From Deltaproteobacteria bacterium (GTDB lineage: Bacteria > Desulfobacterota > DSM-4660 > Desulfatiglandales > HGW-15): a stretch of 56,445 nt of DNA. The position numbers and the translations under genes were made by a program. This document shows positions 1-56,445 of the stretch, piece by piece (position 1 is the stretch's first letter; every line of letters starts with the position of its first letter). The stretch lies in contig JAFGGA010000180.1 in NCBI GenBank assembly GCA_016930835.1, forward strand, positions 1 through 56,445. The letters are read 5' to 3'. Below the pieces are notes generated by a model, which saw only the letters and a list, made by a program, of their open reading frames with translations, was not told the DNA's origin and did not search any database.

Positions 1-151
1 AGCCTGTGCCCCGTCTACTCCAGCTCTTCAATACCTCTGCTAGAGTATACCACCTTCAAGCTAAACATTCATACCATCTCCTTATGTTTGATTTATATTT
101 TCATGTCTAATGAAATGGGCATATGCCCCGGTTATCAATTAGGTGTTTTAT

Positions 152-685
152 TTATCGAACCATTTGGTGACTGCCCGGGTAAGCCGGTTTCCGCATCGCT
201 TTTGTCTTAAATGCTTCATTGACTACGTTATCCAGTTGTTTCATCCGAAAAGGTTTGATTAATAGAAAATCCACGTCCCCCTCTATTAACCCTTCTTTTA
301 AAATTTCCTTTTCAGTGCCTGTCATAAGAATGACAGGTACATCAGGCGTGTATTTTTTGATGTTGCGGGCTAACTCCCATCCATTTAGGCCGGGCATCAT
401 AAGATCGGTTAATACCACTTCTGTGTCATTCTTCATGAAAAATGACAAAGCCTCCAGAGAGTCCTCAAAAGCAAACACCGCATATCCAAGAAGATTGAGC
501 AGTTTGGAAGTCATATCACGGATCATCCAGTCATCGTCCACCACAAGAATTCTTTTATTCACTTCCCGGTTCCATGATTGTTCGGGGATTTTTCCCGTGG
601 CTTCCGGATTGACCTCCCGCGGTCGGGTCTTGATAGCGTTAGCATTGGAAATTTCCCCTCGCGTTTGGTTAAGGTACATTTTCAT
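152..685 (-). CDS. Stand-alone receiver-domain response regulator
   Basis: A CheY-like receiver protein of about 177 residues with no output domain. After a polar N-terminal extension of roughly 45 residues the receiver fold begins at KRILVVDDD (acidic pocket), continues to the phospho-acceptor Asp in LTDLMMPG, the conserved Thr in ILMTG and the Lys in LLIKPF, so all the residues needed for phosphorylation are visible. It probably relays phosphate from a kinase elsewhere, since no kinase is adjacent on this strand. Several starts are stacked (GTG 688, ATG 685, ATG 679) behind a GGGGTG stretch; I chose the first ATG. Family assignment is secure, partner and output unknown. Confidence 0.85.
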   Translation of the reverse strand: MKMYLNQTRGEISNANAIKTRPREVNPEATGKIPEQSWNREVNKRILVVDDDWMIRDMTSKLLNLLGYAVFAFEDSLEALSFFMKNDTEVVLTDLMMPGLNGWELARNIKKYTPDVPVILMTGTEKEILKEGLIEGDVDFLLIKPFRMKQLDNVVNEAFKTKAMRKPAYPGSHQMVR

Positions 686-694
686 CACCCCATA

Positions 695-1244
695 AATAAA
701 ATGATTGACTCTTGGTCGGACAAGATCTCTCTTTAATCATGGTGCTAAAATGGTTTTAAAAGAAGGTATTTAGAATCGATTTTTGCGGATATTATAGTTA
801 TATGTATGGTGGCGTGAAATAGGGTCTATGCTGTAACATGGGATAAAAATTTATGTATTTACCGGGAGAGGCAGAAATGCCGGACAGACTTGATTGCTTA
901 AACCTGGATATATCGAAAAAGCATCGCAATGACCAGTAGTTCCAGTTAAACCCAGAAGAAAATTCCCGGGGTCACAAAGTTGAATGGTTTCATCTCTTTT
1001 TCCTGTTCAATGCATCCAAATATGTCCAGCGTTTCCTGTTGACCCCGTCCTTGGGTGGTAGGGGTACGGTGAGAACGATTTATGCCCTATAGCTTTATCT
1101 TATGGCGTTGAATAATCCATGTTAACGAGGGTGATCCTGTATTTTTCATACCGTAATTACGTATCTAGTGGGCTTAAATTGACTTTTTTTCTTGTCTCTC
1201 ATTATGAAAAAGCGTAAATTCAAAATAAAAGGAGTTGTGAAAAA
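695..1244. other. Intergenic region upstream of the response-regulator cluster
   Basis: About 550 bases between divergent receiver genes. I find no convincing gene. It presumably carries the promoters of both flanking genes; no clear operator or terminator was recognised. Confidence 0.4.
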
Positions 1245-1340
1245 ATGGCTTCCTCCACTATATCCAATCCGGAGTATTCGTTTCATAAATTACAAGGGCT
1301 CAGTTTTTGTTATAACACTGCCTTCAAAACAACCTCATAA
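1245..1340 (+). CDS. Possible 31-residue small ORF upstream of the response regulator
   Basis: An ATG with a good Shine-Dalgarno (AAAGGAG, about 10 bases upstream) opens a 31-codon frame ending TAA 12 bases before the next gene's start. The peptide (MASSTISNPEYS...) has no recognisable domain. It could be a leader peptide or chance; only the ribosome site argues for it. Confidence 0.25.
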   Translation: MASSTISNPEYSFHKLQGLSFCYNTAFKTTS

Positions 1341-1352
1341 AGAGGAGATGTT

Positions 1353-1784
1353 ATGACCAGCGTTCAGGGAGGGGTTACCGTGCTTATTGCTGAGGATGAT
1401 GCAGATGACTGCGTTCTCATCCAGGAAGCCTTTGATGAGAACCAGTTCCCAGGAAATCTACACTTTGTAAACGATGGTGTGGAGGTCCTACATTACCTGC
1501 GACAACAAGGGAAATATGGAAATCAGGCTCTGACCGAACCGCCCGCGCTTCTTTTATTGGATCTTAATATGCCTAAAAAGGACGGACGCGAGGTCCTTTC
1601 GGAGATGAAGGCAGATTCGCACTTAAGTAAAATTCCGGTTATCGTTCTAACAACCTCCTTAATGCCCGAAGATGTTGCCGCCTGCACTCAATTAGGCGCT
1701 GAATCTTGTATCACGAAACCTACCACATTTATGGCATTAGTCCATATTATTAAAGATCTGGAAATCTACTGGCAGAAGGCATAG
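1353..1784 (+). CDS. Response regulator receiver protein (Rcp1/phytochrome-type)
   Basis: A 143-residue single receiver domain: acidic pair in IAEDDADD near residue 15, phospho-acceptor Asp in LLLLDLNMPKKDG near 69-70, Thr in VLTTS and Lys in CITKPT. The DLNMPKKDGREVL pattern with a longer first loop is typical of the Rcp1-like receivers that accompany hybrid or bacteriophytochrome kinases. RBS AGAGGAG sits just ahead of the ATG. It lies 32 bases upstream of a REC-histidine kinase on the same strand, so the two are likely co-transcribed and may exchange phosphate. Confidence 0.88.
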   Translation: MTSVQGGVTVLIAEDDADDCVLIQEAFDENQFPGNLHFVNDGVEVLHYLRQQGKYGNQALTEPPALLLLDLNMPKKDGREVLSEMKADSHLSKIPVIVLTTSLMPEDVAACTQLGAESCITKPTTFMALVHIIKDLEIYWQKA

Positions 1785-1816
1785 AGCCGGTAGGGAATTA
1801 GGAGATGAGGAAATCG

Positions 1817-2923
1817 ATGAAGACGGATGACCCGATAATCCGAATTCTTCTTATAGAAGATGATGAAGACGACTACGTGATTATTCGGGATATACTCTCG
1901 GATATTCCAAAGTGGCGGTTCCAATTGGACTGGGTTTCTTCGGCCCATCAAGCCAAAGAGCATCTTTTATCAATGGATTGTGATGTTTGCCTCTTGGATT
2001 ACCGCCTTGACAACGAGGATGGTATTGAGGTTCTGAAAACCTTAAAGAAAAGTGAATGTAAAGCGCCTATCATCATGCTGACTGGTTACGGCGATCATGA
2101 AATCGATATGGAGGCCATGAAAGCAGGTGCGGCCGATTATTTGGAAAAGGGGAATTTGGAGCCAAGGGTCCTGGAACGTTCAATCCGTTATGCAATGGAC
2201 CGGGCTAGGGCACTAAATGTGATCCAAAAATCCGAACGCGGACTGCGTGAACTGTCCAGTAGGCTTGTGGAGGCCCAGGAACGGGAACGGATGCGTTTGG
2301 CCAAAGAACTTCATGACAGTATTGGGGCCAACCTGGCGGCCATTAAATATATGTTGGAGGCAAAACAATTACAGATGGGCGGCGAGAATGAACCCCCGGA
2401 AGGCCCAACCTTGGAGAAAATCACGGACTTGTTGAGAGAGACGATCGTGGAATCCCAGCGGATTGCCACGAATCTCAGGCCGTCTATTCTGGATGACATG
2501 GGTATTCTAGCCGCAATCCAATGGGTGGTCAGAAAATCGCAAGAGGTATATTCCTCTATTCATATTGAGACTGAAATAAAGATAATGGAAGAGGATGTCC
2601 CTGAATCTTTAAAGATAATCATCCTTCGCATTATTCAAGAGGCATTGAATAACGCCGCTAAACACAGTGAGGCGGATACGATCCACCTTAGTTTGGAAAA
2701 AGACGGGGGTTTCTTGACCTTACTCGTGAAGGATAACGGAAAGGGTTTTCATCCGGAGAGGCTACAAACCAGAAACAACCTGTCCGGGGGAATGGGTCTC
2801 CAAGGCATGCGGGAAAGGGCTGAATTGTATGGGGGGATATTTCAAATAGATACAGCAGAGGGTAAGGGTTGCGCGCTAAAAGCCAAGTGGCCATTGGGTA
2901 AGTCGGTGTCAGGGAGTGACTAA
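1817..2923 (+). CDS. REC-HisKA_3 sensor histidine kinase (NarX/DegS-type, soluble)
   Basis: A 368-residue soluble kinase. An N-terminal receiver (about 8-125; LLIEDDEDD, phospho-acceptor in CLLDYRLDNEDG, K in DYLEKG) is followed by a helix and a HisKA_3 dimerisation region with the phospho-His in KELHDSIG, then a HATPase_c domain with N box IIQEALNNAAKHS, G1 box DNGKGF and GMGLQGMRERA. No membrane segment is present, so input must come through phosphorylation of the receiver. I prefer ATG 1817 (GAGG six bases upstream) over ATG 1805, which overlaps its own RBS. The 3' end overlaps by 15 bases the convergent NarL-type regulator, its most likely partner since HisKA_3 kinases normally pair with NarL regulators. 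Confidence 0.88.
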   Translation: MKTDDPIIRILLIEDDEDDYVIIRDILSDIPKWRFQLDWVSSAHQAKEHLLSMDCDVCLLDYRLDNEDGIEVLKTLKKSECKAPIIMLTGYGDHEIDMEAMKAGAADYLEKGNLEPRVLERSIRYAMDRARALNVIQKSERGLRELSSRLVEAQERERMRLAKELHDSIGANLAAIKYMLEAKQLQMGGENEPPEGPTLEKITDLLRETIVESQRIATNLRPSILDDMGILAAIQWVVRKSQEVYSSIHIETEIKIMEEDVPESLKIIILRIIQEALNNAAKHSEADTIHLSLEKDGGFLTLLVKDNGKGFHPERLQTRNNLSGGMGLQGMRERAELYGGIFQIDTAEGKGCALKAKWPLGKSVSGSD

Positions 2924-3565
2924 GCCTTTTTCAATGGCATAGGCCGTGAGAGCCGAGGCCGTATGAAGGTCCAATTTTTCCATGATATTAGCCCGGTGCT
3001 TTTCAACGGTCTTTACGCTGATACAGAGATAATCAGCGATTTTTTTATTTTGATAGCCTTCGCCTACCAGTTTGAGAACTTCTTTTTCACGTTGTGTCAA
3101 AGCGTCAAAAGATGATTCCTGCCGGATGGTCCTTTTTCTGTCCAAATAACCTTCCAGGATTTTTTTTGAGATTTCGGGACTGAGATATGGTTTATCGTTT
3201 AAAATGGATCGGATCGCCATGAGTAATTCACCATGATCCGCGGATTTAAGGCAGTAACCGTCCGCCCCGGATCTGAAACACTGTAGAATATGGTCTTCAT
3301 CTTTGTGCATCGTTAAGGTGAGAATTTTTGTTTTCGGACATTGCCGTTTAATCTCCAGGATGACCGATATCCCGTCCATTTTCGGCATATTTAAGTCTAA
3401 AAGCACTAGATCCGGTTCTTTATCCAAAATTATTCGAATGGCGCTTAGGCCGTCTCCCGCTTCCCCAATAACTTCCAGGTCATTGCTCAAGCTTAATAAG
3501 GACCGTAGGCCTTGTCTCACGATCTGATGATCTTCCACGATCACGATATTTTTTTTACCCGACAT
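2909..3565 (-). CDS. NarL/FixJ-family response regulator with LuxR HTH
   Basis: A 218-residue two-domain regulator. The receiver (about 3-120) shows VEDH, Asp in LVLLDLNMPKMDG, Thr in LTLTMH and Lys in GYCLKSADHGELL. The C-terminal LuxR_C HTH begins at LTQREKEVLKLVGEG and contains the classic NKKIADYLCISVKTVEKHRANIMEKL recognition region near 165-195. It should bind DNA as a dimer when phosphorylated. It is transcribed toward, and overlaps by 15 bases, the HisKA_3 kinase gene. Target promoters are unknown. Confidence 0.9.
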   Translation of the reverse strand: MSGKKNIVIVEDHQIVRQGLRSLLSLSNDLEVIGEAGDGLSAIRIILDKEPDLVLLDLNMPKMDGISVILEIKRQCPKTKILTLTMHKDEDHILQCFRSGADGYCLKSADHGELLMAIRSILNDKPYLSPEISKKILEGYLDRKRTIRQESSFDALTQREKEVLKLVGEGYQNKKIADYLCISVKTVEKHRANIMEKLDLHTASALTAYAIEKGLVTP

Positions 3566-3745
3566 GACGTCCTCCTATCTTGATGAACGAGTCCTGGAAT
3601 AAAGATAATATAGCAATCAAATACATAACAGACCCTATATACCATAGAAAGAAAAACAGAGTATAGTTTAATTCAATAGCCTATATTTATTAAAAACATT
3701 GATCAATAGGTATTCAAGCTTTTTAAGATTTTTTGGAGGTACGTT

Positions 3746-4153
3746 ATGCCCACTATCTTACTAGTGGAAGATAATATTATGTTTCGTGAAACATTAAAGT
3801 TCATCCTGGCTTCTCGTTTTCCGGATATACAGATCGTGGAAACCGGAGACGGTCGAATGGCCCTCAAAGAGATTGAAGATAAAACCCCGGAACTCATTGT
3901 TATGGATATCAAACTTCCTCATGCCAATGGCCTTGATTTGACCAAGCGGATCAAGATGGACCATCCCATGACGAAGATCATTATCGTGTCCACTTATGAT
4001 TCTCTGGAATATGAGGAAGCGGCCGCTGAGTGTGGTGCCGATTTTTTTGTCTCAAAACAGGCATCATCGGATGATATCATCTCGGTCATCGGGCAATTTT
4101 TGAAAAAAAATAATATGCATGAAAAAGGTGTGATCCATCAAGGATTTTTATGA
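3746..4153 (+). CDS. Receiver-domain response regulator
   Basis: A 135-residue single receiver: acidic pair in LLVEDNIMF, Asp in LIVMDIKLPHANGLDL, Ser/Thr in IIVSTYD and Lys in FFVSKQASSDDI. RBS GGAGG lies about 7 bases upstream of the ATG. It is followed on the opposite strand by the remnant of a histidine kinase, suggesting that its partner gene has been lost. The DIKLP...LDLTKRIK pattern resembles receivers of NarL proteins without the HTH. Confidence 0.85.
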   Translation: MPTILLVEDNIMFRETLKFILASRFPDIQIVETGDGRMALKEIEDKTPELIVMDIKLPHANGLDLTKRIKMDHPMTKIIIVSTYDSLEYEEAAAECGADFFVSKQASSDDIISVIGQFLKKNNMHEKGVIHQGFL

Positions 4154-4362
4154 ATAGATATAGAGATCATGACCCTTTTCAGTTTTCCTGATTTTGCCCG
4201 GACTTCACCCCCATGCCGCGCAGCGATCTCTTTCACGATGGCCAACCCGAGTCCGGTTCCGGCGGGTGAGGGATGAGTTTCGTGATGCCGCAGCGGATAT
4301 ATGGGTTCAGGCCGCCTGAAGAGCTGATGGATTTTTTTGAACCGTTGGGCCTCTATAGGAGC
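4138..4362 (-). pseudogene. Histidine kinase C-terminal (HATPase_c) remnant
   Basis: Reading the minus strand between an in-frame TAG (4363-4365) and a TGA (4138-4140) gives 74 codons with the unmistakable end of a HATPase_c domain: a QLFRRPEPIYPLRHHETH lid segment, G2 box GTGLGLAIVKEIAARHGGEV and a short tail. There is no start codon, no N or G1 box and no dimerisation domain upstream, so only the last quarter of a kinase survives. It overlaps the receiver gene's 3' end by 16 bases. The loss would leave the neighbouring receiver without a local kinase. Confidence 0.75.
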
Positions 4363-4551
4363 CTAAAGTTTGCTACCCTTCTCCCAATTCATTGGAGAAG
4401 TTTTCAATATTCAAGGATCACCGAGGGGCCCAGCGTTTGTCCCATTTTTTCGTTTACTTGAACCCTGGACCCCTTGAATTCTTATCATCAATCACGTGAG
4501 TTGGAGATGATCTGAAGATTGTTTGCCGGAATTTCAGTTGAGCTTCTGCTT

Positions 4552-4971
4552 CTATGAATGACAACCATTGCATTTCGTATACGGTGCATCCTCAGTGATG
4601 CCTTCTTTAGCTAGATTCTGATGACATATCTTGCAATTTCTATGGAATGCCAATCGAAGATTTTTGACATTCCCGTCACTTTCTTGGGGGTCATGGCATT
4701 CAATACATTTTGGGACATAATCTCCCTCTTCCCATATATTTTTCCCATCCATATAATCATGGTGGCATTCGTTGCAGGCCACCTCATAGCTTTCTGTATG
4801 GTCGGTGTGGGTGAATTCAACAGGGCCTTTTCTGTCCGCCTCATAACCTTCGTTATTGATGGTAATTTCTTCAGGGAAAGGTTGATTATCAGCGGCGGGT
4901 AAGACATTGATCATAACAATAAAAGTGGTTAAAATGCATAAAATAGATGGTATAAAATACTTTTTCAGCAT
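4552..4971 (-). CDS. Periplasmic tetraheme cytochrome c (class III, c3-like)
   Basis: A 139-residue exported protein with a signal peptide (MLKKYFIPSILCILTTF..., cleavage near AA-DN) and four CxxCH heme motifs (CNECH, CIECH, CKICH, CNGCH at the C-terminus). Extra His residues (HTDHTESYEVACNECHHDY) give the bis-His ligation typical of the cytochrome c3 family. c3-type cytochromes shuttle electrons in the periplasm between hydrogenase or formate dehydrogenase and membrane complexes of sulfate reducers. I placed the start at ATG 4971, since AAGGAGG lies 11 bases upstream and the signal peptide begins there; the longer frame to 5031 adds an implausible polar leader. Gene is monocistronic as far as visible. 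Confidence 0.9.
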   Translation of the reverse strand: MLKKYFIPSILCILTTFIVMINVLPAADNQPFPEEITINNEGYEADRKGPVEFTHTDHTESYEVACNECHHDYMDGKNIWEEGDYVPKCIECHDPQESDGNVKNLRLAFHRNCKICHQNLAKEGITEDAPYTKCNGCHS

Positions 4972-5134
4972 GGTGCATTTCCTCCTTGTATTCAGTCCGT
5001 GAGAGTCCATCAATTTTTCGTATTCTGTCAACCCATGGATGAGAATATTTTCAAGATGGGTTATTTTCTATATCGCGAAACAGGTTGGTGTGTCAATTAA
5101 TGAAAATAAAAATTGATTGATCACGATCACGGCC

Positions 5135-6874
5135 TTATTTGCTTTTTCTGCTGTTTAAAATAGCCTGGATATTTTCTTCGGCCCAATCATCAATCCGCCT
5201 TTCGGTGATAACATAATCGATCACTCGGTCTGAAAGTCGATATCCCTTTCTCAGGGCATCCACAATCCTTTCTCCGGCGTTTTTCGGTAACATGGGATTG
5301 ACGTAGATAATGCCGTCGGATTCACGAAACCCTTTTTCCTTAAGGACTCTTGAGGCACCACTGGTGCTGAGCACCAGGATACCTCGATCTTCGGGGAGAT
5401 TGAATTTTTGCGACAATATATATTCAAATGCAACCAGATTCATGCCGTCATCCAAAGGGGTAACCAGCATGACGTGGATCTCTTTCATAAACCGGTAGTT
5501 CTGGGGTGCCGGAATTCCTGAGGAGATATACTCAATGGCCTGGTTCCCCAGTCTATTGTTTGTATTAGTCACCTCCTTTTCCATGGTCGCCATCAGCTTT
5601 TGATAATCCGGATTGCTCGTACGACTCGGAGATGTCACTTGATAGAGCCTTGCTTCCTGGCCGGCTTCATGTAATCTGTTCAATGCATTGGTAAAGATGC
5701 CTATTCTTTCAAGCATACCCTTAGTATAATCGCAACGTTCCAGACCGCCGAAGATGAAAAATCCCTTACTCTTATCGTATTGAATTTTCTCATAGATACT
5801 TTCCCCGTCTTGAACATGTTCGAGGTGCTTTTTCTCAGTAACCTCTGAAAGGATTCTATCCACGTCCAGGCCTATGGGCAAGGCACCCACGGTCGTAATG
5901 GCTTCGTGATGAATGATCTCGTAATGATTCCCGGCCATCCTTATTTTTACCGGGAACCATTCTTCCAGAGCCTCCAGATAGTGATCGCAGTATTCTTTGG
6001 TGTGAAATCCGATGAAGTCATTGGCCAACATGCCCCAGACCAATTTTTGAAGTACGCTCTCGATGCTTTCCGCGAACGGATCATTTATCGTTGCCTTGAT
6101 CCTGCATCGTTTATCTTCACGGATAAGACCTTGGATTTCGTGAATATTAAAAAACGGTGTATGCATGAACTGCCCGGAATGGAGCCGGCGGCTTTCGGCT
6201 TCTGAAAATCCTTGTTCATGAAGGATGGCTCTATAGGCCTCAGAGATCTGCATAAGGTGATAGTCCTGATTCCATACAACGATATCGTTTCCATTGTGCA
6301 AAAAATCATCGCTCTTGTGAATCTCGTCCACGATGGTGTTGGCAAAGGTCACGCCGCTGCTGGTGTATTGCACAAAATCGGTTTTTTCAAAATGGGGTCT
6401 CGGGAATACCCTTGATTTCTTATAAAAAAGAGGCGATCGGGTCAGATGCATCAGAGGCCAAAGAAAACCGTTGGCGAATTTGCTGTAATAGCTTCGCATA
6501 TGTTTGGTATCGAAAAAGACAAACCGCATGTAAAAATCATACTCTCTGTATCTAAAATGCATGCGGGTATCTTCTTCGATCTCGATGAGAGGAAAATGCT
6601 CCGGTGCATGCCCTTTTTCATGCATGTTTCTGAATAAATTTTTATAGTGACCACGTGCCACATCGATGTCTTGGTCACCCATGGAGGCCCCGATCCACGT
6701 GGTGCGCCATTTTCCGGGTTTCAGGAGACCCGCCATGGCCTGTACCAGGCCTCCTTCTCCAAACTTGGGTGATTCCGGATGCGTACCTTCAGCCAGACAT
6801 GTCTCCGCATCGGCGATAAAACGGTTTGAAAATTGAAAGGGCCCTCTGTTGGAGACAATAACAAGGTCGCTCAT
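5135..6874 (-). CDS. otsA: GT20 trehalose-6-phosphate synthase-like glycosyltransferase
   Basis: A 579-residue retaining glycosyltransferase of family GT20. Matching motifs are NRGPF near residue 9, GGLVQAM (glycine loop), VWNQDYHLM (= VHDYHL), FMHTPFFN (= HIPFP), GGLERCDYTKGM (= ER.DY.KG) and TPLDDGMNLVAFEY (= the nucleotide-sugar binding loop). Such enzymes transfer glucose from UDP- or ADP-glucose to glucose-6-phosphate, or to glycerol-3-phosphate in GgpS. It is about 100 residues longer than E. coli OtsA, with insertions in the N-terminal half, so acceptor specificity is uncertain. RBS AAAGGA fits ATG 6874. No trehalose-6-phosphate phosphatase gene is in view. It lies downstream of the TreT-like gene in the same orientation. 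Confidence 0.85.
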   Translation of the reverse strand: MSDLVIVSNRGPFQFSNRFIADAETCLAEGTHPESPKFGEGGLVQAMAGLLKPGKWRTTWIGASMGDQDIDVARGHYKNLFRNMHEKGHAPEHFPLIEIEEDTRMHFRYREYDFYMRFVFFDTKHMRSYYSKFANGFLWPLMHLTRSPLFYKKSRVFPRPHFEKTDFVQYTSSGVTFANTIVDEIHKSDDFLHNGNDIVVWNQDYHLMQISEAYRAILHEQGFSEAESRRLHSGQFMHTPFFNIHEIQGLIREDKRCRIKATINDPFAESIESVLQKLVWGMLANDFIGFHTKEYCDHYLEALEEWFPVKIRMAGNHYEIIHHEAITTVGALPIGLDVDRILSEVTEKKHLEHVQDGESIYEKIQYDKSKGFFIFGGLERCDYTKGMLERIGIFTNALNRLHEAGQEARLYQVTSPSRTSNPDYQKLMATMEKEVTNTNNRLGNQAIEYISSGIPAPQNYRFMKEIHVMLVTPLDDGMNLVAFEYILSQKFNLPEDRGILVLSTSGASRVLKEKGFRESDGIIYVNPMLPKNAGERIVDALRKGYRLSDRVIDYVITERRIDDWAEENIQAILNSRKSK

Positions 6875-6949
6875 AAGATGTCCTTTGATAAAAGATGGGT
6901 CTTATAAAAGAGATATTTGGTTTATTTTATCGCCTCAATCTTTTCACGC

Positions 6950-7018
6950 GGCGCAAGGTGCGAGGTGCAAAGGGAAAAGCACAATTATAGACATTTTTTG
7001 CACCCTGCGCCTTGGGCC
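6950..7018. repeat. Imperfect inverted repeat (GCGCAAGGTGC family)
   Basis: Arms of about 22 bases, left GGCGCAAGGTGCGAGGTGC and right the imperfect complement (TTGCACCCTGCGCCTTGGGCC), separated by an A/T-rich loop. It sits between the treT and otsA genes, where it could fold as an mRNA hairpin that terminates or stabilises. A related sequence occurs at 32630-32720, so it belongs to a dispersed repeat family. Confidence 0.5.
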
Positions 7019-7020
7019 TT

Positions 7021-8283
7021 TTACATTAACGTGGTACCGTTCAATTCAATCCTTTCTTCCGTCCCGTGTAAAAGACCGTAGACGAGAGTAAGATACTCAC
7101 GTAGTTGACGGGTGATGAGAAAGTTTTCGCGAACAAATTCCTTGGCCTTATAGCCCATGTCTTCCAAGATATCACGGTTGTGTAAGAGATATCGAATACG
7201 AAGGGCGGCCCCCTCCGGTGTGTTCACCAAAAAGCCCGTATAGTGGTTGATGACCTGAAGCCGTATCCCGCCTGTGTCACCGCCAATCACGGGTTTGTTT
7301 TTCCACATGGCCTCGGTCACGGTCAATCCAAATCCTTCTCGAATGGATTTTTGAAGTACGATATCGGCAATACGCTGGAGCGCATTAATGGTGCGGTGGG
7401 CATCACCGGGTAAAAGCAGCACTGTTATATCCGGATCATCCTTGGCCGCCGTCCGGACCTCCTGGAGGACCATTTCACCTTCCGGATCATCCGAGGCCCC
7501 GCCTCCGGCGAGTATGAGTTGTAATGGAGGGATGAACCGTTTGGTTAATTGATAGGCCCTGATGACACCGAGGGGGTCTTTAAAACGATCATAGCGCGAT
7601 ACCTGAAGAATAATCGGTTTTTCAGGATCAATTCCAAATTGATGATAAACCGCTTGGAGATTTTTTCTGTCAAGGGCGATATTTTTTGCATGAAATGGAT
7701 CGATGCTTGGGGGGATGAGATATATGGGATGCGGCAGACGTTGGGCGAACCCTGAAAGGGAAAATATGCTGGCATCATAATGGGCCACAAAGTCGCGCAG
7801 GTATTTCCACACAGGCCGGAAAGGCCTGCTGGCATCAATATGACACCGCCATACCCATTTGCCTTTGCGATCCGGGAGATGGGCGATCATAGCTGCGGGT
7901 TGTGGATCATGGATAATCACGATATCGGCATCCCGTAGCGTGTCTCTAAGGATCTCGGCGCTTTGCTTGTTGGTCGCTTCATATTCCCTTAAATGGCTAT
8001 GCGGGATATTAACGGGGCTGCCCTGGATAGCATTGTGGAAGCTCTTGGTACATTGATAAAAGATGGTTTCCCCGGTGATCACCTCCCATGAGGCATTGAT
8101 CCCGAGATCTTGCATTAGCGGTACCATCTTGTGCAGGATCTCAGCAACGCCGCCGCCCATCTTCGTGGAATTGATATGAACAAGACGAAGCCCTTTTAAC
8201 GGGGCGGCCAATTGGCGAAGGTGTTCAATGACGTCACGGCCCGCGACATCTTCATATTGGGAGAGGGTATTCGGATTATCCAA
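7021..8283 (-). CDS. treT: Trehalose glycosyltransferring synthase (TreT-like, GT4)
   Basis: A 420-residue GT4 glycosyltransferase. VHINSTKMGGGVAEILHKMVPLMQDLGI near residue 35 is the signature of the TreT group, followed by IIHDPQPAAMI, a GT-B C-terminal domain starting around PIILQVSRYDRFKDPLGVI, and the EX7E-type REGFGLTVTEAMWKNKPVIGG. TreT condenses NDP-glucose with glucose to trehalose in one reversible step. The start is TTG 8283, behind GGAGGG, overlapping the stop of the upstream DUF5752 gene by 8 bases, so the two are translationally coupled. Length matches the family. Regulation is not evident. Confidence 0.85.
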   Translation of the reverse strand: MDNPNTLSQYEDVAGRDVIEHLRQLAAPLKGLRLVHINSTKMGGGVAEILHKMVPLMQDLGINASWEVITGETIFYQCTKSFHNAIQGSPVNIPHSHLREYEATNKQSAEILRDTLRDADIVIIHDPQPAAMIAHLPDRKGKWVWRCHIDASRPFRPVWKYLRDFVAHYDASIFSLSGFAQRLPHPIYLIPPSIDPFHAKNIALDRKNLQAVYHQFGIDPEKPIILQVSRYDRFKDPLGVIRAYQLTKRFIPPLQLILAGGGASDDPEGEMVLQEVRTAAKDDPDITVLLLPGDAHRTINALQRIADIVLQKSIREGFGLTVTEAMWKNKPVIGGDTGGIRLQVINHYTGFLVNTPEGAALRIRYLLHNRDILEDMGYKAKEFVRENFLITRQLREYLTLVYGLLHGTEERIELNGTTLM

Positions 8284-8959
8284 GATCGCCCTCCTTTTTG
8301 AAATAGACTTTAAACACGTCCGTCAGTTCATCACGCAATTGTATAAGGGAAGAAAAATAGGGATCGATATTATGGATGCGGTCCCTGAGATCATCATACT
8401 CTCCATTGAAGTTGGATAACCAGTTTTGAAAGTCATCCAATGAATCCTCATTTCTGCGCCTTCCGTCAATGAAATGGAAAAAGATACTCCCCACGGACAT
8501 GCTGGGCATGATTTTCGCGAGCTCTCTCGGCGTAGCTGCGACATTGTTGGTGTTAAACACGACGATCTGAAACCGAATAAATTCAAATTGATCATCTCGT
8601 TTCGACCATGAAGGAAACTCCGTCTCATCGAGAGATTCTTCAATCACATCGATCAGCTCTTCCCGTAATTGATCCAATGTCGGAAAGGCCAAGGGATCGA
8701 TCACCGCCAGACGTTCCGCAAGGATCTTGTTATGGAGGCTGTTTGCCACCCATATGGCAAAGTCATTGTGGTATTCCGGGTTGTCAAATCGTGCTCGAAG
8801 GAGTCCTCCCCAAAAATGGTAATAGATGCTGTTGGGATCTATCTCACGTAAATGCTCCCTGAGTTCCCTTAAATTTTGAGCCCTTTTTCCAGTGGCCAGG
8901 GCGATGAGGGTGCAGTCTTTGATGTAAAAGGGTTTTGTTTTTCGTTCAGCTTGGTTCAT
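8276..8959 (-). CDS. DUF5752 family protein with duplicated helical domain
   Basis: A 227-residue cytoplasmic protein, acidic and helical, without known catalytic residues. It has an internal duplication: one half carries YYHFWGGLLRARFDNPEYHNDF...IDPLAFPTLDQLREELIDVIEE and the other FFHFIDGRRRNEDSLDDF...IDPYFSSLIQLRDELTDVFKV, each with an (F/Y)HF...G motif and an IDP..F..L.QLR.EL.DV block. Proteins of this type (DUF5752) co-occur with trehalose/GT4 genes; the 8-base overlap with the treT-like gene supports a shared role, perhaps as a partner or regulator of the synthase. Function is not established. Confidence 0.7.
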   Translation of the reverse strand: MNQAERKTKPFYIKDCTLIALATGKRAQNLRELREHLREIDPNSIYYHFWGGLLRARFDNPEYHNDFAIWVANSLHNKILAERLAVIDPLAFPTLDQLREELIDVIEESLDETEFPSWSKRDDQFEFIRFQIVVFNTNNVAATPRELAKIMPSMSVGSIFFHFIDGRRRNEDSLDDFQNWLSNFNGEYDDLRDRIHNIDPYFSSLIQLRDELTDVFKVYFKKEGDLG

Positions 8960-9448
8960 ATGAAGACCCTATATAAATGGATTCGGCGTATTGCTCTTGA
9001 AATATTGATAAACTAGAAGGAATAACAAATATCGAACAAGGAATAAGGGATGACTGAATTTTGATTTCCATTTTATCATTTTTCGTGAATATTTGAAACC
9101 CGCTTTTTAGATAAGACCTAAAGTCATGAAATGATTCAATGGGGTCAATCCTGTATTCTTCACGGCGATGCCATGTGTTAAGATACATGAGGGGTTTGCC
9201 GCGAAGACCCAACTTGACAAGTATCAAGCAGGATTTATATAAATAATATCAGTACGACGGCCAACCGGAATCACCTTCTTTTCGGTTGTCCGATAACCCA
9301 TGAACTTTCTTTTTATTGAGGGTGCGTAAGTCCAGGCACTTAGACCTTCAGCCCGACCCTCAGTGTATCGAAGATCCCGCTTTACGGAGAAGCGATGGAA
9401 AATATTTGATCTCTTATCCCCCCCCCAAACCCAAGAATAGGAAAACCA
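8960..9448. other. Divergent intergenic region, no gene seen
   Basis: About 490 bases between the divergent DUF5752-treT-otsA and glgB units. Short frames here look like noise. It should carry both promoters; I recognised no operator or RNA element. A run of C (CCCCCCCC at about 9420) precedes glgB. Confidence 0.35.
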
Positions 9449-11395
9449 ATGACCCCGAAAAAGCAAAAGTCTGTTTCTAAAAACATCAGTCTGTTAACGG
9501 ATGATGATCTGTATCTTTTCAATGAAGGCAGCCATTTTCATCTTTACGAAAAGCTAGGCGCCCATCTTATGACACAGGATCAGCAGGAAGGGGTCTATTT
9601 TGGCGTATGGGCCCCTGATGCGGAAAAGGTTTTTGTGAAGGGGGAGTTTAATGGTTGGGGTGAAACCGGCCATGCCCTTAAACCCCGCGGTACATCAGGT
9701 ATCTGGGAGGGGTTTTGCCCCGGGGTGACCAAGGGCACGATATATAAATATACCATCCATTCGCGATATAACCATTACCGGGTGGATAAGGCCGATCCAT
9801 TTGCCTTTTATAATCAGACTCCTCCCAAGACCGCTTCTATTGTCTGGGACTTAACATATGATTGGGGTGATGAAAAATGGATGGCTGAACGCGGTGCGCG
9901 GAATCGTTACAATAGTCCCATGTCCATCTATGAGATGCATATGGGCTCTTGGATAAGAATGCAGGAAGAAGGGAACCGTTCTTTAACATATCGAGAACTC
10001 GCCCCTCGATTGGTCGAATATGTAGTCAAAATGGGATTCACGCATGTGGAATTCTTACCGATTATGGAACATCCGTTCTATGGCTCATGGGGTTATCAAA
10101 TAAGCAGTTTTTTCGCCCCCACCAGCCGTTATGGTACACCACAGGATTTCATGTACCTGGTGGATCAGTTACATCAACGAGGCATCGGGGTTATTCTGGA
10201 TTGGGTGCCTTCCCACTTCCCCAGCGATGAACATGGACTCGGGTATTTTGACGGCACTTACCTCTATGAACACTCCGACCCCCTGCAGAGGATCCATCCG
10301 GATTGGGATAGTTTGATCTTTAACTACGGCCGCGATGAAGTGCGCGGTTTCCTTTTCAGTAGCGCTTTTTTCTGGCTGGACAAATATCATGTCGACGGTC
10401 TTCGCATGGATGCCGTGGCCTCCATGCTTTACCTGGATTACGGCCGAAAACAAGGGGATTGGATCCCCAACAAATACGGTGGGAATGAAGATCTGGAGGC
10501 CATCTCTTTCTTACGTCGCCTGAATGAAGAGATATATGGGCAATACCCGGACGTTCAGACCTTCGCGGAGGAATCCACGGCCTGGCCCATGGTGTCCCGT
10601 CCAACCTATGTCGGCGGTCTGGGATTCGGAATGAAATGGGATATGGGGTGGATGCATGACACATTGGAGTACATGACCAAAGATCCGATCCACAGGAAAT
10701 ATCATCACGACAAAGTGACCTTTCGCATGGTTTATGCGTTTCATGAAAATTTTGTGCTGCCGCTTTCTCATGACGAGGTAGTCCATGGTAAAGGATCGCT
10801 TCTGAGGAAGATGCCCGGAGATCGTTGGCAAAAATTCGCGAACCTCAGGCTTCTTTTGGGGTATATGTACGCCCAGCCCGGTAAAAAACTCCTGTTCATG
10901 GGTGGGGAGTTGGGCCAGTGGAATGAATGGTACCATGAAGTCGGTCTGGACTGGTACCTACTGGATGATCCTTTTCATGCCGGTGTCCAGCAGTGGGTCA
11001 GGGATCTCAATGCATTATATGGAAAAGAGCCGGCCATGCACGAACGGGATTTTGCACCCGATGGATTCGAGTGGATTGATTGTAATGACTCCCAGCAGAG
11101 TACCCTCAGCCTGATACGTCGGGGAGATTCCTTTGAAAAGATGATTATTGCGGCCTTTAATTTTACGCCGGTTCCCAGACATGATTTTGTGGTGGGAACC
11201 CCCACCGATGTTGCTTGGCGGGAGCTTTTAAACAGTGATGCCCGGGACTACAACGGCAGCGGCCAGGGTAATTTCGGTTTGGTGGAGGCCCGGGATGAGC
11301 CCTTTCACGGTCGCCCATTCTCGATCCATATTACCTTGCCGCCTTTGGCGGCGGTATTCTTTAAGGCGGAGGATCACCCTTCTTCTTTGAAATAA
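9449..11395 (+). CDS. glgB: 1,4-alpha-glucan branching enzyme
   Basis: A 648-residue GH13 branching enzyme that makes alpha-1,6 branches in glycogen. An N-terminal CBM48 (about 30-130; FGVWAPDAEKVFVKGEFNGW) precedes the (beta/alpha)8 barrel with the four GH13 regions: DWVPSHF, nucleophile Asp in DGLRMDAVASMLY, acid/base Glu in TFAEESTAWP and the third Asp in LSHDEVVHGKGSLL. The C-terminal beta domain ends in LPPLAAVFFK. Length is a little short of the 730-residue enterobacterial form because the extra N1 module is absent. RBS AGGAAAACC precedes ATG. Its 3' end overlaps convergent glgC by 22 bases; the two belong to one pathway. Confidence 0.95.
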   Translation: MTPKKQKSVSKNISLLTDDDLYLFNEGSHFHLYEKLGAHLMTQDQQEGVYFGVWAPDAEKVFVKGEFNGWGETGHALKPRGTSGIWEGFCPGVTKGTIYKYTIHSRYNHYRVDKADPFAFYNQTPPKTASIVWDLTYDWGDEKWMAERGARNRYNSPMSIYEMHMGSWIRMQEEGNRSLTYRELAPRLVEYVVKMGFTHVEFLPIMEHPFYGSWGYQISSFFAPTSRYGTPQDFMYLVDQLHQRGIGVILDWVPSHFPSDEHGLGYFDGTYLYEHSDPLQRIHPDWDSLIFNYGRDEVRGFLFSSAFFWLDKYHVDGLRMDAVASMLYLDYGRKQGDWIPNKYGGNEDLEAISFLRRLNEEIYGQYPDVQTFAEESTAWPMVSRPTYVGGLGFGMKWDMGWMHDTLEYMTKDPIHRKYHHDKVTFRMVYAFHENFVLPLSHDEVVHGKGSLLRKMPGDRWQKFANLRLLLGYMYAQPGKKLLFMGGELGQWNEWYHEVGLDWYLLDDPFHAGVQQWVRDLNALYGKEPAMHERDFAPDGFEWIDCNDSQQSTLSLIRRGDSFEKMIIAAFNFTPVPRHDFVVGTPTDVAWRELLNSDARDYNGSGQGNFGLVEARDEPFHGRPFSIHITLPPLAAVFFKAEDHPSSLK

Positions 11396-12654
11396 CCCTT
11401 GGGCACTACCACAATCCCTCTTGGGGTCACGGTGAAATGTTTTGCATCTTCTTTTGGGTTAAAGCCGATCTCCGTGTTGGGCGGTATGATATTGTGTTTA
11501 TCCACAATGGCCTTCTTGATCCGGCTGTAGCGCCCCACGGTCACATTGTCCAAGATCACGGACTCATCCACGGTGGCCCAACTGCGAACAGTAACATTAT
11601 ATGAGAGCACGCAATTTCGGACGATACCGCTGACGATACAGCCAGATGCCACGATGGAATCAAGGGCCTTACCCACCCGGGATTCATTCGAACGCTCATT
11701 GGCAAAGATGAATTTGGCAGGAGGGGCGGGGATCTGATTGGTATGGACAGGCCATAGCCTGCCATAAAGATTGAAATAGGGATCAACCCCGGTCAAATCC
11801 ATATTGGCGTTCCAGTAGGCGTCCAAGGTTCCCACGTCCCGCCAGTAGGTTGAATCCCTGGTTTTGGGTTCAAATTTCAAGGATCTTTCACCATCATCCA
11901 GGGTTTCATAAATGTAATCGGCAATACGATTTTCCCGCCCATAAGCAAATGCGTAAATCCTATGGGTGTCCAAAAGGCGGGGAATGATGTCTCGGCCAAA
12001 ATCATCTTCCTTCCCTGACTTGAGGATGTCTAAAAGGGTCTTGGTCCTGAAGATATATATGCCCATGGAGGCCAGGACATGGGTCGAATCACCCGGGATG
12101 GTTTTGATATTTTTTTTGGGCTTTTCCTGAAAACCGCGAATCCGGAAATCATCATCCACCTCGGCCACTCCGAATTGATGGGCTGATTCGACCGGCACTT
12201 CGATAAGCGATATGGTAATATCCGCTCCTTTTTCTTCATGGTATTTAAGAAAACGTTTGTAGTTCATCTTATAGATATGGTCACCGGATAGGATCAGCGC
12301 GTAGTCCGGCCGGTAGCGTTCAATGAGGTAGAGGTTCTGGCGTATGCAGTCCGCCGTGCCCCTGTACCAATCCGTACCGGTCCGCTGTTGAGGAGGGACG
12401 ATCTTTAGAAAATGACCGATTTTGTGGCTGAAAATATTCCAGCCATCCTCCAGGTGCTCGTTCAGCGATTGGGACTTGTATTGGGGAAGGATGATGATTT
12501 TATACAGTCCCGAATTGACGCAATTGGTCAGGGTAAAGTCGATAAGACGGTAGATGCCGCCGAAGGGGACCGCAGGCTTGGTGCGGTCCATGGTCAAGGG
12601 CATGAGGCGTTCACCCCTTCCGCCGGCCATGATAAAGGCTAGGACGTCTTTCAT
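11374..12654 (-). CDS. glgC: Glucose-1-phosphate adenylyltransferase (ADP-glucose pyrophosphorylase)
   Basis: A 426-residue enzyme producing ADP-glucose from ATP and glucose-1-phosphate, the committed step of glycogen synthesis. The nucleotidyltransferase domain has MAGGRGERLMPLTMDRTKPAVPFGG, the WYRGTADCIRQN and LSGDHIYKMNY motifs and FQEKPK (sugar-phosphate Lys); a C-terminal left-handed beta-helix carries hexapeptide repeats (CIVSGIVRNCVLSYNVTVRSWATVDESVILDNVTVG). The glucose donor probably also serves the trehalose enzymes nearby. RBS GAAGGA is present. Ends tail-to-tail with glgB. Confidence 0.95.
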   Translation of the reverse strand: MKDVLAFIMAGGRGERLMPLTMDRTKPAVPFGGIYRLIDFTLTNCVNSGLYKIIILPQYKSQSLNEHLEDGWNIFSHKIGHFLKIVPPQQRTGTDWYRGTADCIRQNLYLIERYRPDYALILSGDHIYKMNYKRFLKYHEEKGADITISLIEVPVESAHQFGVAEVDDDFRIRGFQEKPKKNIKTIPGDSTHVLASMGIYIFRTKTLLDILKSGKEDDFGRDIIPRLLDTHRIYAFAYGRENRIADYIYETLDDGERSLKFEPKTRDSTYWRDVGTLDAYWNANMDLTGVDPYFNLYGRLWPVHTNQIPAPPAKFIFANERSNESRVGKALDSIVASGCIVSGIVRNCVLSYNVTVRSWATVDESVILDNVTVGRYSRIKKAIVDKHNIIPPNTEIGFNPKEDAKHFTVTPRGIVVVPKGYFKEEG

Positions 12655-12883
12655 TTATTTATCCTTCATTTTAGGTTGGTTTCCATCTCAGAACCACTCA
12701 TTTCTGCATGGAGTTCTTGGCATTCAGCGTTCGGCCATCAGCTATCAGCGGGAGGCTTAAAAAAGATTTTCCGTCGGCTGCTTGATGAAAGCATTATTCA
12801 AGATCAATTTGACATCATGGACAAATATAGAGAGAATGTTTCTTAAGTGTCAAGACATCTTATCTAATTCATCGGAAAAATAA

Positions 12884-14323
12884 TTGAAATTTTATCCCTA
12901 TATATTATTGGCCGCCAACATCATCCTAGCCGTGGCTGCCGGATGGCACGCGCTGCTTTTGAAGCGTGATCCAAGGGCATCGATGGGTTGGATCGCTGTA
13001 ATCTTCATCTTCCCCCTTATGGGGCCATTTTTGTACTTTCTTTTCGGCATCAACCGGGTGCGTACCCGAGCGAAAAAATTAAGTGAAGAAGTCTCTTTCG
13101 GGATTCGTGATGAATCCAGATATCCGCGCACGGAGAGTGGACCGTTTTCATCCTTGAACCCTGTCCCCGCTGAATCCTTGGAGATTGCGAAGATCTCCGG
13201 TTCCGTTTCCAAAAGGCCCTTGGTCGGGGGTAATGAAATCCAGGCATTGCATAACGGCGAAGAGGCCTTTCCCGCCATGCTCAAGGCCATTGAAGAAGCA
13301 AAATACACCGCGTATCTATCCACCTATATCTTTGAGACCAATATTACTGGAAGACAATTCATTGATCATCTGGCAGGTGCAATGAATAGGGGTGTTGATG
13401 TCAGGGTGATTATTGACGGGGTAGGACAATACTATTCGTTCCCCACCGCGGGTACGCTATTAAAGAGACAAGGGGTGAGGGTGGCCCGGTTTATTCCGCC
13501 CAGGCTGATTCCACCGGCCATCCATATCAACCTCCGAAATCACCGTAAAATCCTCACCGTGGATAGCCGGATCGGTTTTGTCGGGGGTATGAATATTGGT
13601 GATCGTCACCTGGCCGGTAATCTTGATAATCCCTCAAGAGTGGTGGATATGCAGTTTTGTCTCAAGGGACCGATCATCGGCCAGATGGAAGAGGTATTTT
13701 TAGAGGATTGGCGCTTTTGCACGGGGGATCCGTTTGATAAACCAGTCGGTAGGCGAAATCATGTGCAGCCGAATGGCACGCTATGCCGTGCCATTGCCGA
13801 CGGTCCCAATGAAGATTTCGATAAATTTGCACAGATACTGGTTGGCGTCGTTTCATCCGCCAGGCAACGTATACTCATCATGACACCCTATTTTCTGCCC
13901 TCCCGTGAACTGATTTCCGCCTTGCGGTCCGCCTCTCTAAGGGGTGTGGATGTAAAGGTGGTCCTTCCCATCAAGAACAATCTTCCTTTTATTCATTGGG
14001 CCACCCGGAACCTGCTTTGGGAGTTATTGGAACGTGGTATTCGGATCTTCTATCAACCACCACCCTTTGTACATACCAAGCTGCTGGTGGTGGATGATTT
14101 TTATGCCCATGTGGGATCCGCCAACATCGATCCCAGGAGCCTGAGACTTAATTTTGAACTCACAGTGGAAGTCTATGATAAGGTATTTGCCGAGACGCTG
14201 ACAGCCCATTTTGAAAAAGCGCTTACACAATCCACGGAGGTCTTTTTAAAAGACTTGGACTCCCGTCCTCTGGCCGCCCGAACAAGGGATGCACTGGCCT
14301 GGCTTTTTTCTCCCTATCTATGA
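12884..14323 (+). CDS. cls: Cardiolipin synthase (phospholipase D superfamily)
   Basis: A 479-residue membrane-associated PLD-family enzyme that condenses phosphatidylglycerol into cardiolipin. Two N-terminal transmembrane helices (about 3-22 and 34-56; PLDNc-like MGWIAVIFIFPLMGPFLYFLFG) precede two HKD motifs: HINLRNHRKILTVDSRIGFVGG and PPFVHTKLLVVDDFYAHVGSANID. Length matches bacterial Cls. The frame begins at TTG 12884; no ATG lies upstream of the first membrane helix, so a TTG start is likely though the RBS is weak. Monocistronic. Confidence 0.92.
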   Translation: MKFYPYILLAANIILAVAAGWHALLLKRDPRASMGWIAVIFIFPLMGPFLYFLFGINRVRTRAKKLSEEVSFGIRDESRYPRTESGPFSSLNPVPAESLEIAKISGSVSKRPLVGGNEIQALHNGEEAFPAMLKAIEEAKYTAYLSTYIFETNITGRQFIDHLAGAMNRGVDVRVIIDGVGQYYSFPTAGTLLKRQGVRVARFIPPRLIPPAIHINLRNHRKILTVDSRIGFVGGMNIGDRHLAGNLDNPSRVVDMQFCLKGPIIGQMEEVFLEDWRFCTGDPFDKPVGRRNHVQPNGTLCRAIADGPNEDFDKFAQILVGVVSSARQRILIMTPYFLPSRELISALRSASLRGVDVKVVLPIKNNLPFIHWATRNLLWELLERGIRIFYQPPPFVHTKLLVVDDFYAHVGSANIDPRSLRLNFELTVEVYDKVFAETLTAHFEKALTQSTEVFLKDLDSRPLAARTRDALAWLFSPYL

Positions 14324-14719
14324 TTTGGGTGAAAAAGGCTGGAATTTCTCAATATCATGTGCGTCCTGAATATATACTTTACATTTAAGGGTAAGCGGTA
14401 TTATTAAAGGTTTCAAAAGAAGCTAGACCTATTTCACCATGAAAATCATTTTGAGGTGATTCATAAATGGCAGGTAATTTTTTATAACAGGATCATCCTC
14501 CAACTAGTCCGCCCTTCGCGGTATCTACGATGGAGGAAGGGTTGGTCGATGATCAGGATTTAAGGGATCCGCGTACCCCCAAATATCGCTTTTGGACAGG
14601 TGTGGTATGTTATTGCATTTTAATGACCTTTACTTCCTCATCAAATCATAAAAAATATCCACTTGAATCCCTGAACCCTCGAATCCCAGACTATTTTTTT
14701 ATAATGGGTTGAAATTGCT
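14324..14719. other. Intergenic region, no gene seen
   Basis: About 395 bases between cls and the gapN-like gene. It contains a short degenerate CCTTGAATCCCTGAACCCTCGAATCC tract of a type also seen near 4455 and 16440 (simple dispersed repeat), and no recognisable gene or RNA. Confidence 0.35.
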
Positions 14720-16375
14720 ATGCAAAAACTGGAAAGTGCAAATAAAGATATGGATTTCGATGACCTGATTCACAAGATCTTCCCTGAAGCAAAGGATATT
14801 CCCGGGTCTTTTTGGATAGGAAAACCCATCGAGCAACGGGAATATCTGATCAGTGGTGAAATCCGTTTTTGGGAAGGGCCAATGTGTGATGTTCATTCGC
14901 CGGTTTGCGTTCACACCGATTCCGGTCTGTCACAATTACATCTGGGGCGGGTTCCCAACATGACCGAAAATGAATCCACGTCGGCCTTGGAGGCAGCCCT
15001 CAAGGCCTGGGATAAAGGACGAGGTCTATGGCCTACCTTGCCGCCGGCTGAAAGGATCGGATGTGTTGAAGGGTTTTTAAGGGAGTGTCTTAAGAGAAAG
15101 AAGGAAGTCGCCCGTTTATTAATGTGGGAGATCGGCAAGCCCTATAAGGATTCTGCAATCGAGTTTGATAGGGCCATCGAATATATCAAGGATACCCTTG
15201 AGGTGGTGAAGGACTTGGACAGGATTTCATCAAAATGGGTCGGCCAAAAAGGGATTATGGGTTTGATAAAACGGGCTCCCTTGGGTGTGGTTCTGTGTAC
15301 GGGGCCGTTTAATTATCCTTTTTATGAAACCTTTACCACGTTGATGACGGCCTTGGTTATGGGGAATACGGTGATCTTCAAACCCCCCAAATATGGCGTG
15401 CTTTTGTACAGGCCGTTGTTGAAGGTTCTATGCGATGCATTCCCAGAAGGGGTGGTGAACAGTATTTATGGGGATGGGGAAACGATAATCCCCCCTCTCA
15501 TGTCATCCGGCAAGGTGGATGTCCTTGCATTTATCGGTACAACGGCAGTGGCATCGGCCCTGAAGAAACAACATCCCAACCCGCATCGGCTGCGTTGTCT
15601 GCTGGGATTGGAGGCCAAAAATCCCGCGATCATTCTCCCGGATGCGGATTTGGATCTCGCTATTCGTGAATGCGTCCTGGGGACGCTAGCCTTTAACGGC
15701 CAGAGGTGCGCGGCTCTGAAGATATTGTTCGTTCACTCTCGTATCGTAAAGGCCTTCCTTGAGGGTCTATCGAACGCGATTGCACGACTTCGATTCGGGA
15801 TGCCGTGGGAAGCTGACGTTTTTATTACACCGCTTCCGGAACCGCATAAACCCGCCTATCTAAATGCCCTTGTAAATGACGCCCTGGCTCACGGCGCATC
15901 CGTAATCAATGAAGGAGGCGGTAGGGTTTATGAGACATTTTTTTATCCCACGATTTTGTTCCCGGTGAATGATGAGATGCGGGTTTATCATGAGGAACAG
16001 TTCGGCCCTGTCATCCCCGTGGTTCCTTTTGACAATGTTGAAATTCCGATTCAATACGTGATCCAAACCAGGTATGGCCAACAATTGAGTATTTTCGGGA
16101 CGGATCCGGAGACGATGGCTGATTTGATTGATCCCCTGGTCAACCAGGTGGCAAGAGTGAATATCAACTGTAAGTGCCAGCGTGGACCTGATACCTTCCC
16201 GTTCACGGGCAGGAAAGACTCCGCCGAGGGAACCCTTTCCGTGTCTGATGCCCTGCGCGCCTTTTCCATACGTACGGTGGTCGCGGCGAGAGACACGGAT
16301 GTGAATAGAGGCTTGATGCAAGATATTATGAAGAAAGAGAAATCGAATTTTTTAAAGAGTAATTTTTTTGATTAA
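14720..16375 (+). CDS. gapN: NADP-dependent glyceraldehyde-3-phosphate dehydrogenase (GapN-like ALDH)
   Basis: A 551-residue aldehyde dehydrogenase superfamily enzyme. The cofactor fold has GVVLCTGPFNYPFYE and IFKPPKYG; the catalytic Glu lies in LLGLEAKNPAIILPDADL and the catalytic Cys in LAFNGQRCAALKILFVH. These contexts resemble GapN, which oxidises glyceraldehyde-3-phosphate directly to 3-phosphoglycerate without making ATP. It has an N-terminal extension of about 60 residues relative to streptococcal GapN. The neighbouring PfkB gene fits glycolysis, as does the missing pgk in the gap-tpiA cluster of this window. Substrate is inferred from family resemblance only; another phosphorylated aldehyde is possible. 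Confidence 0.75.
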   Translation: MQKLESANKDMDFDDLIHKIFPEAKDIPGSFWIGKPIEQREYLISGEIRFWEGPMCDVHSPVCVHTDSGLSQLHLGRVPNMTENESTSALEAALKAWDKGRGLWPTLPPAERIGCVEGFLRECLKRKKEVARLLMWEIGKPYKDSAIEFDRAIEYIKDTLEVVKDLDRISSKWVGQKGIMGLIKRAPLGVVLCTGPFNYPFYETFTTLMTALVMGNTVIFKPPKYGVLLYRPLLKVLCDAFPEGVVNSIYGDGETIIPPLMSSGKVDVLAFIGTTAVASALKKQHPNPHRLRCLLGLEAKNPAIILPDADLDLAIRECVLGTLAFNGQRCAALKILFVHSRIVKAFLEGLSNAIARLRFGMPWEADVFITPLPEPHKPAYLNALVNDALAHGASVINEGGGRVYETFFYPTILFPVNDEMRVYHEEQFGPVIPVVPFDNVEIPIQYVIQTRYGQQLSIFGTDPETMADLIDPLVNQVARVNINCKCQRGPDTFPFTGRKDSAEGTLSVSDALRAFSIRTVVAARDTDVNRGLMQDIMKKEKSNFLKSNFFD

Positions 16376-16549
16376 TCATGGGAGGGTTCCCCGCAAAAAA
16401 CAGCGGGATCTTCGAAAAGGATTCAAGTGAGAGACACTCGACCCCTTAAATCCTAGAATCCTTTTCCTAAATTCGATGAAAAGGGATCTGTATAGAAGAA
16501 TTTAAAAAATGGTAATACTTTAGCTGATTTCAAAAAATTTAAACAACTG

Positions 16550-16731
16550 GATTCCACGATCAAGTCGCGGAATGACCTGTCTGCCGCGTCGGGCGCGGCG
16601 CAGGCAGGCAGAAAAGGGGAAATCATAAGGAAAAACAAAATGCGTGCTTCATAAAGGTATAGCGATAGTAAGATCACACGTCATTCCGCGACCCCTCATC
16701 AAGTGCGGGGCAAGCTTGATCGCGGAATCCA
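16550..16731. repeat. Intergenic inverted-repeat element
   Basis: Ends are imperfect inverted copies: left GGATTCCACGATCAAG...GCGGAATGAC and right GTCATTCCGCGACC...CTTGATCGCGGAATCC. Inner palindromic pieces (CCTGTCTGCCGCGTCGGGCG / GGCAGGCAG) suggest a foldable non-coding repeat. It belongs to the same 'GTCATTCC' class as the adjacent MITE but has different ends. Confidence 0.55.
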
Positions 16732-16767
16732 AGCCTTGTATCTCATCATTTTCAAAAGGCTAAACTG

Positions 16768-16952
16768 GATGGTCTCGCAAAAAGTCGAAAAACACCTATT
16801 TTTGTCATTCCGGCCTGCCTGTACGTGTCCGCACGCAGACAGGTGAAGACCGGAATCCAGTCTTTTCAAATAGTTACATGGGATCTGGACCCCGACTGCA
16901 GTCTATCCCGTACTGGATACGGGACCGGGGTGACGACTTTTTACGAGATTGT
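16768..16952. mobile_element. MITE-like element, copy 1
   Basis: A 185-base non-coding element. The left end GATGGTCTCGCAAAAAGTCG and the right end (complement ACAATCTCGTAAAAAGTCG) are near-perfect terminal inverted repeats. It is flanked by a direct repeat TAAACTG (16761-16767 and 16953-16959), a candidate target duplication. The interior has GTCATTCCGGCCTGCCTG...CAGACAGGTGAAGACCGGAAT, itself palindromic. A shorter copy with the same left end lies at 23737-23840. It ends 38 bases upstream of the pfkB start. Confidence 0.75.
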
Positions 16953-16990
16953 TAAACTGTTACAAAAAAAGATTAAACGAGGGAATAAGA

Positions 16991-17917
16991 ATGATCTACA
17001 CCGTCACACTCAATCCGGCCCTGGACCGGGCTATGTTGGTTGAAGAGCTTAATGAGGACGACACCACCCGCATCGTTAATGAAACCTATTATGCGGCCGG
17101 CAAGGGCATTGACGTTTCCCGGGTCATCCGTGAGCTGGGGGGCCAAAGCGTGGCGTTGGGACTGGTGGGGGGTTATGATGGCTTACACCTGGAGGGTATG
17201 CTGATCAACGCCGGGGTCATGACGAATTTTACAAGGATTTCCCAAGAGACACGGACCAATATTATCCTCAAAGAAAAAAAGACGGGGCGGCAGTTTGTGA
17301 TCAGTGCGTCCGGTCCGGAGATCAATGCCACGGAGATCGGTCAGTTCTATCAAAACGTTCTGGCTGTTCAAGGTATGGATTTTCTGATTATGAGCGGGAG
17401 CCTTCCTCGAGGGGTCAGCCCGAACCTATATGGACAGCTCGTCCTGGCGGGGAAAAAGAAGGGGGCTTTTGTTTTTTTAGACTCGGATGGTGAGGCCCTT
17501 AAAGAATCCATCGCTTATCAACCGACGGGTATCAAACCCAATATCCATGAACTGTCCCGGTTGGTGGGACGGGAGCTGAAAACCGAACCTGATATCCTAA
17601 AGGCCTGTGAAGAGGTTCACCAAAAAGGGGTGGAATTTGTTTTGGCCTCCAGGGGTAAGGATGGCCTTATCTTATCAACCCCTGAACAAAAGATCAAAGC
17701 GATTGCCCCGCCGGTAAAGATCGAAAGCACGGTAGGGGCGGGCGATTCGACCGTGGCTGGATTTGTCCTCGCCTATTCCCGGGAAAAAGACCTACAGGAA
17801 TGTGTTCGGTTTGCGTGCGCGGCAGGGGCGGCTGCCGTGGAGACACCCGGCACTGAGCTTTGTCATCGTGCTACTTTTGAAAGAATTCTGCCTGATGTAA
17901 TCATCACAATCATGTGA
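16991..17917 (+). CDS. pfkB: PfkB-family phosphofructokinase
   Basis: A 308-residue ribokinase-family sugar-phosphate kinase, closest in pattern to 1-phosphofructokinase and 6-phosphofructokinase-2. It begins MIYTVTLNPALDRAM (substrate loop), has YYAAGKGIDVSRVIRELGG, MSGSLPRGV and the C-terminal signature STVGAGDSTVAGFVLA with the catalytic Asp. It phosphorylates fructose-6-phosphate, fructose-1-phosphate or tagatose-6-phosphate with ATP; which one cannot be told. I use ATG 16991, which has a GAGGG RBS and the canonical N-terminus; an upstream in-frame TTG lies in the MITE end. The stop overlaps the next frame by 4 bases if that gene starts at GTG 17914. Confidence 0.88.
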   Translation: MIYTVTLNPALDRAMLVEELNEDDTTRIVNETYYAAGKGIDVSRVIRELGGQSVALGLVGGYDGLHLEGMLINAGVMTNFTRISQETRTNIILKEKKTGRQFVISASGPEINATEIGQFYQNVLAVQGMDFLIMSGSLPRGVSPNLYGQLVLAGKKKGAFVFLDSDGEALKESIAYQPTGIKPNIHELSRLVGRELKTEPDILKACEEVHQKGVEFVLASRGKDGLILSTPEQKIKAIAPPVKIESTVGAGDSTVAGFVLAYSREKDLQECVRFACAAGAAAVETPGTELCHRATFERILPDVIITIM

Positions 17918-17928
17918 GGACTTTCCAG

Positions 17929-18894
17929 GTGTTATATATCATCCTTTTCATTATCGGCTTCGTAATCCTGATCAAGGGCGCCGATTATCTGGTGGATGGA
18001 GCTTCTTCCATCGCCCGGCGTCTAAGCGTCTCGGATCTGGTGATTGGATTGACGATTGTGGCCTTTGGGACATCAACCCCCGAGCTGCTGGTAAACCTCT
18101 TCGCCAGTATCCAGGGAAAGACGGATATCGCCATCGGGAATATCCTGGGAAGCAATATCGCCAATATTCTTTTGATATTGGGTATCTCTTCCATCATTTA
18201 TCCATTATCCGTAACAAGAGGCACGGTATGGAAGGAGATCCCGTTTAGCCTTCTGGCGGCTGTTGTTCTGGGTATTATGGCCAATGATCAATTTTTCGAT
18301 CATACCGGGTTTTCTTCCCTAACCCGCACAGACGGTTTGATCTTTTTATCCTTTTTTATCATTTTCCTTTATTATACCTTCGGTATCGCAAAAAGAGTCG
18401 AAGGGACGGAAGAGCATTTGCGACTTAGGAAAAAGACTTTACCGGCATCACTCATGATGATCCTCCTGGGATTGGTCGGTCTAATTCTTGGTGGAAAATG
18501 GATCGTGGACGGCGCCGTTTACCTCGCAAATCTATTTGGCATGAGTGAGAGTCTAATCGGGTTAACCATCGTGGCTGTGGGAACATCGCTCCCTGAACTG
18601 GCTACATCGGCCGTGGCCGCTTACAGGAAGAATGTGGAGATTGCCGTGGGGAATGTGGTGGGCTCCAATATCTTTAATATCTTTTTTGTTTTGGGTATCA
18701 GCGCGACCATCAAACCTCTACCTTTCAAGGTGCCTAACAATATTGATATCGGGGTTGTAATCCTGGCGAGCCTCCTGCTTTTTTTAAGCATGTTTACAGG
18801 GGAAAAACGCTCCTTGGATAGATGGGAAGGGGCCTTGCTGCTGGTTTTGTACGCGGGATATATCGGGGTGCTTATTCGTTTTGAGTTTTTATAA
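17929..18894 (+). CDS. Calcium/sodium antiporter (CaCA family, YrbG-like)
   Basis: An inner-membrane cation exchanger of about 321 residues with ten predicted membrane segments in two homologous halves. Each half carries an alpha-repeat: LVIGLTIVAFGTSTPELLVNLFAS...GNILGSNIANI and LIGLTIVAVGTSLPELATSAVAA...GNVVGSNIFNI, including the GTS.PEL acid motif that binds the cation. I prefer GTG 17929 (GAGGA eight bases upstream) to GTG 17914. It follows pfkB immediately and is probably co-transcribed, though the functions are unrelated. Confidence 0.9.
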   Translation: MLYIILFIIGFVILIKGADYLVDGASSIARRLSVSDLVIGLTIVAFGTSTPELLVNLFASIQGKTDIAIGNILGSNIANILLILGISSIIYPLSVTRGTVWKEIPFSLLAAVVLGIMANDQFFDHTGFSSLTRTDGLIFLSFFIIFLYYTFGIAKRVEGTEEHLRLRKKTLPASLMMILLGLVGLILGGKWIVDGAVYLANLFGMSESLIGLTIVAVGTSLPELATSAVAAYRKNVEIAVGNVVGSNIFNIFFVLGISATIKPLPFKVPNNIDIGVVILASLLLFLSMFTGEKRSLDRWEGALLLVLYAGYIGVLIRFEFL

Positions 18895-19170
18895 GGTCAT
18901 TGAAGAAGAATACATTTTGGCGTATATTGAACGATACTTAAAATCTTCCCTGTCCCCCCTTTGGATAAAGGAAGGAAACGACTTCTTCCCCTTTTCGTAA
19001 AAGGAAATCGAAAACTTGTAGGGTATCTAAAAATTCCTCTCCTGCTTAAGGGGGAGAGGTTAGGTGTGGGGATGCCATTCCAAGCACTTCCATCCCCATC
19101 CCAACTTTGTTGGGGTTTTGAAAAGATCTAAATGGTTACAAAGAATATACTACATAATAAGGTTATATAC
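18895..19170. repeat. Intergenic region with CTCCCC-type repeat tract
   Basis: No gene. It contains CTCTCCTGCTTAAGGGGGAGAGG followed by TTAGGTGTGGGG near 19035-19075, an imperfect palindrome. A similar tract (CTCCCCCCTTGATGGAGGAGGGTTGAGGTGGGG) lies near 30975-31012, so this is a dispersed REP-like repeat. Confidence 0.4.
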
Positions 19171-19226
19171 TTGTTAGCGTACCCGGGAGGCGGGAGTTGC
19201 TGGTTCAAATCCAGTCGTCCCGACCA
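19171..19226 (+). pseudogene. tRNA-Pro-like 3' remnant
   Basis: The segment ends GCTGGTTCAAATCCAGT-CGTCCCG-A-CCA, a complete T-arm, 3' acceptor strand, discriminator and CCA tail. That acceptor strand needs CGGGACG at the 5' end, as in deltaproteobacterial tRNA-Pro, but no such sequence occurs upstream. The preceding TTGTTAGCGTACCCG...CGGGAG looks like D-arm and anticodon-stem residue with a shortened anticodon loop. It cannot fold as a functional tRNA. Such 3' fragments are typical attachment-site leftovers of integrated elements. Confidence 0.6.
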
Positions 19227-19432
19227 TTTTTCAGATGGAATAGCCATTCTGATCAACAAAGAGCGCCTTTTTTGTTTTCGCCGGAATACCCCGCAGCTGG
19301 TCACTAGGATGATCAGCCCTCGTGTAAGGCTGCGGATTGACAAGGTGATGAGATGAGCGATGGCGCAATTTCACCTGATTCCCCACCGCTTTCGGCGGGA
19401 AGCTTCACTTCGTTAAATGAAAGGAGACCGTG

Positions 19433-19870
19433 ATGGCATTCATGAAACCCGTTGAGTCGAAGGCCCTTTTCATGGGCAGACTTGCGCATGGAAGTGATTT
19501 ATTGGAAGCGATTTCGGAATTTTGCCTACAAAACCGTATCCGTTTGGGCCGGATTAAGGCCATCGGGGCCGTTCAAAAAGCCCGCGTTGGCTTTTATAAT
19601 CAAAAGACCCGCGAATACCAGTACAATGACATTGACAGGCCTTTAGAGATTACCAACCTTGCGGGTAATGTGTCCATAAAGGATGGGCGGCCCATGGTTC
19701 ATGCGCATATCACATTGGCGGATGAAAAAGGGAATTGCTTTGGGGGTCACCTGGCTTCCGGGACCATCATATTCGCCTGCGAGCTGATCCTTGATGTGTT
19801 TGATGGTCCTGCATTTGAAAGAGGTTTTGATGAAGCGACCGGGCTTACTCTTTGGGAGATGGGGGAGTAG
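19433..19870 (+). CDS. PPC/PCC domain (DUF296) DNA-binding-like protein
   Basis: A 145-residue single-domain protein of the PPC (plants and prokaryotes conserved, DUF296) family. Typical features are the early GSDLLEAISEFCLQNRIRLGRIKAIGAVQKARVGFY and the late VHAHITLADEKGNCFGGHLASGTIIFACELIL, with the His/Gly residues that form a metal-binding trimer in archaeal relatives. In plants the domain is attached to AT-hooks; the bacterial role is unknown. ATG 19433 is preferred (AAAGGAG eight bases upstream) to GTG 19430. The end overlaps the convergent hydrolase gene by 26 bases. Confidence 0.85.
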   Translation: MAFMKPVESKALFMGRLAHGSDLLEAISEFCLQNRIRLGRIKAIGAVQKARVGFYNQKTREYQYNDIDRPLEITNLAGNVSIKDGRPMVHAHITLADEKGNCFGGHLASGTIIFACELILDVFDGPAFERGFDEATGLTLWEMGE

Positions 19871-20402
19871 AGTGCCCCCCCTGGTTCGGGGTTTGGGGTT
19901 CAGGGTTCAGAAGAGGCGAACCGGGTCCCAATAAAACATCCCAATCAATGGTTTTGAAGGTATTATGGAGAAAGTGGTCATCATCTACCTGATTCAGGGA
20001 GAGATCCGTGAAATATTTTTTCGCCATGTACTCAACGGCCTTTAGGGGGATCACCTCGTCATTCCTGCCGTGATATATCCAAACGGGGATGGATATGGGT
20101 TTTATCGGGTGGGGTGTAAACCATAGAAGGTTAATGGCCGGCGCCAGAAGGACTAAGCGATCCACACGGGTTTCATCTTCCATGGTAAACAGGGTGGCCA
20201 TGAGGCCTCCGAAACTGGAACCTACCAACCGGATGCCGGAATGTCCTGAAAGAGTAGGCACTAATTGTCGCATTCTTTCGGAGAGGCTTCCTGTAAAGCT
20301 CGGGATGAACATGTCCGGGAATCTTTCTCGAAAAAATATGGATTTGGTGCCTTGATTACTGCTTTCCAACCCGTGCAAGAAGACCCTTAACGTCAAAGCC
20401 AA
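19845..20402 (-). CDS. Small alpha/beta hydrolase (YcfP/UPF0227-like esterase)
   Basis: A 185-residue serine hydrolase. FLHGLESSNQGTK opens the fold, the nucleophile lies in LVGSSFGGLMA, the acid in IYHGRNDEVIPL and the His in VDDDHFLHN. It resembles the small YcfP/YqiA esterases; the substrate is unknown. The last 25 residues are a Pro/Gly-rich tail encoded in repeat-like sequence that overlaps the PPC gene's 3' end, so the original C-terminus was probably shorter. It lies 18 bases downstream of greA and is likely in its operon. Confidence 0.8.
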   Translation of the reverse strand: MALTLRVFLHGLESSNQGTKSIFFRERFPDMFIPSFTGSLSERMRQLVPTLSGHSGIRLVGSSFGGLMATLFTMEDETRVDRLVLLAPAINLLWFTPHPIKPISIPVWIYHGRNDEVIPLKAVEYMAKKYFTDLSLNQVDDDHFLHNTFKTIDWDVLLGPGSPLLNPEPQTPNQGGHSTPPSPKE

Positions 20403-20420
20403 CTTCTCCTTGAATCATCA

Positions 20421-20888
20421 TTACAGAATGTCCAGGATCTCATATTCTTGGATCCCACCCGGGGTCTTTACCTTGACCTCGTCCCCCACTTCCTTACCGA
20501 TAAGCACTTGTCCCAATGGGGAATGGACCGATATCCGGCCTTTTTCGGGCTCAGACTCATAAGGTCCCAGGAGCTGATACCGCATCTCTTCGTCCGTATC
20601 CAGGTTACACAAGATCACGGTTCGTCCGAAAACGACCCTGTCCGCAGGTCCGTCTTCCATCTCAATGACCTCTGATTTGCCGATAACACTCTTGAGTTCT
20701 GAAATTTTTCCGTCAATAAAGGATTGCCTTTCCTTCGCGGCATGGTATTCGGCATTTTCACTGATATCCCCATGGGCCCTGGCCTCCTCGATAGCCCTGA
20801 TATTTTGAGGCCTTTCAACCGATTCCATCTGTTTCAACTCGGTCTTCAGATTCTCAAGACCCTCCCTTGTAATGGGAATTCTATCCAT
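20421..20888 (-). CDS. greA: Transcription elongation factor GreA
   Basis: A 155-residue GreA/GreB protein. An N-terminal coiled coil (about 1-75) has the tip EEARAHGDISENAEYHAAKERQ with the acidic D..E pair that enters the RNA polymerase secondary channel to stimulate cleavage of backtracked RNA; the C-terminal FKBP-like domain ends SPLGQVLIGKEVGDEVKVKTPGG. Starting at ATG 20888 gives MDRIPITREG, which matches the E. coli N-terminus in register; a GTG two codons earlier (20894) is closer to AAGGAG, so either start is possible. Confidence 0.95.
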   Translation of the reverse strand: MDRIPITREGLENLKTELKQMESVERPQNIRAIEEARAHGDISENAEYHAAKERQSFIDGKISELKSVIGKSEVIEMEDGPADRVVFGRTVILCNLDTDEEMRYQLLGPYESEPEKGRISVHSPLGQVLIGKEVGDEVKVKTPGGIQEYEILDIL

Positions 20889-21053
20889 GTTCACTGATCT
20901 CCTTATTTTTTTAAGACCTATGCATATATATATGTAAAAATGTTTATGCCACCATTTCTTAAAAAGTCATTCAGGCGGGTAATCTTGTATTTATAGCATT
21001 TTTCAGGAAAGACCGCAACGATAAGAAAAATCCCCAACGGTATCACCAGAAGC

Positions 21054-23432
21054 CTATATTCCTATACCCAATGTTTTACCCGTTTGGTAGATGATGAAGG
21101 AAACAAGGTAGGCCAGGATCAGATTAAAACCCATTGAAAACAGTGCCCACCGCCAAGAGCTTTCTTTTTTGATGCTGATGACCGTAACAAAGCAGGGCAC
21201 ATAGAGCATGGTGAATAGGATCAGGACAAAGGCCTTCAGCGGATTCCAATCCGGATCGCGTGCAAGCCTGCTGGAAAGGGTACCGCTCTCTTCGGGTGCC
21301 ACTTCACCCAACGAATAAGCCGTGCCAAGGGTTGATAAAATGATTTCCTTGGCCGCAAATCCACCGACCAGAGCGATATTCGTCCTGTAATCAAAGCCGA
21401 TGGTCCTTGTAATACCTTCGAGTGTCTGGCCGATCCATCCGGCGATGGTAGCTTTTAAAGCCGCCTGTTGTTCCTGGGCCGATATGAGATTCATCGTATT
21501 TCTGTATTCAAGATAGAGGTCGGTGACCGTGGCGAGATCTTTCTTCACCCCATCGTGGGTCCGTCCTACGTCTTGATCTGGAAACAAGGTGTTGAACACA
21601 GGGTATAAGGGGTTTTTCATGAGTGTTTCAGGTACGGGGCCATAATCTTTTATAGACTGTCGGTATAGGTCATAGAGTTCGTCGAATCTATTCAGGGTTG
21701 GAAGATCCGGAATGATACCATTGACGTTCGACAGAGACAGAAATGTTTTCTGGGTATTTAGCCGTTGATCCTCATAAAAACGAGCCTGCTGTTCATTCAA
21801 ACGCGGGAAGGTCATCATGGCCCATAGGATGATCGATATGCCCAATATCACCGTGCCAGCCTTTTTCATGTATTGCCAGGTTCTCTCCCAGGTATGAATG
21901 CATATCCCTTTGATGGTGGGGGCTCGATAAGGCGGCAGCTCCATGACAAAGGGCGTCTTTGGGCCTCGCAACACCGTAGCCCGGAGCAATTTGGCGGCAA
22001 AAAGGGCTAATACCCATGATATCATCGTGAATAGAAACATCATGCGCGCTTCATTTTCGGAAAAAAAGGCCGCGATCAGCATCAGGAAGACCGGTAACTT
22101 GGCACCGCAGTTCATGAATGGCACCACCAGCAAGGTGGCGATCCGTTCCTTGGGGTCTCTCAACGTTCGTGTGGCCATCACGCCCGGAACCGCGCAACCT
22201 CCTGAGATCCCCCCGCTGACGAGGAGTGCAATCACGGAATTCCCATGGAGCCCGAACCATCGAAGAACCCGGTCCAGCATATAGGCCATGCGCGCCATGT
22301 AGCCCGAATCCTCCAAGATGGCAATGGCAAAAAACATAAACATGATCACCGGAATAAAACCAAATACCCCCCCGACCCCGTCAATGATACCGGAAACGAT
22401 CAATGATTGAAGATTTCCTTCCGGAATCATGGATGATACGTTCTCTTTCATCCATGTAAAAAAACAACCAAACCATTCCACCGGGGCTTCACTCCCCCAG
22501 AACGTAAATACGTAAATCCCATATAGGATCAACATCATAATGGTCGGTCCCAGGATACGGTTGGTTAAGATTTTGTCCAGTTGATCTGAAAAGTTCAGGC
22601 GGGATTCGATCTTTCTGCGAACGGCCTTTTTGGTGATACCCGCGATGTATCCATAACGATGGTCCGCGATAATGGCCTCGGGCTCTTCTTCAAGGGTACT
22701 TTGAATGTGTTTCGAGATCTTATGACAGATGGGCTCGATCTTTGGCTGTATTTCAGGTTTGCCTTGTATGAATTTCAAGATTTGGTCGTCCCCTTCAAGA
22801 CATTTGAGGGCCAACCATTTTGAAGGGTACCTGGGATCGAAATCCCTTGCGCCTCGAATAATCTCTTCAATCTCCGAGATGCCATGGTCAATATCACTTC
22901 CATAAGAGATGATCTCGGCATTCCATGTTCGGTCTTCGGCGGATGTTTCAATAATGGCATCCAAAAGCTCGTGAACACCTTTGTTGCTTCGGGCCACCAT
23001 CGGGATTACAGGTACTTTAAAGAGCTGGGATAATATCCGGTGGTCGACTTTTATCCCCCTTCTTTCAGCCATATCCATCATGTTCAAGGCTATGATTAGG
23101 GGAACTCCCAGTTCTCTGAATTGAACAGCCAGATACAGATTTCGGTCCAGGTTGGAGGCATCAACGATGTCCACTACTACATCCGGCCTTTCATTGATGA
23201 GAAAATCTCTGGTGACGATCTCTTCTAAAGAATAGGCCGTGAGGCTGTAGGTACCAGGGAGGTCGACCACCAGGATTTCATGGCCTTTGTGGATGATCTT
23301 GCCGGATTTTTTTTCTACCGTTACACCGGGGTAATTGGCTATATGTTGCCTGGCGCCGGTGATGGCGTTAAAAAGGGTGGTTTTGCCTGAATTGGGGTTC
23401 CCCGAGAGTGCTATGGTAATGGTGCGTTTCAA
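21054..23432 (-). CDS. feoB: Ferrous iron transport protein B
   Basis: A 792-residue inner-membrane Fe(II) transporter. The N-terminal G domain has G1 SGNPNSGKTTLFNAITG, G2 YPGVTVEKKSG, G3 DLPGTYSL, G4 NMMD and a GDI-like helical spacer; the membrane part has the two Gate regions (GGISGGCAVPGVMATR and GGFAAKEIILSTLGTAYS). Length is typical. It follows feoA with 14 bases between them, so the two form an operon, probably Fur controlled through the site upstream. Confidence 0.96.
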   Translation of the reverse strand: MKRTITIALSGNPNSGKTTLFNAITGARQHIANYPGVTVEKKSGKIIHKGHEILVVDLPGTYSLTAYSLEEIVTRDFLINERPDVVVDIVDASNLDRNLYLAVQFRELGVPLIIALNMMDMAERRGIKVDHRILSQLFKVPVIPMVARSNKGVHELLDAIIETSAEDRTWNAEIISYGSDIDHGISEIEEIIRGARDFDPRYPSKWLALKCLEGDDQILKFIQGKPEIQPKIEPICHKISKHIQSTLEEEPEAIIADHRYGYIAGITKKAVRRKIESRLNFSDQLDKILTNRILGPTIMMLILYGIYVFTFWGSEAPVEWFGCFFTWMKENVSSMIPEGNLQSLIVSGIIDGVGGVFGFIPVIMFMFFAIAILEDSGYMARMAYMLDRVLRWFGLHGNSVIALLVSGGISGGCAVPGVMATRTLRDPKERIATLLVVPFMNCGAKLPVFLMLIAAFFSENEARMMFLFTMISWVLALFAAKLLRATVLRGPKTPFVMELPPYRAPTIKGICIHTWERTWQYMKKAGTVILGISIILWAMMTFPRLNEQQARFYEDQRLNTQKTFLSLSNVNGIIPDLPTLNRFDELYDLYRQSIKDYGPVPETLMKNPLYPVFNTLFPDQDVGRTHDGVKKDLATVTDLYLEYRNTMNLISAQEQQAALKATIAGWIGQTLEGITRTIGFDYRTNIALVGGFAAKEIILSTLGTAYSLGEVAPEESGTLSSRLARDPDWNPLKAFVLILFTMLYVPCFVTVISIKKESSWRWALFSMGFNLILAYLVSFIIYQTGKTLGIGI

Positions 23433-23446
23433 TGCCCTTGTCCGTT

Positions 23447-23686
23447 TTACGCATCCACTTCCACCATGATGTGGTCGGCTTCATTGTTTCTCAGGGTTAA
23501 GGTATAATCGTTTATTTTTACGGCTACAGGATCTTTTAAAGGGGCACGTCCCATGATCAGTATGGACGTTCCATGGACCAATCCCATTTCCCGCATTCTT
23601 CTGCTCATCTCACCATTCGTGGTGATCTTCATAATGATGCCTTTTTGATTATCCGACATCTCTCGCATTCTGATGACTTTTTTCAT
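23447..23686 (-). CDS. feoA: Ferrous iron transport protein A
   Basis: A 79-residue SH3-like FeoA protein (about 14-79: GEMSRRMREMGLVHGTSILIMGRAPLKDPVAVKI), a cytoplasmic accessory of FeoB thought to act on its G domain. It directly precedes feoB. The sequence between it and the upstream FeoB-associated gene is filled by a MITE copy, which may have separated the two or added a new promoter or hairpin. Confidence 0.92.
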   Translation of the reverse strand: MKKVIRMREMSDNQKGIIMKITTNGEMSRRMREMGLVHGTSILIMGRAPLKDPVAVKINDYTLTLRNNEADHIMVEVDA

Positions 23687-23736
23687 ATATTCAATTTACT
23701 CACCCAAAAAATGATCAAATATACATTGCAATCTTT

Positions 23737-23840
23737 GATGGTTTTGTAAAAAGTTGGAAAATACCTCTTTTGTCATTCCTGCCCACCCGCGCGCGCGGAC
23801 ATGTACAGGCAGCCGGGAAGATGCCTTTTTGCGAGATTTT
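23737..23840. mobile_element. MITE-like element, copy 2, inside the feo operon
   Basis: A 104-base element with left end GATGGTTTTGTAAAAAGTTG and right end whose complement is AAAATCTCGCAAAAAGG, the same termini as copy 1 at 16768-16952, with an internal GTCATTCCTGCC...GGACATGTACAGGCAG core. An exact 8-base direct repeat CAATCTTT flanks it (23729-23736 and 23841-23848), a likely target duplication. It lies between feoA and the small upstream gene. Confidence 0.75.
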
Positions 23841-23998
23841 CAATCTTTCCATTTACCAGTCTCCATGCATTTGTCGCACACACCTTTTAAATCGCAATGG
23901 CAACCCACTGTTTTTTGTGTAATACTTTTATGCAAACGTCTAGCTATATAAAGAATAGCCATAATGACGATGAAAATAACGATAATATTGGACAGCAT
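23840..23998 (-). CDS. FeoB-associated Cys-rich membrane protein (52 aa)
   Basis: A short gene on the minus strand with a good RBS (GGGAG, 7 bases from ATG). The 52-residue product has one N-terminal membrane helix (LSNIIVIFIVIMAILYIA), a basic stop-transfer RRLHKS, then GCHCDLKGVCDKC with Cys at 33, 35, 41 and 44. This layout fits the FeoB-associated Cys-rich proteins found with feoAB, whose role may be handling iron at the membrane. Its TGA is formed at the junction with the inserted MITE: TG belongs to the duplicated target and A to the element. Confidence 0.8.
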   Translation of the reverse strand: MLSNIIVIFIVIMAILYIARRLHKSITQKTVGCHCDLKGVCDKCMETGKWKD

Positions 23999-24023
23999 TT
24001 TTGATCTCCCAAGGATGCTTGTT

Positions 24024-24042
24024 GAGAATGATTATCAATAAT
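24024..24042 (-). promoter_or_regulatory. Fur-box-like operator of the feo operon
   Basis: The 19-mer GAGAATGATTATCAATAAT matches the classical palindromic Fur box at 14 of 19 positions, including the central AATGAT-ATCA. It lies 26 bases upstream of the start of the first feo-linked gene, in the right place to repress the operon when iron is sufficient. Confidence 0.65.
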
Positions 24043-24197
24043 ATAATTGATCCAAGACCGTTGTCAAGGTCTTATTCAACCCGTTTCTGAATAAGCCGAG
24101 CTGTCACATGGATAGATAGAAATAAAGATTGCTCATCCATTCAATCAATCAAGGCCGTTATGGCCACAAGGTTCCTCTCTTTAACCAGAAAACGATT

Positions 24198-25379
24198 CTA
24201 TTTCAAGCTGTTGACTGTCGGAATCATCACGCTGGGTTCTGTCAGTAAAAAGCTCCCTTGCTCAATCCAATCCTTTAATATCCGGGCCACCTCCAAGGCC
24301 CTTACATAGGAGGAGACTGGAACGCTCTGGATATCCTGGCCATTAAATTTGATGGAGCCGCTTTTTAACGCAGCATAGCTTACTTGTCCCAGACTCTTGG
24401 ATTCTCCTTTCGGGTAGTCTTCTCCATAGTCGATGATCTGGGTGAATATTTCATCATCTGAAACGCCGGTATAACGGGCCATGTCTTCATTAAGGATCGG
24501 AATGGGAATACCCAATCCCACGGCGAGGGAACAACCATATCCCAACATGCTCACGCCAACCAACCATTTCGGGTGCATTTCCTTTAGATTACCCATAACC
24601 ATGAGGGTTCCGGCCGGTCGAAGGGGTACCCCGTTTGGGCCCCTTTCAACCTCAGGATTATGCTGACTCCCGGGGCCCACGATATATCCTTGAGCACCGC
24701 CCAGAAAGATCCTTGTACCTATTCCCAGTGTGAGATAGTATGGATCGTTAAATAAGGGACTCAGTGTCCCGGAGGTTGAATAATTGACATTTCCCGCCCG
24801 GGGTTTCAGAACACCCATATAGGTGTAAATGGTCTTTGAGGTCAAATTCACCGCACAATTGTAATTTTGATAAGCGTTTCTGGGGTTCAGCAATACCGCA
24901 TACGGGAGGTCGTTCAGGGTGATCTTTTTTTCATACTCTTTATTCGGGTAACAATCCGTTCCATAGGCCGTTACTTTCAGTTCCACCTTCTTTCCCGCCA
25001 CAAGATCGTGGATCACATGCCCGCCACCATATTTAAACTGTCCCGGGTGGACTCTGTTCAGGGGATCATCTTCCGCAGGTTCGGTGGCGCCGATATAGGT
25101 ATCCACGGCAGCCAGCCCGCCATAGGCCGATACATTATTGAGCCAAATTTTGGACCCCTTGATCGTGGGTTTGGCGTGCCCAAAATTAATAAAGGCCCCT
25201 GAAGAGCACATGGGTGCAAATGTCCCCGTGGTCACCACATCCACCTCCCTGGCCGCTTTTGCGGTTCCCTTGCGTTTGACGATATCCGTCATTTCATCAG
25301 CGGTCACCACAACCACTTTTCCTTGTTTGATCTTTTTGTTTATCTCTGCAATGGTCTTGGTTGTTTTTTTCTTAGGCAC
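24198..25379 (-). CDS. DUF39 homocysteine biosynthesis protein
   Basis: A 393-residue protein of the HcyBio (DUF39) family, implicated in direct conversion of aspartate semialdehyde to homocysteine in methanogens and sulfate reducers. Recognisable stretches are VVTTGTFAPMCSSGAFINFGHAKP (with a conserved Cys), NNVSAYGGLAAVDTYIGA, YGGGHVIHDLVAGK, RIFLGGAQGYIVGPGSQHN and SMLGYGCSLAVGLGIPIPIL. The usual partner, a NIL-domain ferredoxin, is not adjacent. It is monocistronic here, with a short gene-free stretch before kdsA. Confidence 0.88.
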   Translation of the reverse strand: MPKKKTTKTIAEINKKIKQGKVVVVTADEMTDIVKRKGTAKAAREVDVVTTGTFAPMCSSGAFINFGHAKPTIKGSKIWLNNVSAYGGLAAVDTYIGATEPAEDDPLNRVHPGQFKYGGGHVIHDLVAGKKVELKVTAYGTDCYPNKEYEKKITLNDLPYAVLLNPRNAYQNYNCAVNLTSKTIYTYMGVLKPRAGNVNYSTSGTLSPLFNDPYYLTLGIGTRIFLGGAQGYIVGPGSQHNPEVERGPNGVPLRPAGTLMVMGNLKEMHPKWLVGVSMLGYGCSLAVGLGIPIPILNEDMARYTGVSDDEIFTQIIDYGEDYPKGESKSLGQVSYAALKSGSIKFNGQDIQSVPVSSYVRALEVARILKDWIEQGSFLLTEPSVMIPTVNSLK

Positions 25380-25569
25380 TTTTTGACCTCCGGAGAAAAA
25401 ATACTTGAATAATAGGGATTACACGGACAATTGACAAGGGAAACTTTTAAAATACGGCCACTTTTACTTTCCTTGACTTTTGATCGACCTTTCTATAATC
25501 ATTAAAGGGTCTTTATATATGGAATTTGTTTTGACGGCGCGGGAATGATTTTTCATGAGGGGATGAGTG

Positions 25570-26397
25570 ATGTTTAACCCGATTCAAATAGGGGATCTGA
25601 CCATACAAGAAAAAGGGCCTTTTTTCGCGATAGCCGGTCCATGCGTCATTGAAAATGAGGCATTAACCCTGCAAGTCGCAGAATATTTAAAAGAGACCAG
25701 CGTCGCCATGGAACTGCCCATTATTTTTAAGACTTCTTATGATAAGGCCAACAGGACTTCATTGGATTCATTCCGGGGACCAGGCATAGAAGAAGGCTTG
25801 GATGTGATCCGGAAGGTGAAGAAGGAAACAGGACTCCCCGTCCTGTCTGATGTCCATGGGATCGAGGAGGTCGGGAAAGCCGCCCATGTCCTGGATGTTA
25901 TCCAAATACCGGCTTTTTTGTGCCGGCAGACGGATCTTCTTCTTGCCGCGGCCCGAACCGGTCTTCCCGTGAATATCAAAAAAGGCCAGTTTTTATCTCC
26001 ATTTGAGATTGCACCGGCGATTCGAAAAATAAGCTCGGTGGGGAATCATGACATCTTGGTGACAGAACGAGGAACCTTTTTTGGTTATCATAATCTGGTT
26101 GTGGATATGCGAGCCATCCCCATTATGAAGGGTTTCGGATATCCAGTGATATTCGATGCGACCCATAGCGTTCAATTACCCGGAGGAACAGGCGCCAGTT
26201 CAGGCGGCCAGAGGGAGTTCGTGGAATACCTGGCCCGAGCAGCGGTCTCCGCTGGTGCGAACGGTGTCTTTATTGAGGTTCACCCGACTCCCGACTCCGC
26301 CCTCTGTGACGGCCCAAACTCTCTCCCCTTAAACCAGATTAGACCCCTCTTGGCGCTCTTGAAAGAGATCCATGCCCTTGTGAATCACGCCCTTTGA
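25570..26397 (+). CDS. kdsA: 3-deoxy-8-phosphooctulonate synthase
   Basis: A 275-residue class I aldolase-type barrel enzyme that condenses PEP and arabinose-5-phosphate into KDO-8-phosphate for LPS. Typical motifs are FAIAGPCVIE, FKTSYDKANRTS, FRGPGIEEGL, IQIPAFLCRQTDLL and VIFDATHSVQLPGG with SGGQREFVEYLARAA; the Cys in GPCVIE together with conserved His/Glu/Asp suggests either metal class. ATG 25570 is preferred to GTG 25567. First gene of the LPS-rpoN run. Confidence 0.96.
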   Translation: MFNPIQIGDLTIQEKGPFFAIAGPCVIENEALTLQVAEYLKETSVAMELPIIFKTSYDKANRTSLDSFRGPGIEEGLDVIRKVKKETGLPVLSDVHGIEEVGKAAHVLDVIQIPAFLCRQTDLLLAAARTGLPVNIKKGQFLSPFEIAPAIRKISSVGNHDILVTERGTFFGYHNLVVDMRAIPIMKGFGYPVIFDATHSVQLPGGTGASSGGQREFVEYLARAAVSAGANGVFIEVHPTPDSALCDGPNSLPLNQIRPLLALLKEIHALVNHAL

Positions 26398-26450
26398 TTC
26401 AAACAAGACCTTATGACGGGTTTAACGATCAAAATAAAATTGGAGTGGTA

Positions 26451-26996
26451 ATGATTAAGGAGAGGGCTGAACAGATCAAACTGCTCATTTTGGATATTGA
26501 TGGAGTGATGACGGATGGACATATCGTTATCAATGAACAGGGTGAGGAGATAAAAACATTTCATGTCAGGGATGGACAAGGTCTTAAATGGCTGATCAAG
26601 GGCGGTATCGAAGTAGCGATTATATCCGGCCGGTCGTCCAAGGCCGTTGAACGACGCGCGACGGATTTGGGGATACAGACAATATATCAAGGGATCTATG
26701 ATAAAGGATCTTTATGCGCTGATCTGATCCGGGAAAAGAGATTGAAAAGGCAAGAAGTAGCATGCATGGGAGATGATCTGCCGGATATCCCCATGTTTCA
26801 ACATGTGGGTCTTTCCATCGCGGTTTCGGATGCTGCCCAAGAGGTGCGTGACACGGCCCATTTTATCACGAAAAGCAAGGGGGGAAATGGTGCTGTTCGA
26901 GAAATTTGTGAAATGATCCTCAAGGCAAAAGGATTATGGGATGAACTCATATCTCCATTTATTGAAAAAGGAAAAGCTTTACATATTGGAACATAG
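26451..26996 (+). CDS. kdsC: 3-deoxy-D-manno-octulosonate 8-phosphate phosphatase
   Basis: A 181-residue HAD-family phosphatase. Motif I is ILDIDGVMTDG, motif II IISGR, motif III K in YDKGS and motif IV MGDDLPDIPM; the lack of a cap domain is characteristic of tetrameric KdsC, which dephosphorylates KDO-8-P. I use ATG 26451 with GGAG upstream; the frame extending back to 26394 overlaps the end of kdsA and adds an unconserved leader. The kdsA-kdsC adjacency supports the function. Confidence 0.93.
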   Translation: MIKERAEQIKLLILDIDGVMTDGHIVINEQGEEIKTFHVRDGQGLKWLIKGGIEVAIISGRSSKAVERRATDLGIQTIYQGIYDKGSLCADLIREKRLKRQEVACMGDDLPDIPMFQHVGLSIAVSDAAQEVRDTAHFITKSKGGNGAVREICEMILKAKGLWDELISPFIEKGKALHIGT

Positions 26997-27016
26997 CCTG
27001 GTATAATTATTGCATT

Positions 27017-27589
27017 ATGAATCGGCCTTTGATCAGATACAGCCCCCTGGCTGTTATCATACTGTTGATCTTGAGTATCGGCTTTTATTTGACCAAGGAT
27101 AGGCACTCGGATACGAGCCCGTCGTTCATACAAGAGCAAGATTCAAGAGATGGCCTGAAGGGGACGAATATCCATCATATTCAAAATAATCCCGACAACG
27201 GTGTAAAGTGGATTCTTCATGCGGAAGAAGTAACCTCTTCGACGGATATGCAACACATGATGTTCAAAAATTTCCAAATAAGATTGGAACCGGAAAATGG
27301 ATCGTCGATGGAACTGGAAGGAGAAGGTGGGGAATATAACAGCAGGACCCAAGAGATTAACCTGTGGGGCGCGCTGCAGGGAAGAACCATCGACGGATAT
27401 CAGATATTAACGGATCACATGGTCATTCATCAAAAGGAGAGATACCTAAAGACCGATGAGCCGGTGAAGATTATCGGGCCCTTTTTTTCAATCAATGGAA
27501 AGGGTTTTTTCTTTAATATGGAGACCGAGATCTTCTCCATCCTTTCGGAGGTAACCACATTTATTCACAGGGAATCCGTGTCCTTATGA
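27017..27589 (+). CDS. lptC: LPS export protein LptC
   Basis: A 190-residue bitopic inner-membrane protein: one N-terminal helix (LAVIILLILSIGFYL, about 10-26) and a periplasmic beta-jellyroll domain (HADEVTSS-like WILHAEEVTSST, MELEGEGGEYNSRTQEINLWG). LptC passes LPS from the LptBFG extractor to LptA. Its stop overlaps the lptA start (ATGA), so they are translationally coupled. Confidence 0.88.
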   Translation: MNRPLIRYSPLAVIILLILSIGFYLTKDRHSDTSPSFIQEQDSRDGLKGTNIHHIQNNPDNGVKWILHAEEVTSSTDMQHMMFKNFQIRLEPENGSSMELEGEGGEYNSRTQEINLWGALQGRTIDGYQILTDHMVIHQKERYLKTDEPVKIIGPFFSINGKGFFFNMETEIFSILSEVTTFIHRESVSL

Positions 27590-28152
27590 ATCATCATTCT
27601 ATTCAGCGATGGTGTAGGTGCTTGATATTTGGGCTGTTATTTTTTTCTTTTCACACCGTTGCGGCGCAGGACCGCGCAAGAGCGGTTTTTAACGAGGGAT
27701 CATCCGATGCTGTTGTGATCGGGTCGAACAGGTTGGAGATTGATAACAAGCAGCATATCATCACTTTCACCGGGGATGTGGATGCACGACTTGAGACCTC
27801 AACCATGCAGTGTCAAAAGATGCTGGTTTACTTTTATTATCAAAAGGATTTAAATCCTCAGGATTCAAAAAAGCGTGAACCGAATATCGATAGAATTATC
27901 GCAACCGATAATGTGATCATTCTTCTGACGGATGGACAGGCAACGGCGGAAAAGGTTGTCTATTATCAAAAAGATGAAAAAGTGGTGCTTTCGGGCAATG
28001 CGACGCTGAAACGCGGTGCTGAGATTCTGGAAGGACCTGTGATTACCATTTCCCTGAAGGAGGACCATGTTACCGTGGGAGGTCCTGAATCCAGCGGGCT
28101 TGGTGATGCCTTGTCCGCCCAAGATGAAAAGGGCGGTACCGTTGGCCCATAA
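27586..28152 (+). CDS. lptA: LPS transport periplasmic protein LptA (OstA domain)
   Basis: A 188-residue secreted protein with a signal peptide (to about AAQD, residue 26) and an OstA/LptA jellyroll domain: NRLEIDNKQHIITFTGDVDARLETSTMQCQKM, then ATAEKVVYYQKDEKVVLSGNATLKRGAEILEG. It bridges LPS across the periplasm. Coupled with lptC by a 4-base overlap; lptB follows one base after its stop. Confidence 0.9.
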   Translation: MNHHSIQRWCRCLIFGLLFFSFHTVAAQDRARAVFNEGSSDAVVIGSNRLEIDNKQHIITFTGDVDARLETSTMQCQKMLVYFYYQKDLNPQDSKKREPNIDRIIATDNVIILLTDGQATAEKVVYYQKDEKVVLSGNATLKRGAEILEGPVITISLKEDHVTVGGPESSGLGDALSAQDEKGGTVGP

Positions 28153-28153
28153 C

Positions 28154-28876
28154 ATGGAGATACTCGAAGCAAAGGACCTTATCAAGTCCTATAACGGGAA
28201 AAGGGTTGTGGCCGGTATCAGCATGGCCCTTCACCGAAAGGAGATCGTGGGTCTTTTGGGCCCGAACGGCGCCGGAAAGACAACCACTTTTTACATGATT
28301 ATCGGCCTTACCCAGCCAGATGAGGGCAGGGTCTTTCTTGATGATCAAGACGTGACCGAAGATCCCATGTATCTGAGGGCCAGAAGGGGTGTGACCTATT
28401 TGCCCCAAGAGCCGTCCATATTCGGTAAATTGACGGTTGAGGAAAATCTCCTGGCCATCATGGAAGGGTTTCGCATGCCTTATTATCAAATCAAGGAAAG
28501 GACCCAGACCCTACTGTCCGACCTTAAAATAGATCACTTGGCCAAACAAAAGGCGTTATCCCTTTCCGGTGGTGAACGGAGGCGATTAGAGATTACCCGT
28601 GCCCTTTGCACAAATCCACGGTTTATGTTATTGGATGAGCCGTTTGCAGGGATCGACCCACTTGCCTTGAATGATATAAAACAGATCATTAAAGAATTGA
28701 AAGAGCGGGGTTTGGGTGTTATTATATCGGATCACAATGTAAGAGAAACATTGGAGGTGTGTGACATCGCCTATATTATCAGCCAAGGACGTATCATTGA
28801 GTTCGGAGCGCCTGAAACAATTGTTCATAGTGAAATTGCTCGACAAGTGTATTTAGGCGATGATTTTAGGATGTAA
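28154..28876 (+). CDS. lptB: LPS export ABC transporter ATPase LptB
   Basis: A 240-residue ABC ATPase. Walker A GPNGAGKTT, Q-loop LPQEPSIF, signature LSGGERRRLEITRAL, Walker B FMLLDEPFAGIDP and switch His DHN are all present. It energises extraction of LPS from the inner membrane with LptF/G, which are not in this window. ATG 28154 gives the conventional N-terminus (MEILEAKDLIKSY). Sits between lptA and rpoN, the standard proteobacterial order. Confidence 0.95.
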   Translation: MEILEAKDLIKSYNGKRVVAGISMALHRKEIVGLLGPNGAGKTTTFYMIIGLTQPDEGRVFLDDQDVTEDPMYLRARRGVTYLPQEPSIFGKLTVEENLLAIMEGFRMPYYQIKERTQTLLSDLKIDHLAKQKALSLSGGERRRLEITRALCTNPRFMLLDEPFAGIDPLALNDIKQIIKELKERGLGVIISDHNVRETLEVCDIAYIISQGRIIEFGAPETIVHSEIARQVYLGDDFRM

Positions 28877-28923
28877 ACCGCGGTCATCATGAAAATATTT
28901 ATGGAGATTTCAGGACAGTAACC

Positions 28924-30360
28924 ATGGCTTTGCAATTACGACAATCCCTTAGCCTGTCTCAGCAGTTGATCATGACACCTCAATTGCAACAGGCCATTAA
29001 ACTCCTTCAATTATCCAGGCTTGAACTTCTTGATACCATCAATCAAGAAATGGAAGCCAACCCATTATTGGATGATCAGAGCCCCGATGATGCAGACGAT
29101 GACAAAGACAATTATGAAGAGAAGAAAGATATCACTGAAGAGCAGCCTCTCCCGGAAGTAGCTATTGATGGTCAGGTTACGGAGGATATGGACTGGGAAG
29201 CCTATCTTTCTGAATACAATACCGGCTGGGCCGATGCCCCTTACGACGCAAAAGAGCTGCCGACCTTTGAAAATATGACATCCAGTGAAACCAGTATATA
29301 TTCCCATCTTTTATGGCAGCTCAACATGGGACGATTTGCCGAGGCTCAACGGGAGATTGGGACACAGATCATCGGCAATCTGGATGAAGACGGTTACCTG
29401 AAGATCTCCGTGGAGGAAATAGCTCAAGCAACCGGTTATGCTCCGGAAGATGTTGAGGAAACACTTAAGGCCATCCAACAATTTGATCCCGTTGGCGTGG
29501 CGGCCAGAGATACTCAGGAGTGTCTTTTAATCCAAGCCCGATTTCAAGGCCTGGGGAACAGTATTGTGGAAAAGATTATACTGGATCACATGGATAACCT
29601 TGAGAATAAACGCTATGACCGCATCGCCAAGGATTTGGGCGTCACCATCAAAGACATCTTGGCTGCTGTTTCCATTATAACCGGTTTTGAACCTAAACCC
29701 GGTCGATTGTATCATGATGACGACACGATTTATATCAGCCCCGATATCTATGTCATTAAGGTCGGGGATGATTACGAGATCGTATTGAATGAAGACGGAA
29801 TGCCCAAGCTCAGGATCAACAACTATTACAGAGAGATATTATCCAATAAGGAACTCCTGACGGACGGCACCAAGCAATATATCCAAGAGAAATTAAAGTC
29901 CGCGGCTTGGTTGATCAAAAGCATTCACCAAAGACAGAGAACAATCTATAAGGTGACTGAAAGTATTGTTCATTTCCAAAGAACCTTTTTCGACAAAGGC
30001 GTCGCCTATCTTAAACCTCTGGTTTTGAGGGATGTGGCCGAGAGTATCCAGATGCATGAGTCCACCATCAGCCGGGTGACCACCAATAAATACGTCCACA
30101 CACCTCAAGGTGTTTTTGAATTGAAATATTTTTTTAATAGCGCCATCAATAGCATGGACGGTGATTCGGTGGCCTCGGAAAGCGTTAAAGAACATATTCG
30201 AAACATTATTAAATCGGAAGATAAGGCCAAACCCTATAGCGATCAGGAAGTTGCGGATATGTTGAGGGATTATAATATCGATGTGGCGCGTCGGACAGTG
30301 GCCAAATACAGAGAAACGATGGGGATATTGCCTTCGAGAAAACGAAGGGTCCCTTATTGA
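28924..30360 (+). CDS. rpoN: RNA polymerase sigma-54 factor
   Basis: A 478-residue sigma-54. The N-terminal activator-interacting region is Gln/Leu rich (LQLRQSLSLSQQLIMTPQLQQAIKLLQLSRLEL), followed by an acidic spacer, the core-binding domain (IGNLDEDGYL, FDPVGVAARDTQECL), the HTH (DVAESIQMHESTISRVTTNKYVHTPQGVFELKYFF) and the RpoN box ARRTVAKYRETMGILPSRKR at the C-terminus. It directs transcription from -24/-12 promoters with enhancer-binding proteins. Confidence 0.96.
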   Translation: MALQLRQSLSLSQQLIMTPQLQQAIKLLQLSRLELLDTINQEMEANPLLDDQSPDDADDDKDNYEEKKDITEEQPLPEVAIDGQVTEDMDWEAYLSEYNTGWADAPYDAKELPTFENMTSSETSIYSHLLWQLNMGRFAEAQREIGTQIIGNLDEDGYLKISVEEIAQATGYAPEDVEETLKAIQQFDPVGVAARDTQECLLIQARFQGLGNSIVEKIILDHMDNLENKRYDRIAKDLGVTIKDILAAVSIITGFEPKPGRLYHDDDTIYISPDIYVIKVGDDYEIVLNEDGMPKLRINNYYREILSNKELLTDGTKQYIQEKLKSAAWLIKSIHQRQRTIYKVTESIVHFQRTFFDKGVAYLKPLVLRDVAESIQMHESTISRVTTNKYVHTPQGVFELKYFFNSAINSMDGDSVASESVKEHIRNIIKSEDKAKPYSDQEVADMLRDYNIDVARRTVAKYRETMGILPSRKRRVPY

Positions 30361-30417
30361 TGAAATGATTGATCAAAAATGAATTGAGGAAATTTTATTC
30401 TTCGAGGAGGTTTATAC

Positions 30418-30951
30418 ATGGATATTACCGTTACGTTCAGGCACATGGAGCCGACTGAAAGTTTACGAACCTATGCAACGGATAAGGTATCAAAAATCAA
30501 AAAATATCTTGATTTTCCCATAGAAGCACATATTGTGCTGGAGGTTGAAAAATTCAGGCACATGGCGGATGTTACCTTGAGTCTGGATGGAACCATGATC
30601 AAGGGAGTTGAAGTCACGGAGGATATGTACTCATCCATTGATCAGGTGATGGATAAGATAGAAAAGCAGGTCAAAAAGTATCGTTCGAAGGTTAGACAGA
30701 GAAGGCCCGAAAGCCTTAAAGGAGCGGTAGGACCTGATGTGGGAGAGGAAGGTGCCGAACCGAGCCTTGAAGAACCCGGCATCGAAGTGGAAAAGATGGT
30801 TGCGAAACCCATGGATGCCGAAGAGGCCGCCATGCAATTGAACATGTCGCAACAAGATTTTATGGTTTTTCGGAATTCAAGCTCCATGGAGATAAATGTT
30901 ATCTACAAACGTAAAGATGGTAATCTCGGCCTTATCGAGCCATCGAATTAG
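30418..30951 (+). CDS. hpf: Ribosome hibernation promoting factor, long form
   Basis: A 177-residue S30AE-domain protein (about 1-100; VTFRHMEPTESLRTYATDKVSKIKKYLDFP...) with a linker and the C-terminal dimerisation domain typical of long HPF (AAMQLNMSQQDFMVFRNSSSMEINVIYKRKDGNLGLIEP). Long HPF pairs 70S ribosomes into 100S dimers in stationary phase. Strong RBS GAGGAGG. The rpoN-hpf-ptsN order is conserved in proteobacteria. Confidence 0.94.
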   Translation: MDITVTFRHMEPTESLRTYATDKVSKIKKYLDFPIEAHIVLEVEKFRHMADVTLSLDGTMIKGVEVTEDMYSSIDQVMDKIEKQVKKYRSKVRQRRPESLKGAVGPDVGEEGAEPSLEEPGIEVEKMVAKPMDAEEAAMQLNMSQQDFMVFRNSSSMEINVIYKRKDGNLGLIEPSN

Positions 30952-30959
30952 CGCCTGTC

Positions 30960-31012
30960 CATAAAGGGCCTTGATTCCCTCCCCCCTTGATGGAGGAGGG
31001 TTGAGGTGGGGC
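30960..31012. repeat. CTCCCC/GGGGAG REP-like tract
   Basis: CTCCCCCCTTGATGGAGGAGG followed by GTTGAGGTGGGG forms a short imperfect palindrome between hpf and ptsN, similar to the tract at 19035-19075. It could act as an mRNA hairpin. Confidence 0.4.
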
Positions 31013-31150
31013 TATAAGAGAAAGGGATATCATCCATGCATGCAGAGCCCAACTCCTCACGGAAGGGTAGTGGGTATTCGGGGCTGAACACTGATAAATA
31101 CTTGTTGTTGATACTCATTACGCCATAGAGCATTTTTAGGAATCAAAATT

Positions 31151-31621
31151 ATGAAGTTAGCTGATTTGTTAGGTGAAGATAATATCATACCTGATTTGAA
31201 GGCACGAGATAAGGTAAAGGCATTGGAGGAGCTGTCCGAAGCCGTTATCGCCAACAGGCCTTCCATAGATAAAGATTCACTAGTCCGGGTTCTCCTGGAC
31301 AGGGAGCGGCTGGGGAGTACGGGTATCGGCGATGGTGTCGCCATACCTCATGGCAAATATCATGGGATCACGCAGCCGATTATCTCTTTTGGGAGGAGCC
31401 GGAAAGGACTGGATTTTGAGTCCATGGATGGACAACCGGTCCATCTTTTTTTCCTGTTGGTAGCCCCTGAGAATTCCGCTAATATCCATCTCAAGGTTTT
31501 GGCCAGAATCGCAAAAATTTTAAAAAACAGTTCATTTCGAAAATTGTTAATGAATGCCCCGACTCGAAAGGATCTTTATCAGACAATCATTCAGAATGAC
31601 GAAGGATTCGACCCCGACTAG
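31151..31621 (+). CDS. ptsN: PTS IIA-Ntr protein (PtsN)
   Basis: A 156-residue PTS EIIA type 2 domain with the phospho-His in VAIPHGKYHGIT near residue 66. EIIA-Ntr is a regulatory phosphoacceptor rather than a sugar transporter and responds to nitrogen/carbon status. Its position after rpoN and hpf is standard; rapZ, often the next gene, is absent here, and neither HPr nor EI is in view. Confidence 0.9.
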   Translation: MKLADLLGEDNIIPDLKARDKVKALEELSEAVIANRPSIDKDSLVRVLLDRERLGSTGIGDGVAIPHGKYHGITQPIISFGRSRKGLDFESMDGQPVHLFFLLVAPENSANIHLKVLARIAKILKNSSFRKLLMNAPTRKDLYQTIIQNDEGFDPD

Positions 31622-31684
31622 AAAATTAAATTTTTTGAAATCCGGCAATCCAATCAATACCAACCATATAGTCAGGTTTTTATT

Positions 31685-32080
31685 ATGATCGGTTTACTCA
31701 TAGTAACTCATTGCGATCTGGGAAAGGAACTATTAAACGCCGCGGAATTTATCGTTGGGCGTATGGAGGCCGCTGAATCCGTGTCGATCACCCAGACCTT
31801 GGACAGTGAAGAGATTATGAAGGTGATTGAGAAGAAGCTCTCCAACCTGAACAAGGGGGAAGGAGTCATCATTCTCACGGACATGTTCGGGGGAACGCCT
31901 TCAAATATCAGCCTTTCATTTTTAAAGGAAGACAGGGTCGAGGTTTTAACCGGTGTGAATCTGCCCATGGTTATCGCCATTGCGCAGAATCGATCTGGTA
32001 TGGGACTGGCCGAACTCGCGGAAAAAGCACAGGAAGCAGGGCGAATGAGCATCTCCCTTGCGGGAAAATTGTTGGAATAA
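31685..32080 (+). CDS. PTS mannose-family EIIA domain protein
   Basis: A 131-residue EIIA-Man domain with the phospho-His at residue 9 (IVTHCDLGKELL) and the conserved GVIILTDMFGGTPSN and EVLTGVNLPMVI segments. No membrane EIIC/IID partners lie nearby, so, as in other deltaproteobacteria with this gene after ptsN, it probably serves a regulatory phosphorelay. A PEP-fed HPr is expected elsewhere. Confidence 0.9.
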   Translation: MIGLLIVTHCDLGKELLNAAEFIVGRMEAAESVSITQTLDSEEIMKVIEKKLSNLNKGEGVIILTDMFGGTPSNISLSFLKEDRVEVLTGVNLPMVIAIAQNRSGMGLAELAEKAQEAGRMSISLAGKLLE

Positions 32081-32084
32081 TCCC

Positions 32085-32552
32085 GTGAACCGGCTTGAAA
32101 AGATTACCGTTGAAAATCTTCTTGCCTATCAAGCGCGGATACTTGAAATTGAAAGACTCTCTTTCCCATCCCCTTGGAGCGTAATTGCCTTTGAGGCGGA
32201 GGTCAAAAAAAATATCTCCCATCTTTGGGCTTTAATCATTGACAATGTGCTTTTCGGTTATATCTGTTTTTGGATGATCGATGATGAAATCCAGCTTGTG
32301 AATATAGCGGTTCACCCGCTTAAAAGAAGAGAGGGTCACGCAACAACGCTTCTAAAAAAGATGTTTGAAATAAGTCTTTCTCAAGGGATAAAGTATGTCT
32401 GGTTGGAGGTGAGGCCGTCCAATCACGCCGCAAAAAACCTCTATTCCAAATTCGGTTTTTACGAAATCGGTCGCAGACCCAAATATTACGTTGAAACACA
32501 GGAAGACGCTTTGCTCATGGCTTTGGAATTTGAAAAGCCAATCGGCAAGTGA
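32085..32552 (+). CDS. rimI: Ribosomal protein S18 alanine N-acetyltransferase-like GNAT
   Basis: A 155-residue GNAT acetyltransferase. ERLSFPSPWS near the N-terminus, the acetyl-CoA loop VHPLKRREGHATTLL (RxxGxA) and WLEVRPSNHAAKNLYSKFGFYEIGRRPKYY are the RimI pattern. It would acetylate the N-terminal Ala of ribosomal protein S18 or similar. I use GTG 32085 (GGAA six bases upstream); the frame reaching back to TTG 32058 overlaps the previous gene. Confidence 0.85.
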   Translation: MNRLEKITVENLLAYQARILEIERLSFPSPWSVIAFEAEVKKNISHLWALIIDNVLFGYICFWMIDDEIQLVNIAVHPLKRREGHATTLLKKMFEISLSQGIKYVWLEVRPSNHAAKNLYSKFGFYEIGRRPKYYVETQEDALLMALEFEKPIGK

Positions 32553-32629
32553 ATGAGGGATCATTCGCACGGCTCAAAAGATTAGGTACCGGGGTTATGC
32601 CCATTTTTTTTGACTAAAAAAAAAGCTCA

Positions 32630-32720
32630 GGGCGCACGGTGCAAGGTGCAGGGCCGAGAAGGATTCCAAGAATGGGTTTGAAACCTTTGAGCCTTATGCC
32701 TCGCGTGTTGCGCCCTATTT
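32630..32720. repeat. GCGCAAGGTGC-family inverted repeat
   Basis: Left arm GGGCGCACGGTGCAAGGTGC and right arm GCGTGTTGCGCCC flank about 60 bases. The left arm resembles the repeat at 6950-7018. It lies upstream of gap; no gene is present here. Confidence 0.4.
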
Positions 32721-32806
32721 GCAGGCTTAGCCTCTGCAAATCAGGCAAGGCTTTATAGATTGAAAATACATAGGTTTTCATCAATGTTTTGCACAGGAGG
32801 TGTTAT

Positions 32807-33805
32807 ATGACTATTAAGGTTGGCATCAATGGTTTTGGTCGGATCGGCAGGATGGTTTTTCGGGCGGCTCTCACCCATAAAGAGATTGATTGCGTCGCCA
32901 TTAATGATTTGACGGATCCCTTCACACTGGCCCATCTTCTCAAATACGATTCAACACAGGGCATTCTGGATCTCCCGGTGTCCAGCACGGAAAATTCATT
33001 AATGGTAGACGGGAAAGAGATTCGCATCTTCATGGAAAAAGATCCCGCGAAGATCCCCTGGAACGACGTGGGCGCGGAATATATCATGGAATGCACCGGT
33101 CTTTTCCGCGAAAGGGAAAAGGCCGCCTTTCATTTGGAATCAGGCGCCAGAAAGGTGATTATATCGGCACCCGCAAAGAGTCCGGATATTACGATTGTGA
33201 TGGGTATTAATCACCAGGAATATAATCCGCAAAAACATCATGTGGTTTCGAATGCCTCTTGTACCACCAATTGTCTGGCACCGGTGTGTAAGGTCCTGCT
33301 GGATCATTTTGGGATTGAAAAAGGACTGATGACCACTACCCATGCCTATACCGGTGACCAAAGGCTGCTCGATTTCCCACATAAGGATCTCAGGCGGGCA
33401 AGGGCGGCGGGATTATCACTGATCCCCACCACCACCGGGGCGGCCAAGGCTGTGTCATTGGTGCTCCCTCAATTGGAAGGTAAATTAAACGGTATGGCCA
33501 TAAGGGTCCCGTCACCCAATGTCTCGGTCGTGGATTTTGTCGCGCAGCTCAGTCGCAAAGCTTCCATTGATGAAATCAACGGCGCCATGAAGGAGGCCTC
33601 CGAGAGCTATCTCAAAGGCTTTTTGGCTTATAGCGATGCCCCTCTCGTATCCATTGATTTTAATGGTTCGACTTATTCATCTATCGTGGATGCCCCTTCC
33701 ACCATGGTTATTGACGATATGATCAAGGTCCTGTCTTGGTACGATAATGAGTTCGGGTATGCCAATCGCATGGTTGATTTGGCAGCATATATGGCGGAGA
33801 GTTAA
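32807..33805 (+). CDS. gap: Glyceraldehyde-3-phosphate dehydrogenase (phosphorylating, type I)
   Basis: A 332-residue GAPDH. NAD-binding GINGFGRIGRMVFRAA, the active-site SNASCTTNCLAP, HAYTGDQRLLD and SWYDNEFGYANRMVDL are canonical; Asp-rich INDLTDP after beta-2 suggests NAD preference. It interconverts glyceraldehyde-3-phosphate and 1,3-bisphosphoglycerate. Start at ATG 32807 has RBS AGGAGG. The usual next gene, pgk, is missing; about 200 bases without a gene separate it from tpiA. Confidence 0.96.
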   Translation: MTIKVGINGFGRIGRMVFRAALTHKEIDCVAINDLTDPFTLAHLLKYDSTQGILDLPVSSTENSLMVDGKEIRIFMEKDPAKIPWNDVGAEYIMECTGLFREREKAAFHLESGARKVIISAPAKSPDITIVMGINHQEYNPQKHHVVSNASCTTNCLAPVCKVLLDHFGIEKGLMTTTHAYTGDQRLLDFPHKDLRRARAAGLSLIPTTTGAAKAVSLVLPQLEGKLNGMAIRVPSPNVSVVDFVAQLSRKASIDEINGAMKEASESYLKGFLAYSDAPLVSIDFNGSTYSSIVDAPSTMVIDDMIKVLSWYDNEFGYANRMVDLAAYMAES

Positions 33806-34004
33806 AAGAAGGGATATTCAGATCAGATACTCATGAATTGGTGCCCATTCGGGGTAATCCTTCCCTTTGCGGGGGGTAAGACCCGGATGGCTCCGTGTTC
33901 ACAGTCCTTTCATCCCCAATCCCGTATCAAAGCCCCTTCCGTTGAGGGGATGGGAATTCGGGTTGTTTCTGTATGAACACGAATGAGATATAGGAGAGTA
34001 CATT

Positions 34005-34766
34005 ATGATTGTTCGAACCCCTCTCATCGCGGGTAACTGGAAAATGAATCTTACCCTCACGGATTCGGTCAGCCTCATCAAGTCCATTGCCGAGGCCATT
34101 CAGGAGTTAACCAATGTGGATGTGCTGGTGACACCTCCCTATACCAGCCTTTCCGTTGTAAAAGAAACTATTGGGGATGCCCGAATAGCCCTTGGCGCCC
34201 AGAATATGCACTGGGAATCAAAGGGTGCCTTTACGGGCGAAATATCCGGTCTCATGCTGGTGGAAGCAGGATGCACGCACGTGATTTTAGGCCATTCCGA
34301 ACGGAGGAGCCTATTTCAGGAGACCAATGAGATGGTTAATAAAAAGGTCAAAGCCGCCTTGGAACAAGGGCTCATCCCCATTGTCTGTATCGGGGAAACC
34401 CTTGAAGAAAGAGAGGGTCATCAAACCTTTGATGTCATTCAAGATCAATTGAATGGATCCCTGGCCCATTTTCTTGTCGAATCCATAATACCCCGCACCA
34501 CGATCCTGGCGTATGAGCCCGTCTGGGCAATCGGCACGGGCAAGACGGCGACCCCCGAGCAGGCCCAGGACGTCCATCAATATATCCGTCATTGGGTGGA
34601 GGGGCATTTTGGAAAAGATACAGCCGATCACCTCCGGATCTTATACGGCGGCAGCGTAAAACCGGATAATGCAGGTGAATTAATGTCCATGCCGGATATT
34701 GATGGAGCCCTGGTGGGAGGAGCCAGCCTCCGGCCTGAGCAATTTATCCCGATAATCCGGTTTTGA
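34005..34766 (+). CDS. tpiA: Triosephosphate isomerase
   Basis: A 253-residue TIM barrel: N/K in AGNWKMN, catalytic His in HVILGHSERR, catalytic Glu in LAYEPVWAIGTGKTATPEQ, and the phosphate loop YGGSVKPDNAGELMS. RBS AGGAGAG precedes the ATG. It interconverts DHAP and glyceraldehyde-3-phosphate. Followed by a likely terminator. Confidence 0.96.
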   Translation: MIVRTPLIAGNWKMNLTLTDSVSLIKSIAEAIQELTNVDVLVTPPYTSLSVVKETIGDARIALGAQNMHWESKGAFTGEISGLMLVEAGCTHVILGHSERRSLFQETNEMVNKKVKAALEQGLIPIVCIGETLEEREGHQTFDVIQDQLNGSLAHFLVESIIPRTTILAYEPVWAIGTGKTATPEQAQDVHQYIRHWVEGHFGKDTADHLRILYGGSVKPDNAGELMSMPDIDGALVGGASLRPEQFIPIIRF

Positions 34767-34767
34767 G

Positions 34768-34808
34768 AAAAAAAGCCGGAAAATAATTACTATTTCAGCT
34801 TTTTTTTT
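34768..34808 (+). terminator. Intrinsic terminator-like hairpin after tpiA
   Basis: AAAAAAAGCCGGAAAATA - ATTAC - TATTTCAGCTTTTTTTTT: an imperfect stem with a long A-tract before and a run of nine T after, directly behind the tpiA stop. Confidence 0.6.
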
Positions 34809-34969
34809 AAAAATAAGTATGTTATGAATACCGGTCTTGAGTGCGGCGTCATCAAATGACGTTTACGCTTGATTTTTTTATTTACGATACTTCCCTTGGC
34901 CAATAAAGCATTTAATGCTTATATTTCAGATATGATCCGGATAAGGGAGAGGTAATAAAGGAGACTAAA

Positions 34970-35302
34970 GTGCATTTTATTATCGTCCTTTTGCATATTG
35001 TCGTGTGTATCGCCTTAATATTGATTGTCTTGCTTCAGACCGGTAAAGGGGCGGATATGGGGGCGGCATTTGGAGGTTCCAGCCAGACGGTTTTCGGAAG
35101 CTCCGGCGCGGCAACATTTTTAAGTAAGATCACTGTGGCGGCCGCTGTTATTTTTCTTCTTACATCCCTGACATTGGCATTCCTTTACGGAAGAGGAGCA
35201 ACCTCTTCTATTATGGAAGGGGTCTCACAACCTCAGGCGCCGGTGACCCAGGAAGCTCAAACCCCGGCTCCAGCTCCAGCTGGGGACCAACAGGGACAGT
35301 AA
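34970..35302 (+). CDS. secG: Preprotein translocase subunit SecG
   Basis: A 110-residue SecG with two membrane helices (about 2-22 and 52-72), the conserved VLLQTGKGADMGAAFGGSSQTVFGSSGAATFLSK loop and a Pro/Ala/Gln-rich cytoplasmic tail. It stimulates SecYEG export. The start is GTG 34970 with RBS AAAGGAG. The tpiA-secG-tRNA-Leu order is common in proteobacteria. Confidence 0.93.
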   Translation: MHFIIVLLHIVVCIALILIVLLQTGKGADMGAAFGGSSQTVFGSSGAATFLSKITVAAAVIFLLTSLTLAFLYGRGATSSIMEGVSQPQAPVTQEAQTPAPAPAGDQQGQ

Positions 35303-35315
35303 CCTTTCAAACCGT

Positions 35316-35401
35316 GCCGAAGTGGTGGAATTTGGTAGACACGCTATCTTGAGGGGGTAGTGGGGAGACCCGTGCGGGTTCAAGTCCCGCCTTCGGCACC
35401 A
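35316..35401 (+). tRNA. tRNA-Leu (anticodon GAG)
   Basis: A complete tRNA with acceptor GCCGAAG/CTTCGGC, D-loop TTGGTAGAC, anticodon arm CTATC-TTGAGGG-GGTAG (anticodon GAG), a long class II variable arm (TGGGGAGACCCG), T-arm GCGGGTTCAAGTCCCGC and encoded CCA. Accessory DNA begins immediately downstream, so this could be the insertion site of an island. Confidence 0.95.
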
Positions 35402-35641
35402 TTTTTAGATCAATTAAGCTAAGTGTAGGTCATATGAAATTAATATGGCCTATTTTTTTCATGTCGAAACTTTATTACTTTTTTATCACCCTTCTTTTTA
35501 TTTCTGATCTCGGCTCGCTTTTCGTATATTTTCAATTCATCTTCAAATTCCTCTTGGAAATATCGCTCAAATGCAGAGTTTGAAATAATACCGGTTCCCT
35601 GTTTTCAATTTGGGCCCCACGTGAAGCCCATCTTTCAAAGG

Positions 35642-35678
35642 GGATAATTTTACTTGATAGGACAAATTATCCAGATAT
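35642..35678. repeat. 37-base element shared with the DUF4143 ATPase upstream region
   Basis: GGATAATTTTACTTGATAGG-ACAAATTATCCAGATAT matches 31 of 37 bases with 55427-55463, which lies just upstream of an AAA+ ATPase gene. It contains an inverted repeat GGATAATTT/AAATTATCC. Here no ATPase follows, so this is a solo copy. The rest of 35402-35688 shows nothing recognisable. Confidence 0.6.
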
Positions 35679-35688
35679 ATAAACAAAT

Positions 35689-36102
35689 CTACTGCGGCAT
35701 AGAAATAATACCTTGGAAAACTTTTTTCAGTTGTAGATTAGCCGTAATCAATGTGGCCTTCTTTTTTCTAGCCAATGCCAAAAAGATCGAATCATAAATC
35801 GTTAGCTTGTGTTGCCGAGCAATGGTTAAGGATTCCAAGATTAAATCAAAATGGCCTACGACTTCAATAGGAAGTTCCAGCATGGCAGATATGATTTCAT
35901 TCGCTTCAGCACTATTAATATATCCCATTTGTTCCTTTTTCCATATTACCTGGGCGACCTCCGCTAAAGCTAACTCAGGAACAAGTACATCTGCATCCCC
36001 CCTTTGAGCAGACACAATGCAATCGGAGAGACCCTCGGGTAGCGGACCATCCGGTACGTATAAACGGATAATTGCGGATGAATCAAGGACAATGACTATC
36101 AC
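35689..36102 (-). CDS. vapC: PIN-domain toxin (VapC family)
   Basis: A 137-residue PIN-domain ribonuclease with the acidic Mg site: Asp7 in VLDSSAI, Glu in LALAEVAQVIW near 46 and Asp in TIYDSIFLALARKKKATLITANL near 100 and 120. VapC toxins cleave tRNA or rRNA when released from the antitoxin. It overlaps the upstream antitoxin gene by 4 bases, the usual coupling. Confidence 0.88.
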   Translation of the reverse strand: MIVIVLDSSAIIRLYVPDGPLPEGLSDCIVSAQRGDADVLVPELALAEVAQVIWKKEQMGYINSAEANEIISAMLELPIEVVGHFDLILESLTIARQHKLTIYDSIFLALARKKKATLITANLQLKKVFQGIISMPQ

Positions 36103-36329
36103 TGATTACGCTCCGCATGGATTTCCTCTAAAGTGTTGCCCAAGTCTCGACCCATCAGCGCTTGACGAATGGCCATTGCCTTATCGATCGGGGTTTCATT
36201 GTCGTAGACACGAGCCTTATCCAGAATAACAAGAACCTGCTGCTGTATGCTTCGGCGATTTTGTTGTGCGATGCGTGATATGGTTTTATATAGATCATCC
36301 GGGACATTTCTAATGGTCAATGTCTTCAT
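36099..36329 (-). CDS. vapB: FitA/VapB-type ribbon-helix-helix antitoxin
   Basis: A 76-residue antitoxin. The N-terminal Arc/FitA RHH (KTLTIRNVPDDLYKTISRIAQQNRRSIQQQVLVIL) binds the operon's own promoter; the C-terminal tail (GRDLGNTLEEIHAERNQ) should wrap the toxin. First gene of the pair with vapC. Confidence 0.85.
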   Translation of the reverse strand: MKTLTIRNVPDDLYKTISRIAQQNRRSIQQQVLVILDKARVYDNETPIDKAMAIRQALMGRDLGNTLEEIHAERNQ

Positions 36330-36536
36330 AAAAGTTCCAGATAAAACAAAAAGTTTATGCCATTATGAAATGATTGCAGTACGATGTCAACTCACTTTGA
36401 TGTATAAGGATATGGGTATTATCATTAAAAAAAAACAACAGAGCCATCGTGAAAGGGAAGGCTGGTAAAAATCAATCGGTTGCTTTTTACGAGCGTTATA
36501 TATTCAAGAATCAAGAGGTTATGCCTCTGAGAGTCC

Positions 36537-36778
36537 CTATGATTCCGGCCATTCTTCTAGCTCAGATATAAAACCTTCATCAGCTAAAGATGCTCAAATT
36601 CAGGGTCAAGTTTTGCACATTTTTGAGCAAAACGACTTTTTTCGACGCGTTTTAATTTCTCTGCTACAGCCTCTTGGATGGCCTTGTTTCGGTTTGGAAA
36701 TAAATTGGATTTTAGAATCATATCTATCTTTCTCACCATATCATTTTCTAATGTCATTGCTGTTTTTGATGCTTTCAT
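36537..36778 (-). pseudogene. Orphan CopG/MazE-like antitoxin, frameshifted near its C-terminus
   Basis: An RHH-type antitoxin (TAMTLENDMVRKIDMILKSNLFPNRNKAIQEAVAEKLKR...AKLDPEFEHL) that stops at TAG 36584-36586. In the next frame the sequence continues as ADEGFISELEEWPES and a stop at 36537, which is the expected family ending (AKLDP.FE..LAEEGL..EL.EWPE). A single-base frameshift therefore removes the tail. No MazF/toxin gene follows. I start at ATG 36778, behind GGAGG. Confidence 0.65.
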
Positions 36779-36915
36779 TTTCATCGCCTCCGGCATGCCG
36801 TTAAGTCATACCCTTGGCTGGTCTATTTCATCAGGTTTTAAATCTTTTATTGCCTACGTATTCTTATCTGTCAAAAATGTATGGTTTTGAAACTCACCAA
36901 GGTCTTTAGACAAGA

Positions 36916-37872
36916 TTAACTTTTTTTTGGATTAGCAGTAAAATCTTCCCCTTTGTTACATTGATGAACGAATTCTTTGGGGGTTACGCCTTGGAAATGT
37001 TTAAATTCTCTTATGAAGTGAGGCTGGTCAAAATACCCCTGACTTGCGGCGAGACAGGCCATGGACTGATTGGGGAAGGCATCAATGGAAGCCAAGGTTT
37101 TCTGGTATCGAAGGATGCGTATGAGCAATCTAGGAGATATCCCCGTATATTTTTGGACAAGCCTTCGGGCATGCCTGTCTGAAAACATATCACAACATAC
37201 CTTCTGATTTTCAGAGTCAAAAGAGATCGTTGATGCCCTGCATATCTTTCTAATCAGTGTATTATGCAGTTTGGGAATCTCTCGTGAACCCATCGCGAGT
37301 TTTAAAAGGAATCGTTCAAATATCGCCACACGGTGATCAAAGGATTCGGCTGCTATCATCTGGGTGGTAAAGCGTTCCGCCTTTTCCGGAAAAATATATT
37401 TTAAAGGGATATAGTCGTCGATAATTTCAGATGGAGGAATGGGAAATAGGCAGAAGCCGATGCTGATCCAAAAAAACGCTACAAAATAATCGCTAGCCCT
37501 GATAGCGTATTCAGGGGCCGTGGGAACGGTTGGCGTACCTACTAAAAATGATTCGGGTCTGTCTTCATCCAGGCGGCACACCAGGGCCGCACTGCCTGCC
37601 GGATATATGATTTTATCCTTTCCGTTCGATTTTATCTGGGTCTGGTGATAAAATGCCACAAGGTTGATAAACGGTCCTGAAGGAAACGCGAAATTCTTAT
37701 AGGGATATGGTTGTATTGGATAAAGGCAACCTGTAGGGGTACGTTTGTATAGATTAACATCCAAAACAGGAAGTCGTTTTACAGATATTTTCATTCGTTG
37801 TTTTGTTCCAAAACCCTTAAGCCGTTTGGCAAAAAAATCTCCATCAAATTTCAATAATGATCCTGAAAGCAT
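36916..37872 (-). CDS. AraC-family transcriptional regulator
   Basis: A 318-residue regulator with a cupin-like N-terminal half (DUF6597 type; FINLVAFYHQTQ..., IYPAGSAALVCRL) and a C-terminal double HTH (about 235-305) with SDRHARRLVQKYTGISPRLLIRILRYQKTL and LAASQGYFDQPHFIREFKHFQGVTPKEFVHQC. Such proteins usually control catabolic genes in response to small effectors. It lies upstream of, and divergent from, the secreted hydrolase genes, so these are plausible targets. Confidence 0.85.
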   Translation of the reverse strand: MLSGSLLKFDGDFFAKRLKGFGTKQRMKISVKRLPVLDVNLYKRTPTGCLYPIQPYPYKNFAFPSGPFINLVAFYHQTQIKSNGKDKIIYPAGSAALVCRLDEDRPESFLVGTPTVPTAPEYAIRASDYFVAFFWISIGFCLFPIPPSEIIDDYIPLKYIFPEKAERFTTQMIAAESFDHRVAIFERFLLKLAMGSREIPKLHNTLIRKICRASTISFDSENQKVCCDMFSDRHARRLVQKYTGISPRLLIRILRYQKTLASIDAFPNQSMACLAASQGYFDQPHFIREFKHFQGVTPKEFVHQCNKGEDFTANPKKS

Positions 37873-38200
37873 AAGATGCCTATACTGAAAAAGATTCCTC
37901 TCAAGATCCTCTATGGGTGTCTACGATTGATTATGCCCCAAAATCGATATTGAATTCGAATGAACTTGTCCGATTATTACAATACCTTTTGACTCATAAT
38001 AGATTATATTCGCATAGTCAAGTTCAGAAAGGACTTCCCCGGGCGTCGAGATTGAGTAAAACAATTGTATTCACCTGCCGTTCACATGCTGAAGGTTTAC
38101 CGACTCAATATACAAAAAGGTTTTCTGGCTTTTAATGTCCCCGTGTGGTGTATTTTAAAAAATTCTCTAGTTTCCATCATCTTAACCCGATACCTTTCAT

Positions 38201-38257
38201 CATTGGAAATATCGAGGGTCAAGATGAACGGCTTCGCAGCCCTTGACATTTCCAATG
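38201..38257. repeat. Three-part nested hairpin
   Basis: CATTGGAAAT...ATTTCCAATG form perfect outer 10-base arms, GTCAAG/CTTGAC an inner stem, and GGCT-TCGC-AGCC the tip. It lies in the 700-base gap between the AraC gene and the first hydrolase. It may be a REP-type element or an RNA structure; apart from it and the open segment at 38357-38584 I see nothing in this gap. Confidence 0.55.
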
Positions 38258-38356
38258 ATTCCGGATCGTTAGCAGCTAAGGGATGATTGAAATCATCCCT
38301 GTTATGAGATAGCCCTTTTCAGGGGTAAAACCCAATATATCGCGGGTACCCATTAA

Positions 38357-38584
38357 AATGTCCGCATCGCCATAAATCTTACAACTGCAAGTGATTCCAG
38401 CGCCTTCGAGATACTTACTCCTGCAATGATAAGACTGATATTGACTCTCCATGCGGCCGGTACAGACTTAACGAAATTTGAGGAACAACTTACATTCAAA
38501 AAAGGGGGTGATGCCCATGAAAGTATACGTTGGTGTATAAGTAGGCAACAATTATTGAAAGTAAGTCTCAACATAAACCAATAA
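38357..38584 (+). other. Open reading segment without clear start, possible gene remnant
   Basis: Between two in-frame stops lie 75 codons giving NVRIAINLTTASDSSAFEIL... and FEEQLTFKKGGDAHESIRW, of protein-like composition. No start with an RBS is present and I recognise no family. It ends 15 bases before the hydrolase ATG. It may be the 3' end of a decayed gene or chance. Confidence 0.2.
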
Positions 38585-38598
38585 AGGGAGGGAGAAAA

Positions 38599-40047
38599 AT
38601 GAAGAAGATATTTCGTATCGAATTTGCCCTAATACTGGCAGTCGGGCTGTGCATTTCGCTTTTCATGCCCACGCAGCCTGTTTCGGCCCAGCCTTCACAC
38701 GAAATAATCGAAGGTATATTCCCTGACGGAACACCATGGGCTGTGGTGGCGCCAGAGCCGCTAGATTTGTGGAACGGCACGATTATATTGGACCTAGACG
38801 CCCTTACATTTGCTCCCATTATGGACTCTCAGCACCTTGTGCCTGTAAAATGGTTGGTCTCTGAGGGTTATGCATATGGAGGTATAATTAGGAATGTGGT
38901 AGGATATGACTTTAAGAAGGCTGTTGATTATTTGCTCGTGGTTCGGCAGACTTTTATAGAGTATTATGGTCAGACGCCTTCGCGCACTATTGCTTTTGGT
39001 TTATCCAGAGGTTCTTTCGTAGCTCGCAAATGTATGGAATTCTATCCGGATATCTTTGACGCCGCTCTCGTTTGGGGTGGCGGCGGTGCTGGCGAAATCA
39101 ATACTGCCCTCAGAATATTTGACGGTCCGTGGGTGCTGAAAACGTTGGTCGATCCTGAATCGCCACTTAAAATTGTGGGCATTTCGAACACTTCTGCAGA
39201 GATCGGTGCTGAGGATGCTGCACTCACTGAGCTGGTCAACCTGGCAGACTCGACACCTGAGGGTCGAGCACGTTTTTCTCTGGCTGCCGCAGTGCAGCAG
39301 TTCGGACCATGGACGGTTCCAGGGAGTCCGGAGCCTGCTGCTAAAGATTATGATGCACAATACGAACAGCTCATTTCCCCCATATATTGGGGTGTCCTGA
39401 ATTACGTGTATAACAATCCTGCTCTGGTCATGGCCGGCCTCGAAGAATATGCCGGCGGCATTGTAGCCTGGAACAACGATGTCAATTATAACCAAAAAAT
39501 GCTAGCGCGCTCGGGCAGGAAGGATTTCGTCGTGGCCATGTACAGTAAGGCAGGTCTTGGTCTCAAAGGTTTGATGGCAGACCTGCGTACACTGGAAAAG
39601 TCTCCCAGAATCCATGCCGATCCCGAGGCGGTTGCCAAGATAGAAAGGGCCGGGACATACACGGGCGAAATCTACGGTCCGATCATGAATGTCGATAGTA
39701 TCGGCGATGGTGTCGATCCCCAATCCTGTAAGAAGGCATATGCCAATACCCTACGCAGGGCTGGAAACAATAAATTGCTGCGAATCGCTTGGGTTCACAG
39801 TGCAGGCCACTGCCATGAAACGTTGCTGGAAAAAGCCGCGGCCTTTGTTACCCTCATTAACCGTCTGGACACTGGGAAATGGGGCGATACATCAGCCCGT
39901 GCAATGAATGAACTGGCTTTCCGGATTCTCTCTGAGACAGGTCCGGATCTTATTCCAACAACGGATCCGAGGTTTATTGAGAACCACGGGGTACGCCAAC
40001 TGCTCCGACCATGGGATGTGTCGGATTGGGATAGCTATCAACCGTAA
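38599..40047 (+). CDS. Secreted alpha/beta hydrolase, unknown substrate
   Basis: A 482-residue exported protein. The signal peptide (LILAVGLCISLFMPTQPVSA, cleavage near residue 31) precedes an alpha/beta hydrolase fold: nucleophile elbow AFGLSRGSFVARK, a GGGGAG stretch, candidate acid in NVDSIGDGVDPQ and catalytic His in WVHSAGHCHET. It resembles large secreted esterases/peptidases but I cannot name the family. RBS GGGAGGGAG; the 22 bases around its start are identical to those of the next secreted enzyme. Likely degrades or unmasks an extracellular substrate for the transport genes further on. Confidence 0.7.
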   Translation: MKKIFRIEFALILAVGLCISLFMPTQPVSAQPSHEIIEGIFPDGTPWAVVAPEPLDLWNGTIILDLDALTFAPIMDSQHLVPVKWLVSEGYAYGGIIRNVVGYDFKKAVDYLLVVRQTFIEYYGQTPSRTIAFGLSRGSFVARKCMEFYPDIFDAALVWGGGGAGEINTALRIFDGPWVLKTLVDPESPLKIVGISNTSAEIGAEDAALTELVNLADSTPEGRARFSLAAAVQQFGPWTVPGSPEPAAKDYDAQYEQLISPIYWGVLNYVYNNPALVMAGLEEYAGGIVAWNNDVNYNQKMLARSGRKDFVVAMYSKAGLGLKGLMADLRTLEKSPRIHADPEAVAKIERAGTYTGEIYGPIMNVDSIGDGVDPQSCKKAYANTLRRAGNNKLLRIAWVHSAGHCHETLLEKAAAFVTLINRLDTGKWGDTSARAMNELAFRILSETGPDLIPTTDPRFIENHGVRQLLRPWDVSDWDSYQP

Positions 40048-40081
40048 TACGGCCCACAAATTCATAGCAAAAGAAGTGGTA

Positions 40082-40117
40082 TATAGGCTGGGGTATTCAA
40101 TAACACCCCAGCCTATA
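40082..40117 (+). terminator. Strong hairpin after the hydrolase gene
   Basis: TATAGGCTGGGGT and its exact complement ACCCCAGCCTATA enclose a 10-base loop, 35 bases after the stop codon. There is no T-run, so it may stabilise or process the mRNA rather than terminate by itself. The rest of 40048-40312 shows no gene. Confidence 0.6.
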
Positions 40118-40312
40118 AATACCACAAACGGTAATGCCTACCATAGTGTCTGAGCGGTTTTTCAGGTTTCTGGTTCAGGTAAATATGGATATATTGATAC
40201 CCGAATCCTTGAAAAATGTTTTTGGTGTCGACGATGCTTCAGATTTCATGGCAAACTTGCCGTAAATTCAGATATTATTAATGATCCAAATCAAATAAAG
40301 GGAGGGAGAAAA

Positions 40313-41914
40313 ATGAGGTGTTCAAAATATACCAAACTTTTTGGCCTGCTTAGTATTATCGTATTTATAATGGTCATGTTTTCCGGCTACGCGAAAATGA
40401 GCCATGCGGAATCAAAGATAACAAGTCATGCGGCTGCCGGAGAACCAAGGATGACTCACTACACGTCCATGTTTAATCCTTATGAAATGCCCGAAGAAAT
40501 CGGCGAGGTAATCTACATCGCAGGCACCTGGTATGAAATGGGATATCAGTACGGTCTTCAGGGCGGATCTATTATTGCCAGGGATTATGTGGATCGCTCC
40601 CAATCTCTCATTCCTAAAATTTTTGTCTCCCAAAAGGCTCTTTTGGCACAGTCCGAAAAGTATCTGGAAAATCTAAAGGAGCGCTCCGCTGACCTTTACG
40701 ATTTGGTTTCAGGTATAGCCAATGGTGCCGGCCTTGGCCTCCGCGAAACCGCAATCGGCACGGTTTTCAATTGGTCGAACTTTGAACGGAATGCCTGCAT
40801 GAGCATCTCCGCATGGGGTGAGGCCACTCCCGGGGGCAAAGTCATCGCCGGTGTAAACGGTGATGGGAGTTGGTCTGGAGGCAAGTGCTACTTCCCGGCC
40901 GTCGTTGCGTATCCCAAAAAGGGCAACGCTTTCATGTCCAATAGAGGCTTCTTCGCCAACTGCTTCGTCAATGAAAAGGGCCTTGTTTCGATGACCCAGT
41001 TTGTCCCGACCCCTGATATTGCATATGGTCTGGCAGCGATGATTACCGGACTCGAGGTTTCCTACCGCTGCAGCACTGCTAAAGAGGCCCTTGACTTGTA
41101 TATCAATGGCGGCATTGCTCCCGGCAGTGGCGAAAACTTTCATTGCATCGATGCCCATGGAAATGCCTTTGTCGTCGAGCATACCGCCAATCACAATAGT
41201 GTCCGTTATCCCGGTGATTTCGGCGAAAAGAATTACCTTATAGCCAATAACCATGTTCTTACCGATGAAATGAGCCCGCTCTGTGTCCCGGTTTTCCCCA
41301 ATTGCTGGCCGCGTTACTGGACATCGGAAAAGGTACTCCAGGATAATTTCGGCAAGATAACCCTCGGAACTATTCACAGCGCCCTTGCAAGCAAAACCTA
41401 CTATAACAAGAAAGACGGTGAATGGAGCAAAAACGACTGGATCATCGGAAGCGGCTTGACTCCTGAAGTTCACGCCAAAAAATCCAAGACTCATTCCCGC
41501 GGCCTTATCGACATTACCTCTTTGACTTTGTACCGCCAGAATGGAGGTACCGACACACTAAACAATTTTTGCCCTCATACGACCGGCAACCTTAGTAAAA
41601 TTACCATGGGCAAGGATGTTGCGGCAACCAACACAAATGCAATGAACGATGCATACGACATGATCTATCTCGCGGGCAAGGATATAGCCCTGTCACAAGA
41701 AGCGGTATCATCAGAAAGAATAGATTACCTGAACAAGGCAAAAGAAGCTCTTGTCGCGGGTATCTCCCTAACGAGCCTTGCTGCTTATGCTGCCTCCATC
41801 GGTGATGAGGCCCAGTCCATCGTTTATTACAGCCGCGCGTCCTCTGAATTTTGTCTTTCACAACGCTTTGCCCAGTCCGCTCAGGATAATCCGGTTTATT
41901 ACTGCGGATATTGA
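40313..41914 (+). CDS. Secreted C45-type Ntn hydrolase (acyl-CoA:6-APA acyltransferase family)
   Basis: A 533-residue exported protein with a signal peptide (GLLSIIVFIMVMFSGYAKMSHA, cleavage about residue 32). The body matches peptidase C45/AAT-like N-terminal nucleophile hydrolases: AGTWYEMGYQYGLQGG, IANGAGL, the nucleophile Cys in NACMSISAWGEATPGGKVIAGVNGD and the downstream IDAHGNAFVVEHTANHNSVR. These self-process before the Cys and cleave amide bonds such as those of N-acyl amino acids or penicillins. Substrate unknown; the adjoining secreted hydrolase shares its start leader. Confidence 0.78.
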   Translation: MRCSKYTKLFGLLSIIVFIMVMFSGYAKMSHAESKITSHAAAGEPRMTHYTSMFNPYEMPEEIGEVIYIAGTWYEMGYQYGLQGGSIIARDYVDRSQSLIPKIFVSQKALLAQSEKYLENLKERSADLYDLVSGIANGAGLGLRETAIGTVFNWSNFERNACMSISAWGEATPGGKVIAGVNGDGSWSGGKCYFPAVVAYPKKGNAFMSNRGFFANCFVNEKGLVSMTQFVPTPDIAYGLAAMITGLEVSYRCSTAKEALDLYINGGIAPGSGENFHCIDAHGNAFVVEHTANHNSVRYPGDFGEKNYLIANNHVLTDEMSPLCVPVFPNCWPRYWTSEKVLQDNFGKITLGTIHSALASKTYYNKKDGEWSKNDWIIGSGLTPEVHAKKSKTHSRGLIDITSLTLYRQNGGTDTLNNFCPHTTGNLSKITMGKDVAATNTNAMNDAYDMIYLAGKDIALSQEAVSSERIDYLNKAKEALVAGISLTSLAAYAASIGDEAQSIVYYSRASSEFCLSQRFAQSAQDNPVYYCGY

Positions 41915-42012
41915 TGCAAATTTCAACTGGTGTACGGAATGAGGTAACTAATCAGGTTAATCAGTGAAGAGGCTTAGGATACGACGATCTTTCCAATAAT
42001 AGGCGAACATAA

Positions 42013-42183
42013 AGAGTCGTTTCAGACATTTTAGCGGGTACCTATATAACGTATAAGGCTCAGGTCATCAACTACACATGGGAAAGCTATCGGTTAAAAG
42101 AAACGCTAAAGCATAAAAAGGCAGGCTCCAAACGAAAGAACTCACCATATAAAAAAGGACAGATTGTTAAGGCTGTAATGTGA
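42013..42183 (+). other. Open segment, possible transposon gene remnant
   Basis: A start-less frame of 56 codons ending TGA, with a very basic C-terminus (WESYRLKETLKHKKAGSKRK...). It lies about 100 bases before IS21-type end repeats, so it may be the tail of a lost insertion-sequence gene. I cannot identify it. The remainder of 41915-42278 and 42327-42920 shows no gene. Confidence 0.2.
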
Positions 42184-42278
42184 ATAGGATTAGATCAAAA
42201 TAATCGAGGTCCGGAATGGGAGGGGCTTTCGGTCGCTAAGCTCCCTACAGCCCCTCTCATCCTGAAATACTTAACCTC

Positions 42279-42326
42279 AGGGGGTCGAAATTAGGTTGTC
42301 GTAGGGGGTCAATTTTGGGTTGACGT
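42279..42326. mobile_element. IS21-type terminal repeats (remnant)
   Basis: Two tandem 24-base units, AGGGGGTCGAAATTAGGTTG-TCGT and AGGGGGTCAATTTTGGGTTG-ACGT, followed by TTCC. Multiple directly repeated GTCAACC...TTGACCCCC sites are characteristic of the ends of IS21-family elements where the transposase binds. No istA/istB is present, so only an end remains. Confidence 0.6.
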
Positions 42327-42920
42327 TTCCAGAAAAAACCTCAATCAATCATCAGGGCGCGGCATGGGTACTCAAAAAATAAAACAACCCCCAAACGACG
42401 GCACGCATCCTTTTTATCGGGCTGCATTTGTTCTGATCGGAATATGACCTTTCCCTTCTAGTCGTGAAACACATTGTTCGGCCCAGTTGCCCGACCTAGT
42501 GTTATGGATGGAAAAGGAATGAAAAGCGTCAAAGGATTTTTTCGCAAAATTTGGGTAAAACCTTCCGACCGGTTTTACGATGTTCATATTTCTGTTCAAT
42601 ACGTCATAGCGGATCGAATGGGTTTTCCCGTAGTTATTCCCGCTGCTTTTGTCGATAACACTTTATAACGATCAAGATCTTGAAATGCCTATTTATTCAT
42701 GATAAGCTTCCTGTCCAGAATACGGGCAACCGCCTACAGTTCCGTTATTTCGAAGAACAGTAGCCGCCAAATCTCGATTTTTAGGACCGCCCTATATATT
42801 ACATCCGTAAAAAATCAAGGTCTTATCATCCAATAGGACACACTGGGTTTTGCATTGATTTCGGTATCAGTGACAAACAGTGTCTTAATGTGAGCTCAAT
42901 GGCCAATGCAGGAGGATAAA

Positions 42921-44369
42921 ATGGCAAGGAATTTTGGTCAAAAGTTGGCTAATTTTGTTGTAGAAACCGGTTTCCAAAATCTACCTGAAGCTGTGTGGCA
43001 AGAGGTAAAACATCTTCTGCTGGACAGTATTGGGTGCGCCCTCGCAGGAGGTACATGCGATAAAGGTAGGATTTCCTTAGCGTTGGCAAGACGGTCCGGC
43101 GGTGTACCTGAATCATCGATAATTGGCGTGCCGGATAAAATTTCAAGTAATCATGCTGCTCTCGCCAATGGTGAATTGATTAATGCATTGGATTACGACC
43201 CGATAGTTGTGGGGCATGCGCCGGGATTTGTCATCCCGCCGGTGCTGGTGTTAGCCGAAAGCGTTGGGGCCTCCGGGGGAGAATTATTGACATCTACTGC
43301 TCTTGGATTCGAAATTGCCTATAGAATTACACGCGCATTGATCCCACGGAAAATAGATGTGGATCCCGAAACAGCTGCTGAAATGGGGCTCGACCGAGTC
43401 GCTCTCAACAGATATGGAATGGATATATGGCGAGTTTTGGCGTCAGGTCAGAGTAAATTTATATTTGGCGGGACAGCAGGAGCCGGTAAAATTCTAAAGT
43501 TCGGGGAGAAAGAAATGCTTCATGCTCTCGGTATAGCTGGTCATTTCTGCCCTGTTCCAACCACGAGGAAGTGGGACTCTACGAATTCACCAATAGCGAT
43601 GACAAAATATGGGTCAGCAGGATTCACCTCTATGGCCGCAGTTACATCGGTCCAGCTTGCCCAAATGGGTTACCTGGGAGATACAACGGTTTTTGATGGT
43701 GAGTACGGCTTCTGGAGGATGTATTCCTGCGATAAATGGGACCCCGATAACGCATTAGAAAAGATCGGTGAAGACTGGCTCATCCTGGGATGTAGTTATA
43801 AAAAATACCCTTGCGTTCAAGCTATGCAAGGGGCATTGCATGCATTTATCCGTGTTATTGAAAAAAACAAACTTGTGCCTGAGGAAATTCAAGGGGTTAA
43901 AGCTTTTGTTCAACCGGCGCTGACCCATCTAGTCCTTGGTGAAGAACTGGCAAGTCACATTGATCTGCAGTTCAATGTCCCGTATTGTTTCGCCTGTGCG
44001 GCTTATGGGATCCCGATAGGTGCGGATTGGCAGACTCAGGATACGATGCATAATCCCAGGATATTGGAATTTATGAAGAAGGTAAGCAAAGAAGCCGTGC
44101 CGGATTATGATGGAAAGGTCGGTAAGGAATGGAAGGGTCACTCCGATTCAGGTGCGGTTGAAGTTGTGGCAAAGGGAAAGATATTTAAGGAAGAGACAGA
44201 TTATGCCTTTGCGAGCCGGCGACCGACCGAGGAAGAACTTGTGACTAAGTTTAAACAGAATGCTCAAAGAGTTCTGTCCCGAAAAAAAGTCGATGAGGCC
44301 GTAAAATGCCTCTTAGACTTGGAGTCATTAAAGAATGTAAAAGAACTTATGGTACGGGTTACACTTTGA
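42921..44369 (+). CDS. MmgE/PrpD family protein
   Basis: A 482-residue MmgE/PrpD enzyme: an N-terminal helical domain (LLDSIGCALAGG, ANGELINALDYDP...GHAPGFVIPPVLVLAES) and a C-terminal lid domain (FAFASRRPT near the end). The family includes 2-methylcitrate dehydratase, cis-aconitate decarboxylase and iminodisuccinate epimerase, all acting on di/tricarboxylates. Here HAPGFVIPP occupies the usual active-site His region. RBS AGGAGG fits ATG 42921; the codons before it are the RBS itself. It faces the dpp-type genes tail to tail and is probably part of the same catabolic block. Substrate unknown. Confidence 0.85.
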   Translation: MARNFGQKLANFVVETGFQNLPEAVWQEVKHLLLDSIGCALAGGTCDKGRISLALARRSGGVPESSIIGVPDKISSNHAALANGELINALDYDPIVVGHAPGFVIPPVLVLAESVGASGGELLTSTALGFEIAYRITRALIPRKIDVDPETAAEMGLDRVALNRYGMDIWRVLASGQSKFIFGGTAGAGKILKFGEKEMLHALGIAGHFCPVPTTRKWDSTNSPIAMTKYGSAGFTSMAAVTSVQLAQMGYLGDTTVFDGEYGFWRMYSCDKWDPDNALEKIGEDWLILGCSYKKYPCVQAMQGALHAFIRVIEKNKLVPEEIQGVKAFVQPALTHLVLGEELASHIDLQFNVPYCFACAAYGIPIGADWQTQDTMHNPRILEFMKKVSKEAVPDYDGKVGKEWKGHSDSGAVEVVAKGKIFKEETDYAFASRRPTEEELVTKFKQNAQRVLSRKKVDEAVKCLLDLESLKNVKELMVRVTL

Positions 44370-44413
44370 GTTGACCGGAAGAAGGATTTAATCACACCGG
44401 ATTATCTAATTAT

Positions 44414-45277
44414 TTAAAGCGTGCCTCTAAGTCTTGGATCCAAGGCATCTCTCAGCCCATCACCTATCAGGTTGAAAGCAAGAACAACCAGCAGGATCGC
44501 AATACCCGGAGCAAAGGAGAGTAATGGATTGCTAAGCAGATAATTATACCCGACGCTGACCATAGAACCCCAGGTCGCCGTTGGTGGACTGATACCGATG
44601 CCAAGGAAACTGAGCGAGGCTTCCATCAAAATCGCGGTTCCTATTTGTAAAGTTATCAGCACCAGTAGAGGTGGGAAGGCGTTGGGTAATACATGCCTTA
44701 AAATGATACGGAGATCGCTTGACCCGAGGGCCTTGGCTGATATGATATAATCATTCTCTTTAATCGAAAGTACCTGCGCACACATAAGCCGGCAATATGT
44801 GGGAATCAATCCTATACCCAAAACGATCATTACATTGAACAACCCACCTCCCAATATTGAGGCAATAGCAAGAATTAAAACCATCGATGGAAGAGCCATA
44901 AAGGCGTCAATGATTCGCATGATAATATTGTTCACCCATTTATTGAAATATCCGGCGATCAGACCCAATGACATGCCCACGACGGCTGATATCGTTACGG
45001 CAACAACACCAACCATTAAAGAAACCCTCGCGCCATATATTATCCGGCTTAATATATCCCTTCCGAGATCATCCGTTCCCAGGAAGTGTTCGCGCGAAGG
45101 GGCTTCTAAAATATTATTGATATTCTGTTCGATTGGGTCATAGGGTGCGATTAAGGGCCCAAAAATGGCTGTCAGCATAAAAAATACGGCAATAATGAAG
45201 CCTAGAATGGCTACGCGGCGGCTGAACATTACCCTAATAATTCTTCTGCCTTCTGTTTTTATAGACGGTGCTTCCAT
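44414..45277 (-). CDS. Oligopeptide/dipeptide-type ABC permease, DppC-like
   Basis: A 287-residue permease with an N-terminal helix (VAILGFIIAVFFMLTAIFGPLIAPYDP, the OppC_N region), LGTDDLGRDILSRIIYGARVSL and five further helices; the EAA coupling loop is EALGSSDLRIILRHVLPNAFP-like (AKALGSSDLRIILRHVLPN). It pairs with the DppB-like gene upstream. Last gene of the minus-strand operon. Confidence 0.92.
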   Translation of the reverse strand: MEAPSIKTEGRRIIRVMFSRRVAILGFIIAVFFMLTAIFGPLIAPYDPIEQNINNILEAPSREHFLGTDDLGRDILSRIIYGARVSLMVGVVAVTISAVVGMSLGLIAGYFNKWVNNIIMRIIDAFMALPSMVLILAIASILGGGLFNVMIVLGIGLIPTYCRLMCAQVLSIKENDYIISAKALGSSDLRIILRHVLPNAFPPLLVLITLQIGTAILMEASLSFLGIGISPPTATWGSMVSVGYNYLLSNPLLSFAPGIAILLVVLAFNLIGDGLRDALDPRLRGTL

Positions 45278-45339
45278 TAATCCGATTTGTTTTGAATTTG
45301 AAGTAATTATTATTACATCTCTGTTATATATTTTAATTG

Positions 45340-46299
45340 CTATTCATACCTTATCCGAGGGTCCAACCAGCCATAGGAGATATCAACAGCCAAGTTAACC
45401 AGTAATACGACAATGGCGATAACAAGGGTACATCCTTGCACGGCTATAGAATCTTTATTAAATACGGAAGTTACCATGAGCCTGCCCATACCGGGGATAT
45501 TAAAGACGGTTTCAATAAGCACCAGTCCGCCTACGAGAACTCTAAATTGCATTCCCAGAAGGGTCACCACGGGAATCAGAGCATTTTTCATGGCGTGACT
45601 TATTACAATAACTCTCTCCTTGAGCCCCTTTGACCAAGCGGTTCTGATATAATCTTGCCTTACTACCTCCAGCATGCTGGAGCGAGTCTGTCGAGTAATA
45701 ACCGCCATGGGAAATAAAACCATACAAAAAACCGGCATAATTGCCTGGCGGATATTCATAATGGGATCTTCCAAAGGGGAGGTATAGCCCTGAAGCGGAA
45801 GCCAGCCTAATTTTAGTCCCAATGTGTAAATCATAATTACGGCAAGCCAGAAAATGGGTGTGGCAATGCCGATATTAGAAAACAGGGCAATGACCGTATC
45901 TATTGTTTTACCGCGTCTGATCGCACAAATGATTCCGAATCCAATACCGAGAACAGTACTAATTATAAAAGAAAATATAGATAGGTTAAGCGTAACCGGA
46001 AGGCGTGTCATGATAAGCTCTTTAACGGGTTGACCGTAAAGTACCGATTTCCCCAGATCGCCCTTAAAAACATTGGTTAGCCAATGTCCATACTGGACTG
46101 TAAGCGGACGGTCCAGCCATAGTTCCTTGCGAAGCTCCTCTATCTGTTCCAAAGTCGCTTCTTCTCCCAGCAAGCAGCGGGCCGGATCTCCCGGGATAAG
46201 ATGGATTAATAAAAAGACAAGTACAGTAACGATGAACATGACCACTACACTGAGGATTAATCTACGGACAATATAAGTAATCATATAATAATATCTCAT
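45340..46299 (-). CDS. Oligopeptide/dipeptide-type ABC permease, DppB-like
   Basis: A 319-residue inner-membrane permease with six helices, starting YIVRRLILSVVVMFIVTVLVFLLIHLIPGDPA, typical of DppB, and an EAA loop TAWSKGLKERVIVISHAMKNALIPV. A start at ATG 46284 is also possible. Together with the DppC-like protein it forms the pore for a peptide- or organic-solute importer; no ATPase genes follow. Confidence 0.92.
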   Translation of the reverse strand: MRYYYMITYIVRRLILSVVVMFIVTVLVFLLIHLIPGDPARCLLGEEATLEQIEELRKELWLDRPLTVQYGHWLTNVFKGDLGKSVLYGQPVKELIMTRLPVTLNLSIFSFIISTVLGIGFGIICAIRRGKTIDTVIALFSNIGIATPIFWLAVIMIYTLGLKLGWLPLQGYTSPLEDPIMNIRQAIMPVFCMVLFPMAVITRQTRSSMLEVVRQDYIRTAWSKGLKERVIVISHAMKNALIPVVTLLGMQFRVLVGGLVLIETVFNIPGMGRLMVTSVFNKDSIAVQGCTLVIAIVVLLVNLAVDISYGWLDPRIRYE

Positions 46300-46314
46300 T
46301 AAAGCATGATTATA

Positions 46315-47475
46315 CTATTTCTTTCCACCGGACGAGATAGACTTGATATACGCTTCAATATGTTTTTTTAGAAGCTTTGGATTTGATATCTTATATTGCT
46401 GTGGTTCAAGAGGCAATACAGGTATGCCTAATTTCTCCAATTCTTTTTCCTGATCCGGGTAATCCCACGCCGGATGCTGATCATCTTTGATATGGAAAAA
46501 GATTTCCCCTTGAGCACTGGCTGCTACAACCGATTTGACTCTGTATTTCAGTGTTTCATCCATGCCTAGCATCCAAGGGTCCGGTGGTTTATATGTATAC
46601 CTATCACATATGGCTTCCATCGGGTCCATATCATCTCTAATAAGCAACTCCGCGTATCGGTCACCAAAAGCGGTATCCTCACCTACAACGACTGCATGGG
46701 TAGATTCTATAAGTTCATAAAGCTTCGGATGATCGACCGAACTACCCGATACGAATATCCTTGTTTTGGAAGCATCCTTCTTAGGAAGGTTATTGACCTC
46801 CTTATCCAGAAATTCTTTAAGTAATCTATTGTATTCCGTCTTTGGCATAAGCATTGATGCCATGATAATCGGCAATGCTTCACACCCTGATATATGGGGA
46901 GGGTCCGTTTTCCTAAGATCAGAAAGCTTTTTAAGGAGCTTCCTGGTTTCATTGGTCACCTCTATAGCTTCTGACAAAGCACGATTGGTTATTTTTCTCT
47001 GTGAGAATTCCTCAAGATAGTCTTTAAAGGCGACTAATCGGCCGAAGTTATAGTCACGATGATGTTTGAACGTTGTCCTGAGATGCTCTAAAAAATATGT
47101 CTCTTTATATTCAAGTGAGGGGTTTAGTCGCTTCTCTTCATTCAGGTAACCATGGAGGCTGCTCTGCCATTCATCACCTGCTGTAATACATATTAGATCA
47201 ATAAAATTATATCTTCCGGTCAGGATTGCTTCATATAAATATCGGATCGGGAGGCTCACAGGATATTGCATATATTTATAATCCACATCAGAATCGCTAT
47301 CCGGGTCTCCGACCATCAACAGCGGAAGGCATCCGGCGGCAATAATCAATTCCTCAGGGCAATTAATGTCCGTATAACCAATTATTTTTTGTCCTTTTTC
47401 TTTCCAATCTTTGGCTAATAATTGATAATTCCATCGTTCTTTATAATATTTTTGTAATGTTTCAAATGCTTTCAT
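46315..47475 (-). CDS. 2-hydroxyacyl-CoA dehydratase family subunit, atypical (no cluster Cys)
   Basis: A 386-residue protein of the HgdB/BcrC-like dehydratase family, with IGYTDINCPEELIIAAGCLPLLMVGDP near 32, RIFVSGSSVDHPKLYELIESTHAVVVGEDTAFGDR in the second domain and a C-terminal EKLGIPVLPLEPQQ. Normally three Cys bind a [4Fe-4S] cluster. By eye, the first site aligns with QYPVSLP, the second with ITAGDEW and the third with KDDQHPAWDYP, so all three are replaced. Cys39 and Cys49 are present but elsewhere. RBS AAGGGA. It follows the second subunit in the operon. Without cluster and activator, radical dehydration is doubtful and the reaction is unknown. Confidence 0.78.
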   Translation of the reverse strand: MKAFETLQKYYKERWNYQLLAKDWKEKGQKIIGYTDINCPEELIIAAGCLPLLMVGDPDSDSDVDYKYMQYPVSLPIRYLYEAILTGRYNFIDLICITAGDEWQSSLHGYLNEEKRLNPSLEYKETYFLEHLRTTFKHHRDYNFGRLVAFKDYLEEFSQRKITNRALSEAIEVTNETRKLLKKLSDLRKTDPPHISGCEALPIIMASMLMPKTEYNRLLKEFLDKEVNNLPKKDASKTRIFVSGSSVDHPKLYELIESTHAVVVGEDTAFGDRYAELLIRDDMDPMEAICDRYTYKPPDPWMLGMDETLKYRVKSVVAASAQGEIFFHIKDDQHPAWDYPDQEKELEKLGIPVLPLEPQQYKISNPKLLKKHIEAYIKSISSGGKK

Positions 47476-47563
47476 AGTATTCCCTTTTTGTAAGTAAACT
47501 GATTATTTATTAGATGTTCATAACCCTCTAAATCATAGTATTTGGAGATACATATGAGAAAAT

Positions 47564-48871
47564 CTATTTTTTTGGATTTTTATTTTTAAATGGTTTCAGA
47601 CTTTCTATAAATACGGTAACCTTGGCCTTCATTGCGGAATCATCCCAATTTTGACTATCAACCGGATCATAGTTGATAATCAAGGTCGGTGTCCCATGCC
47701 TCTTTAGCGTCTCTAAAATAAACATTTCCCCCCTATACGCCGTTCCTCCCCTGATGGGAAGGATGACGCCATCCGCTTTACATTTTTCTACGGTATGAAC
47801 AGCGTATTCCGCGGCGGCTGTTGGGGTTGCAGCTCCGTATCTTAGATGCCTGCGTAAAGCCATAGCCTTCAACGGGTTGCTTCGATCGTGATACATGATT
47901 TTTGCCGCTGCTGAGATATAGTTATCAGCGATAAATACGGCGCCATGACTTTCTTCCCAATAATTGTAGAAACCAAGGGAGAACCATATCGGCAGAGTCG
48001 TAAGCCATAATAAACGGACTTTTTCATTGGGACAAACGGCCTCCTTATTGTCAACACGTTTTTTGATCTCTTCGTAGTATTGTTTTGCATGCTCCAATGT
48101 CCATTTTTCGCCCTGATGCCAATTATACACGGCGACTTCCGCAAAAGCGTCTGTTACACTGATTGGAGCCGGGACAGTCGTACAGGCAAGGTCAGTGGCC
48201 TTCCAGTAGTATTCACATGTTTCATCAGCTATTTCAAGTACCTCCCGTAGCTTGGCCTCATTATAACTTTTTCCGGTAAGGGCTTCCAGAAACCTTGCAC
48301 ATCCTTCAAATTCTTTAGTCCATTGCTCAACCATAGGAGGGTTTCCCCAGTCCTCAATCTCCCACCACCTGGATGGGATGTTTGTCGGGTGCGTAAAGTC
48401 CATGAAATAAAGTGGGCAACCAAATTCACGCGCATAATGCTCATATACTCTGGTTGACGAGGCACGATCTATAATCCATGCACTTATCTTTGGGATCCCG
48501 CCATAGGGAGCAGCCTTCGGATTATTATCAAGCGCATAACCGAGTGTTATGCTTTCATAGCCGCCGGCAAGACTATTAAAGTAGCCTTTTTGTTTCAAGA
48601 CATCATGATAATGACGATCCATCTGTTTGGCTGCAAATACCGCCGACCACCAGGCATGACAATGATAATATAAACCCATGGACCTAATCAGCTCCCTCGG
48701 TCCGTCGCCAAAGATCAAATGTCCTCCCCTTGCTATTCCCTCTAACATCTCTTCATTCGACTTTTTCATCAAACCGGATGCTTCCTGAGACGTTTTTAGG
48801 CGTTTTTTGCTCCTTTCACCTTGCCACTGCTCGGTTTTAAGCTTAGACCCTTCTTTTGTTTTTTGAATCAT
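47564..48871 (-). CDS. 2-hydroxyacyl-CoA dehydratase family subunit, atypical (HgdA-like, no cluster Cys)
   Basis: A 435-residue relative of the larger dehydratase/benzoyl-CoA-reductase subunits. Recognisable are GPRELIRSMGLYYHCHAWW, a Gly-rich AGGYESITLGYAL where a Cys-Ser-Tyr is expected, PKISAWIIDRASSTRVYEHYAREFGCPLYFMD where the second Cys is expected, and KADGVILPIRGGTAYRGEMFILETLKRHGTPTLIINYDPVD where an NRSC motif is expected. By eye none of the three cluster ligands survives, matching the partner subunit. RBS AAGGAG eight bases from ATG. The first 40 residues are a basic, unstructured leader. No HgdC/BcrA-type activator is in the window. Confidence 0.78.
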   Translation of the reverse strand: MIQKTKEGSKLKTEQWQGERSKKRLKTSQEASGLMKKSNEEMLEGIARGGHLIFGDGPRELIRSMGLYYHCHAWWSAVFAAKQMDRHYHDVLKQKGYFNSLAGGYESITLGYALDNNPKAAPYGGIPKISAWIIDRASSTRVYEHYAREFGCPLYFMDFTHPTNIPSRWWEIEDWGNPPMVEQWTKEFEGCARFLEALTGKSYNEAKLREVLEIADETCEYYWKATDLACTTVPAPISVTDAFAEVAVYNWHQGEKWTLEHAKQYYEEIKKRVDNKEAVCPNEKVRLLWLTTLPIWFSLGFYNYWEESHGAVFIADNYISAAAKIMYHDRSNPLKAMALRRHLRYGAATPTAAAEYAVHTVEKCKADGVILPIRGGTAYRGEMFILETLKRHGTPTLIINYDPVDSQNWDDSAMKAKVTVFIESLKPFKNKNPKK

Positions 48872-48945
48872 TACGATAACTCCTTATGTTTATAGATTGG
48901 GCAAGATATTATAAACAAACACAAATTCATTTGCCAGACAGATTC

Positions 48946-50190
48946 CTATTCAAAAACTCCATCTTGAAGCAATCGAACAAATTCATCGTCAGAAATGTTC
49001 AAGAAATGAGTACAGACATATTCGTTATGTTCCCCTAAACGCGGAGCCGTCCTCGTGCGGGGTTTTGTCCCAAGCAATTTGAAAGGTGGATTAACATGGT
49101 TAAAAACCCCTATTACAGGATGTTCCAGGCGTACAAAGAATTCCCTTTCTCTCATCTGCGGATCATTATCCAGTATATCCTGAGCATTTTGAACCACGCT
49201 TGCGGCAATACCGGCCTTTTGCATCATGTGCATAATATCTTTGGCTTCATGTTTGACCGTCCATTCGGACATTAATTTTTCCAATTCGTCTTCATGCTCC
49301 TTTCTATTACTCAAGGTGGAAAACCTGGGTTCTTTTGTCCAGGGCGGATCATCGATTACATTACAGAATGACCGCCATTCTTTTTCTGTAAAAACAGCAA
49401 TAGCACACCACCTGTCTTCCCCGTAACACGGAAATACGCCGTGCGGCGACGCGTTGGGGATACGATTACCGTTGCGATTCTGCAGGTTAGCGTTCGCTTG
49501 CCAATCTAAAATGGCTGGATTGGTCATATGGGTCCAAATCTCGAGCATGCTGGCATCAATGTATTGTCCTTTGCCGGTTTTTCTTCGATAATCCAATGCG
49601 GAAACAACAGCAAGGACATTAAAAAATGGAAGAATGTAATCACCATAGGTCACCGTCGCACCGCCGGGACCCCGATCCGGCCAGCCAATAAGATTACTAT
49701 GGCCTGATAACGCTGCCCCGATTCCATCTACGCCCCATTCCCTGGCGAGCGGTCCGGTTTGTCCGAATAAACTTCCACTAATCATTATTATGCGCGGATT
49801 GATACTTTTTACGGATGCGTAATCCAAACCCAGTTTTTCCATTGTCCCGGGAGTGAAGTTCTCATTAATGACATCAGCCCAAATAATTAGCTTTTCTATG
49901 ACCGCTCGTGCCCGAGGATTTTGCAAATCAAGTGTTATTCCATATTTTGAGGTATTGAGCTGAACAAAGCGCGGCTTATCATCAGGGTTGGTCCCGGTAG
50001 ATATAGAAACGTGCCGGCTTGTCCTTATCATATCAATGCGCTTGGAGGATTCCACTTTGATAACAGTCGCTCCGTAATCCCCAAGGTATTTACCGGTCAA
50101 AGAACCGGCAATAGCCCAACCAAAATCCAGGACATTAACATCTTTTAATGCCTGTTCATCCGTGCTCTGAACTTCCATTCTAGTGTTCAA
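48946..50190 (-). CDS. Class III CoA-transferase (CaiB/BaiF), catalytic-type subunit
   Basis: A 414-residue CaiB/BaiF family protein: LDFGWAIAGSLTGKYLGDYGATVIKVES at the N-terminus, NENFTPGTMEKLGLDYASVKSINPRIIMISGSLFGQTGP, catalytic Asp in TYGDYILPFF, and RRKTGKGQYIDASMLE. The family swaps CoA between acids through an aspartyl-CoA intermediate. The start is TTG 50190, overlapping the upstream gene's stop, or ATG 50178. The tight coupling to a second family member suggests a heteromeric enzyme like BbsEF. Confidence 0.9.
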   Translation of the reverse strand: MNTRMEVQSTDEQALKDVNVLDFGWAIAGSLTGKYLGDYGATVIKVESSKRIDMIRTSRHVSISTGTNPDDKPRFVQLNTSKYGITLDLQNPRARAVIEKLIIWADVINENFTPGTMEKLGLDYASVKSINPRIIMISGSLFGQTGPLAREWGVDGIGAALSGHSNLIGWPDRGPGGATVTYGDYILPFFNVLAVVSALDYRRKTGKGQYIDASMLEIWTHMTNPAILDWQANANLQNRNGNRIPNASPHGVFPCYGEDRWCAIAVFTEKEWRSFCNVIDDPPWTKEPRFSTLSNRKEHEDELEKLMSEWTVKHEAKDIMHMMQKAGIAASVVQNAQDILDNDPQMREREFFVRLEHPVIGVFNHVNPPFKLLGTKPRTRTAPRLGEHNEYVCTHFLNISDDEFVRLLQDGVFE

Positions 50191-51425
50191 ATTACATTCC
50201 CTTTTTTCAATTCAGCTATAACCTCGGGGGAAATACCCATTTCTTTGCTGAAAATTTCGTTATTGTGTTCTCCAACATGTGGAGCCCTGTGTCTCACAAA
50301 ATTCATGGTTTCGTTGCACAAAAAGAAATGTCGAGAATGGGCCAGTTTGATACCTCGTTCACTGTAATCCAATTTGATCCAATAGTCTCTTGCATTTAGG
50401 TGCGAATTTTGAAACACATCCGCCGGATTACTAATAACATGGGCACGTATTCCTCTCATCAACCCATCCGTAGATATTTCTTCCTTGGTATGTCTCAAGA
50501 AAAACGTCGTTATAGCCGCTTCAAATGCATTATGTTCTTCTCGAGTTACCTTAGCCATATTGAAGTTTTCCCAATCCGACACACGAGAAAATGGATTTTG
50601 TATGCCATCTTCCTCCATCCATTCACATAAGGCTCTATTGCCGGGAGCACCGAGCGGCCCTCCCCAAAAAATCCAAAAAACATATCCGTCCTTACATTGC
50701 CAAATCTGTTTCGAGGGACGCTTTCCAAACTCACTGACGGGACCTCCCCTCTTTCGCAGGACCTTATCAAACTCCCATGAAGAGAATGTCCCTGTATTCC
50801 TGTTGGTGGTCACTTCAGCAATAGAAATATCGACTTGCTGGCCGCGGCCTGTTTTCTCTCGATAATAATGACTAACCACAGCACCGCAAGCAGCGGCGGC
50901 ACACGCCTGAAAGTATACGGAACCTACAGGTTCCATGACAGGAGGCCGATCCGGTTCTCCCGCGATTCCCAAAATGCCGCTCATGGCATATGCTATCAAT
51001 TCACTACCTTTATAACGTGAATAAGGTCCTTTCTGACCAAACGAGGTTATGGATACAAGGATAATTCCTGGATTTATTTGTTTAAGATTTTCATAACCAA
51101 GTCCGAGTTGATCCATTGTTCCTGGTTGAAATGATTCGAGCACAAAATCGGACTCATTGACCAGTTCTCGAAATAAATCCTGCCCTTGTGGGGTTTCGAG
51201 GTTAAGGGTTATGCCGCGTTTATCGGTATTAAAGGCCAGCCAGTAAAGGCTGTTCTCGGGATCTGAAACATTATCTAAGAAAGGAGGTATGTAACGTGCG
51301 GAATCCCCTCCGGGTTTTTCGATTTTAATAACGTCAATACCCAGAGCGGCAAGAATTTTGCCACAGGCTAGCCCCTTCTCATCCGTCAGATCAAGAGCGC
51401 GAAATCCATTCAATAAACTATCCAT
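50187..51425 (-). CDS. Class III CoA-transferase (CaiB/BaiF), partner subunit without the catalytic Asp
   Basis: A 412-residue CaiB/BaiF protein: ALDLTDEKGLACGKILAALGIDVIKIEKPGGD, ESFQPGTMDQLGLGYENLKQINPGIILVSITSFGQKGPYSRYKGSEL and YREKTGRGQQVDISIAE. At the position of the catalytic Asp I read EPVGSVYFQACAA, with no Asp. So it is probably the non-catalytic half of a heterodimer with the downstream paralogue, which overlaps it by 4 bases. Confidence 0.88.
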   Translation of the reverse strand: MDSLLNGFRALDLTDEKGLACGKILAALGIDVIKIEKPGGDSARYIPPFLDNVSDPENSLYWLAFNTDKRGITLNLETPQGQDLFRELVNESDFVLESFQPGTMDQLGLGYENLKQINPGIILVSITSFGQKGPYSRYKGSELIAYAMSGILGIAGEPDRPPVMEPVGSVYFQACAAAACGAVVSHYYREKTGRGQQVDISIAEVTTNRNTGTFSSWEFDKVLRKRGGPVSEFGKRPSKQIWQCKDGYVFWIFWGGPLGAPGNRALCEWMEEDGIQNPFSRVSDWENFNMAKVTREEHNAFEAAITTFFLRHTKEEISTDGLMRGIRAHVISNPADVFQNSHLNARDYWIKLDYSERGIKLAHSRHFFLCNETMNFVRHRAPHVGEHNNEIFSKEMGISPEVIAELKKGNVI

Positions 51426-51458
51426 AGACTATTATTGCCTTTATTTATTATTTATCTA

Positions 51459-51722
51459 TTAACGAACAAGCACACGTACCCTGGGACCGGAATACTCTTC
51501 TTTCCATTTTTTATTCTCCGGATGATTACAGACGATTTGTTTCCGATCTAGGTGCGGGCAGACATATCGATACCCTGTGCAAATAAAAGGCAACTGAGCG
51601 TATCTCCTGTTAAAGGGGCAGAGCACCCTCTCAGGATTTTCCATCTTTTCCTTAATTCTCGCTATCTGAGTATCATTGACACTGTCTTTGATCTCATTTA
51701 ATTTTTCTTCTATCACCATCAT
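51459..51722 (-). CDS. Small four-cysteine protein, unknown function
   Basis: An 87-residue cytoplasmic protein with RBS GGGGAG eight bases upstream. The first 30 residues are a charged helix; the rest has Cys at 35, 48, 55 and 65 (RVLCPFNRR, FICTGY, YVCPHLD, IVCNHPE), suggesting one Zn or Fe-S site, and a basic tail. I do not recognise the family. It sits between the binding protein and the CoA-transferases, so it may be an accessory or an electron/metal partner of the dehydratase-like pair. Confidence 0.7.
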   Translation of the reverse strand: MMVIEEKLNEIKDSVNDTQIARIKEKMENPERVLCPFNRRYAQLPFICTGYRYVCPHLDRKQIVCNHPENKKWKEEYSGPRVRVLVR

Positions 51723-51750
51723 TTGTCCATCTCCCCTGAAATAACGATAT

Positions 51751-51796
51751 TGGCATGGCCTAAATATTACATGTTCTTAACATTTAGGCCATGCCA
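51751..51796 (-). promoter_or_regulatory. Perfect 15-base stem-loop between binding protein and downstream operon
   Basis: TGGCATGGCCTAAAT and its exact complement ATTTAGGCCATGCCA enclose a 16-base loop. There is no U-run after it on the minus strand. Such hairpins after binding-protein genes commonly protect the upstream mRNA and reduce read-through, raising binding protein over the membrane and enzyme genes. Confidence 0.6.
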
Positions 51797-51877
51797 CCAT
51801 AATATTGCTTTTGCTATTATTCGCTCACAAACTCATTAATAAGGGCTTTTATCTCTTTTAAAACGGGGGCCGTCCCA

Positions 51878-53431
51878 TTATTTGGATAACCAAATATCTT
51901 CCGGTGTCCATTGATCATTACCAAAATCTATATATAATCCAGTATCTTTAACTTCGGGATACGTGATAGAATTCTGGCCGCCTAAATAAACAGGGGCCAG
52001 AATGCAGTATTTGTCAACCATTAACCTCTGAGCTTCCATATAAAGAGCCCTAGCTTTTGATGGATCCGGTTCATTCATCGCATTATTAAGCGTTGTCTCT
52101 AGTTCAGGTGGTCTGATCATTTTAATAAAGTCGGTATATGCTCTCTGGATTGCTCGAGAAGGTTCCGTTAACTGATTCATGCGTATCGAAATCCAACAAG
52201 TACCATTCTTCCAACCCTCAGTACTGCGTATCGCTGTATATTTTGGATAAGCTAAAAGTTCCATTTGCGCGTCAAATCCAACTTTATTCAGGTAGCCCTG
52301 ACATGCCACAACCCAGGTATAATCAAATACTGAAGCAACATTTAATTTTATTTTTGGTTTATTTGAATCCCCATAACCCGCTTCCTTCAGCAACGCCATT
52401 GCCTTGGCAGGATCATAGCTATATCCTTCAACAGACGGGTTGTATGCTTTACTGCCTGGGACAGCAAGTACATGTCCAGGTAAATTTAGATCATGGAAAA
52501 TATTTTTACATATATCTTCCCTATTAATTGCATATGCCATGGCCTTTCTTACTCTTACATCCCTAAATACAGAATCAGGATTTGCACCATCCCCTACTAA
52601 TCCCGATATACCCGAGCTAAATGATGTATTGACAATATATTTTCCTTCTTGTTTGAGTCCATAGGTATCATTTGCCTGAAGACCGACTATCATCTTCCCC
52701 TCACCCGCTTCAAATGACATACGGGCAGTCACCTTATTGGCGATTAATTTAAATTCAATGCCCTCAAGATAGGGCTTACCTTCCTGCCAGTAATCCTCAA
52801 ACTTCTCATATTGGAGCAAACTATCACGCCTGAACTCCTTAAATTTAAAAGGACCTGTACCCACCGGATGAACAGAAGCCCATCCCTTACCATTTTTCTC
52901 AACCGCAGTCGGAGAAATCATACGTGCCTCGTCCTGTGAAAGAGCCGGTAAAATCGAGCCATCATAAGTATCAAAGTTCAGTCTCAGGCTGTAATTATCA
53001 ATTACATCTATCGATTTTACGGATTTAAAGGCCTCTTTGGGTGACTTTATTATTAATTCCAGGTTATATTTCACTGCCTCGGCATTAAAGTCTGTTCCAT
53101 CATGGAACTTTACGCCCTTTCTCAAGTCTAAGGTAAGAGATTTCCAATCAGGATTCCACTTCCAGGAAGTTACCAGCCACGGAATCTGTTCACCTTTTTT
53201 ATCATAGTGAAGTAGTGTTTCGAGACAAGGTGCTATCATTAATATATCTCTTGGCGCAAATGGTTCCGGGGTATATCCAATATTCTTTCCGGTGGTACCG
53301 GGAATGATGATGGTCAAATATCCGCCGGTCTTCGTCGTCTGTGCCCAAGCCGGGGTATTGATAAGCGTTGTAGCCATGAAAATGAAACTTAATAATAATC
53401 CCCCCACAAAATAACATCTTGCTCTTTTCAT
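51878..53431 (-). CDS. ABC transporter substrate-binding protein (family 5, oligopeptide type)
   Basis: A 517-residue periplasmic SBP_bac_5 protein. Signal peptide YFVGGLLLSFIFMATTLINTPAWA (cleavage near residue 30), then DILMIAPCLETLLHYDKKGEQIPWLVTSWKWNPDWKSLTLDLRKGVKFHDGTDFNAEAVKYNLE, the family signature, and VRKAMAYAINREDI. Start at ATG 53431 behind AAGGAGGAG. It is the first gene of the minus-strand operon and should deliver solute to the Dpp-like permeases at its end. Ligand unknown: family 5 binds peptides but also sugars, nickel and other organics. Confidence 0.92.
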   Translation of the reverse strand: MKRARCYFVGGLLLSFIFMATTLINTPAWAQTTKTGGYLTIIIPGTTGKNIGYTPEPFAPRDILMIAPCLETLLHYDKKGEQIPWLVTSWKWNPDWKSLTLDLRKGVKFHDGTDFNAEAVKYNLELIIKSPKEAFKSVKSIDVIDNYSLRLNFDTYDGSILPALSQDEARMISPTAVEKNGKGWASVHPVGTGPFKFKEFRRDSLLQYEKFEDYWQEGKPYLEGIEFKLIANKVTARMSFEAGEGKMIVGLQANDTYGLKQEGKYIVNTSFSSGISGLVGDGANPDSVFRDVRVRKAMAYAINREDICKNIFHDLNLPGHVLAVPGSKAYNPSVEGYSYDPAKAMALLKEAGYGDSNKPKIKLNVASVFDYTWVVACQGYLNKVGFDAQMELLAYPKYTAIRSTEGWKNGTCWISIRMNQLTEPSRAIQRAYTDFIKMIRPPELETTLNNAMNEPDPSKARALYMEAQRLMVDKYCILAPVYLGGQNSITYPEVKDTGLYIDFGNDQWTPEDIWLSK

Positions 53432-53489
53432 TGTACTCCTCCTTAATTTAAAGATTATCACCAAATGTTTAAAAAAATGGGACCTAGCC

Positions 53490-53625
53490 GATACTATGCG
53501 ATTTGTATAATTACGAATAATTTAACAAATGTATCATTTCCAAAAGCATGGCGATTTGATACTAACATGGTCGTATTTGAGATACGTTAAATGTATCGTA
53601 AACAGACATCACACTTTTTAGTATC
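53490..53625. promoter_or_regulatory. Cluster of GATAC/GTATC half-sites upstream of the transport-CoA operon
   Basis: Six copies of GATAC or its complement lie at 53490, 53531, 53558, 53581, 53593 and 53621, two of them forming the palindrome GATACGTTAAATGTATC (53581-53597). They lie within 200 bases upstream of the binding protein start, in the 360-base gap before the SDR gene, so they may be operators. Confidence 0.35.
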
Positions 53626-53790
53626 CAGACTCGTTCAAAGGGATGCAATTGAATTTTACAAGAAGGTAAAAATATTCCCTCCAAATTTTTTGAGCATTTT
53701 TCAGATCAAGTTCTATGTGCTTTCGTGTGTCGACATCAGTCATTATCATTCATGATAATTCATTTGATAGTCTTAATCTATAAATCTTTC

Positions 53791-54561
53791 TTAAGACATT
53801 GCACGCATAAATCCACCATTACATGAGATAATCTGCCCCGTTAGATAACTTGCGTCATCAGAAGCCAAGAATAAAGCTAAATTTGCTATATCCTCCGGAG
53901 TTCCTAAGCGACCAAGGATAATCGATTTTAGATTCTCTTTTTTTCTCTTTTCTGCCTCTTTTTTATCTGATATATAATGATGCTTCCCGGTTGAAATTAG
54001 TCCTGGTGCAATGGCGTTTACATTAACACCGTAAGAACCTGACTCAATAGCGGTATTTTTCGTTAACATCACAATACCGGCTTTTGCCGATGCATAGTGA
54101 GCCGAACCCTTTAAAGGGTATCCGATTCCACCAATCGATGAAATGTTAATAATCTTACCGTATCTTTGCTCCATCATATGACGTAACACAGCCTGGGTAC
54201 AGAGGAATACACCCTTCAGATTTACATCTAAAACCCTATCCCACTGCTCTTCGGCCATATCAATGATACTCGTTGAAGGTGGAATAATAGCAGCGTTATT
54301 GATTAGGATGTGAATAGCTTTAAAATTGTTCTTGGTGTATTTAACCAGATCCGCAACGTCCGCCTTTTGGGATACATCAGTGTGAAAAGCAACGGCTTTG
54401 CCCCCTCGTTGTTTAATTTCTTCCACTACTTCTTGTGCTTTATCCATTAAAATATCAGCTATAACTATTAAAGCACCTTCTGAAGCAAATTTTAACGCAA
54501 TCCCCCTTCCAATCGATCTTGCAGCGCCTGTGATAATTGCAACCTTATGATTTAATTTCAT
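53791..54561 (-). CDS. Short-chain dehydrogenase/reductase (FabG-like)
   Basis: A 256-residue SDR: cofactor loop TGAARSIGRGIA, Asp after beta-2 (VIADILMD, favouring NAD), NNAA, Ser in INISSIGG, Tyr/Lys in HYASAKAG and the C-terminal ASYLTGQIISCNGG. It would oxidise or reduce a hydroxyl/keto group, plausibly on a hydroxyacyl-CoA in this pathway. It lies upstream of the transporter operon, same strand, with its own promoter likely. Confidence 0.9.
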   Translation of the reverse strand: MKLNHKVAIITGAARSIGRGIALKFASEGALIVIADILMDKAQEVVEEIKQRGGKAVAFHTDVSQKADVADLVKYTKNNFKAIHILINNAAIIPPSTSIIDMAEEQWDRVLDVNLKGVFLCTQAVLRHMMEQRYGKIINISSIGGIGYPLKGSAHYASAKAGIVMLTKNTAIESGSYGVNVNAIAPGLISTGKHHYISDKKEAEKRKKENLKSIILGRLGTPEDIANLALFLASDDASYLTGQIISCNGGFMRAMS

Positions 54562-54939
54562 ATTATCTTCCTGCTAAATCGTTTAAAAATTGGGACTTGA
54601 CGAGAACGGAAAATTCTTAAATTGAGAAAAAAATAGGGAGAGAGAGGCTCTCCGACTAACTCATCGAAAATATAATAGAGGGAACAATAAATACAAAAAA
54701 TCATTTTAATAAAAAACATACATAATGGGTTCATCATTAATCATTATTGATAAAGATTTTTGACATTAGCCTTCCGATCCTAAGGAGCAATCGTTGCCGA
54801 CTATGTAATTTATTATTTTTTAACTACGTCGTGTCTTTATTGACAAAGCTCTCAAGTCTAAATATCCATCGAAGCCAATTAGTCGGCACCGAACATTAAC
54901 GGTGTGTAACAAAGTGAGTGCACCGTGTCAAGCCAAATA
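54562..54939. other. Intergenic A/T-rich region, no gene seen
   Basis: Runs from the SDR start to the istA fragment. No RNA or gene recognised; probably promoter DNA and decayed transposon sequence. Confidence 0.35.
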
Positions 54940-55116
54940 TTAGACATGTTTTGGATGGTCTTGCACAGTCCGGCATGGCCGTCCAAGAGCGTTATTTTTT
55001 GCTCGTCTAAGATACTCTCCCAACATCGTGTGACCAATGTTCCGGCTTTTTCCGATCGAACCACAACTCAATCCAACTCCAAATATCAGATGCAGAACTT
55101 TCTTTATCTTTCTCAT
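54940..55116 (-). pseudogene. istA: IS21 IstA transposase N-terminal fragment
   Basis: The frame MRKIKKVLHLIFGVGLSCGS...GEYLRRAKNNALGRP matches the start of IstA transposases (MRKI.EVLRL.FE.GLS...I.....YL.RA...GL). It stops after about 58 residues, so the DDE domain and istB are gone. It lies about 95 bases inside the terminal repeats at 55211-55279, as expected for the left end of an IS21 element. Confidence 0.65.
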
Positions 55117-55210
55117 TGATATCCTCTTCTTCACCATCTATGCCTCCTCATCTTTTTTGAATGAGGCACAGATTAACATATTGATTCTGCGTCGTTTTTT
55201 ATTGGATTAT

Positions 55211-55279
55211 TTATCCGGAGTTTCGTGGAATCCTTATCCGCTTTCCCGTGGAATCGCTATCCGGATTGGTGTGGAATAT
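55211..55279. mobile_element. IS21-type terminal repeats, three tandem 23-base units
   Basis: Three adjacent units with consensus TTATCCG-(N8)-GTGGAATC at 55211-55233, 55234-55256 and 55257-55279. Such repeated ATCCG...GTGGAAT sites are typical transposase-binding ends of IS21-family elements. With the istA fragment they mark the truncated left end of one insertion. Confidence 0.7.
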
Positions 55280-55426
55280 ATAGGCACCCTGCTAGAGGCC
55301 CAAGTACACACACATACTCAATAATTCATTTACGGTTATTTCGGTTCATTTGAATTATTTTCAGTGAAAATAATGTAGAGATAGGGGCTTTCATTGTGAG
55401 CCACGTTGTGCTACATTTTCTAATGA

Positions 55427-55463
55427 GGATAATTTTGCTAGACAGGGCAAATCATCTAGATAT
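55427..55463 (+). repeat. 37-base element upstream of the DUF4143 ATPase
   Basis: GGATAATTTTGCTAGACAGG-GCAAATCATCTAGATAT, 31/37 identical to 35642-35678. It ends 12 bases before the ATPase start and may be part of its promoter or a mobile flank. No other gene is visible between 55280 and 55474. Confidence 0.55.
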
Positions 55464-55474
55464 TTTATTCTTGT

Positions 55475-56445
55475 ATGAAAAATATCTTAAAAAGAATGTT
55501 GACAACTGATTTGCCGCCTAAACAATCCGTTTTTCTATGGGGACCCCGTAAAACTGGAAAAACGTATTGGATCAGCCATAAGTTTAGAGATACGGCCCTG
55601 ATCGATCTTTTAAAAACAGAGGTATTCGCAGACTACATATCGCGTCCTTCGCTGCTTCGGGAGCAGTTTAAAAATCATGATAACCTTGTTTTAATCGACG
55701 AGATCGAAAAAGTCCCGTCCTTGTTGGATGAAATACACTGGCTAATTGAAAATTCAAACGCATCCTTTCTGATGATAGGCTCCAGTGCCCGAAAACTCAG
55801 ACGAAATCATGCCAATCGATTAGGTGGCCGTGCCTGGCGATATACCATGACCCCGTTGGCATATCCCGAAACGGAGGGTTTTGATCTGGAGTCCGTGTTC
55901 GTTTCCGGCCTGCTGCCTCCTCATTTCCTATCCCAAAATCCGCTTCAGGATTTAAGGGCCTACATCGCGGACTATCTGAAAGAAGAAATCGTAGCTGAAG
56001 CCAACCTTCAAAATATACCTTCTTTTTCAGAGTTTCTCAGGGTTGCCGCCATTACTTGCTGAGAATTGATTAACTACACGAATATCGGAAGGGAAACCGG
56101 CGTCAGTGCAAAAGTCGTCAGAGCTTACTTTCAGATAATTGAAGATACACTGCTTGGATTTCGTGTCTCCCCCTGGCGCAAGGCGAAAAACAGGCGGTTG
56201 ATTGAAACTGAAAAATTTTATCTGTTTGATATCGGCGTAACAAACTATCTGGCCCGCAGGAGACCCAAATTCGGGACTCCGGAATACGGCCATTCTTTTG
56301 AGCAGTTTATTCTCATGGAGCTTAAGGCTTACCAGGCTTATCGTGATCCCGAATTGGATATTCGGTATTGGCGGACGAGCACCGGGTTTGAGGTGGACTT
56401 CATACTCAATGAGATGGCTGTTGCCATTGAAGTAAAGGCTTCCAA
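55475..56445 (+). pseudogene. AAA+ ATPase (AAA_14/DUF4143), interrupted by one in-frame stop, cut by window end
   Basis: The first 195 codons give an AAA_14 domain: Walker A GPRKTGKTYW near 24, Walker B LVLIDEIEKVP near 70, sensor LMIGSSARKLR and LGGRAWRYTMTPLAYPE. A TGA at 56060-56062 stops it, but the same frame continues past the stop with ELINYTNIGRETGVS...VRAYFQIIEDTLLGFRV and the DUF4143 nuclease-like FEQFILMELKAYQAYR...YWRTSTGFEVDFIL...IEVKAS to the window end. The stop occupies a spot that is usually Gly (GGA to TGA). DUF4143 ATPases are common accessory genes of unclear function. Confidence 0.8.

Follow-up and report, generated by a model that had tools for sequence, protein, structure and literature searches.

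A pair of HGD-D family subunits lacking the iron-sulfur cluster cysteines, encoded beside a BbsEF-type CoA-transferase in a Deltaproteobacteria bacterium

The closest described systems are the two-subunit class I benzoyl-CoA reductase BzdNO of Aromatoleum (8S02) and the (R)-2-hydroxyisocaproyl-CoA dehydratase HadBC with HadI and HadA (3O3M). In Had and Fld gene clusters, a family III CoA-transferase is joined to the HGD-D pair. BzdNO and HadBC hold an electron-storage cluster in the BzdN/HadC-type subunit, which is fed by an ATP-dependent activator, and a catalytic [4Fe-4S]-OH2 cluster beside the substrate in the BzdO/HadB-type subunit (PMC11971306, PMC11574389). The cluster ligands of BzdO are Cys95, Cys128, and Cys380, while Glu65 serves as acid/base and Tyr97 and Tyr298 contact the thioester oxygen (PMC11971306, PMC11574389). 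The published view is that the superfamily gained functions through loss of clusters or sub-clusters, from the double-cubane cluster protein (DCCP) to benzoyl-CoA reductase, dehydratase, and TudS (PMC11971306). Cluster-free HGD-D members were not found reported in the open-access literature, most subscription journals lying outside this scope, and a paper describing a benzene-activation gene cluster proved to have no bearing on the pair described here.

The window, meaning the whole stretch of 56,445 nucleotides analysed, comprises positions 1 to 56,445 of contig JAFGGA010000180.1 from a Deltaproteobacteria bacterium (GCA_016930835.1). It encodes two HGD-D proteins, S1 and S2, within an apparent operon whose order on the minus strand is SBP_bac_5, CoA-transferase 2, CoA-transferase 1, S2, S1, DppB, and DppC. 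The features are given in Table 1.

Table 1. Features of the window around the S1/S2 gene pair
Feature	Coordinates	Strand	Profile or structure match
MmgE/PrpD-family protein, convergent with the operon	42906..44369	+	PF03972/PF19305
ABC importer permease, DppC-type	44414..45277	-	PF00528, PF12911
ABC importer permease, DppB-type, 15 bases downstream of S1	45340..46299	-	PF00528, PF19300
S1, BzdN/HadC-like (electron-relay) subunit without cluster ligands	46315..47475	-	PF06050 E 5.2e-54
S2, BzdO/HadB-like (catalytic) subunit without cluster ligands	47564..48871	-	PF06050 E 8.1e-41
CoA-transferase family III subunit 1	48946..50190	-	PF02515 E 1.6e-102; nearest solved chain 9fn0_B E 1.2e-63
CoA-transferase family III subunit 2	50187..51425	-	PF02515 E 1.3e-73; nearest solved chain 9fn0_A E 3.9e-51
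ABC importer substrate-binding protein SBP_bac_5, first in the apparent operon	51878..53464	-	PF00496 E 5.6e-69

Profile search placed both subunits far beyond the cut-off for PF06050 (HGD-D), and profile and fold together put both in the HGD-D / class I BCR-HAD superfamily. The nearest solved structures were BzdN and then HadC for S1, and BzdO and HadB for S2. The AlphaFold2 model of S1 (pLDDT 92.0, pTM 0.92) superposed on BzdN (8s02_B) with a TM of 0.90, and that of S2 (pLDDT 87.8, pTM 0.88) on HadB (3o3m_A) with 0.82 and on BzdO with 0.78. S1 is thus of the relay type and S2 of the catalytic type, since the relay cluster belongs to BzdN/HadC-type subunits and the catalytic cluster to BzdO/HadB-type subunits. 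The pair shares its two-subunit fold with BzdNO and with HadBC.

A preliminary description of this DNA had reported that all three cluster cysteines are gone from both subunits, quoting QYPVSLP, ITAGDEW, and KDDQHPAWDYP at the S1 sites and LAGGYES, IDRASST, and LPIRGGTAYR at the S2 sites. All six motifs were found in the sequence exactly as quoted, and homologue alignments bore out the loss. The ligand columns of the window protein read S/D/D when S1 was aligned with 61 other S1-like proteins, with Asp332 at the Cys3 position, and A/gap/gap when S2 was aligned with 62 other S2-like proteins. The relay cluster and the catalytic cluster of dehydratase and reductase enzymes each require three cysteines, of which S1 and S2 respectively retain 0/3. 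Among homologues outside the clade described below, the S1 columns were CCC in 57/61 and CDC in 4/61, and the S2 columns were CCC in 53/62, CCH in 7/62, and CC-gap in 2/62. No non-clade homologue (61 S1-like, 62 S2-like) had lost all three ligands, and the loss in the window is therefore far beyond chance. His stands in place of Cys at the third ligand position (GHMGHK) in S2-like genes of L051, L052, L055, L057, L060, L064, and L065, a distinct group of HGD-D subunits encoded mostly beside activators and possibly carrying a His-ligated cluster.

The ligand-site positions in S1 agree with the helix starts of its model (75, 102, and 334), since in BzdN the ligands mark where the corresponding helices begin (PMC11971306). 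Remaining cysteines of S1 were considered as substitute ligands and rejected. Cys39 and Cys49, the two named in the preliminary description as possible occupants of ligand positions, are not ligands: Cys39 is next to the Pro conserved in the CPEE motif, where HadC likewise has a Cys, and not at the position of BzdN Cys36; Cys49 is located in the following strand. Cys96 falls within a strand, two to three residues ahead of site 2, and sites 1 and 3 provide no Cys to partner it. The window pair very probably carries no Fe-S cluster of any kind.

Relatives were gathered by searches of genome collections, and a clade was compared that holds 11 full-length S1 and 12 full-length S2 proteins from several phyla, the window included. 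Its members in the window's genome are the window pair, C114, C60 (an S1 fragment), and C206 (S2 and an S1 fragment); the others are G131/L047 and two G466 loci (L069 and L118) from NCBI Myxococcota, L045 from Dehalococcoidia, L046 from Desulfobacteraceae with two tandem pairs, L048 from Coriobacteriia, and L127 and L128 from the order of L048. In each tree a single branch separated the clade from all other sequences, with an SH-aLRT of 100 for both the S1 and the S2 set. It is rare, being found at strict thresholds in 1/85 genomes of the window's class, 1/291 of the order of L046, and 3/249 of the order of L048, and at a comparable score in 1/294 Dehalococcoidia. The window's genome (G000) had 20 HGD-D family matches against 2 to 13 in seven other clade-bearing genomes compared.

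Every clade S1 (11/11) had 0/3 ligand cysteines. The S2 proteins were divided: six of the 12 had all three (C114, G131, L045, L048, L127, and L128) and six had none (window, C206, L046a, L046b, L069, and L118), so that a half-cluster pair (C114) and a cluster-free pair (window) coexist in one genome. Forcing the six cluster-free S2 proteins into one clade, with the ligand columns masked, cost 20.9 log units (p-AU 0.002), and a single shared S2 loss was rejected, with the caveat that the window branches are long (1.06 and about 0.9); the count could be inflated by long-branch effects, which leaves two losses somewhat doubtful. With S1 ligand-free across the clade and a single origin of the S2 state rejected, loss was stepwise, and the simplest history read from the sequences is one loss of the relay cluster followed by at least two later losses of the catalytic cluster. 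The cluster-free branch proposed in the preliminary description was recovered, with the same pairing in other genomes, intact ORFs under selection, and no linked activator. Its suggestion that the cysteines were lost in parallel in both subunits was not supported in that form, given that half of the clade keeps 3/3 in S2.

The window's genome also encodes another, distinct HGD-D branch whose S1 lacks just the second ligand Cys (C-D-C; L120:6005-7132, L120:1-1125 on G000:C215, and L121:6856-8082 on G000:C129). In the S1 tree this branch fell outside the clade, and its C215 and C129 members were rejected as direct ancestors. On C215 its linked genes include a BbsEF-like CoA-transferase pair together with one SBP_bac_5 and one PGA_cap gene.

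No PF01869 (BcrAD_BadFG) activator gene was present on the window contig, as the preliminary description had stated, nor on any of the 12 clade-member contigs, whereas an activator was adjacent in 17/21 non-clade loci fetched with flanks. The dehydratase and reductase enzymes have an activator encoded with the pair, and the window pair does not. Ten activator-family matches were found elsewhere in the window's genome. In the Dehalococcoidia genome G463, the clade pair are the only HGD-D proteins, and the only activator-like frame is a two-domain protein of 690 aa on another contig. Contig C132 of the window's genome (L122:198-5718), likely a canonical relative, encodes a Cys-complete HGD-D subunit, two CoA-transferases that are 54 and 58 % identical to those of the window, and then two activators, a layout that may resemble the ancestral arrangement. 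Contig C129 ends just past its S1-like gene, and C129 and C132 are perhaps adjacent contigs.

The position of the catalytic Glu65 of class I benzoyl-CoA reductase was Glu in 50/62 non-clade S2 proteins and in 0/12 clade S2 proteins, which carry Q, N, P, or A; the window S2 has Ala. The Tyr298-equivalent column was Tyr in 12/12 clade S2 proteins, and Tyr97 was mostly kept. Compared with BzdNO, the window pair thus keeps the Tyr298 equivalent but lacks ligands for the [8Fe-9S] and [4Fe-4S] clusters, Glu65, and adjacent activator genes. Compared with HadBC, which needs three cysteines per subunit and an activator, it has neither. DCCP and TudS belong to the same superfamily, and their evolution by cluster or sub-cluster loss has been proposed (PMC11971306), but each holds at least one Fe-S cluster, unlike the window pair, which has ligands for none. 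The window pair is inside the superfamily by profile and fold, and outside the dehydratase/reductase enzyme class by the features tested.

New residues have become fixed in both subunits. Clade-invariant and rare outside the clade are Pro58, Tyr253, Glu266, and Trp337 in S1, and Asp56, Trp75, Trp169, and Trp251 in S2; Y318 of S2 is also invariant in the clade. At the Cys3 position of S1, 11/11 members carry an acid (ten Asp, one Glu), at the Cys1 position 9/11 do so (Glu or Asp), and a His often stands two residues ahead of site 2. The old S2 sites of the cluster-free members are variable and partly deleted. For L046a against L069, the closest cluster-free pair, dN/dS was 0.09 (S1) and 0.07 (S2), with dS near saturation. 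The estimate applies to these relatives and not to the window genes, for which the closest homologues share only about 35-44 % identity. Both window ORFs are uninterrupted, as first described. These clade-specific invariants and the low dN/dS of a related cluster-free pair argue, at the level of sequence, that the clade has been repurposed and not decayed.

The two CoA-transferase genes share a 4-base overlap and correspond one to one to the two distinct chains of benzylsuccinate CoA-transferase (BbsEF, 9FN0), which marks them as BbsEF-type, in distinction from the HadA/HadBC system. For BbsEF, benzylsuccinyl-CoA enters a beta-oxidation route (PMC10818641), whereas the neighbour in the window is an HGD-D pair. 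Because of this match, a dicarboxylic or substituted-succinate substrate is hinted at. A class III CoA-transferase was linked in most clade loci (L039, L040/L047, L045, L046, L048, L069, L127, and L128), while no CoA-transferase gene was seen beside the pair in L118 or on C206, a short contig. In paralogous and related clusters, TRAP transporters replace the ABC importer, and PGA_cap and MmgE/PrpD genes are often present; MmgE/PrpD family members lie beside the paralogous C114 cluster (L039:15357-16736) and in L045 (4420-5793, a blastp match to the window protein). The likely role of the pair is framed by its operon partners, namely the BbsEF-type CoA-transferase pair and the peptide-type ABC importer, which the preliminary description had overlooked.

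Some further observations were made on these neighbourhoods. An Asp is apparently absent, judged by eye, at the usual catalytic position of window:50187-51425 and of 9fn0_A (GSVYFQA, against YGDYILP in the first subunit), which suggests one catalytic and one non-catalytic CoA-transferase subunit. PGA_cap (CapA-like) genes repeatedly adjoin CoA-transferase/HGD-D clusters in different genomes for no obvious reason (L039:13848-14969, L045:6291-7466 and 15245-16366, and L120:7138-8289). Directly upstream of the Dehalococcoidia S1 gene, L045:8962-9927 encodes a radical SAM protein with ferredoxin-like Fe-S domains that resembles a glycyl-radical-enzyme activase, and no glycyl-radical enzyme was seen nearby.

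For the function of the pair, changed chemistry is plausible from the sequences, because the catalytic Glu has also been lost and the new residues are invariant. The reading preferred here, to which we give an even chance, is that S1S2 is an activator-independent, non-radical acyl-CoA enzyme partnered with the BbsEF-type CoA-transferase. S1S2 would be a heterodimer with the class I benzoyl-CoA reductase/2-hydroxyacyl-CoA dehydratase fold that works without Fe-S clusters, ATP-driven activation, or ketyl radicals. The CoA-transferase pair would turn an imported carboxylic acid into its CoA thioester, which would be held in the old acyl-CoA channel of S2, where the equivalent of BzdO Tyr298 is invariant. 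Conversion would then proceed by ordinary acid-base or Lewis-acid chemistry of a lyase, hydratase, or isomerase type, with the new conserved Asp, Glu, and Trp residues standing in for the metal centres. The half-cluster relatives, with the catalytic cluster only, would represent an intermediate step in which the cluster may act as a Lewis acid without electron supply. Against this proposal, the ten activator-family matches elsewhere in the genome could act in trans, though S1 has no cluster to take electrons, and the divergence and deletions at the old sites of the cluster-free S2 proteins fit lost catalysis as well as new.

The main rival, which we consider rather unlikely but serious, is a non-catalytic partner: the pair would serve as a scaffold, carrier, or regulator that binds acyl-CoA or the CoA-transferase, catalysis having gone with the clusters. 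The missing metal ligands and catalytic Glu, the variable and partly deleted old S2 sites, and the continued coupling to CoA-transferase genes all suit such a role, but it does not account well for the invariant new polar and aromatic residues in both subunits, the acid at the S1 Cys3 position in every member, or the retention of S1 and S2 together.

A second rival keeps the pair as a metal enzyme, with a cluster or another metal bound by non-Cys ligands (Asp/Glu or His) or by cysteines from elsewhere. Rare cluster ligation by Asp, His, Ser, or Glu is known (PMC11574389), and the acidic residues at S1 sites 1 and 3, often with the His before site 2, would be suitable; however, both the His and the site-1 acid are missing from the window S1, two of the three ligand columns are gaps in the window S2, and Cys96 and the remaining cysteines are away from the sites, which makes this explanation improbable. 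A related and similarly doubtful proposal is that a carboxylate site, with His in many members, has replaced the former Fe-S site of S1 and serves to bind a different metal or for acid-base catalysis, so that the active centre would have moved from S2 to S1 and the pair would perform non-radical, possibly oxygen-tolerant CoA-ester chemistry.

It is very unlikely that the genes are decaying, functionless copies of a former dehydratase or reductase. The long terminal branches of the window proteins, the loss of the canonical ligands and Glu, and a broken copy among the relatives (L069:11438-12091) point that way, but the ORFs are intact, the folds are of high confidence, the invariants are clade-wide, the related cluster-free pair has a dN/dS of 0.07-0.09, and several phyla are represented. 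Concealment of standard cysteines by misalignment, frame errors, or a chimeric contig, to which the alignment gaps around site 1 and the S2 sites might point, is scarcely credible and is refuted in practice by independent homologues, with six cluster-free S2 and eleven S1 proteins from several assemblies, model sites at the expected helix starts, and cluster-bearing S2 relatives that show all three cysteines at these positions of the alignment.

An annotation of HGD-D should accordingly not be equated with a radical, oxygen-sensitive enzyme. To the published series of cluster losses, the clade adds two further steps, a pair with the catalytic cluster only and then a pair with none. The fold of an oxygen-sensitive radical enzyme has apparently been put to some other use, which opens the question of what this fold can do without an electron supply, and then without its catalytic cluster.
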